Assembly: GCA_947628535.1 (NCBI GenBank)
Contig: CANRAF010000003.1
Coordinates: 33,953 to 97,952 of the forward strand
From: an uncultured Bacilli bacterium
GTDB taxonomy: Bacteria > Bacillota_I > Bacilli_A > RF39 > UBA660
Length of the DNA: 64,000 nucleotides
Direction: 5' to 3'
Within the stretch, counting starts at the first letter, position 1; every line of letters begins with the position of its first letter. The translations under genes were made by a program, and so were the position numbers. Positions 1 through 64,000 of this stretch are shown here, in pieces. Below the pieces are notes generated by a model. It did not search any database, was not told where the DNA came from, and saw nothing but the letters and a program-made list of their open reading frames with translations.

Positions 1-603
1 ATCATTTTTTGATTCTTTATCAGTTCTAAATGATGTGAGACCAACTCCTAAAGCTAAAATAAATGGAACGCTTATAGGCCCTGTTGTAACACCACTTGCA
101 TCAAATGCTACAGGGATAAATTCCTGTGGTGAAAAACAAAGGAGAGCAAAAATAATTAAATAACTAATTATTAAAATAGTTCTCATTTCTAATTTAAATA
201 ATATTTTTATTGCTGAAAGCATTAGAAAAAGACCAATTCCTAGAGACACTACGAGAATTAAAGTTTCCTCTGGTATACTGGTAAGTTGAGTTGCTAGGAC
301 TTTTAAATCAGGTTCAGCCATAGTAATAATAACTCCAATTAAAAAGGTTACTAAAAGAATAATTTTTGTTTTTCTACTGTTTATCAAAGCACTACCAATT
401 TTTTCTCCTATTATCATCATTGAAATATCTGCACCAAAGGTAAAAAATGATATACCAATTATCAAAAGAACTGAACTTATAATAAAAGAAAAAACATTTT
501 TACTATCTACTCCAAAAAGAAGTGATACGAAAATTATTAATAAAGCAATTGGAATAATTGTAATTGTTGTCTCTTTACAAGATTTTATGAAATTGTTTAT
601 CAT
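1..603 (-). CDS. DUF1538-family membrane protein (partial, runs off left edge)
   Basis: Reverse-strand ORF MINNFIKSCKETTITIIPIALLIIFVSLLFGVDSKN...AEPDLKVLATQ...FDASGVTTGPISVPFILALGVGLTSFRTDKESKND; start CAT at 601-603 with TAGGTGGT RBS; open to base 1, so absent from the ORF track. Confidence 0.75.
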   Translation of the reverse strand, partial: MINNFIKSCKETTITIIPIALLIIFVSLLFGVDSKNVFSFIISSVLLIIGISFFTFGADISMMIIGEKIGSALINSRKTKIILLVTFLIGVIITMAEPDLKVLATQLTSIPEETLILVVSLGIGLFLMLSAIKILFKLEMRTILIISYLIIFALLCFSPQEFIPVAFDASGVTTGPISVPFILALGVGLTSFRTDKESKND

Positions 604-708
604 TATACCACCTATTATAAGTTTAACATGAAAATAAAAATTGTTAAAGAAATTTGTTGTTATAAACCTAATTTAAAGATATAATAAAGTTAATAGTAGG
701 TGATTGTT

Positions 709-1956
709 TTGAAAGATATAATAAATAAATTAGAGAAAAAAGAGATTTTAACTTATGAAGAATTAGATAAATTATTTACTGGATATTTAAAAGGAAAAGT
801 AAATGATAAAGATATGACTTCAGTTTTAAAACTTATATGTAAAAACTCTCTTACTAGGGAAGAAGTATTTAATCTTACAGATATTTTTATTAAAAGCGGG
901 GATGTTTTTTTAAAAAATTTATCTTTTATTGATAAACATTCAACAGGAGGAGTAGGAGATAAAACAACACTTATTGTTCTTCCTATTTTAGCAAGTTTAG
1001 GAATTAAAATTTCTAAGATGAGTGGTAAGGCTTTAGGGTATACAGGAGGCACTATTGATAAGTTAAATAGTATTGGAGTTAAAACTGATCTAACTAAGAA
1101 AGAATTTTATGACACAATTGGTAAAGTTAATATGGTTATATCTTCTCAAACTGATAATTTGTGTCCTCTTGACAAAAAGGTTTATGCTCTTCGTGATGTA
1201 ACAGGTACTACTAATTCTGTTCCTTTAATTGCTGTTAGTATTATGAGTAAAAAAATTGCTAGTGGTGCTGGTAAGATTTTAATTGATATAAAAGTTGGAA
1301 GAGGAGCATTAGTTGAAAATAAAAAAGATGCTTTAGAACTTGCTCATTTAATGATTGATATTGGGAAAAAATATGGCCGTGAAGTTAAATGTTTGCTTAC
1401 TAAAATGGATAATCCTTTAGGAAGTAATATTGGAAATAAACTAGAAGTAATGGAAGTAGTTGATATTTTAAAAAATGGTAAAGAAAATAATCTTAGTTTT
1501 TTATGTACTGAAATGGCTTCTATTATGTATAAAATGATGAAAAAAGTTTCTTTAGATGTAGCAAGAGAAAAAGTAAAAGATGTTCTTAAAAATGGTAAAG
1601 CCTATGAAACGTTTATTAAATTTGTAAATTTACAAGGGGGCTTTATAAAAGATGAAGAACTTAAATATAAAGAAATTAAATCAGTTAAATCTGGTTTTAT
1701 AAAGAGTATTGATAGTAGACTTATAGGAAAAAGCTCTATGGCGCTTGGAGCTGGAAGAGTTAAAAAAAATGATAAGATAAACTATGATGCTGGTATAATA
1801 CTACAAAAAAGGGTAGGAGACTATGTTAGAAAAGGTGAGGTATTATGCTATCTTTATGGAAAAGATATAAATCATAATGATATTTATGATGCTTATAAAT
1901 TTTCATTTTTCAAACCTTTAAAAGAAAAAATCATAATTGATTTGATAGAAGAATAA
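709..1956 (+). CDS. pdp: pyrimidine-nucleoside (thymidine) phosphorylase
   Basis: DKHSTGGVGDKTTLIVLPILASLGIKISKMSGKALGYTGGTIDKL motif; TTG start at 709 preceded by TAGGTGAT. Confidence 0.9.
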   Translation: MKDIINKLEKKEILTYEELDKLFTGYLKGKVNDKDMTSVLKLICKNSLTREEVFNLTDIFIKSGDVFLKNLSFIDKHSTGGVGDKTTLIVLPILASLGIKISKMSGKALGYTGGTIDKLNSIGVKTDLTKKEFYDTIGKVNMVISSQTDNLCPLDKKVYALRDVTGTTNSVPLIAVSIMSKKIASGAGKILIDIKVGRGALVENKKDALELAHLMIDIGKKYGREVKCLLTKMDNPLGSNIGNKLEVMEVVDILKNGKENNLSFLCTEMASIMYKMMKKVSLDVAREKVKDVLKNGKAYETFIKFVNLQGGFIKDEELKYKEIKSVKSGFIKSIDSRLIGKSSMALGAGRVKKNDKINYDAGIILQKRVGDYVRKGEVLCYLYGKDINHNDIYDAYKFSFFKPLKEKIIIDLIEE

Positions 1957-2007
1957 CATTGTAATAAACGATTTCTTATGATATAATTTAGCTAGGAGTG
2001 ATGTTAA

Positions 2008-2361
2008 ATGAGTAAATTTTGTTCTAATTGTGGTACTGAAATTAAGAAAGGTGCTTCGTTTTGTTCAAACTGCGGAAAAGAATTAAAAGAGGCGACTTCA
2101 GTAAGTCAAGAAGAAACTCAAACTGAATATGTTCAAAAATCAAGACTTGCAGGCGGTCTTTTAGGAGTCTTTTTAGGATCTCTTGGGGTACACAATTTTT
2201 ATTTAGGTTATACTGGTAAAGCCGTAGCACAACTTTTAATTACTGTTCTTTCATGTTGGTTTCTATTTCCTGTATCAGGAATTTGGGGATTAATTGAAGG
2301 AATACTTATTTTGACTGGTTCAATTAATGTTGATGCTGAAGGAAGAAAATTAATTGACTAA
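2008..2361 (+). CDS. TM2 domain protein with N-terminal zinc ribbon
   Basis: CSNCGTEIKKGASFCSNCG zinc ribbon, then LAGGLLGVFLGSLGVHNFYLGYTGKAVAQLLIT TM2 signature. Confidence 0.85.
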   Translation: MSKFCSNCGTEIKKGASFCSNCGKELKEATSVSQEETQTEYVQKSRLAGGLLGVFLGSLGVHNFYLGYTGKAVAQLLITVLSCWFLFPVSGIWGLIEGILILTGSINVDAEGRKLID

Positions 2362-2722
2362 AGAATATAAATTTATTTTATTTATAATGCTAATACTACT
2401 TGTATTTGGAATACTAGTAGTATTTGTTTTTGATGTAAACTGTATTTTTAAAAGTATTTTTTCTATTAGTTGCCCAGGATGTGGACTTACAAGAGGTTTT
2501 AGAGAACTTTTTTCAGGTAATATTATTGGGGCATTTTATTATAATATTTTAACAGTTCCTATTTTTGTATTTTTAGTTTTGTTTGTAATTTTATTTTTAA
2601 TTGATATTTTTAAAAACAAAAGATATTTAATTAATTATTTAAAGTTTTTTGAAAGACATTATGTTTTTATTATTTTATTAGTAATCTTAAGTTTTATAAT
2701 TAATATTTTAAAAGATATTTAA
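2354..2722 (+). CDS. DUF2752 family membrane protein
   Basis: CPGCGLTRGFRELFSGNIIGAFYYN signature; overlaps the end of the TM2 gene. Confidence 0.8.
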   Translation: MTKEYKFILFIMLILLVFGILVVFVFDVNCIFKSIFSISCPGCGLTRGFRELFSGNIIGAFYYNILTVPIFVFLVLFVILFLIDIFKNKRYLINYLKFFERHYVFIILLVILSFIINILKDI

Positions 2723-2746
2723 AAAGAGCATTAAGCTCTTTTTATG
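2721..2746 (+). terminator. Rho-independent terminator
   Basis: AAAAAGAGC-attaa-GCTCTTTTTAT hairpin with U tract. Confidence 0.7.
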
Positions 2747-4185
2747 TCTATAACATAAGGAGAAGTTTTGTCTTTGGTGTTATAAAATTTTTCAAATCTA
2801 TAATTTTTATTACTTTTTAGATATTTTATTACTTCTTTACTTTCTTTAAGACCTTCTTCATGCCCTGGATATATTACCATTACAATATGGCCTTTTCTGT
2901 TTAATAATTTAAACCCTTCTTCAATTGCTTTAATAGTAGATTTATAATTTGTAGTGATAGGGCTTTTACTTTTTGGAAGATATCCAAGATTAAATACAAT
3001 TAAACTTATTTTATTTTGATAATCTTTTAATATTTTTGCTATGTTTTCATGACTAGTTTGAAATAATTCATAATTACTATATTCTTTTAAAAGCATTTTA
3101 CTTTTAATAATTGCTTCTTTTTGAATGTCGAAACCAAATAATTTTCCTTTTTTAATATGTGGTAGTAAAAATAAACTATCTTTACCATTGCCTAATGTAG
3201 CATCAATTACTAAATCTTTTTCTTTTAAATTTTCAAGCATTAAATTTCTGGCTTTATTTAAAATACTTAAATTAAAACCTTGATAGGTATTTTTTTCTTT
3301 TAACTTTTTATCAATATCATTTAAAACAGTAAATTTTTTAAGAGTCCATAGAGGCGCAATTAAATCTTCTTTTATAGGATCACCTGTGAGTCTACAAATT
3401 ACAACGTTTTCATTTAAGTTTTCAATTTGACTTGTAGTTATGTCAATATATTCTTCTTTTGTAAGAATATGAAAAGGTTTTTCTTTATATAACTTTTCAA
3501 GTTTAGTGCCCTTTAAAATTTGAAGCATATGAATTTTTATTCCATCTATTTTAAGTTTATTTAAATATTTTACAGTTTCAAGCATCATTTCTTTAGTTTC
3601 ATAAGGCAAACCATTTATAATATGAACTATAACTTTGATACCTGATTTTTTAAGTAATTTATAAGTTTCTTCAAATTCTTCTAAAGTGTGCCCTCTATTT
3701 ATTAAAATAGATGTTTTATCGTGAATTGTTTGAAGTCCTAATTCAATAGTTAAATCAGTTTTTTTATTTAATTCTTTTAAATAGTTTAGACATTCTCTGG
3801 AAATGGCATCAGGACGAGTAGCAATATTTATTCCAAGAACATCTTCATAAGTTAAAACTTCTTCAAATGATTTTTTAAGATAGTTTAAATCTCCATAGGT
3901 ATTGGTATTATTTTGAAAATAAGCAATATATTTAGCATTTTTCCATTTTTTATGTAAAACAGTTTTTACTTCTTCAAATTGAATTTTTAAAGGTTTTTTA
4001 TAATCATTTATACTTGTTTTACTACCATTTTTACAGAAAATACAGCCACCATAACCTTTAGTGCCATCAATATTAGGACAGGTTAAGTTTAAATCAAGAG
4101 TAACTTTAAAAACTTTAGTACCGTATTTTTCTTTATAATAAGAATCTAAAGTATAGTATCTTTTGTTTTTGTCTAAATATTTCAT
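2731..4185 (-). CDS. Fusion of TIGR01212-family radical SAM protein (YtqA/MnmL) and class I methyltransferase (YtqB/MnmM)
   Basis: N-terminus KYGTKVFKVTLDLNLTCPNIDGTKGYGGCIFCKNGS (radical SAM CxxxxxxxxxxCxxC type); C-terminus ARNLMLENLKEKDLVIDATLGNGKDSLFL...NLGYLPKSKSPITT (YtqB type). ATG at 4185 with GGAGGT RBS. Confidence 0.85.
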   Translation of the reverse strand: MKYLDKNKRYYTLDSYYKEKYGTKVFKVTLDLNLTCPNIDGTKGYGGCIFCKNGSKTSINDYKKPLKIQFEEVKTVLHKKWKNAKYIAYFQNNTNTYGDLNYLKKSFEEVLTYEDVLGINIATRPDAISRECLNYLKELNKKTDLTIELGLQTIHDKTSILINRGHTLEEFEETYKLLKKSGIKVIVHIINGLPYETKEMMLETVKYLNKLKIDGIKIHMLQILKGTKLEKLYKEKPFHILTKEEYIDITTSQIENLNENVVICRLTGDPIKEDLIAPLWTLKKFTVLNDIDKKLKEKNTYQGFNLSILNKARNLMLENLKEKDLVIDATLGNGKDSLFLLPHIKKGKLFGFDIQKEAIIKSKMLLKEYSNYELFQTSHENIAKILKDYQNKISLIVFNLGYLPKSKSPITTNYKSTIKAIEEGFKLLNRKGHIVMVIYPGHEEGLKESKEVIKYLKSNKNYRFEKFYNTKDKTSPYVIDIKRA

Positions 4186-4255
4186 AAAAACCTCCAACAG
4201 TATTATAAATAAAACCATAAAAAAATACAAATAATTTATTTCTTATTTGTATTTG

Positions 4256-5266
4256 TTATTTAAGTTTTCTAACCTTTGGGAAAGATTCTACTTCTAACTT
4301 TTGATTATTACAACTATTTCCATTATGTTTTAGTTTAGAAGTATATTCACCAATTTTAAATATTTCATCTTCAGTTATTAATATATGATTGATAAAACAA
4401 CTTTCAATATGACCAAATTTATCAAATGTAAGTTCCATATCTAACATTTGGGGCATATAAAGATGACCATGATTCATATCGATACTACACATAGCAGGAG
4501 CATGTATAACTAAATTATTGCTGTCATAAAAATGTAGTTTATTCATGTGACTTCCGCCTTTTATACATATATTAGCGTCATATGATTTAGCTTGTATTTC
4601 ACTAATTTTGTGATATATAGAAAGTTTATCTTTTTTAATACTTACAGTACCATATGCAAAACCAATTGGAACAATATCTTGTCTTCTTGCTTTTAAAACT
4701 TCTTCAATATTTAATCCTTGTTCTTTGAAAATATGAGTATCATGGTTTCCTAAAAGTGTAAAGTTTAAAATATTTTTATCAAAAGGGTAATTTTCAATTA
4801 GGTAACTGACTTGATCGTATAAATTTTTAATTTTAGGAGAGGCCATTGTTCCACCAGCTCCTTCTACTAAATCACCACCATTAATTATGACGTGAATATT
4901 ATTTTTTATGCAGTAATCATAAGCGTCGTTTAAAGCTTTTATATTATCTTCGCTGGATCCTATATGAGTGTCAGATATTATTATCATTCTCGCAGTGTCA
5001 TCATTTTTTAAAGTTATAATATCAACATTATTTTCTTCTTTTGTCTCTGTTAATGTTTTCATATTTCTTTTTTTTAAAAGAGTTTGACCATTTATAAAGT
5101 ATTTTCTATTAAAATCAAAACCTTGGTTTTTTAAAATATTTAATCTATTATAGAGTTGTTTATGAGTTATATTTAAATCGCTTGCAATATCATTAATGGT
5201 ATACCCACTGTTTATTAATTCCAGGATTCTTAAAGAACTTTCACTTAATCTTGTAACTTTATTCAT
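4256..5266 (-). CDS. HTH domain fused to calcineurin-like metallophosphoesterase
   Basis: HTH-like LELINSGYTINDIASDLNITHKQLYNRLNILK, then IISDTHIGSS...INGGDLVEG...LLGNHDTH...GGSHMNK phosphoesterase motifs. Confidence 0.75.
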   Translation of the reverse strand: MNKVTRLSESSLRILELINSGYTINDIASDLNITHKQLYNRLNILKNQGFDFNRKYFINGQTLLKKRNMKTLTETKEENNVDIITLKNDDTARMIIISDTHIGSSEDNIKALNDAYDYCIKNNIHVIINGGDLVEGAGGTMASPKIKNLYDQVSYLIENYPFDKNILNFTLLGNHDTHIFKEQGLNIEEVLKARRQDIVPIGFAYGTVSIKKDKLSIYHKISEIQAKSYDANICIKGGSHMNKLHFYDSNNLVIHAPAMCSIDMNHGHLYMPQMLDMELTFDKFGHIESCFINHILITEDEIFKIGEYTSKLKHNGNSCNNQKLEVESFPKVRKLK

Positions 5267-5464
5267 TGTAACAACTCCTTATGTGCAATTAATGCGTATA
5301 AATGTAGTTGTTATTATAATTATTAAATGAAATGTTGTCAACAGGATTTTATTTATTAAGGGATATTATTTTTTAATGTTAAAATTTATTTATTTTTAAT
5401 ATTTACTATTTTTATTAAATTTATTATAATAAAGGGGAAATGTTTCTATTTAGGAGTTGAGATT

Positions 5465-5830
5465 ATGAATTTTTATTTTTTAGTTATGCAGTTTTCTATA
5501 GCTGTAGTGTTGGTACTTCTGTATTATTATTTTTTTGAATTTTCTAAATCGGATAATTATACTAAAAAAAATATTCCTGTTGATTTGAAGTTTTTTATAG
5601 AAACTCAAAAAATAAATGTTAGAAAAATAAAATATAAAAAACTTATTAGAATTTTAGCATTTATTAATGCAGTTGATGTAGGAATTGTTCTCTTAATTAC
5701 TAATCTAGTTAGCAATTTACTTTTGAAACTTTTAATTGCTATACCATTTATATTTATTGTTTTATATGCAAGTTATAATTTTGCAGGATATATTTTTAAA
5801 AAGAAAGGATTGACTATTGATGAATCATAA
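5465..5830 (+). CDS. small membrane protein of unknown function
   Basis: 121 aa with hydrophobic segments; RBS AGGAG upstream; precedes leuS. Confidence 0.6.
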
Positions 5831-8231
5831 ACAAATAGAAGAAAAATGGCAAAAATATTGGGAAGAAAATGAAACATTTAAGACTGATATTTGGGATTTT
5901 GAAAAACCTAAGTTTTATGCTCTTGATATGTTTCCTTATCCTTCAGGAGTAGGACTTCATGCAGGACATCCTGAGGGTTATACGGCAACAGATATAGTTT
6001 CTCGTATGAAAAGAATGCAAGGATATAATGTTCTTCATCCAATGGGGTTTGACTCATTTGGTCTTCCTGCAGAGCAATATGCTGTAAATACAGGGAATCA
6101 TCCATCAGGATTTACTGAAGAAAATATTAAAACTTTTACTAAACAATTAAAAATGCTTGGATTTGATTTTGACTGGAGTAGAGTACTTGCTACAAGTGAT
6201 CCAAAATATTATAAATGGACTCAATGGATTTTTAAGAAACTTTATGAAGATGGACTTGCTAAACTTATAGATATGCCTGTTAATTGGTGTGAAGAACTTG
6301 GAACAGTTCTTGCCAATGACGAAGTAATAGATGGAAAAAGTGAACGTGGAGGTTTTCCTGTTGTTAGAAAAAATATGAAGCAATGGGTAATTGATATACC
6401 AAAATATGCTGAAAGATTACTCGAAGGACTTGATGAAATAGATTGGCCAGAATCAACTAAGGAAATTCAAAGAAACTGGATTGGAAAAAGTAATGGAGCA
6501 GAAGTTACTTTTAAAGTAGCAGGAACTTCTAAAGATTTTACAGTTTATACTACAAGACCTGATACACTTTTCGGAGCTACTTACTGTGTGCTTGCTCCAG
6601 AACATGATTTAGTAGATGAAATAACAACTGATAAACAAAAAGAAGAAGTAGAAAAATATAAAGCAGAATGTGCTACAAAAAGTGAACTTGAAAGAACAGA
6701 ACTTAATAAAGATAAAACAGGAGTGTTTACAGGTGCTTATGCAATTAATCCTGTTAATGATGAAGAAATTCCTATTTGGATTAGTGATTATGTTTTAGCA
6801 TCTTATGGAACAGGGGCTATTATGGCAGTACCTGCTCATGATGAAAGAGATTATGAGTTTGCTAAAAAATTTGATATACCAATTATTCAAGTTTTAGAAG
6901 AAATAAAGGATGAATCAAATCAAAAATCCATTGAAAATGGTGCAATGGTTGGTGATGGAATTCATATTAATTCATCTTTCTTAAATGGTCTTAATAAGGA
7001 TGAAGCAATAGAAAAAATAATTTCTTTCCTTGAAGAAAAGAAATGTGGTAGAAGAAAAACTAATTATAGAATTAGAGAATGGATTTTTGCTCGTCAAAGA
7101 TATTGGGGAGAACCGGTACCAATCGTTTATTTAGAAGATGGTTCTATGAAAGCTTTAGATGATAAAGATCTTCCTTTAATTCTCCCTGAAATGGAAGATT
7201 ATAAAGGTAAAAATGGTAAGGCTCCTCTTGATAATGCTGAAGAATGGAAAAATGTTGTTATTGATGGTAAGAAAGGTGTTAGAGAAACATCTACTATGCC
7301 GGGATCTGCTGGGTCATCATGGTATTTCTTAAGATATATTGATCCACATAACGATGATGCTTTTGCAGACCCAAAATTATTAAAACACTGGATGCCTGTT
7401 GATTTATATGTAGGTGGTCCTGAACATGCTGTTGGACATTTACTATATTCTAGAATGTGGAATAATTATCTATATGATAAAGGTTTAGTACCTGTTAAAG
7501 AACCATTTAAAAAACTAGTCCATCAAGGAATGATTCTTGGATCAAATGGTTTAAAAATGGGCAAGAGATTTCCTGAATTTGTTATTAATCCAAATGATAT
7601 TGTAAGAGATTATGGTGCTGACACTCTTAGATTATATGAAATGTTTATGGGACCTTTAGAGGCCGATAAACCTTGGAATGATCGTGGTGTTGAGGGGGCT
7701 CATAAATTCTTAGAGAGAATTTGGCGTCTGTATACAGAAGATAATAAAATTAAAGATGAAGAAAACAAAAATTTAGATAAGGTTTATAATGAAACTGTTA
7801 AAAAGGTTACTCTTGATTATGAAACACTTAATTTTAATACTGCTATCAGTCAAATGATGATATTTATAAATAGTGTTTATAAAGAAAATATTTTCCCAAG
7901 AAAATATGCACTTAACTTTTTAAAACTTTTAAATCCAGTATGTCCTCATATTACTGAAGAACTTTGGGAAAGAATGGGTAATAAGGATACTATTGCGTAT
8001 GAAAAATGGCCAGAGTTTGACGAAAGTAAACTTGTAGAAGATGAAAAACAAATTGCTGTTCAAGTAAATGGTAAGGTGCGTGGGGAAATTACTATTAATA
8101 CATCACTTACAGAAGATGAGATAAAGGAAAAAGCTTTAAATCATGAAAATGTAAAGAAACATATTTCAGGAAAAGAAGTTGTAAAAGTAATTGTTATTAA
8201 AGGAAAAATAATAAATATAGTAGTTAAGTAG
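5820..8231 (+). CDS. leuS: leucyl-tRNA synthetase
   Basis: [46 protein letters not shown] editing domain, [31 protein letters not shown]. Confidence 0.97.
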
Positions 8232-8284
8232 GATTTCAGGGATTTAATCCTTATAATAAATGGTAATTTTGATTTGGTTAAATA

Positions 8285-8313
8285 AAGTTAAGTTTTATAA
8301 CTTAGCTTTTTTT
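8285..8313 (+). terminator. Rho-independent terminator
   Basis: AAGTTAAGTT-ttat-AACTTAGCTT followed by a T run. Confidence 0.75.
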
Positions 8314-8375
8314 ATTTACGTTTTTATGTTATAATTTAGATACTATAATTAATAAAATTAGAATAAGGAGGATTT

Positions 8376-10943
8376 ATGCTGGAACTAGTTGATATTAAAA
8401 AAGATTATGCGATGAATAGTGAAGTAGTTCATGCTTTAAAGGGAATAAATTTAACATTTAGAGAAAGTGAATTTGTATCAATACTCGGACCATCTGGTTG
8501 TGGAAAGACAACACTTTTGAATATAATTGGAGGACTTGATAGGTATACAAGTGGAGATTTAATAATAAATAATGTATCAACAAAAAAATATAAAGATAAA
8601 GATTTTGATAAATATAGAAATCACAAAATAGGTTTTGTTTTTCAAAATTATAATTTAATATCTCATTTAAATGTTCTTACCAATGTTGAGCTTTCACTTA
8701 CTTTATCTGGAATTTCTAAATCTCTTAGAAGAGAAAAGGCTTTAGAGGTTCTAGAAAAAGTTGGTCTTAAAGATCAAATATATAAAAAACCTAATCAAAT
8801 GAGTGGCGGTCAAATGCAAAGAGTTGCTATTGCTCGTGCACTTATAAACGATCCAGATATAATTTTACTTGATGAACCAACAGGAGCACTTGACTCTAAA
8901 ACAAGTGTTGAGATTATGGAACTTTTAAAAGAAATAGCATCTGATAAATTAGTCATTATGGTAACACATAACCCTGAACTTGCAGATAAGTATTCTTCGA
9001 GAATAATTAAACTTCTTGATGGAAAAATAATTGATGATTCTAATCCTTATAAAAACGAGCAGGATAAAGATGCTAAAAAATCATCTGAAAAAACATCAAT
9101 GTCATTTTTTACAGCTCTTCATCTTAGTTTTAATAATTTACTTACTAAAAAAGGACGTACATTTTTAACAGCTTTTGCAGGTTCAATTGGAATTATAGGA
9201 ATTGCGCTTATTCTTAGTTTATCAAATGGAGTTCAAAGTTATATTGATGGAGTAGAAGAAGATACTTTATCATCTTATCCGATAACGATTGAAAAAGATG
9301 CTGTTGATTTTGCAGCTCTTTTAGAAGAAATGATGAAAATGAATCAAACAAATGATGATAATAAAAGTGGTAAAATAAAATCTAAAAATATTATGAATGA
9401 TATGTTAGAGACTATGACTGGGGATAAGAAAAGTAATAATTTAGAAAAGTTTAAGAAGTATTTAGATAAAAATTCTTTAGTAAAAGATTACACAAGTGAC
9501 ATACAATATAGTTATCCTCTTAAAATAAATGTTTATAATGAAGATGTAAATGATCAAATTGTAAGGGTAAACCCAAATACTATTATAGAAAAAATAGGAC
9601 TTCAAGATGCTTATGAAATGGGATCTACTTTTATGTCTGAGAGTATGAATACTAATGATGTTTTTAAAGAATTATATAGTGATGAAGATTTACTTAAAAG
9701 TCAGTTTGAAATAGTAAAAGGAAAATTTCCTGAAAAGTATAATGAAGTTGTTTTAGTAGTTGATCAAAATGAAGAAATAAGTGATTATACTTTATATGCT
9801 CTTGGATATTTGAATCAGGATGAACTTATTGATAATATGAATAAGATGTTAAAAGGAGATAAAGTATCTAAATCAAAAGATCTTTCTTATAATTATGACG
9901 ATTTTATAGGGGATAAATTTAAACTTGTTCTAAACACAGATATCTATGAAAAGGAAAATGGTATTTGGACTGATAAAAGTGATGATGAAAAATATATAAA
10001 AGATATGGTGAAAGATAAAGAAAATCTTGAAATCGTAGGTATTATAAAACCTACTAACAATACTAATAATACTCTTATGTATGGTGGAATAGGATATACA
10101 GAAGATCTTACTAAATATGTTGTAGATAAAATAAAAGATGAAGAAATAGTTAAAGATCAATTAAAAAATAAAAATATTAACATTTTTACAGGTATGAAAT
10201 TTAATTCTGACGAAGAATTTTCTTTAGATAACTTAACTATTGAGCAACAAAGATATATTATGGGACTTTCTGATAGTGAAAAATTAGATTTTTATGAAAG
10301 ATATCAAAAATATAGTAAAGCAACTTATGAATCTAATTTAGAATCTTTAGGTTATGTTGATTTAGAAAATCCAAGCATGGTAAATATTTATGCTAAGGAT
10401 TTTGAAACTAAAGAAAAACTTACTGATTTAATAAATGATTATAATAAAAAAGAAAAAAATGCTGGTAATGATGAAGATATTATAAATTATACAGATATTG
10501 TTGGAGTGATGATGTCTTCTGTTAAAAGAATCGTTAATATGATTAGTTATGTACTAATAGCTTTTGTAGCAGTATCTTTAATTGTTTCATCAATAATGAT
10601 TGGTATAATTACTTATATTTCAGTACTTGAGAGAACAAAAGAAATTGGTATTTTAAGAAGTTTAGGGGCTTCTAAAAAAGATATATCAAGAGTGTTTAAT
10701 GCTGAAACGTTTATAATAGGACTTGTAAGTGGAATTATTGGAATAGCAGTTACTATTTTAATTAATATACCTATCAACATAATAGTTAAGAATTTAACAG
10801 ATATTGATAAAATAGCAACTTTACCAGTTGGAGGGGCTATAATTTTAATTATAATAAGTATGATTTTAACTATAATAGCAGGTCTTATTCCTTCGAGGAT
10901 GGCAAGTAAAAAGGATCCTGTAGAAGCTTTAAGAACTGAATAA
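8376..10943 (+). CDS. ABC transporter, fused ATP-binding/permease protein (MacB-like)
   Basis: GPSGCGKTT Walker A, MSGGQMQRVAIARAL, DEPTGALD; C-terminal FtsX-like permease ISVLERTKEIGILRSLGASKKDISRVF. Confidence 0.9.
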   Translation: MLELVDIKKDYAMNSEVVHALKGINLTFRESEFVSILGPSGCGKTTLLNIIGGLDRYTSGDLIINNVSTKKYKDKDFDKYRNHKIGFVFQNYNLISHLNVLTNVELSLTLSGISKSLRREKALEVLEKVGLKDQIYKKPNQMSGGQMQRVAIARALINDPDIILLDEPTGALDSKTSVEIMELLKEIASDKLVIMVTHNPELADKYSSRIIKLLDGKIIDDSNPYKNEQDKDAKKSSEKTSMSFFTALHLSFNNLLTKKGRTFLTAFAGSIGIIGIALILSLSNGVQSYIDGVEEDTLSSYPITIEKDAVDFAALLEEMMKMNQTNDDNKSGKIKSKNIMNDMLETMTGDKKSNNLEKFKKYLDKNSLVKDYTSDIQYSYPLKINVYNEDVNDQIVRVNPNTIIEKIGLQDAYEMGSTFMSESMNTNDVFKELYSDEDLLKSQFEIVKGKFPEKYNEVVLVVDQNEEISDYTLYALGYLNQDELIDNMNKMLKGDKVSKSKDLSYNYDDFIGDKFKLVLNTDIYEKENGIWTDKSDDEKYIKDMVKDKENLEIVGIIKPTNNTNNTLMYGGIGYTEDLTKYVVDKIKDEEIVKDQLKNKNINIFTGMKFNSDEEFSLDNLTIEQQRYIMGLSDSEKLDFYERYQKYSKATYESNLESLGYVDLENPSMVNIYAKDFETKEKLTDLINDYNKKEKNAGNDEDIINYTDIVGVMMSSVKRIVNMISYVLIAFVAVSLIVSSIMIGIITYISVLERTKEIGILRSLGASKKDISRVFNAETFIIGLVSGIIGIAVTILINIPINIIVKNLTDIDKIATLPVGGAIILIIISMILTIIAGLIPSRMASKKDPVEALRTE

Positions 10944-10946
10944 TAT

Positions 10947-10992
10947 AAAAGATAATATTGCAAGAGTTAATTCTTAAAATATTATCTTTTTT
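10947..10992 (+). terminator. Rho-independent terminator
   Basis: AAAAGATAATATT...AATATTATCTTTTTT. Confidence 0.75.
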
Positions 10993-11192
10993 AAAGTAAT
11001 AAAATTTTATGATAAAATATAATTATAATAAATTGTTTTTTATATAGCTTTAAAATTATATTTTTTAGAAAAAAAGTAATAATAGTTTAAAAAGCAAGCA
11101 AAACATACAAAACTTTATATGAAAATAATCATTAAGATATTTAATTGATAATGAAAAAACACTGTGTTATAATAAAAAAGGAGAGTGATAAA

Positions 11193-11936
11193 ATGAGATT
11201 AAAAAATAAAGTTGCAATTGTAACAGGAGGTTCTACAGGAATAGGACTTGCCATAGTAAATGCTTATTTAAAAGAGGGGGCTAAAGTAGTAATTGTATCA
11301 TATAGTAAGGATGAAATAGACCAAGCAATTTCAGATCTTTCTAAAAAATATGATAAAAATAATATTCTTGGAGTTCCTTGTGATGTAAGAAGTACAAAAG
11401 ATGTAAAAAATGTAGTTTCTGAGGCCATTAAAAAGTTTAATAGAATTGATATTTTAGTAAATAATGCTGGTATAACAAGTGCAAAACCAAGTGAAGAAGT
11501 AACAGATGAAGAATTTATTAATATGTTTGATGTAAATACTTTTGGAGTATTTAGATTTATTAGAGAAGTTATTCCACATATGAAAAAAGAGGGGGGCTCT
11601 ATTATTAATACTAGTTCTATGGTTGCTAATAATGGGGCAAGAATGCAAGCAGCTTATTCAGCATCAAAATATGCTATAAATGGAATAACTACATCATGTG
11701 CTAAAGAATTAGGAATGTATAATATTAGGGTAAATGCTGTTAGTCCTGGAGCAGTAATGACTAATATGGTTAGACAGTCAACTACTGAAGAGATGAGAGA
11801 AATGCTTTGTAAAACATGTGCTCTTAATAGAATATCAGAACCTGAAGAACTTGCGGGGGCTTATGTTTATTTAGCTAGTGACGAAGCATCTTTTACAACA
11901 GGGGCAATATTAAAAGTTGATGGGGCTACTCAATAA
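11193..11936 (+). CDS. SDR family oxidoreductase (FabG-like)
   Basis: VAIVTGGSTGIG, LVNNAGIT, YSASKYA; ATG 11193 with GGAGAG RBS. Confidence 0.9.
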   Translation: MRLKNKVAIVTGGSTGIGLAIVNAYLKEGAKVVIVSYSKDEIDQAISDLSKKYDKNNILGVPCDVRSTKDVKNVVSEAIKKFNRIDILVNNAGITSAKPSEEVTDEEFINMFDVNTFGVFRFIREVIPHMKKEGGSIINTSSMVANNGARMQAAYSASKYAINGITTSCAKELGMYNIRVNAVSPGAVMTNMVRQSTTEEMREMLCKTCALNRISEPEELAGAYVYLASDEASFTTGAILKVDGATQ

Positions 11937-12023
11937 TTTTAAAAAATTAAATATACTTATAATAAAGCTTAATCATATTTATGTTTAATTGCATAAATGA
12001 TATACTTTAAAAGAGGTGTTAAA

Positions 12024-12614
12024 GTGAAAACAAAAGAAGAAATAAAACAAGTATTAAAACAAATGCAAGTGAGTTTTAATCCTATGAAATCTACTTATAG
12101 AATTATTGATAAAATAGTTAAAAATGATTTATCTTCTGAAGAGATGCTTTCTTATTTTTCTGATATTAAAGGGACAGAAAAATATCCTAAAGAATTAAAA
12201 GATCAATATGATGATGTCAAAAAATCTCTTGATAATTTAATAATGATGGAAAAAGAAGCTGAAGAAAAAGCTAAGCAAGAAGAAACAACTAAAGAGTTAA
12301 AAGAAATAATAGATAAACTAGAGGCAAATGTTGGTAAAAAGGAAGAGTCTGAAAGTTCTTTAGAGGATTTAGACAAAACAGAAGTTATTGATCTTGATTT
12401 TGATGAAAAAGAAGAAAATAAAGAGGATAATAAAGAAGCCAGTCATGAATCTTTAGAAAAAGAGCATGAAAATAAAATAGATAAAACTGATGTAAAAAAA
12501 GAATCTAAAGAGCCTGAAGAAGATAAATATAAAGGTAAAAAATTATTTGTATTTTTAACTATAATGATTTTTGTTTTACTTGTTTGTGGAGCTTTAATAT
12601 TATTATTTTATTAA
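12024..12614 (+). CDS. acidic, coiled, C-terminally anchored membrane protein, unknown function
   Basis: GTG start after AGAGGTG; Glu/Lys-rich region; C-terminal LFVFLTIMIFVLLVCGALILLFY TM segment. Confidence 0.6.
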   Translation: MKTKEEIKQVLKQMQVSFNPMKSTYRIIDKIVKNDLSSEEMLSYFSDIKGTEKYPKELKDQYDDVKKSLDNLIMMEKEAEEKAKQEETTKELKEIIDKLEANVGKKEESESSLEDLDKTEVIDLDFDEKEENKEDNKEASHESLEKEHENKIDKTDVKKESKEPEEDKYKGKKLFVFLTIMIFVLLVCGALILLFY

Positions 12615-12626
12615 GGGTGATTTATA

Positions 12627-13460
12627 ATGAGTAATATTATAGATGGAAAAGAAATTGCAAATATTAAAAAAAATGCTTTAATTAAAGAGATAAACAGTGT
12701 TAAAGATAAATTAAAACTTGTAGTAATTCAAGTAGGAAATGATCCTGCGAGTGATGTATATGTTAGGAACAAAAGAAAAATTTGTGAAGAATTAGGGATT
12801 TTATTTAATCATTTAAAGTATGAATCTATAAGTGAAGATGATCTTATTACGACAATAGAAAAACTTAATAATGAAAAAGAAGTTACAGGAATTTTAGTGC
12901 AACTTCCGCTTCCAAAAAATATTGATGAAAAAAAAGTTATAGAAGCTATTTCTCCTTTGAAGGATGTAGATGGATTAACTAAAGCAAATGTTGGAAATTT
13001 ATTTTCATTTCAAGATGGTTTAAAACCTTGTACAGCTTTAGGGGTTATAGAAATTTTAGATTGTGCAAATACTAAAATAGAAGGTAAAAATGTCGTTATT
13101 GTTGGAAGAAGTAGATTAGTGGGACTTCCTCTTATTTCACTTTTTCTTAAAAGAAATGCAACTGTTACTATTTGTCACTCTAAAACAGAAAATTTAAAAG
13201 ACATTACAAAAAAAGCCGATATTCTTGTAGTAGCTATTGGTAAAAAAGAGTATATAAAAGAAGATTATGTAAAAGATGGAGCAGTTGTAATAGATGTTGG
13301 TATAAATAGAGAAAATGGTAAATTATATGGAGACTGTGACTTTGAAAATATAAAAGATAAGTGCAGTAAAATAACAAAGGTTCCCGGAGGAGTTGGACCA
13401 CTTACAGTAATTATGCTTGCAAGCAATGTTGTAGAGGCTTATAAACTTCAAAATAGGTAA
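12627..13460 (+). CDS. folD: methylenetetrahydrofolate dehydrogenase/cyclohydrolase
   Basis: VQVGNDPASDVYVRNK, GILVQLPLPKNID, DVDGLTKANVG, VVIVGRSRLVGLP, KVPGGVGPLTV. Confidence 0.97.
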   Translation: MSNIIDGKEIANIKKNALIKEINSVKDKLKLVVIQVGNDPASDVYVRNKRKICEELGILFNHLKYESISEDDLITTIEKLNNEKEVTGILVQLPLPKNIDEKKVIEAISPLKDVDGLTKANVGNLFSFQDGLKPCTALGVIEILDCANTKIEGKNVVIVGRSRLVGLPLISLFLKRNATVTICHSKTENLKDITKKADILVVAIGKKEYIKEDYVKDGAVVIDVGINRENGKLYGDCDFENIKDKCSKITKVPGGVGPLTVIMLASNVVEAYKLQNR

Positions 13461-13539
13461 AACATATAAAAATAGCGATTTTACTTGAAATATTTCTGTT
13501 TATATTTTATAATTAATATGCACTATTTTAAGTGCCTTT

Positions 13540-13630
13540 GGAGTGGTACTCAAGAGGCTGAAGAGGCGCCCCTGCTAAGGGTGTAGGTCGGGTAACTGGC
13601 GCGAGGGTTCAAATCCCTCCCACTCCGCCA
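13540..13630 (+). tRNA. tRNA-Ser (GCU anticodon), CCA encoded
   Basis: GGAGTGG acceptor pairing with CCACTCC, CTGCTAA anticodon loop, long variable arm, GGTTCAAATCC T arm, terminal GCCA. Confidence 0.95.
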
Positions 13631-13640
13631 TATAAAAATT

Positions 13641-13663
13641 AAACTCTTTTTAAGAGTTTTTTT
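13641..13663 (+). terminator. Rho-independent terminator after tRNA-Ser
   Basis: AAACTCTT-ttt-AAGAGTTTTTTT. Confidence 0.75.
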
Positions 13664-13693
13664 AATGCTTTTAAATTTTGAGCTTCACTTACA

Positions 13694-13707
13694 TTTCAAA
13701 ATTGTAA
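13694..13707 (+). promoter_or_regulatory. candidate BceR-type operator (degenerate left half)
   Basis: TTTCA-AAAT-TGTAA upstream of the response regulator; shares CAAAATTGTAA with the site at 15441. Confidence 0.45.
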
Positions 13708-13762
13708 GGTTAATATTATAATAATGCATGATATAATTTTAACTATGGAAAGTGGTGAAATT

Positions 13763-14425
13763 ATGGATAGAATAATGATTATTGAAGATGATAAAATAAT
13801 TTGTGAAGAATTGAAGAAGTTATTAGTAAGTAATGGTTATGAAGTATTTATTGTTAAAGACTTTAATAATTCTTTAAATGAAATACTAACAATATCCCCA
13901 AATTTGATTTTACTTGATATTAACATACCTTATATAAATGGAGAACTTCTTTTAAAAAAATTAAGAAAAGAATCTAATATTCCAGTTATTATGGTAACTA
14001 GTAAAATTTCTGAAACAGATGAAGCATTATCAATATCATATGGAGCAGATGATTACATTACAAAACCATATAATCCTAATATTTTACTTCTTAGAATTGG
14101 TGCTGTTTTAAAAAGAACAAATGAAAAATTAGATGATATTTATTATAGAGATTTAAAAATAGATGTTGGTAAAGGAACTATTAAAAATGATAAAAAAGAA
14201 ATTATTCTAACAAAAAATGAAATGATAATTTTTAATTATTTGTTAAAACATAAAAATAAAATAGTAACAAGAGATGAATTAATGACAGATTTATGGAATA
14301 ATAGTGAGTTTATAAACGATAATGCTTTAACAGTTAATATAAGTAGGTTAAGAACAAAACTTAAAAGTATTGGTTATGAAAATGTTATAGATACAAGAAA
14401 GGGAATAGGGTACATATTATTATGA
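13763..14425 (+). CDS. OmpR/BceR-type response regulator
   Basis: MDRIMIIEDDKIICEELKKLL receiver; C-terminal wHTH NALTVNISRLRTKLKSIGYENVIDTRKGIGYIL. Confidence 0.9.
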   Translation: MDRIMIIEDDKIICEELKKLLVSNGYEVFIVKDFNNSLNEILTISPNLILLDINIPYINGELLLKKLRKESNIPVIMVTSKISETDEALSISYGADDYITKPYNPNILLLRIGAVLKRTNEKLDDIYYRDLKIDVGKGTIKNDKKEIILTKNEMIIFNYLLKHKNKIVTRDELMTDLWNNSEFINDNALTVNISRLRTKLKSIGYENVIDTRKGIGYILL

Positions 14426-15438
14426 ATTTTAAAAAGTATTTAAAAGATAAATCTTACGCATTTATAATTTTAATAATTAGTTATTTCATAATTTTACTAA
14501 TGCTATTTGCTTTTGAAATTAGAGTAGAACTTATAATTTCAATAACTATTATTTTTTTAGTATCGTCTATTTTAATTTTAACAATCTCATATTTGAGAAA
14601 AAAGAATTTTTACAATAATCTTTTTTTTGGTATAAAAAACTTAGATGAAAGTTATCTAGTAGTTGAAACTCTTTCTAAGCCAGAGTTTTACGAAGGAAAA
14701 TTACTAATGAATGCTCTATATGATATAAATAAATCTATGATAGAAAATGTAAATAATCAAAAAACATTACTTAGAGATTTTAAAAATTATATAGAAATGT
14801 GGATACATGAAGTTAAAATACCACTTGCAACTTTAAATTTAACTTTGACTAATAAAAAAGGATTAAATACTAAAGTTAAAACTCAATTAAAAAGAGTTGA
14901 AGACTGTGTAGATCAAGTGCTTTTTTATGTTAGAAGTGAAAATGCTGAAAAAGATTATCTTATAAAAGAAACTAATCTTAAAGAAATAATAAAAAATGTT
15001 GGTCTTAAAAATATAGATGATTTAAGAGAAAATAAAATTGATTTCATTACAGAAAATATTGACTATAAAGTTTTAACAGATTCCAAATGGTTAGAATTTA
15101 TATTAAGACAAATTATAAATAATAGCATTAAATATAAGAGAAATATAAAAAATTCATATATAAAAATAAAAGCATTTAAAGATTTTGATACACTAGTTTT
15201 AATGATTGAGGATAATGGAATTGGTATTTTAAAGCAAGATATAAATCAAGTTTTTGATAAAACATTTACAGGAAGTAATGGAAGAGAATATAACTCTTCT
15301 ACAGGTATGGGACTTTTTATTGCTAAAAATTTATGTAATAAACTTGGTCACAAAATAAAAATAGAATCTATTAAAGATAAATATACAAGAGTTTATATAA
15401 CATTTGGAAGTAATAATTATTATGATGTTTTAAAATAA
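14422..15438 (+). CDS. BceS-type intramembrane-sensing histidine kinase
   Basis: Two short N-terminal TMs; YIEMWIHEVKIPLATL H-box; NNSIKY, DNGIGI, STGMGLFIAKNL. Confidence 0.9.
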   Translation: MNFKKYLKDKSYAFIILIISYFIILLMLFAFEIRVELIISITIIFLVSSILILTISYLRKKNFYNNLFFGIKNLDESYLVVETLSKPEFYEGKLLMNALYDINKSMIENVNNQKTLLRDFKNYIEMWIHEVKIPLATLNLTLTNKKGLNTKVKTQLKRVEDCVDQVLFYVRSENAEKDYLIKETNLKEIIKNVGLKNIDDLRENKIDFITENIDYKVLTDSKWLEFILRQIINNSIKYKRNIKNSYIKIKAFKDFDTLVLMIEDNGIGILKQDINQVFDKTFTGSNGREYNSSTGMGLFIAKNLCNKLGHKIKIESIKDKYTRVYITFGSNNYYDVLK

Positions 15439-15440
15439 TG

Positions 15441-15454
15441 TTACAAAATTGTAA
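15441..15454 (+). promoter_or_regulatory. BceR-type operator
   Basis: TTACA-AAAT-TGTAA, matching the known BceR-family TnACA-N4-TGTAA architecture, upstream of the ABC genes. Confidence 0.65.
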
Positions 15455-15524
15455 TAATCTGTAATATTAAAATAGCGACAAACTTAGTATTTTAAGTTAT
15501 GTTTAATTTGAAAGGAGAAATTAT

Positions 15525-16292
15525 ATGGAACCAATTTTAAAAGTTAAAAATATAGAAAAATACTATGGAAGTCGTTTTTCTTTAACTAAAGCCATTGATG
15601 ATATGTCGTTCGAAGTTTTAAAAGGAGAATTTGTTGCTATTATGGGTGCATCTGGCTCTGGAAAGACTACACTTTTAAATGTAATTTCAACAATTGATAA
15701 AGTAACAGTAGGTAAAATTTATGTTGGAGATGAAGAAGTTACAAAATTAAAAGGAAATAATCTTAATAAATTTAGAAGAGAAAAGTTAGGATTTATATTT
15801 CAAGATTTTAATTTACTTGATACTTTAACATCTTATGAAAATATTGCTCTTGCTCTATCTATTTTAAATGTAAAAGCAAATGAGATAGATAAAAGAATAA
15901 AAAAAATAGCTAGAGAACTTCAAATTACAGATGTTTTAGATAAATATCCTTATCAAATGAGTGGAGGGCAAAAGCAAAGAGTAGCAGCTGCCAGGGCTAT
16001 TATAACTAATCCTAAACTTGTTTTAGCAGATGAACCGACAGGAGCACTTGATTCTAAATCTTCAAAAATGTTACTAGAAAAGTTTAAGTATTTAAACGAA
16101 GAAATGAAAGCCACAATACTTATGGTAACACATGATGCTTTTACAGCCTCTTATAGTAATAGAGTAATTTTTATTAAAGATGGTAAGATTTTTAAAGAAC
16201 TTTACAGAGGAGATAATACAAGAAAAGAATTTTTTGACAGAATAATAGATGTGGTAACTTTACTTGGAGGAGATTTAAATGATGCTTTGTAA
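15525..16292 (+). CDS. BceA-type ABC transporter ATP-binding protein
   Basis: GASGSGKTTLLN, MSGGQKQRVAAARA, ADEPTGALDSKSS. Confidence 0.92.
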   Translation: MEPILKVKNIEKYYGSRFSLTKAIDDMSFEVLKGEFVAIMGASGSGKTTLLNVISTIDKVTVGKIYVGDEEVTKLKGNNLNKFRREKLGFIFQDFNLLDTLTSYENIALALSILNVKANEIDKRIKKIARELQITDVLDKYPYQMSGGQKQRVAAARAIITNPKLVLADEPTGALDSKSSKMLLEKFKYLNEEMKATILMVTHDAFTASYSNRVIFIKDGKIFKELYRGDNTRKEFFDRIIDVVTLLGGDLNDAL

Positions 16293-18351
16293 ATTATCAC
16301 TTAAAAATGTTAAGAAAAGTTTTAAAGATTACGCTATTTATTTTTTTACTTTGATTTTAGGAGTTTCAATATTTTATGTATTTAACGCTTTAGAAAGTCA
16401 AACAGTTATGATGAATGTTTCAGAATATACCTCAAGTTTAATAAAAATGATGATGTCAATGCTCTCTGGGGTAAGCGTCTTTGTTTCATTTATTTTAGGT
16501 TTTCTAATTGTATATGCATCAAGGTTCTTAATGAAAAGAAGAAATAAAGAATTTGGTATATATTTAACTTTAGGAATGGGAAGAAGAAAAATATCAATAA
16601 TTTTGTTTTTGGAAATACTTTTTATGGGTATTATTTCTCTTTTCATAGGACTTATACTAGGATTTATCTTATCACAGTTAATGAGTATTTTAGTTGCAAA
16701 TATGTTTGAATCAGATTTAACTAATTTTAAATTTGTATTTTCTTTAAGTGCCTGTGTAAAAACAATTATTTATTTTGGAATTATGTATCTTTTAGTAATG
16801 ATTTTTAATACTTTAAGTGTTAGTAGATGTAAACTAATTGACCTTTTAAATAGTTCTAAAAAAAGTGAAAAAATAAAACTTAAAAATCCTTATCTTTGCA
16901 CAGTTATTTTTCTAATTTCTGCTTTTGTTTTGGGAGCAGCTTATTACATCGTATGCTATAAAACTTATGCCCTTAGAGAAGTTACAGATATAATTATTCC
17001 TATAATAATGGGATCAGTTGCAACCTTTTTTATATTTTGGTCGTTATCAGGTTTAATATTTAGAATTATTAGTTCTTTTAAAAATCATTATTATAAAGGA
17101 TTAAATAGTTTTACCTTAAGACAGTTTAGTAGTAAGATTAACACTACAGTTTTCGGGGCAACAATTATTTGTTTAATGCTTTTTATTACTATTTGTTTAC
17201 TATCCTCATGTCTTACAATAAAAAATTCTATGAATGCTAATATTGAAAAACTAACACCAGCTGATGCTGAATTTTCAGTTGTTATGAATATGGAAAAATA
17301 CTATGATGATTTCAAGAGTTATGGATATAGTGATTCACAAATAAAAAATTCTAATTATACTGTTATAGAAGATTTTGCTTTATTTGATTTTGACATACTT
17401 TCATATTTTAAAGATTATATTGAAGTAAATATTTATACTACTCCTGATTTAACTTTTAATCATACTTTAGGGTCAAAATTAGAAATAGTTAAATCGAAGT
17501 TTCCTTTTTTAGATTATGATGACTCTGAAGCAATAATGAAGATTAGTGATTATAATAAAGTAGCTAAATTTTATGGAATAGATGAATATTCTTTAAAAAA
17601 TGATGAGTATATGATTATTGCAGATTTTGACTCTATGGTTGAAATAAGAAATATTGCTCTTAAAAATAAAGAATCAATTAATTTATTTGGGCATACTTTA
17701 AAACCAAAATACGATGCTTGCCAAGATGGATTTTTAGAGATGTCTAGTCAGCATATTAATACAGGTATAATTTTAGTTCCAGATGATATAGTAAAGGAAG
17801 AATATTTATATGAAAATCATTTAATAGGTAATTATAAAACAACTGATAAAAAAGAGATTACGAAAATAGAAAATGATATTAGAAAACTTGAGAAAAATGA
17901 ATTAGTTACTACTTATTTACTACCTAATGGAAATACTAAACTATCAATTAAAGAAGCAACAGTAGGCCTTAGTGCAATGGTAACATTTATTGGACTTTAT
18001 ATAGGTATTATTTTCCTAATTAGTAGTGCTGCTATTTTAGGATTGAAAGAATTATCTGAGAGTAGTGATAATAAAGAAAGATTTAAAATGCTTCGTAAGA
18101 TTGGTGTAGATGAAAAGATGATAAATAAGGCTTTATTTAGACAAATTGCAATTTTCTTTGGGTTACCACTTATTCTTGCAATTATTCATTCAGTATTTGG
18201 AATTATTTTTGCTATCAATATTTTAGAGGTATTTGGAAATGAAGAGTTATTACCATCGATTATTATGACAGCAATATTTATTATTTTAATATATGGTGGT
18301 TATTTTTTAATTACTTATTGGTCTAGTAAAAATATAATTAAAGATAAATAA
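16279..18351 (+). CDS. BceB-type ABC transporter permease
   Basis: 690 aa, ~10 TMs, FtsX-like EFGIYLTLGMGRRKIS, large extracellular domain; follows BceA. Confidence 0.88.
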   Translation: MMLCKLSLKNVKKSFKDYAIYFFTLILGVSIFYVFNALESQTVMMNVSEYTSSLIKMMMSMLSGVSVFVSFILGFLIVYASRFLMKRRNKEFGIYLTLGMGRRKISIILFLEILFMGIISLFIGLILGFILSQLMSILVANMFESDLTNFKFVFSLSACVKTIIYFGIMYLLVMIFNTLSVSRCKLIDLLNSSKKSEKIKLKNPYLCTVIFLISAFVLGAAYYIVCYKTYALREVTDIIIPIIMGSVATFFIFWSLSGLIFRIISSFKNHYYKGLNSFTLRQFSSKINTTVFGATIICLMLFITICLLSSCLTIKNSMNANIEKLTPADAEFSVVMNMEKYYDDFKSYGYSDSQIKNSNYTVIEDFALFDFDILSYFKDYIEVNIYTTPDLTFNHTLGSKLEIVKSKFPFLDYDDSEAIMKISDYNKVAKFYGIDEYSLKNDEYMIIADFDSMVEIRNIALKNKESINLFGHTLKPKYDACQDGFLEMSSQHINTGIILVPDDIVKEEYLYENHLIGNYKTTDKKEITKIENDIRKLEKNELVTTYLLPNGNTKLSIKEATVGLSAMVTFIGLYIGIIFLISSAAILGLKELSESSDNKERFKMLRKIGVDEKMINKALFRQIAIFFGLPLILAIIHSVFGIIFAINILEVFGNEELLPSIIMTAIFIILIYGGYFLITYWSSKNIIKDK

Positions 18352-18458
18352 TTGATATATGAAAAAATAGTTACTTTGTGTAGCTATTTTTTTAGTATTT
18401 AAAACATTTACTTTTTCATAAAAACCTTATAAAAACATAGTTTATATTAGGTGATGTT

Positions 18459-19646
18459 ATGAATTATAAAGTTGTAATAGACCCAGGGCACGGGGGAAAT
18501 GACTCTGGAAATACTGGTAATGGGTTAGTAGAGAAAGACTATGCTCTTTTAGTTTCTAATTACATAAAAGATAGACTTGATGATTTAGGTATAGATAATA
18601 TAATAACTAGAAATACAGATCGAGATTTATCAATAGATGAGAGAATAAGTATAATAGAATCTACTTATGGACTTGATGAAAATGTCCTTGTTGTTTCAAA
18701 TCATCTTAATAAAGGTGGAGAAGAAGGTTTAGAGGTTATCTATGCTTTAAGAGATAAAGATGATTTTGCAGAACAAATTGCAAATGAAGTTGAAAAGTCT
18801 GGAGGTCTTGTAAATAAATACTATCAATTAAGAGATAATGTTAACACACAAAATGATTATTATCCACTTCTTCGCGATACACCAAATTATGAAACTGTAA
18901 TGATAGAATATGGTTATGTCGATAATGCTAAGGATGCTAAAAGGGTGAGTGATGACTATTTAGAATATGCTGAAGCTGTTGTTAGAGCAATAGCACTTTA
19001 TACTAAAACAGATTATGTTCCACTTCCTGGAGATAACTATTATGTTGTCAAAAAAGGAGATAGTTTATATAAAATAGCCAATATGTATGGTATTACAGTC
19101 GACGAACTTAAAAAAGCTAATAATCTAACGAGTAATAATTTGGATATTGGACAGCTTTTGCTTATTCCATCAAGTTCTAAGGCTCCAAGCAGTGACCAAA
19201 GTGGAACAACTTATGTAGTTAAAAAGGGAGATACATTATACAAAATAGCAAGTGAATACAAAGTAACAGTAGATGCAATAAAAAAAGCTAACAACTTAAC
19301 AAGCAACACACTTCAAATAGGCCAAAAATTAATAATTCCAGGGAATAGTTCTAATACTTATATAGTAAAAGCAGGGGATACACTATACAAAATAGCAACT
19401 GAATATAATGTAACAGTGGATGAAGTAAAAAGAGCTAACAATTTAACAAGTAATATACTTCAAATAGGACAAAAATTAATAATTCCAGGAAGCACGACTA
19501 ATACTTCTTATACAGTCAAAAAAGGAGATAGTTTATATAAAATAGCCAATATGTATGGTATTACAGTTAATGAACTTAAAAAGGCTAATAATTTAACAAG
19601 TGATATTTTACAAATAGGGCAGATACTTACTATACCTTCAAATTGA
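18459..19646 (+). CDS. N-acetylmuramoyl-L-alanine amidase with four LysM domains
   Basis: VVIDPGHGGNDSGN Amidase_3 motif; four YxVKKGDxLYKIAxxYxxTVdeikkANNLtSnxLqIGQkLiIP repeats. Confidence 0.93.
   Translation: MNYKVVIDPGHGGNDSGNTGNGLVEKDYALLVSNYIKDRLDDLGIDNIITRNTDRDLSIDERISIIESTYGLDENVLVVSNHLNKGGEEGLEVIYALRDKDDFAEQIANEVEKSGGLVNKYYQLRDNVNTQNDYYPLLRDTPNYETVMIEYGYVDNAKDAKRVSDDYLEYAEAVVRAIALYTKTDYVPLPGDNYYVVKKGDSLYKIANMYGITVDELKKANNLTSNNLDIGQLLLIPSSSKAPSSDQSGTTYVVKKGDTLYKIASEYKVTVDAIKKANNLTSNTLQIGQKLIIPGNSSNTYIVKAGDTLYKIATEYNVTVDEVKRANNLTSNILQIGQKLIIPGSTTNTSYTVKKGDSLYKIANMYGITVNELKKANNLTSDILQIGQILTIPSN
19047..19567 (+). repeat. 53-bp exact direct repeat (LysM 1 and LysM 4) at 19047-19099 and 19515-19567
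   Basis: GTCAAAAAAGGAGATAGTTTATATAAAATAGCCAATATGTATGGTATTACAGT occurs at both positions. Confidence 0.85.
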
Positions 19647-19671
19647 CATTTGCGCAAACTTATGTTACAAT
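19643..19671 (+). promoter_or_regulatory. promoter TTGACA-17-TACAAT
   Basis: TTGACA 19643-19648, 17-bp spacer, TACAAT 19666-19671; the -35 overlaps the TGA stop of the amidase gene. Confidence 0.65.
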
Positions 19672-19697
19672 GTTAACTACTCGAAAGGATGTTCATT

Positions 19698-20162
19698 ATG
19701 GAGGAAAAATATAAAAATTACGAGAATTTAATTGACGTTATTTCAGAAAATGAAGATATAACTAGCATTTATTTAGATGACGCTGATGGTAAATATGAAT
19801 ATAAAAGAACAGGTCATAATAACACAGATTATAAATTTATAGATATAATGGATACAGATGGAATTATAAAATTAGAAAATAATAAATCATGTTACGTAGA
19901 AAATGCTAGTTATGTAGCAATAAAAACATATGAAAAGGATAGTTTAAAAAAAGTTTTAATAATATTATCACTCGAAGGTTATGGACTTTTGCATTCAACT
20001 ATTTTACGAAGTGGTAATGATAATTTATTTTCTAAAATAAATAGTGATAATGGTATAGTTTCATATGGAATCGAAAATTATGAAATAGATGAAAAAAGTT
20101 CAAGTTTTTCAATAATACCTTCAGCAGGTATAGAAAGTAAAAAAATAAGATCAAGAGTTTAA
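19698..20162 (+). CDS. hypothetical protein
   Basis: ~154 aa ORF; ATG 19698 preceded by GAAAGGATG. Confidence 0.6.
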   Translation: MEEKYKNYENLIDVISENEDITSIYLDDADGKYEYKRTGHNNTDYKFIDIMDTDGIIKLENNKSCYVENASYVAIKTYEKDSLKKVLIILSLEGYGLLHSTILRSGNDNLFSKINSDNGIVSYGIENYEIDEKSSSFSIIPSAGIESKKIRSRV

Positions 20163-20545
20163 ATAAGAGGGGTATCAATATTTCCTGGTTCATCATTTCT
20201 TTTAATACCTTCAAAGGTTGTATAAAAAAGAATAAAACCAGCAATTAAAGTTAAAATTGAGGCGATAAATTCATATAATGAAAGAGTCCCTTGATTTTTT
20301 TTCTTGTTAATTTCATAAAAAACATAATTGATATAAGTAAAGACTATTACTAAAACAGTAACTATTATTCTGTTTATAATAGTTAAATCATTTTCGCTTT
20401 TAATATTAAATAAAGGTTTTTTTCCGTTTTTTTTAAGGATATTGTTATAAGTTAGTATAACGGAAACTATAATGGTAATAATAAATAATAAAGAAGCATA
20501 TATTTGTTCATATAATAGTTGTGTTTCTTTATTTGTTTCATTCAT
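20159..20545 (-). CDS. small membrane protein of unknown function
   Basis: Three hydrophobic segments; convergent with the preceding ORF. Confidence 0.55.
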   Translation of the reverse strand: MNETNKETQLLYEQIYASLLFIITIIVSVILTYNNILKKNGKKPLFNIKSENDLTIINRIIVTVLVIVFTYINYVFYEINKKKNQGTLSLYEFIASILTLIAGFILFYTTFEGIKRNDEPGNIDTPLI

Positions 20546-20577
20546 GATTTATTATATGAGAAAAAAATTAAAATATT

Positions 20578-20604
20578 TTAGCACTCACACTTGACAAGTG
20601 CTAA
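20578..20604 (+). promoter_or_regulatory. CIRCE element (HrcA operator)
   Basis: TTAGCACTC-N9-AAGTGCTAA, one mismatch to TTAGCACTC-N9-GAGTGCTAA; overlaps TTGACA(20591)-16-TATAAT(20613). Confidence 0.85.
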
Positions 20605-20642
20605 AATAAGTGTATAATATAAATTGTAAGGAGGAATGAAAA

Positions 20643-21029
20643 ATGAATTTAATACCTAGAAGTTTCTTTTTAGATGATTTCTTTGATGATTTTGGGAAGG
20701 TAAAAACAGTAGATATGAAATGTGATGTCTATGAAGAAGGAAATGATTATGTTATCGAAATGGATGCTCCAGGACTTAAAAAAGAAGATATTGATATTGA
20801 TGTAGATAAAGGATATCTTACAGTTTCTATATCACGTAATGTAGAAAATAGCGATGAAGGTAAAAATTATATTAGAAAAGAAAGATTTTATGGTTCTACA
20901 AGAAGACAATTCTATATTGGTGATGCCAGTGAAGATGACATAAAAGCTAACTTTGATCATGGTGTATTAAAAATAGTCGTTCCTAAAAAAGAAGAAATTC
21001 AAAGTAAAAAGAAAATAGAAATCGAATAG
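20643..21029 (+). CDS. Hsp20/alpha-crystallin small heat shock protein
   Basis: YVIEMDAPGLKKEDIDIDVDKGYLTVSISR...ANFDHGVLKIVVPKKE. Confidence 0.95.
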   Translation: MNLIPRSFFLDDFFDDFGKVKTVDMKCDVYEEGNDYVIEMDAPGLKKEDIDIDVDKGYLTVSISRNVENSDEGKNYIRKERFYGSTRRQFYIGDASEDDIKANFDHGVLKIVVPKKEEIQSKKKIEIE

Positions 21030-21030
21030 T

Positions 21031-21055
21031 AAAACGCCTACTAAAGGCGTTTTTA
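21031..21055 (+). terminator. Rho-independent terminator
   Basis: AAAACGCC-tactaaa-GGCGTTTTT. Confidence 0.8.
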
Positions 21056-21070
21056 ATTTAATTTAGAAGA

Positions 21071-22948
21071 TTAGATAAATAGTTTTAGTAAACTTGTTAC
21101 TATAAAGCAGAGAATAAATCCAGTAATAGTTGGAATTAAAATTGAAAGTATAGTCCATTTTAAACTATTTGTCTCTTTTTTTATTGTCATAATAGTTGTT
21201 CCGCATGGGAAGTGACATATAGTAAATATCATAAATGCTATAGCAGTTATTATAGTCCAGTTATTACTTACAAGTAAATTTTTTAGAGATTCTAAAGATG
21301 AATAATCCATTAAACTTGAAGTTTTTGTATAAGCCATTAACATGATTGGTATAACTATTTCATTAGCAGGAAGTCCAAAAAGGAAAGCAATAAGTATGGT
21401 ACCATCAAGTCCAATAAGGTTTCCTAAAGGATCTAAAAATGATGAGATATAGTATAAAATAGAATAGTCGTTTATCATTATATTAGCAGCAAGCCAAATA
21501 ATGATTCCCGCGGGCATTGAAACACATATAGCTCTTCCTAAAACAAATATTGTTCTATCTAGAATTGATCTTATAATAGTATCTATAATTTTTGGTTTTC
21601 TATAAGGGGGTAGCTCTAAAGTAAACGATGATGGTTCTCCTTTTAAGACAGTTAAAGATAAAATCTTAGAGATTAAAAGAGTTACCAAACAAGAGAAAAC
21701 TATTAGGCCTAAAAGAGTTAGGGCAGACATTCCTGAAGATACAAATTTATTGGAAAATCCTGATACTAAAAATATAGAAATAATTGCAATTAAACTTGGA
21801 AATCTTCCATTACAAGGAGAAAATACATTTGTTAAAATAGCAATTAGTTTTTCTTTTTTTGATTCAATAATACGACAACCTATAACTCCGCAGGCATTAC
21901 AACCATATCCCATACACATTGTTAAAGACTGTTTTCCATGGGCACCACATTTTTTAAATAACCTATCCATATTAAAAGCTATTCTTGGTAAATATCCTAA
22001 ATCTTCCATTAAAGTGAAGAGTGGAAAAAATATTGCCATTGGTGGAAGCATTACAGATATTACCCAAGCTACAACTTTATATATACCATTTAATAAAAAA
22101 TCTATTACTGTTTGATTGATTCCAAGATTAGTTAATAATATGAATAACTTATCATAAATATAGAATAGTCCCTTACTTAAAAGTTCAGAAGGGTAATTAG
22201 CACCAATTATAGTTATCCAAAGAATCATACCTATAGTTAAAAGCATTATAGGAATACCATATTTTTTAGAAGTTAGTATTTTATCTATTTTAATAGTTCT
22301 TTTATTATAATTTTCATCTTTTAACGTTACACATTTATCATATATTTCTTTAGCTTTGTCTTCAGTATTAACAATATAAGATGATTTTTCATCTTTATTT
22401 TTAAAGGAGTAGATTTTTTCAAGTAATTTATTTATACCTTCTTTTTTTCTAGCACTCATACCTATTACAGGAAGATTTAATTCTTTTTCAAGACCTTTTA
22501 TATCAATAGATATATTTTTCTTTTTTGCTTCATCAAGAAGATTTAAACAAACAATGATATTTGTTTTTATATTTTTAGCTTCTAAAACTAAATTTAAATT
22601 TCTTTCAAGTGATGTTGCATCTACTACTATTAAAATAATATCTATATCTTTTTCGATTAAAAAATCTTTAGCGATTTCCTCTTCTTCAGAAAAGGCATTT
22701 AACGAGTAAATACCGGGAAGGTCAATTACATTATAAGTTTTGTCTTTTATTTTCATAATTCCTTCAGCATTTGATACTGTCTTTCCTGGCCAGTTACCAG
22801 TATGTCCACGAAGTCCTGTTAAATTATTAAAAAGAGTAGTTTTTCCGACATTAGGATTTCCTAAAAGAGCAATTAAATTTGAAGATGCATTTGTTATATT
22901 TTCTTTGTTTTTACTTTTAAATTTTTTAGAACTTCTAGTAAGACCCAT
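21071..22948 (-). CDS. feoB: ferrous iron transport protein B
   Basis: ALLGNPNVGKTTLFNNLTGLRGHTGNWPGKTV, IDLPGIYSLNAFSEEE, MCMGYGCNACGV. Confidence 0.95.
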   Translation of the reverse strand: MGLTRSSKKFKSKNKENITNASSNLIALLGNPNVGKTTLFNNLTGLRGHTGNWPGKTVSNAEGIMKIKDKTYNVIDLPGIYSLNAFSEEEEIAKDFLIEKDIDIILIVVDATSLERNLNLVLEAKNIKTNIIVCLNLLDEAKKKNISIDIKGLEKELNLPVIGMSARKKEGINKLLEKIYSFKNKDEKSSYIVNTEDKAKEIYDKCVTLKDENYNKRTIKIDKILTSKKYGIPIMLLTIGMILWITIIGANYPSELLSKGLFYIYDKLFILLTNLGINQTVIDFLLNGIYKVVAWVISVMLPPMAIFFPLFTLMEDLGYLPRIAFNMDRLFKKCGAHGKQSLTMCMGYGCNACGVIGCRIIESKKEKLIAILTNVFSPCNGRFPSLIAIISIFLVSGFSNKFVSSGMSALTLLGLIVFSCLVTLLISKILSLTVLKGEPSSFTLELPPYRKPKIIDTIIRSILDRTIFVLGRAICVSMPAGIIIWLAANIMINDYSILYYISSFLDPLGNLIGLDGTILIAFLFGLPANEIVIPIMLMAYTKTSSLMDYSSLESLKNLLVSNNWTIITAIAFMIFTICHFPCGTTIMTIKKETNSLKWTILSILIPTITGFILCFIVTSLLKLFI

Positions 22949-23183
22949 TTTCTTTCCTTATTACCATTATTTGACTTGCATCTTCTTTTCTAATAGCAAG
23001 TATTACATTTTTTACAAGATATGCTGTAGGATCTTTAAAAGGACTTTTATAAAGACATTTTATTTTGGTATTTTTAGTAATTCCAAGATTAGTTAAGTGC
23101 TGTTTATTATCTTTCTTTATGTTGTTTTCGACAATATAGGCAGTTTCTTCTAAATTTAAATTATCTAATGTATCTATTTTCAT
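22935..23183 (-). CDS. feoA: ferrous iron transport protein A
   Basis: 82 aa FeoA-type domain; overlaps feoB. Confidence 0.8.
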   Translation of the reverse strand: MKIDTLDNLNLEETAYIVENNIKKDNKQHLTNLGITKNTKIKCLYKSPFKDPTAYLVKNVILAIRKEDASQIMVIRKENGSY

Positions 23184-23356
23184 TTAAACTCACCTATCTA
23201 GTTTAATATATGCCCATTTATTTTGGTTTGTGAGTACTAGTTAAATATTAATAAACTAAAAAAATATTTTTAATAGGTTGCAATTTTTTAAAACTTTGAT
23301 GCCTTGTAATTTTTTTCATAGTAATATATACTTGTAAATAAAGTAGGGTGATTTTT

Positions 23357-23944
23357 TTGGAAAATAAGAAAGATGAAAAAATAAAAAAAATTAGATATAC
23401 TTTAGCACTTATTATTTCTATAGTAGGACTTTTATGCTTAATAGGAATACCGAGTTATGCCATATTAAAAGGAAAATTATTTTCTTCAAATGAGCAAATT
23501 ATAAGAGCAGGAAGTGTAGAACTTTCTTTAACTGAATATTATAGTGATATGAATGGTGATATTTCAGTAATGAATGATAAAGATGGTCTTGATGATACTG
23601 ATACTTATGATTTTGTGATAAAAAATATTGGTAGTGAACCTGCTACATATGATGTAAAACTATTTAATGAAGCTCCAAGTGATTTTTCTGGGAATTTGCT
23701 TAAAGATGAATATATAAAAGTTGGACTTTTGGTAAATGATAAAGAAATGGGACCAATGAGTTTAAAAGATGTAGAAAATGTAATTGATAGTAACACTTTA
23801 AATAAAAAAGAATTAGTAAAATATAAACTTAGAATATGGATTGATAAAAAATATGAGTCAGAACTTTTAAAAGAGGATAATTACAAAGCATTTTTAAAAA
23901 TAGCAGTATCTGCAAAACAAAGTGAAAACTTAGATAATAACTAA
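23357..23944 (+). CDS. SipW-dependent/TasA-like secreted protein
   Basis: Signal-like segment ending IPSYAILKGKLFSSNEQIIRAGSVELSL, then NDKDGLDDTDTYDFVIKNIGSEPATYDVKL; TTG start after GGGTGAT. Confidence 0.6.
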   Translation: MENKKDEKIKKIRYTLALIISIVGLLCLIGIPSYAILKGKLFSSNEQIIRAGSVELSLTEYYSDMNGDISVMNDKDGLDDTDTYDFVIKNIGSEPATYDVKLFNEAPSDFSGNLLKDEYIKVGLLVNDKEMGPMSLKDVENVIDSNTLNKKELVKYKLRIWIDKKYESELLKEDNYKAFLKIAVSAKQSENLDNN

Positions 23945-23990
23945 AGAATAATTGAAAAAAATTTACATAAGATTTTATGGGTGATTGTAT

Positions 23991-24941
23991 TTGGAAAAAG
24001 TAAATACTAAATTAATAAACTTTTTGCTAATAACAATTGCTATTTTTTTTATTTCGGAGTGTTTAGATTTTTACAAGAATATATTATTAGTTGTTCTTGA
24101 TGTAATTTTTCCTATATTCCTTTCTTTTTTTATTAGTTATTCTCTTTATCCATGTGTTACTTTTTTAAATAAGAAACTTTCATTTAATGTTTCTTCTTTT
24201 TTAACATTATTTATAGTATTTACTTTGTTTTTTTTAATGATATATTTTTCAGTACCTTTATTTACCAAAGAGATAGGTTTAATAAGTGAAGATATAGTTT
24301 ACTTTCTTTCTAAATTTAATATATTCGATTTTGATATTTCTTCTTTTGTTAAACAATTTTTATCTTTTAATAATAGTCTTTCTTTAATTAATAAAGGAAC
24401 AGTTTTTTTTACTAAATTTATAATTGTTTTTGTTCTTTCAATCTATTTTCTTTTTAATATGAATAACATAAAAAAGTTTTTATCCAAATACGAACTTTTT
24501 AATATGATAGATAAAGATTTATATAATTATTATAAGGGATTTTATTTAGTTATATTAATTGAAATAGTAGAGTACTTAGTAGTTTATTTTTTAATAGGAC
24601 ATCCTTACTATTTTCTTCTGGCAACTTTATCTGGGCTTACTTCTGTTATTCCTTTTTTTGGAGCAATTTTTACTAATTTACTGGCACTTATATCGGCTTT
24701 TTCAATAAGTACACCTCTTTTTATAGCAACTTCTATAGTGATGGTTTTAATTCCACTTTTTAACAGTTATTTTATTGAACCTAAAATTTATAATAAGACT
24801 TTAAAAGTATCTTTAATAAGTATAATAATCTCTTGTTTTGTCTTTGGAATGCTCTTTGGTTTTACAGGAGTTATCTTTGCTATTCCTTTTTTCTTAATTA
24901 TTAAGAATTTTATCACTTTTTTCTTGTTACGTGAAAGATAA
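23991..24941 (+). CDS. AI-2E family transporter (PerM/YtvI-like)
   Basis: Multi-TM, LSGLTSVIPFFGAIFTNLLALISAF, PKIYNKTLKVSLISII, GFTGVIFAIPFFLI; TTG start after GGGTGAT. Confidence 0.8.
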   Translation: MEKVNTKLINFLLITIAIFFISECLDFYKNILLVVLDVIFPIFLSFFISYSLYPCVTFLNKKLSFNVSSFLTLFIVFTLFFLMIYFSVPLFTKEIGLISEDIVYFLSKFNIFDFDISSFVKQFLSFNNSLSLINKGTVFFTKFIIVFVLSIYFLFNMNNIKKFLSKYELFNMIDKDLYNYYKGFYLVILIEIVEYLVVYFLIGHPYYFLLATLSGLTSVIPFFGAIFTNLLALISAFSISTPLFIATSIVMVLIPLFNSYFIEPKIYNKTLKVSLISIIISCFVFGMLFGFTGVIFAIPFFLIIKNFITFFLLRER

Positions 24942-24970
24942 ATGTGATATGATGTTTATAGGTGATAGTT

Positions 24971-25816
24971 ATGATGCTTGATATAGAAGTAAACAAGTAT
25001 TTATTAATATGGCATTTACTTTATGAATCATCTGTTAGTGATGAGGTAAATAAGCTTAAACAAAAAATATGGAAAAATCATAAAAAGGAATATTCTCTAG
25101 TGCATAAAGATAAAAGAGAAATTTTAATGTGTTTAGATGATTATATACCTAATGATGATCTTATTTATAATTTAGTAGAAGTAAGTCCAGTTTATAAAAA
25201 AATAAAATTAGATACTAATAGATACCGAAATAGTATTTTAGAGATATGGGATAAAAATAGAAAAAAATATTGTAAAGAACTTAATTCAATATTAAAGTTT
25301 GACTTTAAAGATAAATATAAAATATGCGTGGTTCATCCATTTTTAGATGTTGTTGAAACAGATTTTGAGTCAAACATTATAACTATTGGAAAGAGAATTA
25401 TTACTCGTGATAAAGATAATTTTTTAACGTATTTAGTATATAAAATTGTAAAAAATGAAATATCTCGTCTTAAGACAGATGAAAAAGATATTTTAGATGT
25501 TGTAGTAGAACTTGCAATAACTAATGAACTTTATACAAGAGTTACTAAAGAATCTAAATATAAAGTAGGTAAAAAAGATTTAAGGGAGTTAAAAGAAAAA
25601 ATCTATCCTTACTGGCTTATGTATCTTGGAGTATCTCCTGATGATTTTGATAAATATATGATTAGAGATAATATCTTTTTTGATAAAAGCAAATATAAAT
25701 ATGAAAAATTACTTAGAACAGTTGATATTTATTCTTTTATCGCATTTTTAGTTAAGAATAAAAGGGTTATATTTAAAACAAAACTAGTACCAGTAGAGAG
25801 TATTGAAGTTTTATAA
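24971..25816 (+). CDS. hypothetical protein
   Basis: ~282 aa ORF with GGTGAT RBS; directly upstream of polC. Confidence 0.6.
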   Translation: MMLDIEVNKYLLIWHLLYESSVSDEVNKLKQKIWKNHKKEYSLVHKDKREILMCLDDYIPNDDLIYNLVEVSPVYKKIKLDTNRYRNSILEIWDKNRKKYCKELNSILKFDFKDKYKICVVHPFLDVVETDFESNIITIGKRIITRDKDNFLTYLVYKIVKNEISRLKTDEKDILDVVVELAITNELYTRVTKESKYKVGKKDLRELKEKIYPYWLMYLGVSPDDFDKYMIRDNIFFDKSKYKYEKLLRTVDIYSFIAFLVKNKRVIFKTKLVPVESIEVL

Positions 25817-25828
25817 CAAGGAGGAAAA

Positions 25829-28800
25829 ATGGAAGCAAGGATTGAAAAGTTACTAAAAAAAATAAATTACCCAGATGAGTATTTCTCTTGCTTTAATAAT
25901 GCTTTACTTGAGAAAATTATCGTAATAGAGGATAAGAATACTTGGAATATATATATTAAAAACGATACTAATTTCAAATACGAAGCTATTAGTACTTTTT
26001 TAAAGTGCCTTGAAGATTTTACTTTAAATAAATATACTTATAATATAGTAGTAAAAACAGAAAAAGAGGATTTAGAACTTTTTCCTGAATATTTTAAACA
26101 AATACTTATTTTAATAAATAATAATAGTCTATTTTTAGATATGTTTTCTGATAGATTAATTAGAGAAAATAATGATTTTTATATTGAAATATATAATAAA
26201 GCAGAAGAGCTAACTTTAAATAAAAAACTTGATTGTATAAAAACTCGCTTTAAAAACTTTGGTTTTAAAACTATGCCTAGTATTCGTTATAATATGGGAA
26301 AGGGAAGTTTTATAAAAGAAGAGATTAAAGATCTTAAAAAGATTGATGAAAGTAAATTTGAAGCTATAAAAAGTTCTAAAGAAAAGGTATCCCCTAAAAA
26401 AGATAATAAAAAAGGTTTTACTAAAGGATATGAAAGAAGTAATAGTAAAGGCTTTTTAGGAGAAGTTACAGGTAAAATTACACCTCTTAGTGATATAAGT
26501 TATGAAATTGATAATATTTGTATAGAAGCTAAAATTTTTGGAGTAGTACCTTCTACAAAAAAAGATTTTTATTCACTTACTTTAAAAGTTACTGATTATA
26601 CTACCAGTATGTATGTAAGACTTTTTGGTAGAAGTGAAGAAGAGTATGAAGAGATGCTTAGTAAATTTAAAGAGGGTATGTGGATTAGGGTTTCTGGTTA
26701 TGTTAGAAATAATAGTTTTTATAATGATTTTGTAATAAGTGCGAGAAAAACTCAAATTATTGAAAAAGAAGAAAACATAGAAATGGATGAGGAAGAAGAA
26801 AAGAGAGTAGAACTTCATACTCATACAACAATGAGTCAGATGGATGGGGTAGTATCAGTATCTGATCTTATTAATAGAGCTATTAAATGGGGACATAAAG
26901 CAATTGCAATTACAGATCATAATGCTATTCAAACCTTTCCTGTAGCCTCTAAATTCAAAAAAGATATAAAAGTTTTATTTGGTGTTGAACTTGCTATGAT
27001 AGATGATGATCTTGATTTAGTACTTAGAGAGGATGAGTCTAATCTTCTTGATAATACTTATGTAGTATTTGACTTTGAAACTACTGGATTTAATGCTGGT
27101 GGAGGAGACTCTATTATTGAAGTTGGGGCTGTAAAGATTAAAAATGGAGAAATAATTGATACATTTGACAGATTAATAAATCCTGGGAAACCTCTTGAAG
27201 AACATATTGTAAAACTTACTCATATAACTGATGATATGCTTAAAGATTGTCCAAGTGAAGAAGAAGTTATAAAAGAATTTATCGATTGGTATGGTGATCT
27301 TCCAATGGTTGCTCATAATGCTAAATTTGATTCTTCATTTTTAGAGATGGCTTATCAAAAATATAACCTTGGAGAGTATGATAATATGCTTATTGATACT
27401 TTACAACTTTCAAGAGCTTTAGATACTGAATTTTCAAGACATTCTTTATCAGCACTTGTTAAAAGATATGATATTGAATTTGATGAAGAAGGTCATCATA
27501 GAGCAGATTATGATGCTTTAGCAACTGCTAAAATATTTCATAAAATGCTTCTTAAACTAAAATCAAGGAAAATAGAAAAAGCAAGTGAGATAAGTTTATT
27601 AGTAAGTAAAAATGATATTCATAAATTTGGGGAATTATATCATATAAATATTTTAGTTAAAAATAAAACTGGTCTTAAGAATTTGTTTAAACTTGTAAGT
27701 TATGCTAATACAAAATATTTATATAAAACCCCGCGAATAATTCGTAGTGAAGTAGAAAAACATCGTGAAGGACTTTTAATTGGAAGTTGCTGTAGTAATG
27801 GTGAAATATTTAAACAAGCTCGTAGTAAAAGTGAAGAAGAGTTAAGTGATTTAATGAATTTTTATGATTTTATAGAAGTTCAACCTCCTGAAGTTTATTC
27901 TTATTTAGTTGATTTGTCTGACTTTAAAAATATGGATGAAGTAAAAGATAATATTTCTAAAATTATAAAAGTTGCTGATGATAAGAGAAAAATAGTTGTA
28001 GCAACAGGAGATGTTCATCACTTAACAAGAGATGATAAAATCTATAGAGAAATAATTGTAAATCAAAAAGTTCCTGGAGGAGGAATGCATCCACTTAATA
28101 GAAAAGATATAAAAAATATTCCTTCAATGCACTTTAGAACTACTAAAGAAATGATTTCAGATTTTTCTTATTTAGGAGATGAAACTGCTAAAAAGATAGT
28201 AGTTACTAATACTAATAAGATAGCGGATTTAATTGAAGAATTTGAAATTATTCCTGATACTAAGGGAATACCATTTTCTCCAAAATTTAAAGATAGTGAT
28301 AAAACTATTAGAAAGATTTGTTATGATAAAGCAACTTCTATATATGGAGAAAAACTTCCTAAAATTGTAGAAGAGAGATTGGAGTCAGAGTTAACTGGTA
28401 TTATAAATGGTGGTTTTGATTCAATTTACTTAATATCTCAAAAACTAGTTGAAAAAAGTAATAAAGATGGTTATGTTGTAGGATCACGTGGTTCGGTTGG
28501 TTCATCTTTTGTTGCGACAATGCTTGGAATTTCAGAGGTTAATCCTCTCCCAGCCCATTATGTTTGTCCTAAATGTAAAAAATCTATCTTTGAATATGAA
28601 GATGGAACTTTATTTGGCAAAGATTATCCAAGTGGATATGACCTTCCTGATAGAAAATGTGAGTGTGGAGAGATGATGAGAAAAGATGGCCAAGATATGC
28701 CATTTGCTACTTTCTTAGGATTTAATGCAGATAAAGTACCTGATATTGATCTTAACTTTTCTGGAGATTATCAAGCAAGGGCTCATGATTATACAAAAGT

Positions 28801-30184
28801 TTTATTTGGAGAAGACCATGTATTTAGGGCTGGTACAATTGGTACAGTTGCTGATAAAACAGCTTTTGGTTTTGTAAAAGGTTATTATGAAGATAGAGGG
28901 ATTGAAGGAGTTAGACCTTTAGAAATAGAACGTTTAGCAATTGGAGTTACAGGCGTTAAAAGAACAACTGGACAGCATCCTGGGGGAATAGTAGTAGTTC
29001 CTGATTATAAAGAAATTTTTGATTTTACCCCTTATCAGTATCCGGCAGATGATGCTTCTGCTGAATGGGCAACTACACATTTTAATTATCATGATATTGA
29101 AGATTGTCTTTTAAAACTTGATATACTTGGGCACGATAATCCAACAATATTTAAAATGCTTTATGATCTTACTGGAATAGACCCTCAAACAGTACCAATG
29201 GATGATAAAGAAGTTATGAGTCTTTTTACCTCTACAAAAGCTCTTGGAGTAACTCCAGAACAGATAGATTGTGAAGTAGGATGTGTTGGGCTTCCAGAGT
29301 TTACTCGCTTTGTTATAGGGATAGTTTTAGAGACCAAACCTAAAACTTTTGCTGAACTTGTTAAAATTTCTGGACTTTCTCATGGTACTGATGTTTGGAA
29401 TGGTAATGCTCAGGAACTTGTTAGAAATAATATTTGTCCATTTAAAGAAACAATTGGTTGTCGTGATGATATTATGGTTTATTTAAGTAATCATGGAATA
29501 AAACCAATTGATGCGTTTAAAATAATGGAACTTGTCCGTAAAGGAAAACAAAAGAAAATGAAAGATAAGTGGGATGAGTATAAAAAACTTTTAAGGGATG
29601 CTAAAATTCCTGAATGGTATATAGAATCATGTGATAAGATTAAATACATGTTCCCTAAGGCTCATGCTACAGCTTATATTTCTGCTGCTTGGAGAATTGC
29701 TTGGTATAAAATAAATAGACCAATTGAATATTATGCTACGTTTTTCTCTATAAAAAGTTTTGCTTTTGATCTTGAAGCTATGGAACTTGGATATGATAAA
29801 ATTAAAGAGAGACTTAATGAACTTAAACTTAAAAAATTTGGACTTACTGTAAAAGAACAAGATTTGATATCAACTTTAGAAGTTGCTCTTGAAATGACTG
29901 CACGTGGGTTTAAATTTGGTAGTGTAGATTTAGAAAAAAGTCACTCTAAAAACTTTATTATAGAAGGTGATACTTTAATTCCACCTTTTAGAGCAATTGA
30001 TGGGCTTGGAGATGCAGTTGCAAATAATATAATAGTAGAAAGAGATAAGAAAAATTTTATAAGTATTGAAGAATTTCAAAAACGATGCAAAGTGTCTCTT
30101 TCTTTAACTGAAAAAATGAAACTTATGGGAATTTTAAGAAATTTACCAGAATCTAGTCAGCTTTCATTATTTGATTATGTGTAA
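25829..30184 (+). CDS. polC: DNA polymerase III alpha subunit, Gram-positive PolC type
   Basis: VELHTHTTMSQMDGV PHP, VVFDFETTGFNAGGGDSIIEVGAVKI exonuclease, VVGSRGSVGSSFVATMLGI, DIDLNFSGDYQARAHDYTK. Confidence 0.98.
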   Translation: MEARIEKLLKKINYPDEYFSCFNNALLEKIIVIEDKNTWNIYIKNDTNFKYEAISTFLKCLEDFTLNKYTYNIVVKTEKEDLELFPEYFKQILILINNNSLFLDMFSDRLIRENNDFYIEIYNKAEELTLNKKLDCIKTRFKNFGFKTMPSIRYNMGKGSFIKEEIKDLKKIDESKFEAIKSSKEKVSPKKDNKKGFTKGYERSNSKGFLGEVTGKITPLSDISYEIDNICIEAKIFGVVPSTKKDFYSLTLKVTDYTTSMYVRLFGRSEEEYEEMLSKFKEGMWIRVSGYVRNNSFYNDFVISARKTQIIEKEENIEMDEEEEKRVELHTHTTMSQMDGVVSVSDLINRAIKWGHKAIAITDHNAIQTFPVASKFKKDIKVLFGVELAMIDDDLDLVLREDESNLLDNTYVVFDFETTGFNAGGGDSIIEVGAVKIKNGEIIDTFDRLINPGKPLEEHIVKLTHITDDMLKDCPSEEEVIKEFIDWYGDLPMVAHNAKFDSSFLEMAYQKYNLGEYDNMLIDTLQLSRALDTEFSRHSLSALVKRYDIEFDEEGHHRADYDALATAKIFHKMLLKLKSRKIEKASEISLLVSKNDIHKFGELYHINILVKNKTGLKNLFKLVSYANTKYLYKTPRIIRSEVEKHREGLLIGSCCSNGEIFKQARSKSEEELSDLMNFYDFIEVQPPEVYSYLVDLSDFKNMDEVKDNISKIIKVADDKRKIVVATGDVHHLTRDDKIYREIIVNQKVPGGGMHPLNRKDIKNIPSMHFRTTKEMISDFSYLGDETAKKIVVTNTNKIADLIEEFEIIPDTKGIPFSPKFKDSDKTIRKICYDKATSIYGEKLPKIVEERLESELTGIINGGFDSIYLISQKLVEKSNKDGYVVGSRGSVGSSFVATMLGISEVNPLPAHYVCPKCKKSIFEYEDGTLFGKDYPSGYDLPDRKCECGEMMRKDGQDMPFATFLGFNADKVPDIDLNFSGDYQARAHDYTKVLFGEDHVFRAGTIGTVADKTAFGFVKGYYEDRGIEGVRPLEIERLAIGVTGVKRTTGQHPGGIVVVPDYKEIFDFTPYQYPADDASAEWATTHFNYHDIEDCLLKLDILGHDNPTIFKMLYDLTGIDPQTVPMDDKEVMSLFTSTKALGVTPEQIDCEVGCVGLPEFTRFVIGIVLETKPKTFAELVKISGLSHGTDVWNGNAQELVRNNICPFKETIGCRDDIMVYLSNHGIKPIDAFKIMELVRKGKQKKMKDKWDEYKKLLRDAKIPEWYIESCDKIKYMFPKAHATAYISAAWRIAWYKINRPIEYYATFFSIKSFAFDLEAMELGYDKIKERLNELKLKKFGLTVKEQDLISTLEVALEMTARGFKFGSVDLEKSHSKNFIIEGDTLIPPFRAIDGLGDAVANNIIVERDKKNFISIEEFQKRCKVSLSLTEKMKLMGILRNLPESSQLSLFDYV

Positions 30185-30205
30185 AGTTATAATAGATGAA
30201 AAAAT

Positions 30206-30242
30206 AAAGTGAAATATTAAGTAAAAATATTTTACTTTTTTT
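30206..30242 (+). terminator. Rho-independent terminator after polC
   Basis: AAAGTGAAATATT...AATATTTTACTTTTTTT. Confidence 0.75.
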
Positions 30243-30281
30243 ATATTTTATGGTAAATTTATACTATAGGAGGAATGGAAA

Positions 30282-30950
30282 ATGTCTGATGGTAATAAAG
30301 AGAAAAAAAGTGGAAAACTTACCTTTATAATTTTAGGAATAGTTATTTTGATTTTAGCTATGGGAGGTGTTGCACTTGCAACATATACTTGGAATTATAC
30401 AAGTAAGAATCCTAACAATATTAGTACAGGTAGTATTTCACTGAGTTTACTTGAATCGACAGATACTATTAGTATTGAAAATGCTCTTCCTATGTCTGAT
30501 GATAAAGGTAAAGTTTCAGGAGAAAAATTTGATTTTGCAGTTACAACTGAGGCAAGCGGTAATCCTGGTGATATAAAGTATAAATTATCTATTACTGAAG
30601 TAGATGAATTAGATGAAGGCTATACAAAACTTGATAAAAGTAATGTTAAAATTTATTTAACAGTTCTAGAAGATGATCAAGAAAATGGAACTACAGAAAC
30701 AGAAGTTGTTGCGCCTACTAAGGTAGATAGCATTATAACTGAAGAAAATGGTGAAGGAACTTTGACATTTACAAAAGAAGAATATTTAAAACATACTCAT
30801 AATGAGGTTAATAAAGAAATAACAACGAAATATAGACTTAGAATGTGGATAGCTGATGATACTGATGCTTCAAACTGGGATGATAGTAATCAAAAAAATC
30901 AATATAAATTAAAGATTGGTGCATCTGGGACTATAGCACCTATTAGTTAA
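30282..30950 (+). CDS. SipW-dependent TasA/camelysin-like protein, type A copy 1
   Basis: VALATYTWNYTSKNPNNISTGSISLSLLESTDTISIENALPMSDDKGK; KYRLRMWIADDTDASNW; GGAGGAA RBS. Confidence 0.75.
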   Translation: MSDGNKEKKSGKLTFIILGIVILILAMGGVALATYTWNYTSKNPNNISTGSISLSLLESTDTISIENALPMSDDKGKVSGEKFDFAVTTEASGNPGDIKYKLSITEVDELDEGYTKLDKSNVKIYLTVLEDDQENGTTETEVVAPTKVDSIITEENGEGTLTFTKEEYLKHTHNEVNKEITTKYRLRMWIADDTDASNWDDSNQKNQYKLKIGASGTIAPIS

Positions 30951-30967
30951 ATTAAAGGGGTGGAGAT

Positions 30968-31720
30968 ATGGATAATAAAAAAGTTTTAGCTATTTCAATT
31001 ACTGCAGTTGTCGTTTTAGTGCTAGCATTAGCAGCAACATCATATGCAATGTTTTCAGCCAATCTTACTGGTAGTAAAGAAAATGAACTTACTACAGGTT
31101 ATGTAACTTTAAATTGTACAGAAAAAACATTTGAACTTGAAAATACTAGTCCAATGAACGATACAGAGGGTATTGCTCTTGAAAATAATGCAGCTGAATG
31201 CACTTTAACATCGGAAATGAAGGGTACAATGACAATAGGTTATGATATAGCATTAGATGGTGTTGATACTAAAACGCCAGAAGATGGTATTACTGAAGAC
31301 AATGTAAAAATTCAAGTTTCTAAAACAATTACAGAACCAGAACAAGGACAACTTGAATATTTATTAAAAACCAATAATACAGAGGGTATTTATGTTAGTA
31401 CAATAAAGGAATCCAAAGGACAATATGACAGATCAATTGATGGTTATAAACTGGATTCTGATACTATAACAGGTAATAAGAAAATTGTTTATAAAATTGT
31501 AGCCTGGGTTTCAAATGAACAGGCTGAAAATACACGAATTAATGATTCAAATATAGTATTAGATGAAAATGGAAAATGTAGTAATTCATCTTATACGGAT
31601 AAAGATACTTGTGAAAATGCAAGTGAAATTTGGGGAGATAGTAAAAAATCTACTCAAGAAGGAGGAACATTTAGTTTTAAACTTAAAATAGGAGCAACTC
31701 AAGTATTGGAAAATAATTAA
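30968..31720 (+). CDS. SipW-dependent TasA-like protein, type B copy 1
   Basis: TSYAMFSANLTGSKENELTTGYVTLNC...ENTSPMNDTEGIALENNAAECTL; C-terminal CSNSSYTDKDTCENASEIWGD and GGTFSFKLKIGATQVL. Confidence 0.75.
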   Translation: MDNKKVLAISITAVVVLVLALAATSYAMFSANLTGSKENELTTGYVTLNCTEKTFELENTSPMNDTEGIALENNAAECTLTSEMKGTMTIGYDIALDGVDTKTPEDGITEDNVKIQVSKTITEPEQGQLEYLLKTNNTEGIYVSTIKESKGQYDRSIDGYKLDSDTITGNKKIVYKIVAWVSNEQAENTRINDSNIVLDENGKCSNSSYTDKDTCENASEIWGDSKKSTQEGGTFSFKLKIGATQVLENN

Positions 31721-31761
31721 TACATTTTGCTTTTTGTTATTATATATGGGAGGAATCTTAA

Positions 31762-32445
31762 ATGTTTGAAGAAGAACCTAAGGAAAATCATAGAGCGTCA
31801 TTTACAATTTTAGGAATATTTGTTCTTTTGTTAACAGTAGTAGGTGTTGCTATAGCGGCATATACTTGGACTTATACAAGTAATAATGCAAATAGTATTA
31901 GTACAGGTAATATTTCAATGAGTTTACTTGAATCAACAGATACTATTAGTATTGAAAATGCTTTACCTATGTCAGATGATAAGGGAAAACAGTTAAAAAA
32001 TAATGGAACTTTTGATTTTGCTGTTACAACTGAAGCAAGTGGACAACCTGGTGATATAAATTATAAATTATCTATTACTGAAGATAATGCTGACTCAGAT
32101 TATACTTTGCTTAATAAAGAGCAAGTTAAGGTTTATTTAACTGTGTTAACAAATAATGAAGATGCCGAAAATGAAGTTTTGGAAACACAAGTTGTAAAAC
32201 CTACTAAAGTTAGTGATATTATTACTGAAAATAGCGATAATGAAACAGGGGTTTTAACCTTTGATGAAGGGCAAACACAACATCTTACTCATCACCATAA
32301 TAAAATAGGTGAAACTATAACAACAAAATATAGACTTAGAATGTGGATATCTGATGATGTCGATGCTTCAAATTGGAATGAAAGCACTAAATATCAATAT
32401 AAATTAAAAATAAATGCTTCAGGAAGTATAGATCCTATACAATAA
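31762..32445 (+). CDS. SipW-dependent TasA/camelysin-like protein, type A copy 2
   Basis: AAYTWTYTSNNANSISTGNISMSLLESTDTISIENALPMSDDKGK; KYRLRMWISDDVDASNW. Confidence 0.75.
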   Translation: MFEEEPKENHRASFTILGIFVLLLTVVGVAIAAYTWTYTSNNANSISTGNISMSLLESTDTISIENALPMSDDKGKQLKNNGTFDFAVTTEASGQPGDINYKLSITEDNADSDYTLLNKEQVKVYLTVLTNNEDAENEVLETQVVKPTKVSDIITENSDNETGVLTFDEGQTQHLTHHHNKIGETITTKYRLRMWISDDVDASNWNESTKYQYKLKINASGSIDPIQ

Positions 32446-32465
32446 TCTTTAGTGAGGTGAAAATT

Positions 32466-33221
32466 ATGGATAATAAAAAAGTTTTGACTATATCAATAGT
32501 TGCCGTTGTAGTTTTAGTTATTGCAATAATTTCAACATCTTATGCAACTTTTTCAGCACAAATTTCAGGGGAAAAAGAAAATAAATTAACAACAGGATAT
32601 GTAACATTAAAATGTGATGAAGAAGTTTTTACACTTAATGATACAAGTCCAATGACAGATGAAGAGGGAATAGCTCTTGAAAGTAATGAGGCGGTATGTA
32701 CTTTATCTTCTGAAATGAAAGGTGAGATGACCGTTGGATATGATATAGCATTAGATGATGTAGATGCTGAAACACCAGATGATGATTTAACAGAAAATGA
32801 TGTAAAAGTTCAAATTTATAAAATAACTAATGAACAAGATCCAGCACAAACAAAATATTTGCAAGGTACTAGTGAAAATACTGGAACGTATATTGCTAAT
32901 TTAAAAGAAAAATCTGGAACATACGATACTGAGAGTGTTGAAAATTATCTAATTGATTCTGACAAGATTACTGGTACTACTCAAGTTATATATAAAGTAA
33001 AGGCGTGGGTATCTAATAATAAAAATGGTGTAGAAAATATTCAAACTAATTCTGTTACTAATAGTGATGATGGTGTTTGTAGTAATTCTGAATATAATAC
33101 TCAAGCAGAATGTGAATCTGCAGGAGAAGTTTGGGGGAATAGTCAAAAATCTACTCAGACAGGAGGAACATTTAGTTTTAAACTTAAAATAGGGGCAACC
33201 CAAATATTAGAAGATGAATAA
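32466..33221 (+). CDS. SipW-dependent TasA-like protein, type B copy 2
   Basis: TSYATFSAQISGEKENKLTTGYVTLKC...CSNSEYNTQAECESAGEVWGN...GGTFSFKLKIGATQIL; ATG 32466 after GAGGTGA. Confidence 0.75.
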   Translation: MDNKKVLTISIVAVVVLVIAIISTSYATFSAQISGEKENKLTTGYVTLKCDEEVFTLNDTSPMTDEEGIALESNEAVCTLSSEMKGEMTVGYDIALDDVDAETPDDDLTENDVKVQIYKITNEQDPAQTKYLQGTSENTGTYIANLKEKSGTYDTESVENYLIDSDKITGTTQVIYKVKAWVSNNKNGVENIQTNSVTNSDDGVCSNSEYNTQAECESAGEVWGNSQKSTQTGGTFSFKLKIGATQILEDE

Positions 33222-33248
33222 AAGTAAAAAGCATTTTACTTTTTTTTA
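33221..33248 (+). terminator. Rho-independent terminator after A2/B2
   Basis: AAAAGTAAAA-agc-ATTTTACTTTTTTTT. Confidence 0.7.
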
Positions 33249-33285
33249 TTTATATGATAAATTTATATTATAGGAGGAATAGAAA

Positions 33286-33966
33286 ATGTTTGAGGAAAAA
33301 GAGAAAAATAAAAACCGCGGTTTAACATTTACTATTTTGGGAATATTTGTTTTATTATTAACTAGTGCAGGTATTGCTATTGCAGTATATACTTGGAATT
33401 ACACAAGTGATGAGAATAGAATAAGTACAGGTGACATTTCAATGAGTTTACTTGAATCAACAGATGTTATTAGTATTGAAAATGCTTTGCCTATGTCAGA
33501 TACAAAGGGGAAACAATTAGGAAAAAATGAATCTTTTGATTTTGCAGTTACTACGTATGCAAGTGGAAAACCTGGAGATATAAATTATAGTATATCAATT
33601 ACAGAAGATGCAGTTGATGAAGGGTATACTAAACTTGGAAGTGAAAATGTTAAAGTATATTTAACAGTTTTGCCTGAAAAGAGAAATGATGCGTATCAAC
33701 AAGAAATAGAAGTTGTTGCACCTACTAAAGTAAGTGAAATTATAAAAGAAAATAATACTGGTAATTTTACTTTTAAAGATGAACAATATTCTAAACATTC
33801 GCATACTTCTTCTGGTTCCACTATAACAACAAAATATAGACTTAGAATGTGGGTAGATAGCGAAGTAGATGCAAGCGATTGGAAAAAAGATTCTGATTCT
33901 AAATATCAATATAAATTAAAAATAGGGACTGCTGGCAGTATTAAACCTATTGGAGTAGTTGAGTGA
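33286..33966 (+). CDS. SipW-dependent TasA/camelysin-like protein, type A copy 3
   Basis: AVYTWNYTSDENRISTGDISMSLLESTDVISIENALPMSDTKGK; KYRLRMWVDSEVDASDW. Confidence 0.75.
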   Translation: MFEEKEKNKNRGLTFTILGIFVLLLTSAGIAIAVYTWNYTSDENRISTGDISMSLLESTDVISIENALPMSDTKGKQLGKNESFDFAVTTYASGKPGDINYSISITEDAVDEGYTKLGSENVKVYLTVLPEKRNDAYQQEIEVVAPTKVSEIIKENNTGNFTFKDEQYSKHSHTSSGSTITTKYRLRMWVDSEVDASDWKKDSDSKYQYKLKIGTAGSIKPIGVVE

Positions 33967-33979
33967 GGAAGGTATAATT

Positions 33980-34741
33980 ATGAGTAATAAAAAAATAATG
34001 GTATTATCAGTAGTTTCAGTCATAGTTTTAGTAATAGCGATAGTTGCAACATCATATGCAATGTTTACAGCAAATCTTAGTGGTACTAAAGCAAATGAAT
34101 TAACAACAGGATATGTAACTTTAAATTGTGAAGAAACAACATTTAAACTTGAAGATACAAGCCCAATGACAGATGCAGATGGTATAAAAATGGAAAATAA
34201 TGAGGCAATATGTAAGCTTACATCAACAATGAAGGGTACAATGACAATTGGATATGATATAGCGTTAGATGTGATTGATGAATCCCAAGAAGATGGGGTT
34301 AATGAAGATAATGTAAAAATCCAGGTTACTAAGTCAACTAAGGGAGCTGAGGAGCAACCAAAGTATTTACTAGAAACTGATGCTAATAAAGGAGTATACA
34401 TTAGTTCAATTCAGGATGAAACTGGGCAATATAATGATGATGAAGATCAGGGTTACAATTTAGATAGTGATACTATAACAGGTGATACAGAAATAACTTA
34501 TAAAATTAAAACCTGGGTTTCAAATTTAAAAACTACAGGAGCAGATGAGGAGGAAGTACCTAATATAAATGAAAGCAGTAGTTCTAGCACTTGTAGTAAT
34601 CCTCAGCTTAAAACAAAAGAGGAGTGTCAATCTGCTGGTGAGATTTGGGGAGATGAACAAACATCTACTCAAAAAGGAGGAACATTTAGTTTTAAACTTA
34701 AAATAACTGCAACTCAAGTATTAAGCGATAGTGGTGAATAA
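33980..34741 (+). CDS. SipW-dependent TasA-like protein, type B copy 3
   Basis: TSYAMFTANLSGTKANELTTGYVTLNC...CSNPQLKTKEECQSAGEIWGD...GGTFSFKLKITATQVL. Confidence 0.75.
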   Translation: MSNKKIMVLSVVSVIVLVIAIVATSYAMFTANLSGTKANELTTGYVTLNCEETTFKLEDTSPMTDADGIKMENNEAICKLTSTMKGTMTIGYDIALDVIDESQEDGVNEDNVKIQVTKSTKGAEEQPKYLLETDANKGVYISSIQDETGQYNDDEDQGYNLDSDTITGDTEITYKIKTWVSNLKTTGADEEEVPNINESSSSSTCSNPQLKTKEECQSAGEIWGDEQTSTQKGGTFSFKLKITATQVLSDSGE

Positions 34742-34756
34742 AATTTAATTTATTAA

Positions 34757-34787
34757 GAGAAGATTTTTAGTAAAAACTTCTCTTTTT
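34757..34787 (+). terminator. Rho-independent terminator
   Basis: AGAGAAGATTTTTAGTAAAAACTTCTCTTTTTT. Confidence 0.75.
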
Positions 34788-34871
34788 TATATATTAATTT
34801 AAATTTATTAAATATTATAAATAATTTTATTTTTCGACATATAATTTAATGTAAATAAGAAAGGAGAAAAA

Positions 34872-35531
34872 ATGAAAAAAAGAATTTTATTTATAATATC
34901 ACTATTTTTAATGATTACTGCTTTTATACCAAATGTTTTTGCAGCAACATATGGAGCTGTTACAGTTTTAACAAATCCAGATGATGTTGAAATAGTAACC
35001 AATAGGGGAAAGACTACTATTACTTATAAAAACCCTATAGATATTCAAATAGCAGAAGAGGATGAAACACTTGGAAGACCAGGTGGTTCTGGATGGCTTG
35101 GAATGAGAATAAACGCTCCATCAGACAGCAATGAAAATAGTTTAAAAGATGCAACATATTATTCAATTGTAGAAGGTGTTGGAGAATCTAAAGCTACTGC
35201 AGAAGTTAAAAAATTTTTAGATAAAAGAGATGGAAGTTGGTATATTGATATTTGGAGTGGTATTAGTCTTGATAGAATAAGAGAGGCTGAACAGAATAAT
35301 CTTAATTCAATTACAAGAGATTGGTATTTTGACTGGGATGGAAATGGAGTTTACGAACAAGAAGTTACAGTAGTTATGCCACTTATAAATATAAATTTAA
35401 CTGATGAAAATGGAAATGTTTTATATACTCCTGAAAGTATGAGCGAAAAAGTCAAAACTGAAAAATTGGATAATATACCGAAAACAGGATTTATTTATGC
35501 AATAGTAAATTATTTAAGTTATTTATTTTAA
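34872..35531 (+). CDS. secreted protein with C-terminal IPKTG motif
   Basis: Signal peptide MKKRILFIISLFLMITAFIPNVFAA; C-terminus KLDNIPKTGFIYAIVNYLSYLF; AAGGAG RBS. Confidence 0.65.
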   Translation: MKKRILFIISLFLMITAFIPNVFAATYGAVTVLTNPDDVEIVTNRGKTTITYKNPIDIQIAEEDETLGRPGGSGWLGMRINAPSDSNENSLKDATYYSIVEGVGESKATAEVKKFLDKRDGSWYIDIWSGISLDRIREAEQNNLNSITRDWYFDWDGNGVYEQEVTVVMPLININLTDENGNVLYTPESMSEKVKTEKLDNIPKTGFIYAIVNYLSYLF

Positions 35532-35534
35532 TGA

Positions 35535-35580
35535 GAAAGACTTTTAGATTTTGTTATTAAAATCTTTAATAGTCTTTTTT
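35535..35580 (+). terminator. Rho-independent terminator
   Basis: AAAGACT...AGATTTT-gttatt-AAAATCT...AGTCTTTTTT. Confidence 0.75.
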
Positions 35581-35611
35581 ATGTCAAAAAAGTATAAAAA
35601 TATAAAACAAC

Positions 35612-35641
35612 TTGACAATGCCCGGGGGGGGGTGATATTAT
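35612..35641 (+). promoter_or_regulatory. candidate phase-variable promoter: TTGACA, spacer with G9, TATTAT
   Basis: TTGACA 35612-35617; G9 at 35624-35632; TATTAT 35636-35641 (18-bp spacer) or GATATT 35634-35639 (16-bp spacer). Confidence 0.7.
35624..35632 (+). repeat. poly-G tract (9 G)
   Basis: CCC followed by nine G in an AT-rich intergenic region. Confidence 0.95.
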
Positions 35642-35667
35642 ATATGTATAAATATGAAAGGAGAGAT

Positions 35668-36654
35668 ATGATGAAAAAGAAAATATTGTTTATGGCATTT
35701 GCATTTGTAGTAAGCATGTTCATTGTTCCAAATGTTTTTGCAGCTAGTGTATCTGATATTAAATCATGGGGAGAAACAGGAACACATATTAAAGTTGAAG
35801 GAAGTGATAATAATTATACACTTACTTTAACAGGTGAACCAAAACAAGATCTTATTATTTCACAAGGAGAAACAGTTACCATTGATTTAGCAGGGCATAC
35901 ATTAACTAATTATACTAACAATAATTCTGTTATTACAATTAATTCAGGTGCTACAGTTACTATTATTGATAGTAGTAATGACGGAAAAATTAGTCTAAAA
36001 AGTGATGATAATGGCACTGCTCCAGTTATAAATAATGCTGGTACTTTAACTCTAGAAAATGGAACTATTGATTCTACTAAGGCTGGAAGTACAGGAATTT
36101 ATAACAGTGGAACATTAACAGTTGCTGGTGGAGAAGTTAAAACAAGTGTAAATGGCGCATGGGGTCTTACTAATGTAGGAACTGCGACTATTACAGATGG
36201 AACATTTACTCAAGGAAATGACTTTTCAGTAGTACTTAATGCAGGTACAATGACAGTTGAAGGTGGAAATTTTGTTGCTGCAGATGGTGGTTCACATAAT
36301 TCATTAATTACAAATAAAAACGATGATGGAACTGCTAGTATGACAATTAATGGAGGAACATTTGATAGTACAGGAATTTTCTATAATGAAGATGGAGATA
36401 GCATAGTAATAACAAGTGGAAATTTCGCAAGTGATGTTTCTGAGTACTTAGCTGATGGTCTAGTAATGGAACAAGATGAAGATGGTAATTTTATAGTAGT
36501 AGATGCTCCAGAAATACCTGACGATAATACAAATAGTGAAGAAAATAATTCTACTACTGTTGTAAACAAAGTTATAGATAAAACAAAACTTGATGATGTA
36601 CCAAAAACAGGAAGTATTTATTCAGTATTAAATTTCATGAATTATTTAAGATAA
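35668..36654 (+). CDS. surface protein, beta-helix-like repeats, C-terminal VPKTG motif
   Basis: Start MMKKKILFMAFAFVVSMFIVPNVFAA after AAAGGAG; repeated GTxTxxxGTxx/GGTF strands; C-terminus KLDDVPKTGSIYSVLNFMNYLR. The ORF-track start at 35551 is upstream of the promoter. Confidence 0.7.
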   Translation: MMKKKILFMAFAFVVSMFIVPNVFAASVSDIKSWGETGTHIKVEGSDNNYTLTLTGEPKQDLIISQGETVTIDLAGHTLTNYTNNNSVITINSGATVTIIDSSNDGKISLKSDDNGTAPVINNAGTLTLENGTIDSTKAGSTGIYNSGTLTVAGGEVKTSVNGAWGLTNVGTATITDGTFTQGNDFSVVLNAGTMTVEGGNFVAADGGSHNSLITNKNDDGTASMTINGGTFDSTGIFYNEDGDSIVITSGNFASDVSEYLADGLVMEQDEDGNFIVVDAPEIPDDNTNSEENNSTTVVNKVIDKTKLDDVPKTGSIYSVLNFMNYLR

Positions 36655-36659
36655 TAAAT

Positions 36660-36700
36660 AAGACTATTGAATATAATGTTTCAATAGTCTTTTTTTTGTG
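36660..36700 (+). terminator. Rho-independent terminator
   Basis: AAGACTATTGAAtataatgTTTCAATAGTCTTTTTTTT. Confidence 0.8.
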
Positions 36701-36733
36701 TGTAAATATAAAATATGACAAAAATAAAATAAC

Positions 36734-36762
36734 TTGACAATACCCGGGGGGGGGGTGATAAT
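36734..36762 (+). promoter_or_regulatory. candidate phase-variable promoter: TTGACA, 17-bp spacer with G10, GATAAT
   Basis: TTGACA 36734-36739; G10 at 36746-36755; GATAAT 36757-36762. Confidence 0.72.
36746..36755 (+). repeat. poly-G tract (10 G)
   Basis: CCC followed by ten G. Confidence 0.95.
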
Positions 36763-36785
36763 ATATTTATAGAAAGGAGATAATT

Positions 36786-37808
36786 ATGAAAAATATTAAA
36801 TTTATGTTAGTGGCAGCTATATTTGCAGTATTTGGAATGGTAAGTGTAAATGCAGCAACACCACAAAATCTTTTAGATTGGAAGGTAGCAGATGGAACAT
36901 GTAGTAATAATGTTTGTGATTTAAAATTAAATCAAAAGGCGGTTCAAGATTTAGAAATTGGCGCTGGGCAAGTGGTTACACTTGATTTAAATGGCTTTGA
37001 ATTTACTAATTTTTCTGATGGTACATCAAATAAAGGTAAATTATCAGCTATTTGGATACTTTCTGGAGGAGAACTAACTATTAAAGATACGAATAGTAAT
37101 GGTACTGGGAAAGTATATATTTCAGGTGATGATACACTTCCTGCAGTTAATAACCTTGAAGGTGGAAAATTAACTATTGAAGGAGGTATTTTCGAAGCTA
37201 GAAAAGCCGGAGGAGATGCTATTCATAATAGTGGTGAATTAACATTTACAAATGGTACAGTAAAAACTACAGTAGATGGCGCATGGGGATTAGTAAATGA
37301 AGGTACAGCAGTAATCAACGGAGGAACATTTGATCAAGGAAATGATTATTCCGTAGTACTTAATGCTAAAGATATGACTATAAATGATGGAACATTCAAT
37401 GCTACTGGTGCAGGACATAATGCTGTTGTTAGTAACGTTGGTAAATCTTCAGATGCTCCAGCAAAACTTACTGTTACTGGAGGAGATTTTAATGCAGAAG
37501 ATAATGCTAAAATATTTTCTAATGGATTAAATGATGAAGGTGAGAATAGCACAATAGCTGTTAGTGGCGGTACATTTTCAAACGAACTAAAAGCAGAATA
37601 TTTAGCAGATGGTTTAGTAATGGAACAAGATGAAGATGGTAACTTTGTATTAGTAACTGAACCTGATGAACCAATTGATGATCCTTCAAATGATGAAAAT
37701 AATTCTACTACTATTGTAAACAAAGTTTTAGATAAAACAAAACTTGACGATGTTCCAAAAACAGGAAGTGTTTATTCAGCATTAAGTTTTATGAAATATT
37801 TAAGATAA
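36786..37808 (+). CDS. surface protein, beta-helix-like repeats, C-terminal VPKTG motif (paralog of 35668-36654)
   Basis: Signal peptide MKNIKFMLVAAIFAVFGMVSVNAA; DGAWGLVNEGTAVINGGTFDQGNDYSVVLNAKDMTINDGTFNA; C-terminus KLDDVPKTGSVYSALSFMKYLR; GAAAGGAG RBS. Confidence 0.72.
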   Translation: MKNIKFMLVAAIFAVFGMVSVNAATPQNLLDWKVADGTCSNNVCDLKLNQKAVQDLEIGAGQVVTLDLNGFEFTNFSDGTSNKGKLSAIWILSGGELTIKDTNSNGTGKVYISGDDTLPAVNNLEGGKLTIEGGIFEARKAGGDAIHNSGELTFTNGTVKTTVDGAWGLVNEGTAVINGGTFDQGNDYSVVLNAKDMTINDGTFNATGAGHNAVVSNVGKSSDAPAKLTVTGGDFNAEDNAKIFSNGLNDEGENSTIAVSGGTFSNELKAEYLADGLVMEQDEDGNFVLVTEPDEPIDDPSNDENNSTTIVNKVLDKTKLDDVPKTGSVYSALSFMKYLR

Positions 37809-37813
37809 TATAA

Positions 37814-37855
37814 AAGACTACTTGAAATTATTGTTTCAAATAGTCTTTTTTTTGT
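37814..37855 (+). terminator. Rho-independent terminator
   Basis: AAAGACTACTTGAAAttattgTTTCAAATAGTCTTTTTTTT. Confidence 0.75.
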
Positions 37856-37863
37856 GTTAATTA

Positions 37864-38061
37864 TTATTCGTTTTCCTCAACACTAATAGCGCCTGTAGGA
37901 CAGTTTTCTTTTGCATCTTTTACTAAATCTTTATTATTATCTTTTACTTTACTATTTAGTGCATATGCAATACCGTTATCATTTATGTCAAATTCATCAG
38001 GAACTAAAGCTGCACAAGCTCCACATCCAATACATAAATTATCTACTACTTTTACTTTCAT
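37864..38061 (-). CDS. 4Fe-4S single-cluster ferredoxin
   Basis: CIGCGACAALVPDEFDI...CPTGAI; 65 aa. Confidence 0.92.
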   Translation of the reverse strand: MKVKVVDNLCIGCGACAALVPDEFDINDNGIAYALNSKVKDNNKDLVKDAKENCPTGAISVEENE

Positions 38062-38166
38062 TTTTACCTCCTAAAAATATTATATAATAAAAAATTCAAA
38101 AAATAAAATGTTTTCTTTTTTTATTATTTATGTTATAATTTTTATAGTCAATGATAGGGTGATTTT

Positions 38167-39108
38167 ATGTATAGTAGAATGGAAAAATATGATGTAGATT
38201 CAACTGAAAAAAAGAGAACTACAAGAAATGAAAAACTATATAGTGAAGTACAAAATATGAATATAGATTATGTTGATATTAATGTTGATAATGCTGTTGA
38301 ACTTTCTGCGAATAATAATGGAAAGTCATCTCGTGAAGATTTTCAAAAGCAACGTGAACTTGATAAAATTTTACCAAGACATGAAAAAAGCAGTAAAATA
38401 GTGTCAACTGAAGTTGAGCCTAAAGAAGATAGAGTTTATGATATTGATGAAATTTTGAAAATGGCTAGAGAGAATAAACTTTTTGAAGATGCTGATAAAA
38501 AAAGATTAATTAATACAGAATATAATATTTTAACGAAACTTGATGTTCAATCATTAAAAACTGAAGAGATGAAGAAAGAAGATTTACGTAATTTAATTGA
38601 TGATATATATTCAAAAGAAAAAAAACCTGAGAGAAAAAAATATCCACGTAAAGTGGAAGAGAGACTACTTAATGATTTGTTTGATGATTATGAAAGGGAA
38701 CCTGAACTTGATGAAGAATTAAAATTACAAGAAGAGGTAAGTGAAGGGGTTCTTAATAATATTTCTTTAAACGATAATTCTGAAAATAATATAGCTGCAA
38801 ATGAATCTTCAGAAGAAAGCGATAAACAAATAACTGAAGAGGAAGACAAGACTGAAGATGCTAGTATTGCAACGTTGATTGGAAAAGATAAATTTTCTAA
38901 GAAAGAAAAAAAGAAAAATAAAAAAGAGAAAAAAAATAAAATAGGTGATTTTGAAGAAGAATTTAATGACAAAAAAAATGAAGAAGTATATGATGATTAT
39001 ATAGAAGAAAAAGAAGGTAAGGGCCTTTTAATTGCAATTATAGTAGTTGTTATATTAATAGTAATTACATGTGGTTTCTTTGTTTATGAATACTTTTTTG
39101 GATTATAA
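38167..39108 (+). CDS. acidic/charged protein with C-terminal TM anchor, unknown function
   Basis: Charged N-terminal region of ~285 aa and C-terminal LLIAIIVVVILIVITCGFFVYEYFF; GGGTGAT RBS. Confidence 0.6.
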   Translation: MYSRMEKYDVDSTEKKRTTRNEKLYSEVQNMNIDYVDINVDNAVELSANNNGKSSREDFQKQRELDKILPRHEKSSKIVSTEVEPKEDRVYDIDEILKMARENKLFEDADKKRLINTEYNILTKLDVQSLKTEEMKKEDLRNLIDDIYSKEKKPERKKYPRKVEERLLNDLFDDYEREPELDEELKLQEEVSEGVLNNISLNDNSENNIAANESSEESDKQITEEEDKTEDASIATLIGKDKFSKKEKKKNKKEKKNKIGDFEEEFNDKKNEEVYDDYIEEKEGKGLLIAIIVVVILIVITCGFFVYEYFFGL

Positions 39109-39119
39109 TTAATAAACAG

Positions 39120-39168
39120 AAAAAAAACATTCAAAGTTATGTTTAAACTAATGATTGAATGTTTTTTT
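39120..39168. terminator. bidirectional terminator
   Basis: AAAAAAACATTCAA...TTGAATGTTTTTTTT between convergent genes. Confidence 0.7.
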
Positions 39169-39602
39169 TAATCTATTCTTCCACATAACCAGTCAAGAGA
39201 TATGTTGTATTTTTTAGCAATATCATAAGCAAATGCTGTTAAAAGCATTGTTTTTCCGTTTTCATAGGCACTTATAGTTGAATGAGATGTATTAAGTTCT
39301 GCAGCTAATTGTTCTTGGGTTAAACCGCTTGTTTTCCTAAAACTTTTTAAACGTTTACCAATTAATTCTTTATTAATTTTTTTATTTGTAATAATATAGT
39401 TTTTTTCACTATTTAAACCAGTTATATAATCCATACTAACATTAAAGTAATTACAAAGATTATTTAAATGAGTAAGAGGAATTATTGCTTCATCAGTTTC
39501 CCATCTTCCATAAGTTGATTTTGAAACGCCCATAATTTCAGCCATTTTTATTTGGTTTAAATCATTTAAATCTCTAAGATCTTTAATTTTTATAAGTAAC
39601 AT
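39168..39602 (-). CDS. XRE-type regulator with two HTH domains
   Basis: LNQIKMAEIMGVSKSTYGRWETDEAIIP and LTQEQLAAELNTSHSTISAYENGKT; M at 39602. Confidence 0.85.
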   Translation of the reverse strand: MLLIKIKDLRDLNDLNQIKMAEIMGVSKSTYGRWETDEAIIPLTHLNNLCNYFNVSMDYITGLNSEKNYIITNKKINKELIGKRLKSFRKTSGLTQEQLAAELNTSHSTISAYENGKTMLLTAFAYDIAKKYNISLDWLCGRID

Positions 39603-39703
39603 ATAACCACCTACATATAATTTTCTCATTAAATAAGTAAATAAACATTTTCTCCCCTTATATACGACATCGGTGATATAATTAATAAAAGGAGATATTT
39701 AAT

Positions 39704-40174
39704 ATGGAGAAAAGTTTTGTAAAAATAGATAGTTTAGGAAGGATAGTAATACCTAAAAAAATTAGAAAAAGTTTTTCTATTAATTCTAATTCAGTTTTAA
39801 ATATGGAAATAGCTAATGAAGAGATATATTTTAAAATTGATAAAAATGTTGATAATAAAAATACAATCAATAAAATTAAAATATTGGAAAGATTGTCAAA
39901 TTTAAAATTTATTGTTTTAGATAATAATCAAATAATATATAGCACAAAGATTTTAGGAAGTAAGGATAAAATAAAAGTAAGCAGTATAAAAGAAGTTTTA
40001 AGCAAAGAAAACGAAAGCTATAATGGCATATTAAAAATTACTGATAAATTATCAGTAAGTAACTATTATTATTCTATTTTGAATTTAAATAATTATACTA
40101 AAATTTTAGTAATAGTAATTTATAGTGAAAAGCAAGAAAAATCATTAGCTAAAATAGTTGCAGAATTTTTATAA
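39704..40174 (+). CDS. AbrB/SpoVT-like transcriptional regulator
   Basis: MEKSFVKIDSLGRIVIPKKIRKSFSINSNSVLNM swapped-hairpin DNA-binding domain plus C-terminal sensor-like domain. Confidence 0.8.
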   Translation: MEKSFVKIDSLGRIVIPKKIRKSFSINSNSVLNMEIANEEIYFKIDKNVDNKNTINKIKILERLSNLKFIVLDNNQIIYSTKILGSKDKIKVSSIKEVLSKENESYNGILKITDKLSVSNYYYSILNLNNYTKILVIVIYSEKQEKSLAKIVAEFL

Positions 40175-40179
40175 TATTT

Positions 40180-40641
40180 TTATTTATTATATTCCTTTAT
40201 TAACATCTCATCGGATCTTCCATATAAATAGTCCATAGATACTTTATATTTTTTAGATATTTCATAGGCTACTCTTGTAATCATTTTAGTTTTTCCTGTT
40301 TCGTATGCACTTATTGTAGAGTGTGATGTATTAAGTTCTGATGCTAATTTTTCTTGGGTTAAATTAAAATGTTTTCTAAATGTTTTTAATCTTCTACCAA
40401 TTAATTCTTTATTTAATTTTTTACTTGTAATAGGTATTTGTCTTACTTTAGTAAATTTTGAAGCGTAATCCATACTTATATTAAAATAATTGCAAAAGGT
40501 ATTTAAATGTTCTGAGGGAATTATCTCTTCATCTGAATCCCATTTGCTATAAGTAGATGCAGAAATACCAATTATTTTTGCCATTTTTGCCTGAGTTAAA
40601 TCATGATCTTCCCTTATATCCCTTATTCTTCCATATGCCAT
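40180..40641 (-). CDS. XRE-type regulator with two HTH domains (paralog of 39168-39602)
   Basis: LTQAKMAKIIGISASTYSKWDSDEEIIPSEHLNTFCNYFNISMDY and LTQEKLASELNTSHSTISAYETGKT. Confidence 0.85.
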   Translation of the reverse strand: MAYGRIRDIREDHDLTQAKMAKIIGISASTYSKWDSDEEIIPSEHLNTFCNYFNISMDYASKFTKVRQIPITSKKLNKELIGRRLKTFRKHFNLTQEKLASELNTSHSTISAYETGKTKMITRVAYEISKKYKVSMDYLYGRSDEMLIKEYNK

Positions 40642-40737
40642 ATAACCACCTATAATAATTGTCTCATTAAAAGGTTAAATCATTATTTGTTCCCCTATAA
40701 TACGACAAATATGATATAATTATTATGGTGATGTAAA

Positions 40738-41160
40738 ATGATAGAAAATATGCAAATAAAAGTAGATGCCTCAGGGAGAATTTTAATTCCTAAAAAAGTT
40801 AGAGATATATTTGATATAAATAAAGATGATATTTTTCTTTTAACTACTTTTGATGATGGATTTAAATTAGTAAAAGAGAAAGGTTTAGAAAAATATAATG
40901 AAGTTATTTCTAAAATAAAAAAAATAGAGATTGAATATAATTTTGACATAATTTTAACTGATTATGAAAAAGTTATTTATACAAGTGATAAGTATAAAAA
41001 TATTATTGGTAAAAAGCTAGATAATAATTTTAAATTAAAGGATTTATCTTTAAAAAAGGATATTAAATTAGATAAATATAGAAGAGGAAATATAATTATT
41101 ATTTATAAAAATAAAGAATATTTAAATATTGCTAGAATTGTTTGTGAACTTTTGAAGTAA
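40738..41160 (+). CDS. AbrB/SpoVT-like transcriptional regulator (paralog of 39704-40174)
   Basis: MQIKVDASGRILIPKKVRDIFDINKDDIFLL AbrB motif; matching C-terminal region. Confidence 0.8.
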   Translation: MIENMQIKVDASGRILIPKKVRDIFDINKDDIFLLTTFDDGFKLVKEKGLEKYNEVISKIKKIEIEYNFDIILTDYEKVIYTSDKYKNIIGKKLDNNFKLKDLSLKKDIKLDKYRRGNIIIIYKNKEYLNIARIVCELLK

Positions 41161-41264
41161 TATTATGATAGGCAAGTAAAATAGAAAAGCAAATTAATGA
41201 ATTAATTTTGACATAACTTACTTTAATATGTTAAAATTGTAATAGTTTGAAAGAAGGGATTATT

Positions 41265-42164
41265 ATGGATCAAAGTTCTGAAAGTGCTCTAACACTTTTA
41301 CAAAATCTTAGAATGCTTTTAAAAGAAAAAGAATCTAATGATAAGCGTTATACTACAATTAGAATAAGTGCAGATGATGCAATGAAGAAAATAGAAACAA
41401 CACTTTCTAAAACTCCCTCTCAATATCATGAAGAGATTTTAGAAAAGGCTATTTATTTTACCGAATATAAAATGAATAAAAAAATATTAGATTGTAATGA
41501 TATATTTATGGCCCTTACTACTTATGTAGAGGATGTTAAGAAAAATCTTTTAGATGATAAATATACTACTCCTGAAATTGAAAGAATGAATTATATTCGT
41601 GGGACAAAAGATGTAATAGATAAATTTTTGGCTGTTCTTAAAGATTATAATAGATATGAACTTATTAGTTATGAAGAAAACTGCAATAAACTTTTAAAGG
41701 AAAGGACTTCTGTTTATGGACGAAAAACAGCAAGTGGAGGAATTATTGGGGCTTTAAATCGTGGTATGTATGGGCAAACTAGAGAAGAATTTATAGATGA
41801 ACTTAGAGAAGACGGTGTCAAATTAAGCTCTAATACGAGATTTATTCGTTCTATGAGTAATGAACTTATAAAATATAGAATAGTTGGACTTTATATAGCT
41901 TCTAAATATTGTGATAGGATAGAAGAAAGATGGAAAAAAAATGCTACAGATAGTGACTCTAATACAGCTTTAAAAGATTATAATGAGGCTAAAGTAAAAA
42001 CAAAAATTTTGGGTGGAATTTTAAAAGATGTTTATTCTGAAAAATATAATATAACTCCTAAAGATGAAATAAAAAATCATCTTTTTGATGGCGACCAAAC
42101 AGTAATGGATTTTATGACTACTAAAAGCGAGAGTGATAAGAATAACCAATCTCCTAAAAGATAA
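41265..42164 (+). CDS. hypothetical protein
   Basis: 300 aa ORF, start MDQSSESALTLLQNLRMLL with GAAGGGA RBS. Confidence 0.6.
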   Translation: MDQSSESALTLLQNLRMLLKEKESNDKRYTTIRISADDAMKKIETTLSKTPSQYHEEILEKAIYFTEYKMNKKILDCNDIFMALTTYVEDVKKNLLDDKYTTPEIERMNYIRGTKDVIDKFLAVLKDYNRYELISYEENCNKLLKERTSVYGRKTASGGIIGALNRGMYGQTREEFIDELREDGVKLSSNTRFIRSMSNELIKYRIVGLYIASKYCDRIEERWKKNATDSDSNTALKDYNEAKVKTKILGGILKDVYSEKYNITPKDEIKNHLFDGDQTVMDFMTTKSESDKNNQSPKR

Positions 42165-42210
42165 TTTTTAAGTATAACAATAATAAGATTAAATAAGAAG
42201 GGAAGTTGCT

Positions 42211-42849
42211 ATGCAAGATATAATAATTGAAATAATGAATCAATTTGGATACTTTGGAATAATGTTTTTAATTGCTATTGAAAATATTTTTCCACCAATC
42301 CCTTCAGAAGTTATTTTAACCTTTGGTGGCTTTATGACAACTTTTTCTGAACTTTCTGTTATTGGAGTAATTGTTTTTTCAACTATTGGGGCATTAATTG
42401 GTGCAATGATTTTGTATTTAGTTGGAAGAATACTAAAAAAAGAAAGACTTATGCGTCTGGCAGATGGAAAACTTGGAAAAAGATTGAGATTTAAAAGCGA
42501 AGATATTGAAAAAGCAGATAAGTGGTTTAGTGAAAAAGGAACAAAAACAGTGTTTTTTTGTAGATTTATACCAATTATTAGAAGCTTAATATCTATTCCG
42601 GCGGGAATTAATGGTATGAAAATATCTTTGTTTCTTTTTTATACTTTACTTGGTACACTTATTTGGAATACAGTTTTAACAGTATTGGGAACAATACTTG
42701 GAGAAAACTGGACTAAAGTTGTAAGTGTTATTGACATATATGGAAATATTACTTTAATTATCATTATAATAGCAGTTATAGTTTTAGCTATACTTTATTA
42801 TAAATTTAGAATAAAGAAGAATAAAAATAAAAAGAAAAGTAATAATTAG
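42211..42849 (+). CDS. DedA family membrane protein
   Basis: GIMFLIAIENIFPPIPSEVILTFGGF, FFCRFIPIIRSLISIPAGINGM. Confidence 0.92.
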   Translation: MQDIIIEIMNQFGYFGIMFLIAIENIFPPIPSEVILTFGGFMTTFSELSVIGVIVFSTIGALIGAMILYLVGRILKKERLMRLADGKLGKRLRFKSEDIEKADKWFSEKGTKTVFFCRFIPIIRSLISIPAGINGMKISLFLFYTLLGTLIWNTVLTVLGTILGENWTKVVSVIDIYGNITLIIIIIAVIVLAILYYKFRIKKNKNKKKSNN

Positions 42850-42899
42850 AATAAAATATTTATATTTGTAAAATAAATGATATAGAGTAGGTGAGTTTT

Positions 42900-43700
42900 A
42901 TGAAAACAAGAATAATAAGTGCTTTGGTTATGTGTGCTATTGCTATTCCAATTTTAATAATTGGAGGTTTACCATTTAAAATATTTACTATTGTAATAGC
43001 TATTTTATCGTTATATGAACTTATAAAGGCTAGAGAAAAAAAGAGTGAAATTCCAATTTTTATTAAAATTCTTTCATATATTTTAATAGGTGTATTTATT
43101 GGATTTAGTGTTAATCTTTACACAGTAAATTATGAATTTATTTATAAAATAATAATTGGTTTTATACTTCTTTCATTTATTCCAGTTGTTTTTATAAACA
43201 ATACGGATAAATATAGTATTACAGATGCTTTATATGTACTCGGAGGAACATTATTTTTAGCAGTTGCTTATACCTCATTTGTTTTAATTGATAATATAAG
43301 TTTACTATATATTATTTATATTATAATTATTGCAATGGTAACTGATATGTTTGCTTATTTTACAGGTTATTTCATTGGAAAAAATAAAATGTGTGAGATG
43401 ATATCTCCTAAAAAAACTTGGGAAGGTGCTATTGGAGGGAGTTTAATTGGTACTATTGTGGGAACACTATTTTATGTATTTTTAATTCATCAAAATAGTA
43501 ATCTTTTAATAGTAATAGCAATTACACTTTTACTTTCAATAATTGGGCAAATTGGTGATTTATTTTTCTCAAGTATAAAAAGACATTATAAAATAAAAGA
43601 TTTTTCAAAATTAATACCAGGACATGGCGGTATTTTAGATAGACTTGATAGTATAATTTTTGTAGTTTTAACGTTTGTACTATTTATAAATATTTTATAG
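42900..43700 (+). CDS. cdsA: phosphatidate cytidylyltransferase
   Basis: DMFAYFTGYFIGKNKMCEMISPKKTWEGAIGGSLIGT, GDLFFSSIKRHYKIKDFSKLIPGHGGILDRLDS. Confidence 0.95.
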   Translation: MKTRIISALVMCAIAIPILIIGGLPFKIFTIVIAILSLYELIKAREKKSEIPIFIKILSYILIGVFIGFSVNLYTVNYEFIYKIIIGFILLSFIPVVFINNTDKYSITDALYVLGGTLFLAVAYTSFVLIDNISLLYIIYIIIIAMVTDMFAYFTGYFIGKNKMCEMISPKKTWEGAIGGSLIGTIVGTLFYVFLIHQNSNLLIVIAITLLLSIIGQIGDLFFSSIKRHYKIKDFSKLIPGHGGILDRLDSIIFVVLTFVLFINIL

Positions 43701-43710
43701 GAGTGATATG

Positions 43711-44763
43711 ATGCATATATTATTAACAATAATTCTATTTGTACTTATTTTAGGAGTAATAGTACTTGTTCATGAGGGAGGACATTTCCTTTTTGCCAAA
43801 CTAACAGGAGTACATGTATATGAATTTTCTATTGGTATGGGACCTTTAATTGCTAAAAAAATAGCTAAAGATAAAACTCAATATTCTATTAGAGCAATAC
43901 CAATTGGAGGATATGTTTCTTTAGCAGGAGAAGAAGTAGATGAAGAAGAAAGAAAGAAAACAAAGGGACATAATCTTCAAGACAAAACAGTATTTCAAAG
44001 ATTTTTGGTTATGTTCATGGGAGTTGGTTTTAACTTTGTTTTTGCTTTCTTAATATTATTTTTAACAGGACTTATTTTTGGAGCACCTTCAACTGAACCA
44101 ATAATTGGAGGAGTATCAGAAGATTATCCTGCTGCTTTAGCAGGCCTTGAAAAGGGTGATAGGGTTTTAAGATTGAATGGTCATAAAATAACTTTTCTAG
44201 AAGATATTTCTCTTTATTTAGCTATTGAAGATTTAACTAAACCAGTTTCTTTTGAAGTTGAAAAGAAAAGCGGAGAGATAGAAACTTATAACATTTTACC
44301 GGAAAAAGTAAAAGAAGATGGAAAAGAAAAATATGCAATTGGTATTATGCTTAAAGCTGATACAGATAAGGGAATTATTCCATCAATTGTCTATGCCTTT
44401 AATGAAGAAGGTGCAATATTTAAGCAAATGTTTGTAGTTTTAGGGAACTTATTTACAGGTGGAGTTTCTATGAATGAATTAAGTGGACCTGTAGGAATTT
44501 ATTCAATAGTTGGGAAAATGAGTGCACAGGGAGTATCTTCATTACTTTATTTAACAGCTTTATTAAGTATTAATGTGGGAGTTATCAACATTTTACCATT
44601 CCCAGCATTTGATGGCGGGAGGATACTGTTCCTTATAATTGAAAAAATAAAAGGATCACCAGTAGATCCGAAGATTGAAAACACAATTCATAATATAGGG
44701 TTTATTTTAATTATATTGTTGATGATATATGTCACGTTTAATGATATTTTAAAATTATTTTAG
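43711..44763 (+). CDS. rseP: RIP metalloprotease (site-2 protease)
   Basis: VLVHEGGHFLFAKLTGV (HExxH), PDZ region, INILPFPAFDGGRILFLIIE. Confidence 0.93.
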   Translation: MHILLTIILFVLILGVIVLVHEGGHFLFAKLTGVHVYEFSIGMGPLIAKKIAKDKTQYSIRAIPIGGYVSLAGEEVDEEERKKTKGHNLQDKTVFQRFLVMFMGVGFNFVFAFLILFLTGLIFGAPSTEPIIGGVSEDYPAALAGLEKGDRVLRLNGHKITFLEDISLYLAIEDLTKPVSFEVEKKSGEIETYNILPEKVKEDGKEKYAIGIMLKADTDKGIIPSIVYAFNEEGAIFKQMFVVLGNLFTGGVSMNELSGPVGIYSIVGKMSAQGVSSLLYLTALLSINVGVINILPFPAFDGGRILFLIIEKIKGSPVDPKIENTIHNIGFILIILLMIYVTFNDILKLF

Positions 44764-44800
44764 ATTAAATTTTTAGAAAAACATTATAGGAGTAAATTTT

Positions 44801-45259
44801 ATGAACAAATATATGGAAATGGCTAGACTAAGTGCTTTAAAAGGAATTGAAAAAAAAGAAGGTGGGCCTTTTGGAGCGGTAATTGTAGCAAAAGATGGTA
44901 CTGTTATTTCAACAGGAAATAATATGGTTTTAAAAGAAAAAGATCCAACTGCTCATGCAGAGATTGTTGCTATTAGAAGGGCATGTAAAGTTTTAGGAAC
45001 TAATGATTTAAGTGGACACATTTTATATACATCGTGTGAACCATGTCCAATGTGTCTTTCTGCAATAATTTGGGTTAATATTAGAGAAGTATACTTTGGC
45101 TGTACACGAAGTGATGCTGATAATATTGGTTTTAGGGATAAAGACATTTATGAATTTATGAAAGGTAAAAATAATATAATAACTTTAAGACAAATTGATA
45201 GGGATTCATGTCTTGAGGTAATGAATAAATATAACGATATTAATGGAGAGATCTATTAA
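44801..45259 (+). CDS. nucleoside/guanine deaminase, CMP/dCMP-type zinc fold
   Basis: DPTAHAEIVAIRRACK and SCEPCPMCLSAIIW. Confidence 0.85.
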   Translation: MNKYMEMARLSALKGIEKKEGGPFGAVIVAKDGTVISTGNNMVLKEKDPTAHAEIVAIRRACKVLGTNDLSGHILYTSCEPCPMCLSAIIWVNIREVYFGCTRSDADNIGFRDKDIYEFMKGKNNIITLRQIDRDSCLEVMNKYNDINGEIY

Positions 45260-45357
45260 TGGTCGTTTTTTTATTGTGTTAAATAATTTTACTTTTAATT
45301 TAAAACAATTGACTTATAACTTTTATATGAGTTAAAATATATATAATAGCGGAGGTT

Positions 45358-46704
45358 ATGAATATGGAAAACCAAACTAATAATCCTAATTTGCAAAATG
45401 GTGTTAATGTAGATACTCAAAATCAAGATAATAACCAAACTAAAGGTGTAATAGTTAATTTAAATGATAAAAAATTAAAAGCTACAACACTTAACAAAAA
45501 AACTAGATTTAAGTATAGGGTAGAAAATGAAAAAGGGAAAAGATTTTATGGTTATTTAGATGCTTATAGTGAACCTGAAGTAATATCATATCTTAAAAAT
45601 GAAGGATATAAAATATTAAAAGTAGAACCTCAAAATTCTGTTTTAAATATGACTATTGGTGGAGGAAAACTTAATTATTCAGAGCTTTCATTTTTGCTTA
45701 CTCAACTTTCTACTTATTTAAAAGCTGGTATTCCATTAATTGAATCAATTAAGATTTTGGAAAAGCAATCAGTAAAACCTGATAAAAAAAGAATATATTC
45801 AAATATTATTTATGAACTTTCTAAGGGTGAAAATTTTTCAAGTGCGTTAACATCTCAGGGTAATGTATTTCCACCTCTTCTTATAAACATGGTTAGAACT
45901 GCAGAAATGACTGGGGATTTACCTGAAATATTAGATGATATGCGTGATTATTATGAAGCTATTGATAGAACTAGAAAATCTGCTATAAGTTCAATGATTT
46001 ATCCAACAATTTTATTTGTGTTTGCAATATGTGTACTTGTTTTCATTTTAACGTATGTTATTCCATCATTCGTTTCACTTTTTGAACAACAAAATGCAGA
46101 TCTTCCTGCAGTTACAAAAATAGTTTTAGCTGCTAGCTCATTTATAACAGGAAATAAATATTTGTTAGTTGGTGGCTTAGTCGCTATTGTACTTTCATTT
46201 GTATTACTTTACAAATATGTTAAACCATTTAGAAAAACAATGCAAACTATTGTTATGAAACTACCTGGATTTGGTAAGATTACAATTTATAGAGAAGTTA
46301 CTATGTTTACTAAAACATTTGCTTCACTATTACATCATAATGTATTTATAACAGATTCAATGGCAATACTTAGTACAGTATCAAATAATGAAGTATTTAA
46401 AGATATTATTAATGAATCTTTAGAGTATCTTGCTAAGGGTGCAAAAATAAGTGATGCTTTTGAAGATAAATGGGCCTTTCCAGTTGTTGCCTATGAAATG
46501 CTTGTAACAGGTGAAAATACAGGACGCCTTCCAATGATGATGAGTTATGTTGCAAATTACTATGAAGATTTACATGCTAACTTAGTTAAAAGAATTAATA
46601 CTTTTATCGAACCACTTTTAATTATGTTTATTGCAGTAATTGTTGGTATAGTTGTTATTTCAGTTGTTGTTCCAATGTTTGATTTCTATGGAACTGTATT
46701 ATAG
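45358..46704 (+). CDS. type IV pilus/type II secretion inner-membrane protein (PilC/GspF)
   Basis: LTQLSTYLKAGIPLIESIKIL, MVRTAEMTGDLPEIL, MLVTGENTGRLPMMMSYVANYYE, C-terminal EPLLIMFIAVIVGIVVISVVVPMFDFYGTV. Confidence 0.93.
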   Translation: MNMENQTNNPNLQNGVNVDTQNQDNNQTKGVIVNLNDKKLKATTLNKKTRFKYRVENEKGKRFYGYLDAYSEPEVISYLKNEGYKILKVEPQNSVLNMTIGGGKLNYSELSFLLTQLSTYLKAGIPLIESIKILEKQSVKPDKKRIYSNIIYELSKGENFSSALTSQGNVFPPLLINMVRTAEMTGDLPEILDDMRDYYEAIDRTRKSAISSMIYPTILFVFAICVLVFILTYVIPSFVSLFEQQNADLPAVTKIVLAASSFITGNKYLLVGGLVAIVLSFVLLYKYVKPFRKTMQTIVMKLPGFGKITIYREVTMFTKTFASLLHHNVFITDSMAILSTVSNNEVFKDIINESLEYLAKGAKISDAFEDKWAFPVVAYEMLVTGENTGRLPMMMSYVANYYEDLHANLVKRINTFIEPLLIMFIAVIVGIVVISVVVPMFDFYGTVL

Positions 46705-46711
46705 GTAAAGT

Positions 46712-47479
46712 ATGGAAGTATTTTTTATAATAGTTTTTGCACTTTTTGGTTTAGTTTTTGGATCATTTTTCAATGTTGTTGGATTAAGGCTTTGCAAGGG
46801 AGAGAATCTAGCTTTTCCAGGCAGTCACTGTCCTAAATGTAATCATATGCTTAAATATTATGAACTAGTGCCTGTCTTTTCTTATATATTTTTAAAAGGA
46901 AGATGTAAAAATTGCAAAGAAAAAATAAGTATTATGTATCCTGTAATTGAAATGTTTACAGCTGTTTTATTCGCAGTTTGTTATTATGTATATGGTTTTA
47001 CTCCAGAACTTTTTTTAGGGCTTCTTCTTTGTTCTTTATTTATAATTATTATAGTAACAGATTTAAATTATTATATTATTCCTGATAGTATAGTTATAAC
47101 TTTTGGAATACTCATATTTATATATAACATTATAACTAAAGGTATACTTGATGCTGCAACTTATGTTTTATTTGGTTTTATTATGTTTTTATTTATGTTT
47201 GCTCTTATGAAATTTGGTAATTTTCTTTTTAAAGAAGAGAGTTTAGGGGGAGGAGATATCAAACTAATGGGTATTTTAGGAATGACTGTAAAACCTTTAG
47301 TTTCTGCTTTATCTCTTACTTTAGCAGCTATTATAGCGCTTCCTTGTTCACTTTTCTTTTTAATAAAAAAGAAAGATAAAATTATACCTTTTGGGCCATT
47401 TATAGTAGCAGCTTTTATCATTTTAATTTTTACAGGTATTGATACTAAAGATATTATAGATTTTTTGATGAGAATGTAA
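46712..47479 (+). CDS. prepilin peptidase (PilD/ComC type)
   Basis: GLVFGSFFNVVGLRL, CPKCNHMLKYYELVPVFSYIFLKGRCKNCKEKIS, VTDLNYYIIPD, GGGDIKLMGILGM. Confidence 0.93.
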   Translation: MEVFFIIVFALFGLVFGSFFNVVGLRLCKGENLAFPGSHCPKCNHMLKYYELVPVFSYIFLKGRCKNCKEKISIMYPVIEMFTAVLFAVCYYVYGFTPELFLGLLLCSLFIIIIVTDLNYYIIPDSIVITFGILIFIYNIITKGILDAATYVLFGFIMFLFMFALMKFGNFLFKEESLGGGDIKLMGILGMTVKPLVSALSLTLAAIIALPCSLFFLIKKKDKIIPFGPFIVAAFIILIFTGIDTKDIIDFLMRM

Positions 47480-47519
47480 TAAAAGTAAGATTTTAATTAT
47501 AACTTAGTCTTACTTTTTT
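47480..47519 (+). terminator. Rho-independent terminator
   Basis: AAAAGTAAGA...TCTTACTTTTTT. Confidence 0.75.
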
Positions 47520-47567
47520 TATTTGTATATCTTATTTTTTTGTTTTATAATAAAATTGGTGATGTAA

Positions 47568-50138
47568 ATGAAAAAAGTAATACTCGTGGACGGAAATAAT
47601 CTTCTTTTTAGAAGTTATTATGCAACAGCTTATAAAGGTTCAATTATGAGAAATTCCAAAGGTTTTCCTACCAATGGATTATATAGTTTTATAAATATGT
47701 TAAATAAAATAATATCAGAAGAAAATCCATCTTATATGATGATTGCATTTGACAAAGGCAAAACATTTCGTCATGAAAAATATAAAGATTATAAAGATGG
47801 GAGAAAAGAAACTCCTGAAGAGTTAAAAATGCAGTTTCCTGTTGCTAAAGAAATATCTAAAGCAATGGGTATATCTTGTTTTGAAATAGATAATTATGAA
47901 GCAGATGATATAATTGGAACATTTGCAACTGAAGTTGATATAAATGATGAATTTGTCTCTACAATTATTAGTAGTGATAAAGATTTACTTCAGTTAATAT
48001 CAGATGATAATGAAGTAAAACTTTTAAAAAGTAATGATTATATTAGATTTGATAAAAAAACTTTTATCGAAACATATGGTTTTACTCCTGAAAAAATAAC
48101 TGATTTAAAAGGTTTAATGGGAGATTCAAGTGATAATATTCCTGGAGTTAAAGGGATTGGAGAAAAAGGTGCTATTTCACTGGTGTCTAAATATGGAACT
48201 TTAGAAAATATTTATAAAAATATTGATGATATAAAAGGAAAAACTAAAGAAAAGTTAGAAAATGATAAAGATAGTGCCTTCTTTTCTAAAGAATTAGCAA
48301 CTATTTGTAGAGATGTTCCAATTGATAAAGATTTAGAAAAAATAAAGTACAGAGGTGTTACTCCAAAATTAGTACCACTTTTAAAAGAATATGAGTTTTT
48401 CTCTCTTATAAAAAAATTAAATATAAAAGAAGAAATAGAAGAGAAGAAAACTTATGAAATTGTAGATAGTATTGAAATTAATAAAGATAGTTCTATATAT
48501 ATTGAGACAAATGGTAATTATCATGATAAAGAAATACTTGGTATTTCTATATCTAATGAAGATGGTAACTATTTTTTGGAAAAAGAAAATATTAAAAATA
48601 TAAAAATAAATGAAAAAGTTAAACTTTATACTTATGATCTTAAAAAACTTATTATTTTATTTAAATATAATGGTGTATCAATCAAAAACAAAGTAGAGGA
48701 TTTGATGATTGAAGCCTATATTTTAAATTATCATATTAAAGAAGATATTCATTATCTTATGAATATATGTGGCTATAGTAGTTCATCTTGTGAAGAAATG
48801 CTTAAAAGAAAAGCAAAACTTGTACATGAAGATTTTATAGAAAATATGGTAAAAAAAGCTAGTTTTATCTATGAAAATAAAGATAGATTTTATAAAGAAC
48901 TCGAAAAAAATGACTTCTTATCTTTATATAACGATATTGATCTTCCACTTACTTATGTTTTAATTGATATGGAATATACTGGTGTTAAAATAGATAAAGA
49001 TTTTCTTCTTTCAATGAAAGATGAAGTTTATAAAAAGGTAGTAGAACTTGAAGAAGATATATATACTCTCGCCGGTACTAGAGATTTTAATATTCAAAGT
49101 CCTAAACAACTTGGACTTGTGCTTTTTGACAAACTTAAAATACCTTATCCAAAGAGAATAAAAAGTGATAAAAGTTATTTTACAAGTGTAGATATTTTGC
49201 AAAAACTTACTGATTATGAAATTATTAGAAAGATTTTAGATTATAGAACTCTTACTAAACTTTATTCAAATTATATAGTAGGATTAATTGATTATATAAA
49301 AGATGATGGGAAAATTCATACTATTTTTACACAGACTTTAACAAGGACAGGAAGACTTTCATCAACAAGTCCAAATCTTCAAAATATACCTGTTCGTGAA
49401 GAATATGGACGACTTATAAGAAAAGCTTTTGTTCCTAGTGATGGAGGAGTCATAATATCTTCTGATTATTCACAAATCGAACTTAGAGTTTTTGCTCATA
49501 TGTCTAATGCCGATAACTTAATAAAGGCTTTTAATAATGATTTAGATATTCATACTAAAACTGCTATGGATATATATCACGTTAAGGAAAACGAAGTTAC
49601 TAAACAAATGAGAAGAAACGCCAAGGCTGTTAATTTTGGTATATTATATGGTATCAGTAGTTTTGGACTTTCTGAAGATTTAGGAATAAATGTAAAAGAT
49701 GCAAAAGTATTTATTGATAATTATTTAAATACTTATCCTGGTATTAAAGATTATATGAATAATTTAATTAAAGATGCTCATGATAATGGTTTTGTAAAAA
49801 CTTTATTAGGACGTGTTAGAATTATAGATGAGTTAAAAAGTGCAAATTATATGGTAAAGTCTCAAGGAGAGAGAATGGCTCTTAATACTCCAATACAAGG
49901 GACAAGTGCTGATATAATAAAAATGGCTATGATAAATATTTATGATGAACTTAATAAAAGGGGATTAAAAGCCAAAATGATTATTCAAGTTCATGATGAA
50001 CTTTTAATAGATTGTCCTAGAGAAGAAATAGAAGAAGTAACTAAGTTGATAAAAGATCAAATGGAAAATGTTTGTAAATTAAAAGTACCTTTAAAAGTTG
50101 ATATTGAAAGTGGAAAAAATTGGTATGAAGCAAAATAA
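47568..50138 (+). CDS. polA: DNA polymerase I
   Basis: LVDGNNLLFRSYYA 5'-3' exonuclease, SSDYSQIELRVFAHMS, RRNAKAVNFGILYGIS, VHDELLID. Confidence 0.97.
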   Translation: MKKVILVDGNNLLFRSYYATAYKGSIMRNSKGFPTNGLYSFINMLNKIISEENPSYMMIAFDKGKTFRHEKYKDYKDGRKETPEELKMQFPVAKEISKAMGISCFEIDNYEADDIIGTFATEVDINDEFVSTIISSDKDLLQLISDDNEVKLLKSNDYIRFDKKTFIETYGFTPEKITDLKGLMGDSSDNIPGVKGIGEKGAISLVSKYGTLENIYKNIDDIKGKTKEKLENDKDSAFFSKELATICRDVPIDKDLEKIKYRGVTPKLVPLLKEYEFFSLIKKLNIKEEIEEKKTYEIVDSIEINKDSSIYIETNGNYHDKEILGISISNEDGNYFLEKENIKNIKINEKVKLYTYDLKKLIILFKYNGVSIKNKVEDLMIEAYILNYHIKEDIHYLMNICGYSSSSCEEMLKRKAKLVHEDFIENMVKKASFIYENKDRFYKELEKNDFLSLYNDIDLPLTYVLIDMEYTGVKIDKDFLLSMKDEVYKKVVELEEDIYTLAGTRDFNIQSPKQLGLVLFDKLKIPYPKRIKSDKSYFTSVDILQKLTDYEIIRKILDYRTLTKLYSNYIVGLIDYIKDDGKIHTIFTQTLTRTGRLSSTSPNLQNIPVREEYGRLIRKAFVPSDGGVIISSDYSQIELRVFAHMSNADNLIKAFNNDLDIHTKTAMDIYHVKENEVTKQMRRNAKAVNFGILYGISSFGLSEDLGINVKDAKVFIDNYLNTYPGIKDYMNNLIKDAHDNGFVKTLLGRVRIIDELKSANYMVKSQGERMALNTPIQGTSADIIKMAMINIYDELNKRGLKAKMIIQVHDELLIDCPREEIEEVTKLIKDQMENVCKLKVPLKVDIESGKNWYEAK

Positions 50139-50150
50139 AGGAGTGGTATT

Positions 50151-50969
50151 ATGCCTGAACTTCCCGAAGTAGAAACTGTAAGAAAAAGTCTTCTTTTAAA
50201 ACTAAAAGGAAAAACTATCAAGGATTTGAAAGTATTACATAATAATGTTTTTCAAAGTCAAAATATAGAAGAAGTTATTAAAAATATTAAAAATCAAACT
50301 ATTAGAGATATTAAAAGACGTGGTAAATGGCTTATGTATGATTTAGATGATTATTATTTACTTAGTCATTTAAGAATGGAAGGAAAATATATCTATAGAG
50401 ATATAAATGAAAAAATAGAAAAACATGAGCTTGTTATATTTAATATTGATAATGAATTTGAACTTAGATATAAAGATGTTAGAAAATTTGGTAAAATGTA
50501 TTTAGTTTTAAAAGATGAGTTAGATAAAAGTCCAATTGGCAAACTTGGGCTTGAACCTTGGGATAAGAATTTAACAAAAGAGTATTTGAAAAATGCTTAT
50601 AAAAATAAAAAACTTTCTATTAAAACTTTACTTTTAGATCAAAGTATAATAGTAGGAATAGGAAATATATATGCAGATGAAATATTGTTTTTAAGTAAAA
50701 TTAATCCATATAAAAAAGGAAATGAATTAAGTAATAAAAATTTAGAAGATATAATAAAAAATACAAGAATTGTTTTAGACAAAGCAATAAAAGCAGGAGG
50801 AACTACTATTAGGAGTTATACATCAGAAGAAGGAGTTACAGGACTTTTTCAAAATGATTTAAATGTTCATAAAAGAGAAGGAGAAAAATGCCCTAATTGT
50901 GGAAATATAATAATAAGAGAAAAAATAAATGGTAGAAGTAGTTATTACTGTAATAAATGTCAAAAGTAA
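50151..50969 (+). CDS. mutM: formamidopyrimidine-DNA glycosylase
   Basis: MPELPEVETVRKSL, LDQSIIVGIGNIYADEILF, CPNCGNIIIREKINGRSSYYCNKCQK. Confidence 0.97.
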   Translation: MPELPEVETVRKSLLLKLKGKTIKDLKVLHNNVFQSQNIEEVIKNIKNQTIRDIKRRGKWLMYDLDDYYLLSHLRMEGKYIYRDINEKIEKHELVIFNIDNEFELRYKDVRKFGKMYLVLKDELDKSPIGKLGLEPWDKNLTKEYLKNAYKNKKLSIKTLLLDQSIIVGIGNIYADEILFLSKINPYKKGNELSNKNLEDIIKNTRIVLDKAIKAGGTTIRSYTSEEGVTGLFQNDLNVHKREGEKCPNCGNIIIREKINGRSSYYCNKCQK

Positions 50970-51094
50970 ACGGTTTAAGCCGTTTGCTCTTTTCTTATTT
51001 TTAAAATTTTTGGGTTATAATTTAAATAGATAAACTAAACTTTGAAACTATTGATTTCAAAGTTTTCCCTTTTGTTAAATTTTTGTGAAATGTG

Positions 51095-51123
51095 TTGAAA
51101 AAAGAACTTATTTATCATATAAT
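51095..51123 (+). promoter_or_regulatory. promoter TTGAAA-17-TATAAT
   Basis: TTGAAA 51095-51100, TATAAT 51118-51123, upstream of the ABC exporter pair. Confidence 0.65.
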
Positions 51124-51170
51124 GTAAAGGCGTAGTAAAATAGTAGATGTAAAAATTAACAGGAGGAAAT

Positions 51171-52928
51171 ATGAGGAAATTAATAAAAAAGTTAAATAAA
51201 CTTCAAGTTTTTCTTGTACTTATTAGTATAATTTTCGTAATAGTTCAAGTATGGCTTGATTTAAAAATACCGGATTATATGAATGAAATAACAAGATATG
51301 TAGAAACCAAAGGAAGTACCATGGCCGATATTTTAAAACCTGGTGGATATATGGTAATATGTGCTTTTGGTAGTTTAATTTCTTCTATCATAGTTGGTTA
51401 TTTTGCAGCATATATTGCAGCATCTTTTTCTAAGAATTTAAGACAAGATGTATTTAATCAAGTTTTAAAATTTGGTATGGAAGAGATAAAAGATTTTTCT
51501 ACAAGTAGTTTAATTACTAGAACTACAAATGATATAACCCAAGTAGGAATGCTTATTTCAATGGGGCTTCAAGTTATTATAAAAGCTCCGATTATGGCTA
51601 TATGGGCGATTACTAAAATTGCAGGAAAAAGTTATCAATGGTCTTTGGCAACTGGAGTAGCTATTTTTGTATTAGTTGCTATGATTATGGTTTTAATATT
51701 CGTAGCTCTTCCTAAATTCAAAAAAATTCAGTGGCTTACTGATAATTTAAATAGAATTACTCGTGAAAATTTAACAGGTATAAGAGTAGTTCGTGCATAT
51801 AATGCAGAAAAGTATCAACTTAATAAATTTGCAGTTGCTAATAACGAACTTACAGATACACATTTATTTACTTCCAGGGTTATGGCAATTATGAATCCTG
51901 TGATGAATATGATTATGTCTGGACTTTCTTTATCCATCTATTTTATAGGAGCTTATTTAATAAATGAAGCAAATATGCTTGATAAAATAGGTCTATTTAG
52001 TGATATGGTAGTCTTTTCAGCATATGCAATGCAAGTAGTAATGTCATTTATGATGCTTACTATGATATTTATTTTATATCCTCGTGCTAGTGTAGCTGCT
52101 AAAAGAATAGGAGAGGTTTTAGAAACTGAAAGTTCTATTAAAGAAGGAGACAAAGAAGAAGGACTTGAGAAAGGAACAATTGAATTTAAAAATGTTTCCT
52201 TTAAATATCCTGATGCTGAAGAGTATATGCTTAAAGATATTAACTTTAAAGTAAAACAAGGAGAGACAATTGCCTTTATAGGAAGAACAGGAAGTGGAAA
52301 AAGTACAATTATTAATTTAATTCCAAGACTTTATGATGTTACAGATGGAGAAGTTTTGGTAGATGGAATAAATGTAAAAAATTATAAAGAAAAAAGTTTA
52401 TATGATAAGATTGGATATATTTCTCAAAAAGCTGTTATGTTCAGAGGAACAGTATTAGAAAATGTTGGATTTGGTAAGAAAAATAATAAAAGAGTCAAAA
52501 AGGACAAAATAATTGAAGCTATTGAAATAGCTCAAGGTAAAGATTTTGTAGAAGGAATGCCTAAAAAGTATGAATCTTCTTTAGCAGAAGCAGGTACTAA
52601 TATAAGTGGAGGACAAAAGCAACGTCTTTCTATTGCCAGAGCAATTGCTAAAGATCCTGAAATATATATATTTGATGATTCTTTTAGTGCCCTTGATTAT
52701 AAGACAGATTTTACTCTTAGAAAAGAACTTAAGAAATATACAAAAAATGCAACTGTTGTAATAGTAGCTCAGAGAATTGGTACGATAAAAGATGCAAATC
52801 AAATTTTTGTTATTGAAGATGGAAAAATAGTTGGAAGTGGCACTCACAAACAATTACTAAAAACATGTGATGTTTACAAAGAAATTGCTCTTTCTCAACT
52901 TTCAAAGGAGGAGATAGAAAATGCCTAG
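51171..52928 (+). CDS. heterodimeric ABC exporter, subunit 1 (degenerate NBD)
   Basis: GRTGSGKST, ISGGQKQRLSIARA, IYIFDDSFSALDYKTD (Asp where the catalytic Glu is usual). Confidence 0.9.
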   Translation: MRKLIKKLNKLQVFLVLISIIFVIVQVWLDLKIPDYMNEITRYVETKGSTMADILKPGGYMVICAFGSLISSIIVGYFAAYIAASFSKNLRQDVFNQVLKFGMEEIKDFSTSSLITRTTNDITQVGMLISMGLQVIIKAPIMAIWAITKIAGKSYQWSLATGVAIFVLVAMIMVLIFVALPKFKKIQWLTDNLNRITRENLTGIRVVRAYNAEKYQLNKFAVANNELTDTHLFTSRVMAIMNPVMNMIMSGLSLSIYFIGAYLINEANMLDKIGLFSDMVVFSAYAMQVVMSFMMLTMIFILYPRASVAAKRIGEVLETESSIKEGDKEEGLEKGTIEFKNVSFKYPDAEEYMLKDINFKVKQGETIAFIGRTGSGKSTIINLIPRLYDVTDGEVLVDGINVKNYKEKSLYDKIGYISQKAVMFRGTVLENVGFGKKNNKRVKKDKIIEAIEIAQGKDFVEGMPKKYESSLAEAGTNISGGQKQRLSIARAIAKDPEIYIFDDSFSALDYKTDFTLRKELKKYTKNATVVIVAQRIGTIKDANQIFVIEDGKIVGSGTHKQLLKTCDVYKEIALSQLSKEEIENA

Positions 52929-54699
52929 AAGAAAAAAAATAGAAAAACCTAAAGATTTAAAAACGTCTTTAAGTAAGTTATTTAAATATATTAAAAGATA
53001 TCTTCCTCTTATTATCCCTGCAGTACTTTTAGCAATAGCATCATCTGTTTTATCAATAATTGGGCCTGATAAATTAAAAGATATAACAGATACAATTACA
53101 AAAGGAATTATGACAGGTATAGATTTAGATAAAATAAAAGAAATAGGAATATTTTTAATTATAATTTATTCATTAAGTGCAATATTTAATTATCTTCAAG
53201 GATTTATAATGGCAACTGTTACTAACAGATGTTCAAGAAGAATGAGAAGAGAAATTGGTGAAAAGATAAATAAAATTCCTCTTAGATATTTTGATAAAAA
53301 TAGTTATGGAGATGTACTTTCAAGAGTTACAAATGACGTAGATACAATTGCTATGACCTTAAATCAAAGTTTAGGAAATTTAGTTAGTTCAATTACCCTT
53401 TTTATAGGAGCTTTAATAATGATGTTTGTAACTGATTATGTTATGGCTTTTACAGCAATTGGGGCAAGTTTAATAGGATTTTTTATAATGTCTTTAATTC
53501 TGAAAAATTCTCAAAAATATTTTAATAGACAACAACAAGAACTTGGGAGTTTAAATGGTCATATTGAAGAAATATATGGTGGACACAATATTGTAAAAGT
53601 TTATAATGCTACTGATGATGCTAAAGAAAAATTTGATGAAATAAATGATAGACTATATATAAATAATAGAAAAAGTCAATTCTTATCTGGACTTATGCCT
53701 CCAATTATGGGATTTATAGGAAATTTTGGTTATGTTGCTGTTTGTGTTGTTGGAGCTTTACTTGTAATTAATAATCATATTACTTTTGGAGTAATCGTGG
53801 CTTTTATGATTTATATTAGATTATTTACTAATCCTCTTACTCAAATAGCCCAAGGGCTTACTTCACTTCAATCAACTGGGGCAGCTGCTGAGAGAGTATT
53901 TGCTTTCCTTGAAGAAAAGGAAATGATTAAAGAAAGTAACATGAAAGTATTAGATAAAGATAAAGTAAAAGGTAATATAGAATTTAAAAATATTGAATTT
54001 AGTTATGATGATGAAAATATAATAATTAAAAATTTTTCTGCTAAAGCAAAAGCTGGACAAAAAATTGCTATAGTAGGACCTACTGGTGCTGGAAAAACTA
54101 CAATGGTAAATTTACTTATGAAATTTTATGATATAAAAAAGGGAGACATATTAATAGATGGAGTATCTATTCATGATTTAACAAGAGAAAATATTCATAA
54201 TTTATTTACTATGGTACTTCAAGATACATGGGTTTTCAGTGGTACAATACTAGAAAATATAAAATATAATAATAAAGAAATTAGTGATGAAGAAGTAAAA
54301 AAAGTTTGTAAAATAGTAGGACTTGATCATTATATTAAATCACTTTCAAATGGATATAATACAGTTTTAAATGAATCGGAATCTCTTTCACAAGGGCAAA
54401 AACAACTTCTTACTATTGCTAGAGCAATGCTTCTTGATAAACCGTTCTTAATTTTGGATGAAGCTACAAGTAGTGTTGATACAAGGACTGAAGAATTAGT
54501 TCAAGAAGCAATGGATAAATTAACAGAAAACAAAACATCATTTATTATTGCACATAGACTTTCTACAATAAAAAATGCTGATTTAATTTTAGTTATGAAA
54601 GATGGAAATATAATTGAACAAGGAAACCATAAAGAACTTTTAAAGAAAAAAGGATTTTATGCAGATTTATATAATTCACAATTTGAAAAAACAGAGTAG
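52921..54699 (+). CDS. heterodimeric ABC exporter, subunit 2
   Basis: GPTGAGKTT, SLSQGQKQLLTIARAML, LILDEATSSVDTRTE. Confidence 0.9.
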   Translation: MPRRKKIEKPKDLKTSLSKLFKYIKRYLPLIIPAVLLAIASSVLSIIGPDKLKDITDTITKGIMTGIDLDKIKEIGIFLIIIYSLSAIFNYLQGFIMATVTNRCSRRMRREIGEKINKIPLRYFDKNSYGDVLSRVTNDVDTIAMTLNQSLGNLVSSITLFIGALIMMFVTDYVMAFTAIGASLIGFFIMSLILKNSQKYFNRQQQELGSLNGHIEEIYGGHNIVKVYNATDDAKEKFDEINDRLYINNRKSQFLSGLMPPIMGFIGNFGYVAVCVVGALLVINNHITFGVIVAFMIYIRLFTNPLTQIAQGLTSLQSTGAAAERVFAFLEEKEMIKESNMKVLDKDKVKGNIEFKNIEFSYDDENIIIKNFSAKAKAGQKIAIVGPTGAGKTTMVNLLMKFYDIKKGDILIDGVSIHDLTRENIHNLFTMVLQDTWVFSGTILENIKYNNKEISDEEVKKVCKIVGLDHYIKSLSNGYNTVLNESESLSQGQKQLLTIARAMLLDKPFLILDEATSSVDTRTEELVQEAMDKLTENKTSFIIAHRLSTIKNADLILVMKDGNIIEQGNHKELLKKKGFYADLYNSQFEKTE

Positions 54700-54724
54700 G
54701 AATAATATTAATTATTCCTTTTTT
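54697..54724 (+). terminator. Rho-independent terminator
   Basis: AGGAATAAT-atta-ATTATTCCTTTTTT. Confidence 0.75.
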
Positions 54725-54786
54725 GTATTTTAATAAGGAAAAGATATATAAACCATAATAAATTAATTAAGTAAGTTCAAATTAAA

Positions 54787-54814
54787 ATAACTCTAATACT
54801 AGAGTTATTTTTTA
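54787..54814. terminator. Rho-independent terminator
   Basis: AATAACTCT-aatact-AGAGTTATTTTTT between convergent genes. Confidence 0.7.
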
Positions 54815-56098
54815 TAAATATTTTTTTAATTTTTTATACTGATAAATTATGACAATTAAATACTGAATAAATATAGCAATTAAAAGAGCATACATGTGGA
54901 TGTCTAAATATAAAGTTAAGAATAAAGTTATAGTTTTTATAAATGTTCCAATTAAACTTGAAATCATAACAATTTTGGCTTTATCCATTGCTTGAAGAGT
55001 AGATATGATTGGACCTTCTATATAAGTTAGTAAAAATATTGGAGCTGCTATAACTAGATATTTAGAACCACTTCCATTTCCAAACATTATTTCAAGTGAT
55101 TTAGTTGGAAATGCCATAAAAATAATTGTGAAGAATAGTCCTATTATAAGTGAAAAGAAAATTGCTTGATAAAGTTTTCTTTTAATGGCTTTTTTATTGT
55201 TTAATTCATTATATTTTGAAATAGTAGGAAGAAGAGCATTTGATATCGCACCACTTAAAAATTGTGGAAGCATTACCATAGGAAAGACATAACCAGATAT
55301 AAGACCATATTCCAAAGTAACATAGTTATTTGTATATCCAATGGAAAGAAGAACAAATGTAATTATAATAGGCTCTAAAAAGGAACTTATTGAATTTATT
55401 ATTCTTCCTGCAGTCGTTGGAGCAGAAATAGAAAAAATATCTTTTATGTTTTCTGAATCTGGTTTTATATCATCTTTGGTTATTTTAACATTTTTAGGAA
55501 TAAAGAAAAATAAAATAAGAATTGATAAAAGTTCACTTACTACATTGAAAAGTACAAGACCAGTAACTGCTGCTATTAGGGAAATTTTAAGTAAATATGG
55601 AGTTATGATAATAGTCATTGCAAGTCTTACAACTTGTTCAAATAAATTAGAGGTAACGTGTGGTACCATTTTTTCTTTTCCAAAAAAATAACCTCTTATG
55701 ATACTAGATAAAGTAACAAAGGGAAGAGTTACTGACATTGCTAAAATAGGATAGTATAGTTTACTATTTTGAAGTAGTGTATCTGATATAAATCTAGAAG
55801 AAAATATTAAAATTGAAATTATAACAATGTTAAATAAAAGAGCAATAGGAATTATTCCTAATACAACATTTTTATTATTTCTTTTATTCTCAGAAACAAG
55901 TTTTGATATAGCAATAGGAAGAGAAAAAGTTGCAATTGTAACAAATAGGGCATAGGTTGGCATAGTAAGCATATAAAGACCTATTCCTTCGAGGCCTATA
56001 ACTCTAGTGGTTGCAATTCTAATAATCATTCCTAGTATTTTAGTAAGTAATCCTCCAATAATTAGAATAATTGTTGATTTTATAAATTTTTCTTTCAT
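54812..56098 (-). CDS. MATE/SpoVB-family polysaccharide flippase
   Basis: STIILIIGGLLTKILGMIIRIATTRVIGLEGIGLYMLTMPTYALF; ~12 TMs. Confidence 0.88.
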   Translation of the reverse strand: MKEKFIKSTIILIIGGLLTKILGMIIRIATTRVIGLEGIGLYMLTMPTYALFVTIATFSLPIAISKLVSENKRNNKNVVLGIIPIALLFNIVIISILIFSSRFISDTLLQNSKLYYPILAMSVTLPFVTLSSIIRGYFFGKEKMVPHVTSNLFEQVVRLAMTIIITPYLLKISLIAAVTGLVLFNVVSELLSILILFFFIPKNVKITKDDIKPDSENIKDIFSISAPTTAGRIINSISSFLEPIIITFVLLSIGYTNNYVTLEYGLISGYVFPMVMLPQFLSGAISNALLPTISKYNELNNKKAIKRKLYQAIFFSLIIGLFFTIIFMAFPTKSLEIMFGNGSGSKYLVIAAPIFLLTYIEGPIISTLQAMDKAKIVMISSLIGTFIKTITLFLTLYLDIHMYALLIAIFIQYLIVIIYQYKKLKKYL

Positions 56099-56236
56099 AG
56101 TAAAAGATATGCATAAAAAAAGTAAATACGAATTTTAATAAATAGTAGTATAATGTCAATTAAAATAGTGTTTTTCATTCTTTTGTTTATTTTAAAGTTA
56201 AATTATAGTATAATAGCAAAAGAAAAAGGTGATGGA

Positions 56237-58387
<2,151 letters not shown>

Positions 58388-58388
<1 letters not shown>

Positions 58389-59269
58389 TGAACAACGATA
58401 CTTTTTGGAATGATTTTAAAGAAGAACAATTAAAACCTGTATTTAACAAGGACAGAAAATTATCAGATATAAAGGTAGCAAAAGAAATAAAAAGATGTAA
58501 TACTATAGATATAAGAAGAAGCATGCCAAATGAATCTAGCCCTTATTTGAATGAAAATAATGTAAATGTTGTATCATTAAAGACTTTAAACATAGTTACA
58601 AAATTACTTAGAAATAAAGTAGAAAGACAAATAAATTCTTTTAATGAAACTTATGCTGGAAAAGTAAAATATGTTTATCATAGACAAATTCCTGGATATG
58701 GCCCTAAAAAGGTAAAAATATTTCCTTTTGATTATGATAAAAAGGAACTTCCTGTTTTTTTAGATATAGATTGTTTTTCAATTGATAAAATAATGATTTG
58801 GTTTAAAGTAGAAAATGGTAATTTAGAGTGTAGATATGAAAGTTTTAATAATGATACTTATCCTACAACAATGTTTTTAAGAGCAGAAAAAGAAATTTTG
58901 GAAATAATAGATTTTTATAACACTATAGAATCATTTAATGAGAAAAAGGAAGGAGTAAAATCAGTAAATTCGGATTTTAAATTAGATATAGATTATTATG
59001 GAACAACAATAAAGGTACCTGATTTTAATAATAATTATGATTCTTTATCTTTTAGAGATAAATATCATGAAAGATTATCTAATGAAAAGTTAAGTGAAAT
59101 AGGATTTGATGAAAATAATTTTTTAGATAAAATATATGTAAATATAGAAGATTGTCCTAAATGGCTTATTAGTACATTAAATAGTGCTCGCAAAAATGAA
59201 ATAAAAGAAAAACAAAAAGAAGAAAAACAAAATAAGATGAGAGCAAAAGTTAGAAGATTTTTTAAATAA
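58388..59269 (+). CDS. hypothetical protein
   Basis: 293 aa ORF directly after tgt; basic C-terminus. Confidence 0.6.
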
Positions 59270-59322
59270 GAATTCTAAAAACTTAAGTTATATGATAAAA
59301 TAGAATAAATGGAAGTGGTTTT

Positions 59323-61002
59323 ATGAAATTAAAAAATAGTTTTTTTTATACTTTAAGAGAAGATGTAAAAGATGAAGAGAGTAAAAGTGGCAATCTTTTA
59401 GTAAAAGCAGGCTTTATTAAAAAATCTTCAAGTGGGGTTTATATGATAATGCCTCTTGGATTTAAAGTCCTTAAAAATATAGAAAATATAGTTAGAGATG
59501 AAATGAATAAGGCAGGTGCGAGTGAACTTTTAATGCCGTCTTTAATTCCTGAAGATGTTTATATAAAATCAGGAAGAAGAGATAATTTTGGAAGTGATAT
59601 GTTTTCTCTTAAGGATAGAATGGGGCGTGATTATGTTCTCGGACCAACTCATGAAGAATTATTTGTAAATGTTGCTTCTATGAAGATAAAATCATATAAA
59701 GATATGCCATTTAATATTTATCAAATAGCTACTAAATTTAGGGATGAACCAAGACCTAGGTTTGGTCTTATAAGAGTACGTGAATTTATAATGAAAGATG
59801 CTTATAGTTTTGATACTACCGAAAAAGATTGTGATGAGTCCTATTTAAAAATGTATAATGCTTATAAAAATATTTTTGATAGAGTAGGACTTAACTATAA
59901 AATAGTAAAAGCAGATACTGGAGTTATGGGGGGACTTTTATCAGAAGAGTTTCAGGCTATAACTGATATTGGGGAAGATACTTTAGTATTATGTGAAAAT
60001 TGTGATTTTGCATCAAATATTGAAGTTTGTGAAAGTATAAGTGGTAAAGAAAAAGATGAAGAAGAAGAGAAAGAAATAGAACTTATAAATACTCCAAATA
60101 CTGGAACAATAGAAGATTTAGTAAAAATAGGTCTAAATGAAAATAAACTTACAAAAACTTTGATTTATAAGATAGATGGTAAATTTTATGCTGCACTAAT
60201 TCCTGGAAATCGTGAGGCAAGTGAATTAAAAATTAGAAAAGTAACTGGTGGAAAAGAAATAATTTTAGCATCCAAAGAGGAAATTTTGGAAGTAACAGGT
60301 GCTAAAACAGGTTTTGCAGGACCAGTTAATCTTAATATTCCAGTAATAGTAGATACAGATGTTAATTTAATGAAAAACTTTGTTACTGGTGCTAATAAAA
60401 CAGATTATCATTTTAAAAATGTTAATATAAAAGATATTGATATTTATAAAACTGCTGATATAAAAGAAGTAAAAGAAACTGATTTATGTCCTAATTGCAA
60501 GGGAAAATTATCTTTTAAAAAAGGTATTGAAGTAGGTAATACTTTTAAACTTGGAGATAAGTATTCAAGAGTTATGAATCTTACTTATTTAGATCAAGAT
60601 AATAAAGAAAAATATCCTCTTATGGGATCTTATGGAATAGGACTTGGTAGAATACTTGCAAGTATTGCAGAACAAAAAAATGATGAAAATGGTCTTATGT
60701 GGCCAATAGCCGTAGCACCATTTAAAGTAGCAATTGTTTTAATTAATGAAAATGGTGAAAGTTATGCAAATGAATTATATGAAAAACTTAATAGTTTGGG
60801 AATAGATACTCTTTTAGATGATAGAGATGAAAGAGCAGGGGTAAAATTTAAAGATATGGATTTAATTGGAATTCCTATAAGAATTACTATAGGTAAAAAA
60901 TTTGATGAAAATGTAGTTGAGGTAAAACTTAGAAATCAAAGTGAATTTAAAGATGTTGGTATAGATAATTTATTAAGTGAAATAGAAAAGATAACTAATT
61001 AA
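59323..61002 (+). CDS. proS: prolyl-tRNA synthetase
   Basis: GVYMIMPLGFKVLKNIENIVRDEMNKAGASELLMP, LGPTHEELFVNV, FRDEPRPRFGLIRVREFIMKDAYSFD, GSYGIGLGRILAS. Confidence 0.97.
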   Translation: MKLKNSFFYTLREDVKDEESKSGNLLVKAGFIKKSSSGVYMIMPLGFKVLKNIENIVRDEMNKAGASELLMPSLIPEDVYIKSGRRDNFGSDMFSLKDRMGRDYVLGPTHEELFVNVASMKIKSYKDMPFNIYQIATKFRDEPRPRFGLIRVREFIMKDAYSFDTTEKDCDESYLKMYNAYKNIFDRVGLNYKIVKADTGVMGGLLSEEFQAITDIGEDTLVLCENCDFASNIEVCESISGKEKDEEEEKEIELINTPNTGTIEDLVKIGLNENKLTKTLIYKIDGKFYAALIPGNREASELKIRKVTGGKEIILASKEEILEVTGAKTGFAGPVNLNIPVIVDTDVNLMKNFVTGANKTDYHFKNVNIKDIDIYKTADIKEVKETDLCPNCKGKLSFKKGIEVGNTFKLGDKYSRVMNLTYLDQDNKEKYPLMGSYGIGLGRILASIAEQKNDENGLMWPIAVAPFKVAIVLINENGESYANELYEKLNSLGIDTLLDDRDERAGVKFKDMDLIGIPIRITIGKKFDENVVEVKLRNQSEFKDVGIDNLLSEIEKITN

Positions 61003-61072
61003 AATTTATGTTATCTTTTTTAAATTGTTTGAAATAAAATTATAGAATAATAAAACCACTTTTTTAAAGTGG

Positions 61073-62272
61073 TTAAAACTTACTATTTCTTCTTATTTTT
61101 CTTACCATGAATATTGTAAAAACTATTATTATAATATAGAAAAATGCAGCCATTAAAATTACTAAAGAACTTGGGAATAGTCTTTCATTTAAATTAACAG
61201 GTATTTTACAAATTAATTTTTCTTTATAAAAAATGTTTATATCTCCAAGTTTTTCTCCATATTTGTTATTTGGAGTAACTGTCTCTATTCCATCGTAAAC
61301 TATTGTGATATCATCTTTACTATAATTATTTTCTATGTAATATGAATAATCTTTGTCTGCCTTTATTACTATATCATTTGTTGGAATCGAATTTTTAGTA
61401 TTAATTGTTGTTAAGATTTGTCCCTTTGTAATTATTTTTTTATAACTATAATTTTTAAAATAATATTCATATATATTTTTGGCATCTTTTACGTTGTAAC
61501 CATTTTTAAATGCTCTTGTAGTAATAAGCATTAAATTTACATCATTATAGTTTGCAATTGATGCTAAAGCAAAACCAGCATCTGTTTCAAAACCTGTTTT
61601 ACCACCTTTTATATATGGCGCTTCAACATCATATGTTTTTAGATATCCATAAATTGTATGATGTATAGTTTTTCCATCACTTAATTTATATCTATAAGTA
61701 GTCATAATTTTTTTTAATGTTTCATTGTTAAGAGCAGTTTTAAAAAGAATTGCATAATCACTCATAGTAGAGTAATTATTTTTATCATCCATACCAATTG
61801 GATTTGCAAAACTAGTATTATACATACCAAGTTCTTTAGCTTTTTGATTCATCTCTTTTACAAAGTTTTTTTCGCTACCAAGAGTAAGCCTTGCCAAAGC
61901 ATTAGCACAATCTGCACCACTTTCCATTAAAAGTCCATGTAGAAGTTCAAGATAAGTATAACTTCTATTTATGTCAAGAGAAGAACCTGAAGCATCCATT
62001 TCAATTAATTTATCATAATCACTTTTAACAAAAGTTACTTTTTCATTTAAATTGTCAATATGTTCTATAGCTACTAAAGCAGTCATTACTTTAGTAAGTG
62101 ATGCTATACTAACTTTTTGATCTTTGTTTTTTTCATAAAGAATTGTATCATCATTTAAATTATATAAAATAGCATTGTTAGATACTATTTCTAAAGCATT
62201 TACATTTCCTATAAGAATAAAGCTTCCTAAAAGTAATGTTATAGTTAAAAATAAATATTTATAAAATTTCAT
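61073..62272 (-). CDS. D-alanyl-D-alanine carboxypeptidase
   Basis: SIASLTKVMTALVAIEH (SxxK), ESGADCANALA, KGGKTGFETDAG (KTG). Confidence 0.93.
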   Translation of the reverse strand: MKFYKYLFLTITLLLGSFILIGNVNALEIVSNNAILYNLNDDTILYEKNKDQKVSIASLTKVMTALVAIEHIDNLNEKVTFVKSDYDKLIEMDASGSSLDINRSYTYLELLHGLLMESGADCANALARLTLGSEKNFVKEMNQKAKELGMYNTSFANPIGMDDKNNYSTMSDYAILFKTALNNETLKKIMTTYRYKLSDGKTIHHTIYGYLKTYDVEAPYIKGGKTGFETDAGFALASIANYNDVNLMLITTRAFKNGYNVKDAKNIYEYYFKNYSYKKIITKGQILTTINTKNSIPTNDIVIKADKDYSYYIENNYSKDDITIVYDGIETVTPNNKYGEKLGDINIFYKEKLICKIPVNLNERLFPSSLVILMAAFFYIIIIVFTIFMVRKIRRNSKF

Positions 62273-62390
62273 ATAAGTTCACCCTTTTTTTCCTTAATAT
62301 TCAGTATAACAAAAATCGACAAATTTTTCTACTTTTATTGTAAATATATTTAAATTTGTTATATAATTAATTTAAAGATAGGGTGGTTAC

Positions 62391-63323
62391 ATGTTTGATA
62401 AACAGTATTTACATAATTTAAAAGATAAATTCAATTATGAAGATAAAATAATAAAAACACTTGAAAAAATTATTCCATGTGTAATTTCTTATTATGGAAA
62501 AGAATATGAAAATCTTATTTTAGAAGCTTTATTTAATTGTGAAATAGTTAATTGTTCGTCAAAACAAACTATTTCAAAGGTCATAAATGATAGAAAACTT
62601 TCTCTTTTTGTAGGAGAGTCTTTAATGGGTGATATTGACTTAAAAAGAGGAGAGAGTATTTATAAAGTTAATTTAAAAATACTATATGATGAAATGACTA
62701 ATACTTATGAAATAGAAGATATTGATAGGTTTATTGTTACTAGTCATACTTTTAATTATGATTCTCCAAAAGGAATAGAAGTTCTAACACATGCTATATG
62801 TCATTTAATTAAAAGTTATGAAGATGAAATTTTAATTGATGAAAATAATGTTATTATTAGAAATGGTCTTTCATACGAAAAAAGAAAAATAAATTATGGT
62901 GATGAAATCTTTTTAGAGTTTACTGAAGAGTATGGAAAGGCTTTAGAAGAAGGATTTACAATTTATGATACTGAGAAAATTGTGTCTGATGTTTTAAAAG
63001 ATAATTATAATTGCTATGATTTTAATTCTGTGTATACTATAGCTCAGATTTTAAAAGAAAAATTTGATTTAGGAAAAGAGATAAATGATTTTGAAATAAA
63101 GGGTGATATTAAAGGCTTTAGAGAGAAGTATAAAGATGATGCATTAAATTTAGCTAATTTATGTGATGATTGTTTAAATGTAGAAAATGAAATGATTTTA
63201 TCATATTCAAGAGAAGATAAAGAAGAGAAAATGAGTATTTTAAATAAAATTTTAAGTAAAGAAGTTTATTCAAGTTTAATGAATATTTATAAAGCAAAAA
63301 ATATTGTTGGGGTGAAAAAATAA
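62391..63323 (+). CDS. hypothetical protein
   Basis: 310 aa ORF with GGGTGG RBS; no family recognised. Confidence 0.6.
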   Translation: MFDKQYLHNLKDKFNYEDKIIKTLEKIIPCVISYYGKEYENLILEALFNCEIVNCSSKQTISKVINDRKLSLFVGESLMGDIDLKRGESIYKVNLKILYDEMTNTYEIEDIDRFIVTSHTFNYDSPKGIEVLTHAICHLIKSYEDEILIDENNVIIRNGLSYEKRKINYGDEIFLEFTEEYGKALEEGFTIYDTEKIVSDVLKDNYNCYDFNSVYTIAQILKEKFDLGKEINDFEIKGDIKGFREKYKDDALNLANLCDDCLNVENEMILSYSREDKEEKMSILNKILSKEVYSSLMNIYKAKNIVGVKK

Positions 63324-63333
63324 AATAATATAT

Positions 63334-63358
63334 TAAACTACTGATAGTGTAGTTTTTT
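63334..63358 (+). terminator. Rho-independent terminator
   Basis: AAACTAC-tgatagt-GTAGTTTTTTA. Confidence 0.65.
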
Positions 63359-63359
63359 A

Positions 63360-63388
63360 TTGCACTTAAAAAGTAATTAGGTTATAAT
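63360..63388 (+). promoter_or_regulatory. promoter TTGCAC-17-TATAAT
   Basis: TTGCAC 63360-63365, TATAAT 63383-63388, then AAAGGAG RBS before ATG 63420. Confidence 0.65.
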
Positions 63389-63419
63389 AAAACTATAAGA
63401 AACTAAAGGAGTGATCCAA

Positions 63420-64000
63420 ATGAAGAAAATATTGTCTGGGGGGGGGGTATTAAATAAAGTAAAAGAATACTTATCAAAAGATATAAAAGAATATAATAAA
63501 GTATTCTTAGGTTTAGTATGTTTAATAATTCTAATGACAGCAGTATTTACATCACTTAAGATATCAAATTCATATGCAATATTTACAGATAGTATAAAAG
63601 GAAAGGAAACAATCACATTAACACTAGATAAGAATTTGGATAAAAGTGGGGCAAATAAGCCCGTTCTTTCTGATGCAATGGTACCAGTATATTATAGTGA
63701 TACAGACAAACAATGGCATAAGGCAGACGAAAATAATGAAGAGAAAGATTATAAATGGTATGACTATGATAAAAAGATGTGGGCAAACACTGTAACATAT
63801 GATCATACAAAATTATCAAATGAAAGTAAAACAAAAATAGAGGGAAAGACATTCAATGGAACAAGCGATTATGTAGATATGGGACATGAAAATGAGGATT
63901 TTGGTAATACAATCACTTTAGTGGCAAGATTTTCTTCAAATGGATATACTAGCAATGGTGGGCCATTGATAGATAATTCTGCCAATCCACAAGGTTTTGA
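63420..64000 (+). CDS. phase-variable SipW-type/LamG-like surface protein (partial, open to right edge)
   Basis: MKKILSGGGVLNKVKEYLSKDIKEYNKVFLGLVCLIILMTAVFTSLKISNSYAIFTDSIKGKETITLTLDKN...FNGTSDYVDMGHENEDFGNTITLVARFSSNG. Continuous with 10 G; absent from the ORF track because no stop lies in the window. Confidence 0.75.
   Translation, partial: MKKILSGGGVLNKVKEYLSKDIKEYNKVFLGLVCLIILMTAVFTSLKISNSYAIFTDSIKGKETITLTLDKNLDKSGANKPVLSDAMVPVYYSDTDKQWHKADENNEEKDYKWYDYDKKMWANTVTYDHTKLSNESKTKIEGKTFNGTSDYVDMGHENEDFGNTITLVARFSSNGYTSNGGPLIDNSANPQGF
63438..63447 (+). repeat. poly-G tract (10 G) within codons 7-10
   Basis: ATG AAG AAA ATA TTG TCT GGG GGG GGG GTA TTA AAT. Confidence 0.95.

Follow-up and report, generated by a model that had tools for sequence, protein, structure and literature searches.

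Slipped-strand change of promoter spacing belongs to a class of mechanism that is already known. In the vlp genes of Mycoplasma hyorhinis, the repeat is a poly-A tract that lies in the promoter spacer, with one such tract per gene. In Neisseria meningitidis, the porA promoter gives a high level of surface protein with 11 Gs, a 2-fold lower level with 10 Gs and a 13-fold lower level with 9 Gs (PMC3639595), and the optimum spacing reported for porA is 17 (PMC7864442). The first-pass annotation of the DNA studied here had compared one of its promoters with those of some Neisseria surface genes, and the comparison is apt for porA (PMC3639595). Among the papers searched, none linked RF39, the group to which this genome is assigned, with phase variation.

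Promoter architecture and the neighboring genes

The locus lies on the + strand of a 64,000-nucleotide stretch of DNA from an uncultured Bacilli bacterium, the whole of which we refer to as the window. It begins with a -35 hexamer, TTGACA (35612-35617), which is shared by 12 poly-G promoters of this genome. A linker, ATGCCC (35618-35623), leads to a tract of nine Gs inside the spacer (35624-35632), and the trinucleotide TGA (35633-35635) separates this tract from a -10 hexamer, TATTAT (35636-35641), which is a 5/6 match with a TG one base before it. The spacer to TATTAT is 18 bp, and an alternative -10, GATATT (35634-35639), gives a spacer of 16 bp. The first-pass annotation had proposed each of these elements, both spacer lengths and a terminator just upstream; its coordinates are all exact, both spacer lengths were borne out, and the terminator is real. 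This is an intrinsic terminator that belongs to the upstream gene (34872-35531); it lies at 35533-35585 on the + strand and has a T-run and an RNA fold of -15 kcal/mol (z -4.3). Downstream of the promoter, a Shine-Dalgarno sequence, AAAGGAG, precedes the start ATGATGAAAAAG at 35668. The gene (35668-36654, + strand; start ATG at 35668 or 35671) encodes a 328-aa VPKTG protein with a signal peptide and without a Pfam family. The CCC that stands before the G tract was considered as part of a hairpin and was ruled out, since related promoters carry CGT, GCT, CTT or CCT there.

A second gene of the same layout follows on the + strand. A terminator at 36655-36698 (-14.4 kcal/mol, z -5.8) separates the two, after which come a -35 TTGACA (36734-36739), a tract of ten Gs (36746-36755), and a -10 GATAAT (36757-36762) at a spacing of 17 bp, with an alternative TAATAT at 19 bp. 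This promoter precedes a 340-aa VPKTG protein (36786-37808), the gene for which has a terminator at its own 3' end (37806-37856; -14.8 kcal/mol, z -5.8). Since each VPKTG gene has its own terminator, and a further one lies upstream of the pair, each is probably a separate transcription unit. The promoter sequence that had been annotated at 35612 stands, and the G10 copy, a coding-type tract at 63438 and a genome-wide set of tracts, all absent from the earlier annotation, are to be added to it.

The two neighboring proteins are 50% identical to each other, and both have a signal peptide and the VPKTG motif; neither scores above the Pfam cut-off for any family. That they are surface proteins, as had been proposed, is plausible given the signal peptide, the motif and the presence of four sortase-family genes in the genome. 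A canonical sorting signal has an LPXTG-like motif followed by a hydrophobic stretch and a basic tail, but in both proteins the motif lies near the C-terminus with only about 13 residues after it, a short tail that is not canonical.

Three further observations concern related genes. The upstream gene (34872-35531) encodes the same kind of protein, with IPKTG near its C-terminus, and has neither a poly-G promoter nor a clear TTGACA. Positions 31762-34741 of the window hold four tandem genes for short membrane-anchored proteins of two alternating types, and neither of the two proteins scanned has a Pfam match. On the minus strand of L038, with its gene start at offset 7788, is a VPKTG paralogue whose promoter begins with TTGACAATG, as the poly-G promoters do, and runs without a G tract for 18 bp to GATAGT; it constitutes a natural fixed-spacer control.

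Poly-G tracts across the genome

The genome is a draft of 933 kb in 20 contigs with a GC content of 27%, at which about 0.18 tracts of at least eight Gs would be expected. We observed 23. Twelve of these sit between an exact TTGACA and a -10, ahead of a Shine-Dalgarno sequence and a gene, although the chance expectation for an exact TTGACA at 3-10 nt upstream of a tract is just 0.16% per tract. The 12 promoter tracts have 6, 8 or 9 bases ahead of the Gs and consist of G9 (n = 3), G10 (n = 7) or G11 (n = 2), with spacers of 16-19 bp that vary with the -10 chosen. Some of these promoters are paralogous. At least five types of product are encoded behind them, namely VPKTG, N_methyl pilin-like, zinc-ribbon membrane, LRR and SH3-repeat proteins.

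Most of the tracts that are not in promoters lie at the 5' end of long ORFs. Seven are at codon 7 of a common start (ATG/GTG AAG AAA ...), of which one is at the end of a contig, and others fall within ATP-grasp (sugar-transfer) genes and within an ORF on C15. The products of the coding-type loci include laminin-G and Listeria-Bacteroides repeat proteins of 872 to 2426 aa. Within the window, this type is represented on the + strand by ATGAAGAAAATATTGTCT-G10 (63420-63998, tract at 63438-63447), which is in frame (ON) and whose ORF runs past the end of the window; its start cassette is common to six other loci of the genome. Two coding-tract starts are out of frame by one G, at C1:148019 (987-aa ORF) and C5:17667 (928-aa ORF), so that in-frame and out-of-frame states coexist in the assembly itself. 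The genome has a MutS gene, and hypermutation is therefore not expected from that side.

As a separate observation, contig C4 carries two related genes (L034, 5751-7322 and 9056-10615) with a G10 tract about 75 codons into the ORF. The one gene of the pair that was scanned is of the ATP-grasp type associated with sugar transfer, which suggests that the pair may specify phase-variable surface glycans.

Distribution of the promoter type

Of the 295 genomes searched from the family to which this one belongs, 52 contain the pattern TTGACA-N5-10-G7-N0-6-TAT, and none contains the reversed control pattern. When the search was for G8 directly before TATNAT, there were 365 sites in 47 genomes of this 295-genome family versus 2 for the reversed pattern. 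Only 3 sites had poly-C in the position of the G8, indicating that the Gs of the tract are on the coding strand. The pattern is rarer in other families of the phylum, with 29 of 398 genomes positive in a count that includes family members. Relatives of the same genus have the same layout with other -35 hexamers, TTGATT in G003 and TTGCTT in G002, and the absence of the system from the genus, which zero matches to TTGACA might have implied, is thus ruled out. A scan of genome contigs gave matches, among those listed, in Bacilli, Clostridia, Lachnospiraceae, Helicobacter, Treponema, Streptobacillus and others; the pattern used for it is limited to spacers of at most 18 bp unless the linker has extra Gs, and the scan gives breadth and not frequency or spacer distribution.

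The family member G165 has about 76 G8-TATNAT sites, many of them at intervals of about 1.1 kb in tandem arrays, whose genes encode membrane-anchored proteins and have one promoter each. In the arrays examined (L348-L359, L365-L367), each gene has a terminator-like hairpin, TTGCAA, G9 and TATAAT, and many of the encoded proteins have GARAVVEI in common at their C-termini.

Across the family, an N-terminal hydrophobic segment is found in 142 of 153 distinct proteins behind poly-G promoters versus 63 of 177 background ORFs (Fisher p about 4e-29, with an effective n that is reduced by paralogues; p-values given here ignore kinship among paralogues unless stated). Pilin, SH3, LRR and Listeria-Bacteroides repeat proteins are among these products. 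With the pattern recurring genome-wide and family-wide and with clean controls, the proposal of a terminator-insulated, homopolymer-spacer promoter for a surface protein is well supported.

Tract length and spacer length

Tracts with the same flanks differ in length from copy to copy. In G016, one promoter sequence, TTGACAAATATGC-Gn-TATCCT or TATTCT (ATATAC in one copy), occurs with n = 9, 9, 10, 11, 11, 13, 14 and 14; same-flank copies have G11 or G12 in G244 and G9, G10 or G11 in G102. In all three genomes these are differences between paralogous copies within one assembly and not between cells. The tracts of G165 are G9 in 43 of the 44 examined, showing that one and the same genome can also have uniform tract lengths.

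Ordinary TTGACA/TATAAT-like pairs without poly-G at the same loci have a spacer peak of 17 bp, whereas the family's poly-G promoters have a mode of 19 bp (29 of 67), with 50 of 67 at 18-20 bp. Set against these distributions, the graded 16-18 bp range of the first-pass annotation is a guess at the set point. The longer spacers indicate that the assembled state may be mostly weak. Nineteen bp may be either a weak state or, as poly-G DNA is shorter per base pair, a near-optimal one; the sequence is compatible with both.

The 19-bp spacer is reached with a linker of 10 and G9 in 39 of 44 promoters of G165, and with a linker of 9 and G10 in 6 of 7 promoters of G138. The lineages that reach it differ in their -35 hexamers and linkers. 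Since different linkers and tract lengths both sum to 19 bp, total spacing would appear to be the conserved quantity. Across genomes, linker and tract length would be expected to compensate for each other, and the signal of this is weak (rho -0.25, p 0.16, permutation p 0.51).

Proposed mechanism and alternative explanations

We propose, with a probability of roughly 0.8, that the locus, one of at least 12 such promoters here, is a promoter-type contingency locus, in which a sigma-A promoter carries a slippery G9 in its spacer and slippage alters both spacing and transcription. Strand slippage during replication would add or remove single Gs, each such change would shift the distance between the -35 and the -10, and transcription of the downstream surface-protein gene would shift with it, leaving the protein itself unchanged. 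Coding-type tracts would switch other surface proteins by frameshift, and the two types together could give each cell lineage a different mix of surface proteins. The proposal builds on the structure of the promoter, its recurrence, its strand specificity, the length differences between copies and the surface-type products, all of which we observed. From these we infer slippage in vivo and its effect on transcription, with host immunity, phage or niche as candidate selective reasons. Four observations speak against the proposal: the near uniformity of the G165 tracts, the weak compensation between linker and tract length, the 19-bp mode, which is off the usual optimum, and the presence of MutS. 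On balance, these bacteria probably raise and lower their production of surface proteins through the gain or loss of single Gs, in the manner of meningococcal porA.

The explanation that competes best, though we consider it unlikely, is that the poly-G acts through DNA structure or protein binding, for example as A-form or G-rich DNA near the -10, as a site for a regulator or by blocking open-complex formation, and that its exact length is no switch. This would account for the position of the tract, which is directly next to the -10 in 47 of the 67 family promoters, for the near uniformity of the G165 tracts at G9, and for a preference for G over C on the coding strand (365 versus 3) that goes beyond what spacing needs; a non-spacing action has likewise been proposed for the poly-G over part of the -10 in Treponema pallidum tprL (PMC7864442). 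Such an element is harder to reconcile with the variation in length among same-flank copies, with different linkers summing to the same 19 bp, and with the placement of poly-G by the same genomes at 5' coding ends, where length alone can matter. A translational switch, in which the tract belongs to an upstream extension of the ORF (from TTG at 35551) and slippage shifts the frame and not the promoter, is very improbable. The mechanical ORF 35551-36654 does pass through the tract in frame, but this extended frame begins inside the terminator without a Shine-Dalgarno sequence, both the Shine-Dalgarno sequence and the signal-peptide start at 35668 come after the tract, and at the other 11 promoter-type loci the tract likewise lies between TTGACA and the -10, ahead of a start with a Shine-Dalgarno sequence. 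Finally, a sequencing or assembly artefact, for instance from two-colour poly-G base calls, is hardly credible: several contigs do stop at or near tracts (C19:1 and C12:82 are examples, and G066 and G137 have many), but dozens of independent assemblies have internal tracts whose flanks are conserved and whose position between the promoter elements is fixed, and the reversed and poly-C controls are almost empty.

Under the contingency-locus reading, a more specific and quite tentative idea is that the usual state of about 19 bp is mostly off, and that the infrequent deletion of one or two Gs activates a single member, or a few, of a large surface-gene family. If this were so, porA-type spacers combined with vlp-type arrays would form a general system of surface diversification outside the classical pathogens. 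On the main proposal, members of this uncultured, genome-reduced Bacilli family, which are mostly from animal guts by their record titles, can carry dozens of promoter-type contingency loci in one genome, and a single assembled genome would not reveal which surface proteins are expressed. The novelty lies in the lineage, in how many loci there are, in their mixture with tracts of the coding type, in the tandem arrangement and in the 19-bp mode, and the scale is unusual.

Comparison with known systems

The closest likeness is to N. meningitidis porA, in which poly-G also occupies the -35/-10 spacer of a surface-protein promoter of the sigma-70 type, with lengths of 9-11 and single-G steps (PMC3639595). 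Whereas porA is a single locus of a Gram-negative pathogen and has an optimum of 17, the present system is in Bacilli, with 12 promoters in this genome, up to about 76 in the relative G165, and a spacer mode of 19. Like the vlp system of M. hyorhinis, it comprises several surface genes with phase-variable repeat promoters (PMC3899988); unlike vlp, where the repeat is poly-A, it uses poly-G, serves many unrelated surface genes besides paralogues, and forms far larger arrays in G165. In T. pallidum, tprL and other tpr genes also have length-variable poly-G tracts of at least eight near the promoters of surface-protein genes, but the tprL tract covers part of the -10 (PMC7864442) and so leaves the spacing unchanged. 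The Campylobacter phasome resembles the present genome in having poly-G contingency loci for surface functions genome-wide (PMC6321876), and coding-type tracts are found here too; that phasome is of the coding type, however, while about half of the tracts described here are of the promoter type.

Follow-up and report, generated by a model that had tools for sequence, protein, structure and literature searches.

Poly-G tracts in promoter spacers of predicted surface-protein genes point to slipped-strand phase variation in a small uncultured Bacilli genome

Results

The paralogous gene pair and its surroundings

The window, that is, the whole 64-kb stretch of DNA analyzed here (26% GC), contains two adjacent paralogous genes for predicted exported proteins, each preceded by a promoter with a run of G residues in its spacer (Table 1). 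The 340-residue product of the downstream gene is predicted to fold into a β-helix-like repeat region (mean pLDDT 71, with values above 80 in most ten-residue blocks of residues 31–180) and a low-confidence tail ending VPKTG...R. The segment that runs from VPKTG to this terminal R is shorter than in classical LPXTG signals, and four sortase genes are present in the genome. A sequence search of the PDB with this protein gave no match, a fold search with the predicted structure returned nothing at E ≤ 0.001 and weak β-helix likeness only, and an Rfam search of positions 30000–42000 gave no structural RNA match. As proposed in an earlier note on this DNA, the promoter of the downstream gene is a second and independent one, and the analysis shows that each gene has its own promoter and that an intrinsic terminator separates them; the layout AACTTGACAATRCCCG(n)TGATA is common to both promoters. 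The same layout recurs, slightly altered, at loci on C1, C9, C12, and C16.

A third gene, whose product has an IPKTG C terminus, is located just upstream of the pair (34872–35531) and is without a poly-G promoter. Farther upstream, a tandem array (30282–34741) encodes six exported-type proteins of 222–260 residues, arranged as three alternating pairs, with N termini that recall camelysin/TasA-type proteins and with no Pfam family above the cut-off.

Table 1. Coordinates of genes, promoter elements, and G tracts in the window
Feature	Position	Strand	Basis or remark
−35 element of the neighboring paralog	35612–35617	+	sequence
G9 tract of the neighboring paralog; −10 is GATATT at 16 bp or TATTAT at 18 bp	35624–35632	+	
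328-residue paralog, 50% identical, same C-terminal motif	35668–36654	+	
Intrinsic terminator that splits the pair into separate transcription units	36660–36691	+	
−35 element TTGACA	36734–36739	+	sequence; common to 12 tract promoters of the genome
G10 tract within the promoter spacer	36746–36755	+	sequence
−10 candidate B, TGA-TAATAT (TGn plus hexamer 36759–36764), spacer 19 bp	36756–36764	+	scoring; parallels elsewhere
−10 candidate A, GATAAT, spacer 17 bp	36757–36762	+	reading of the earlier note; scoring
Ribosome-binding site AAAGGAG	36773–36779	+	sequence
340-residue predicted exported protein: signal peptide, β-helix-like repeats, C-terminal VPKTG sorting-type motif	36786–37808	+	
Third G10 tract of the window, codons 7–10 of the adhesin-like ORF starting at 63420	63438–63447	+	in frame at this length

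Promoter anatomy and the choice of −10 element

The G10 tract at 36746–36755 is located between the −35 and −10 elements of a recognizable σ70-type promoter, the arrangement of porA/opc-type loci; it exceeds the length expected by chance and falls in the unstable range (≥8). The order TTGACA, ATACCC, ten G, T, and GATAAT, with 17 bp between the hexamers, was given correctly in the earlier note in both coordinates and tract length, as were the nine G and the alternative 16- and 18-bp spacers of the neighbor. The double reading of the −10 element that is seen in the neighbor applies also to the 36734 promoter, a point absent from that note. Scored with an approximate textbook matrix, GATAAT at 17 bp obtains 3.1 and TGn-TAATAT at 19 bp obtains 2.3 without credit for the TG, and in the neighbor, TATTAT at 18 bp with its TG obtains 3.6 as compared with 1.8 for GATATT at 16 bp. 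In a separate ranking, the 18-bp form of the neighbor (TATTAT with upstream TG) and the 17-bp form of the 36734 promoter are equal, each at 11 of 12.

The later hexamer is favored by a locus in the same genome, C2:73522 (TTG-TATAAT, spacer 19 bp), and by two relatives, G111 (TGG-TATAAT, 19–21 bp) and G400 (TGA-TATAAT, 19 bp). A paralog on C12 has a spacer free of poly-G, in which TTGACA is followed after 18 bp by GATAGT or after 20 bp by TAGTAT; considered as an arbiter, this promoter leans toward the earlier hexamer and is not decisive. It had been argued that a 17-bp spacer, as the optimum, makes the 36734 copy the better candidate for the ON state. The −10 element is ambiguous in both promoters (17 or 19 bp in this one), and the modal poly-G spacer of relatives with an unambiguous TATAAT is 19 rather than 17 bp; therefore, neither 17 bp as the optimum nor the ON state proposed for this copy is supported, and the stronger copy could be either of the two, depending on how the −10 element is read.

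G tracts of the window and the genome

In the window, G runs of length 5, 6, 7, 8, 9, and 10 occur 11, 2, 0, 0, 1, and 2 times, respectively. Chance is excluded as their source, because the G runs vanish at lengths 7–8 and reappear at 9–10, and C runs never exceed length 4. In addition, GGGGGGGG has 8 matches as compared with 0.13 expected from shuffles, and Markov models fitted to the window predict 0.07–0.45 G runs of ≥9 on both strands of the whole 933-kb genome, which has ~23 runs of ≥8, ~21 of them 9–11 long.

The genome combines several independent tracts of two kinds: ~12 that separate TTGACA from a −10-like hexamer and ~10 inside genes, mostly surface-protein genes. The products of the genes behind the tract promoters include VPKTG-ending proteins, proteins with SH3_3 repeats, prepilin-type N_methyl proteins, zinc-ribbon membrane proteins, and, by a weak match, one BspA-type LRR_5 protein. 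The signal peptide, the VPKTG C terminus, the sortases, and an enrichment for export all point to surface or secreted determinants as the controlled genes. An N-terminal hydrophobic export-type segment is found in 64 of 82 ORFs with a poly-G promoter (78%) versus 163 of 503 others (32%; p ~1e-14, with heuristic start calls and with related paralogs kept in).

The second group of tracts occupies codons 7–10 of ORFs that start ATG(or GTG)AAGAAAWT...; the one scanned ORF of this group contains a LamG domain. Among the six genes with readable downstream frames, the tract is in frame in four and out of frame in two, so that both ON- and OFF-frame tracts are observed ahead of intact ORFs. The two out-of-frame genes, C1:148019 and C5:17667, are shifted by tract length alone, and their ORFs stay intact over 988 and 929 codons, a combination that is the signature of a putatively switchable gene. 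The adhesin-like ORF of the window (63420–64000) runs off the contig end, and its tract is absent from the earlier note. Other coding tracts include a G10 at about codons 73–82 of the twin ORFs C4:40084 and C4:43386 (~520 residues each, 3.3 kb apart, the tract lying in an otherwise near-identical stretch), a G10 located after a membrane segment on C15, and a G8 at C4:25590 within an ordinary-looking ORF.

Recurrence and tract-length differences among relatives

Searches that demanded exact hexamers, with one genome per species, covered 390 family genomes and found TTGACA-N5-10-G8+-N0-2-KADAWT in 48 of them, representing 33 of 152 genera, and the reversed-pattern control gave 0 matches in the family genomes. 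Among the MAGs of the family are some deposited under the names "uncultured Bacilli bacterium" (Lapin-027__bin79) and "uncultured Bacillales bacterium." Flanks are unlike between genera, which makes a repeated origin or a fast turnover of the tracts probable. The sister species G003 has tracts of its own: three promoters of the form TTGATT-8/9-G10-TATAAT, with spacers of 18, 18, and 19 bp, and two genes that carry an out-of-frame tract at the start. The four sister species G001–G004 yielded no homolog of the 340-residue protein, by which orthologs with a locked promoter in these species are dismissed.

Identical flanks with differing G lengths occur inside one genome in at least 17 flank sets from 14 genomes, the differences being between paralogous promoters of single genomes. 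These differences bear on the idea that the tract is a fixed-length spacer, selected for promoter geometry as a means of tuning strength and conserved without switching. Such an idea would fit the near-uniform G9 among the matches listed for three relatives (9 of 10 in G146, 7 of 8 in G327, and all in G389), which also counts against a fast switch, and the presence of a full-length MutS, which counts against fast slippage. It would not account for varying lengths on identical flanks or for out-of-frame tracts in intact genes of the same genome, a homopolymer is unnecessary for a fixed spacer, and the C12 paralog has a spacer free of poly-G; a fixed spacer is therefore quite improbable. Because MutS is present, switching rates may be moderate, and loss of MutS is ruled out as a cause of instability.

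Some genomes depart from the common layout: in genera g102 and g169 (G108, G389, G175, and G279), the tract adjoins the −35 element (TTGACATG9..TATAAT), with a uniform G9 and a spacer of 16 bp, unlike the 19-bp majority. A scan of named genomes also placed the pattern, among the matches listed, in Clostridia, Saccharibacteria, Treponema, Streptococcus suis, Streptobacillus, and others; part of these matches outside the family will be due to chance. Nine viral contigs (L236–L244) carry a matching poly-G promoter pattern and could represent phase-variable phage or host genes, or chance.

Strand preference and spacer length

The G form of the pattern is present in 26 of 196 family genomes, in at least 111 promoters, and the C-for-G version in 0 of 196. 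As judged from these genomes, G-only usage is a feature of the lineage, since poly-C switches exist elsewhere (opc). The same counts speak against a sequencing or assembly artefact, in which two-color poly-G signals or homopolymer miscalls would create the tracts. The assembly is of the metagenome type, several contigs end at or near tracts (C12 and C19, and also in G003), and exact counts such as 9 versus 10 may be one off; yet in the host genome it is always the coding strand that has the G run, the position is always a functional one (promoter spacer or gene start), similar tracts with other flanks are seen in dozens of separate assemblies, and both the poly-C mirror and the reversed controls are empty, which leaves an artefact scarcely credible.

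Poly-G spacers differ from ordinary ones in length. In three relatives, ordinary TTGACA...TATAAT pairs peak at 17 bp (23 at 16, 42 at 17, and 27 at 18), whereas poly-G promoters in these three genomes have spacers of 18–21 bp (3, 6, 7, and 1; Mann-Whitney p ~3e-8, with paralogous copies counted separately). A wide-range search of 46 genomes gave 102 distinct poly-G spacers among the matches listed, including 37 of 19 bp, 19 of 18 bp, 15 of 20 bp, 13 of 16 bp, and 5 of 17 bp, and the per-genome median differs from 17 (p ~9e-6, 46 genomes). The mode at 19 bp can be read in two ways: most promoters may have settled at a weak length, or the optimum may be displaced by the G run. The lower rise and twist of A-form-like poly(dG) would act toward a displaced optimum.

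Both this displaced mode and the strict strand preference would be expected if the effect of the tract came chiefly from DNA or RNA structure (an A-form-like duplex, or a special part played by the non-template G strand) and not from its use as a length ruler. As a counterpoint, by the usual rule of four G runs, an intramolecular quadruplex is precluded for a single run of G9–G10. Spacer switches of the opc type, built of poly-C, show that coding-strand G is not generally required (PMC3447861), and a mainly structural role is judged improbable. A wider proposal is tentative and rather doubtful: that the poly-G spacer defines a specialized promoter class, in which a G run on the non-template strand moves the best −35/−10 distance from 17 to ~19 bp and G length sets a graded strength, with as many as two dozen surface genes in one genome wired to it, so that an uncultured, apparently non-pathogenic lineage would match pathogens in the richness of its phasome.

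Discussion

The genome-wide and family-wide evidence strongly supports a phase-variable promoter, in line with the different expression states suggested in the earlier note. Very probably, the core promoter has in its G10 run a simple-sequence contingency switch, with slipped-strand phase variation that acts through the −35/−10 spacing in a porA-like manner. G residues would be gained or lost through slipped-strand mispairing at replication, and with each change in tract length the −35 and −10 boxes would shift in both distance and angular phase relative to each other, such that initiation by the σA RNA polymerase would be good at one or two lengths and poor at others. Each cell lineage would then express or silence the predicted surface protein independently of its neighbor and of ~20 other tract-controlled genes. 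Very probably, this tiny uncultured bacterium turns surface proteins on and off by slippage.

The known cases of slippage-driven surface-protein switching come mainly from pathogens, the meningococcus among them. The genes porA, opc, and fetA of Neisseria are described as phase variable through a homopolymer between the −10 and −35 elements, and one-base changes in the poly-G run of porA are reported to alter transcription (PMC2791445; PMC3899988). The locus described here is similar to porA of Neisseria meningitidis in having a G run between the −35 and −10 elements of a surface-protein gene. It differs in its setting, an AT-rich uncultured Bacilli genome with ~12 such promoters in 0.93 Mb, a TTGACA −35 element, and a 17- or 19-bp reading, and its switching is a prediction from sequence. 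Similarly, opc and fetA carry a repeat in the same position; the opc tract is poly-C, and its lengthening from 11 to 12 C raises Opc expression (PMC3447861), whereas the family studied here uses coding-strand G only and has no poly-C equivalent in the 196 genomes. Campylobacter- and Neisseria-type phasomes likewise comprise numerous poly-G tracts in a single genome, some of them inside ORFs whose ON/OFF state depends on the frame, and mostly in surface determinants (PMC6321876, PMC5953494). Those phasomes belong to Gram-negative, well-studied pathogens or their relatives, in contrast to the uncultured Bacilli considered here, with their sortases, LamG-type adhesins, and prepilin-like proteins. 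Within a set of open-access papers, no relevant account of poly-G phase variation turned up for RF39, Saccharibacteria, or Bacillota. The kind of switch is already known, and its scale in uncultured Bacilli appears to be undescribed.

More than 100 natural promoters with spacers 2 bp off the canonical length offer material on how spacer geometry sets the strength of σ70 promoters. With respect to the organisms, the findings would add small uncultured Bacilli to the bacteria with slippage-driven phase variation at many loci. It has been asked whether genomes of this type are truly confined to pathogens (PMC11868660), and this lineage is a candidate counter-example to such a confinement.
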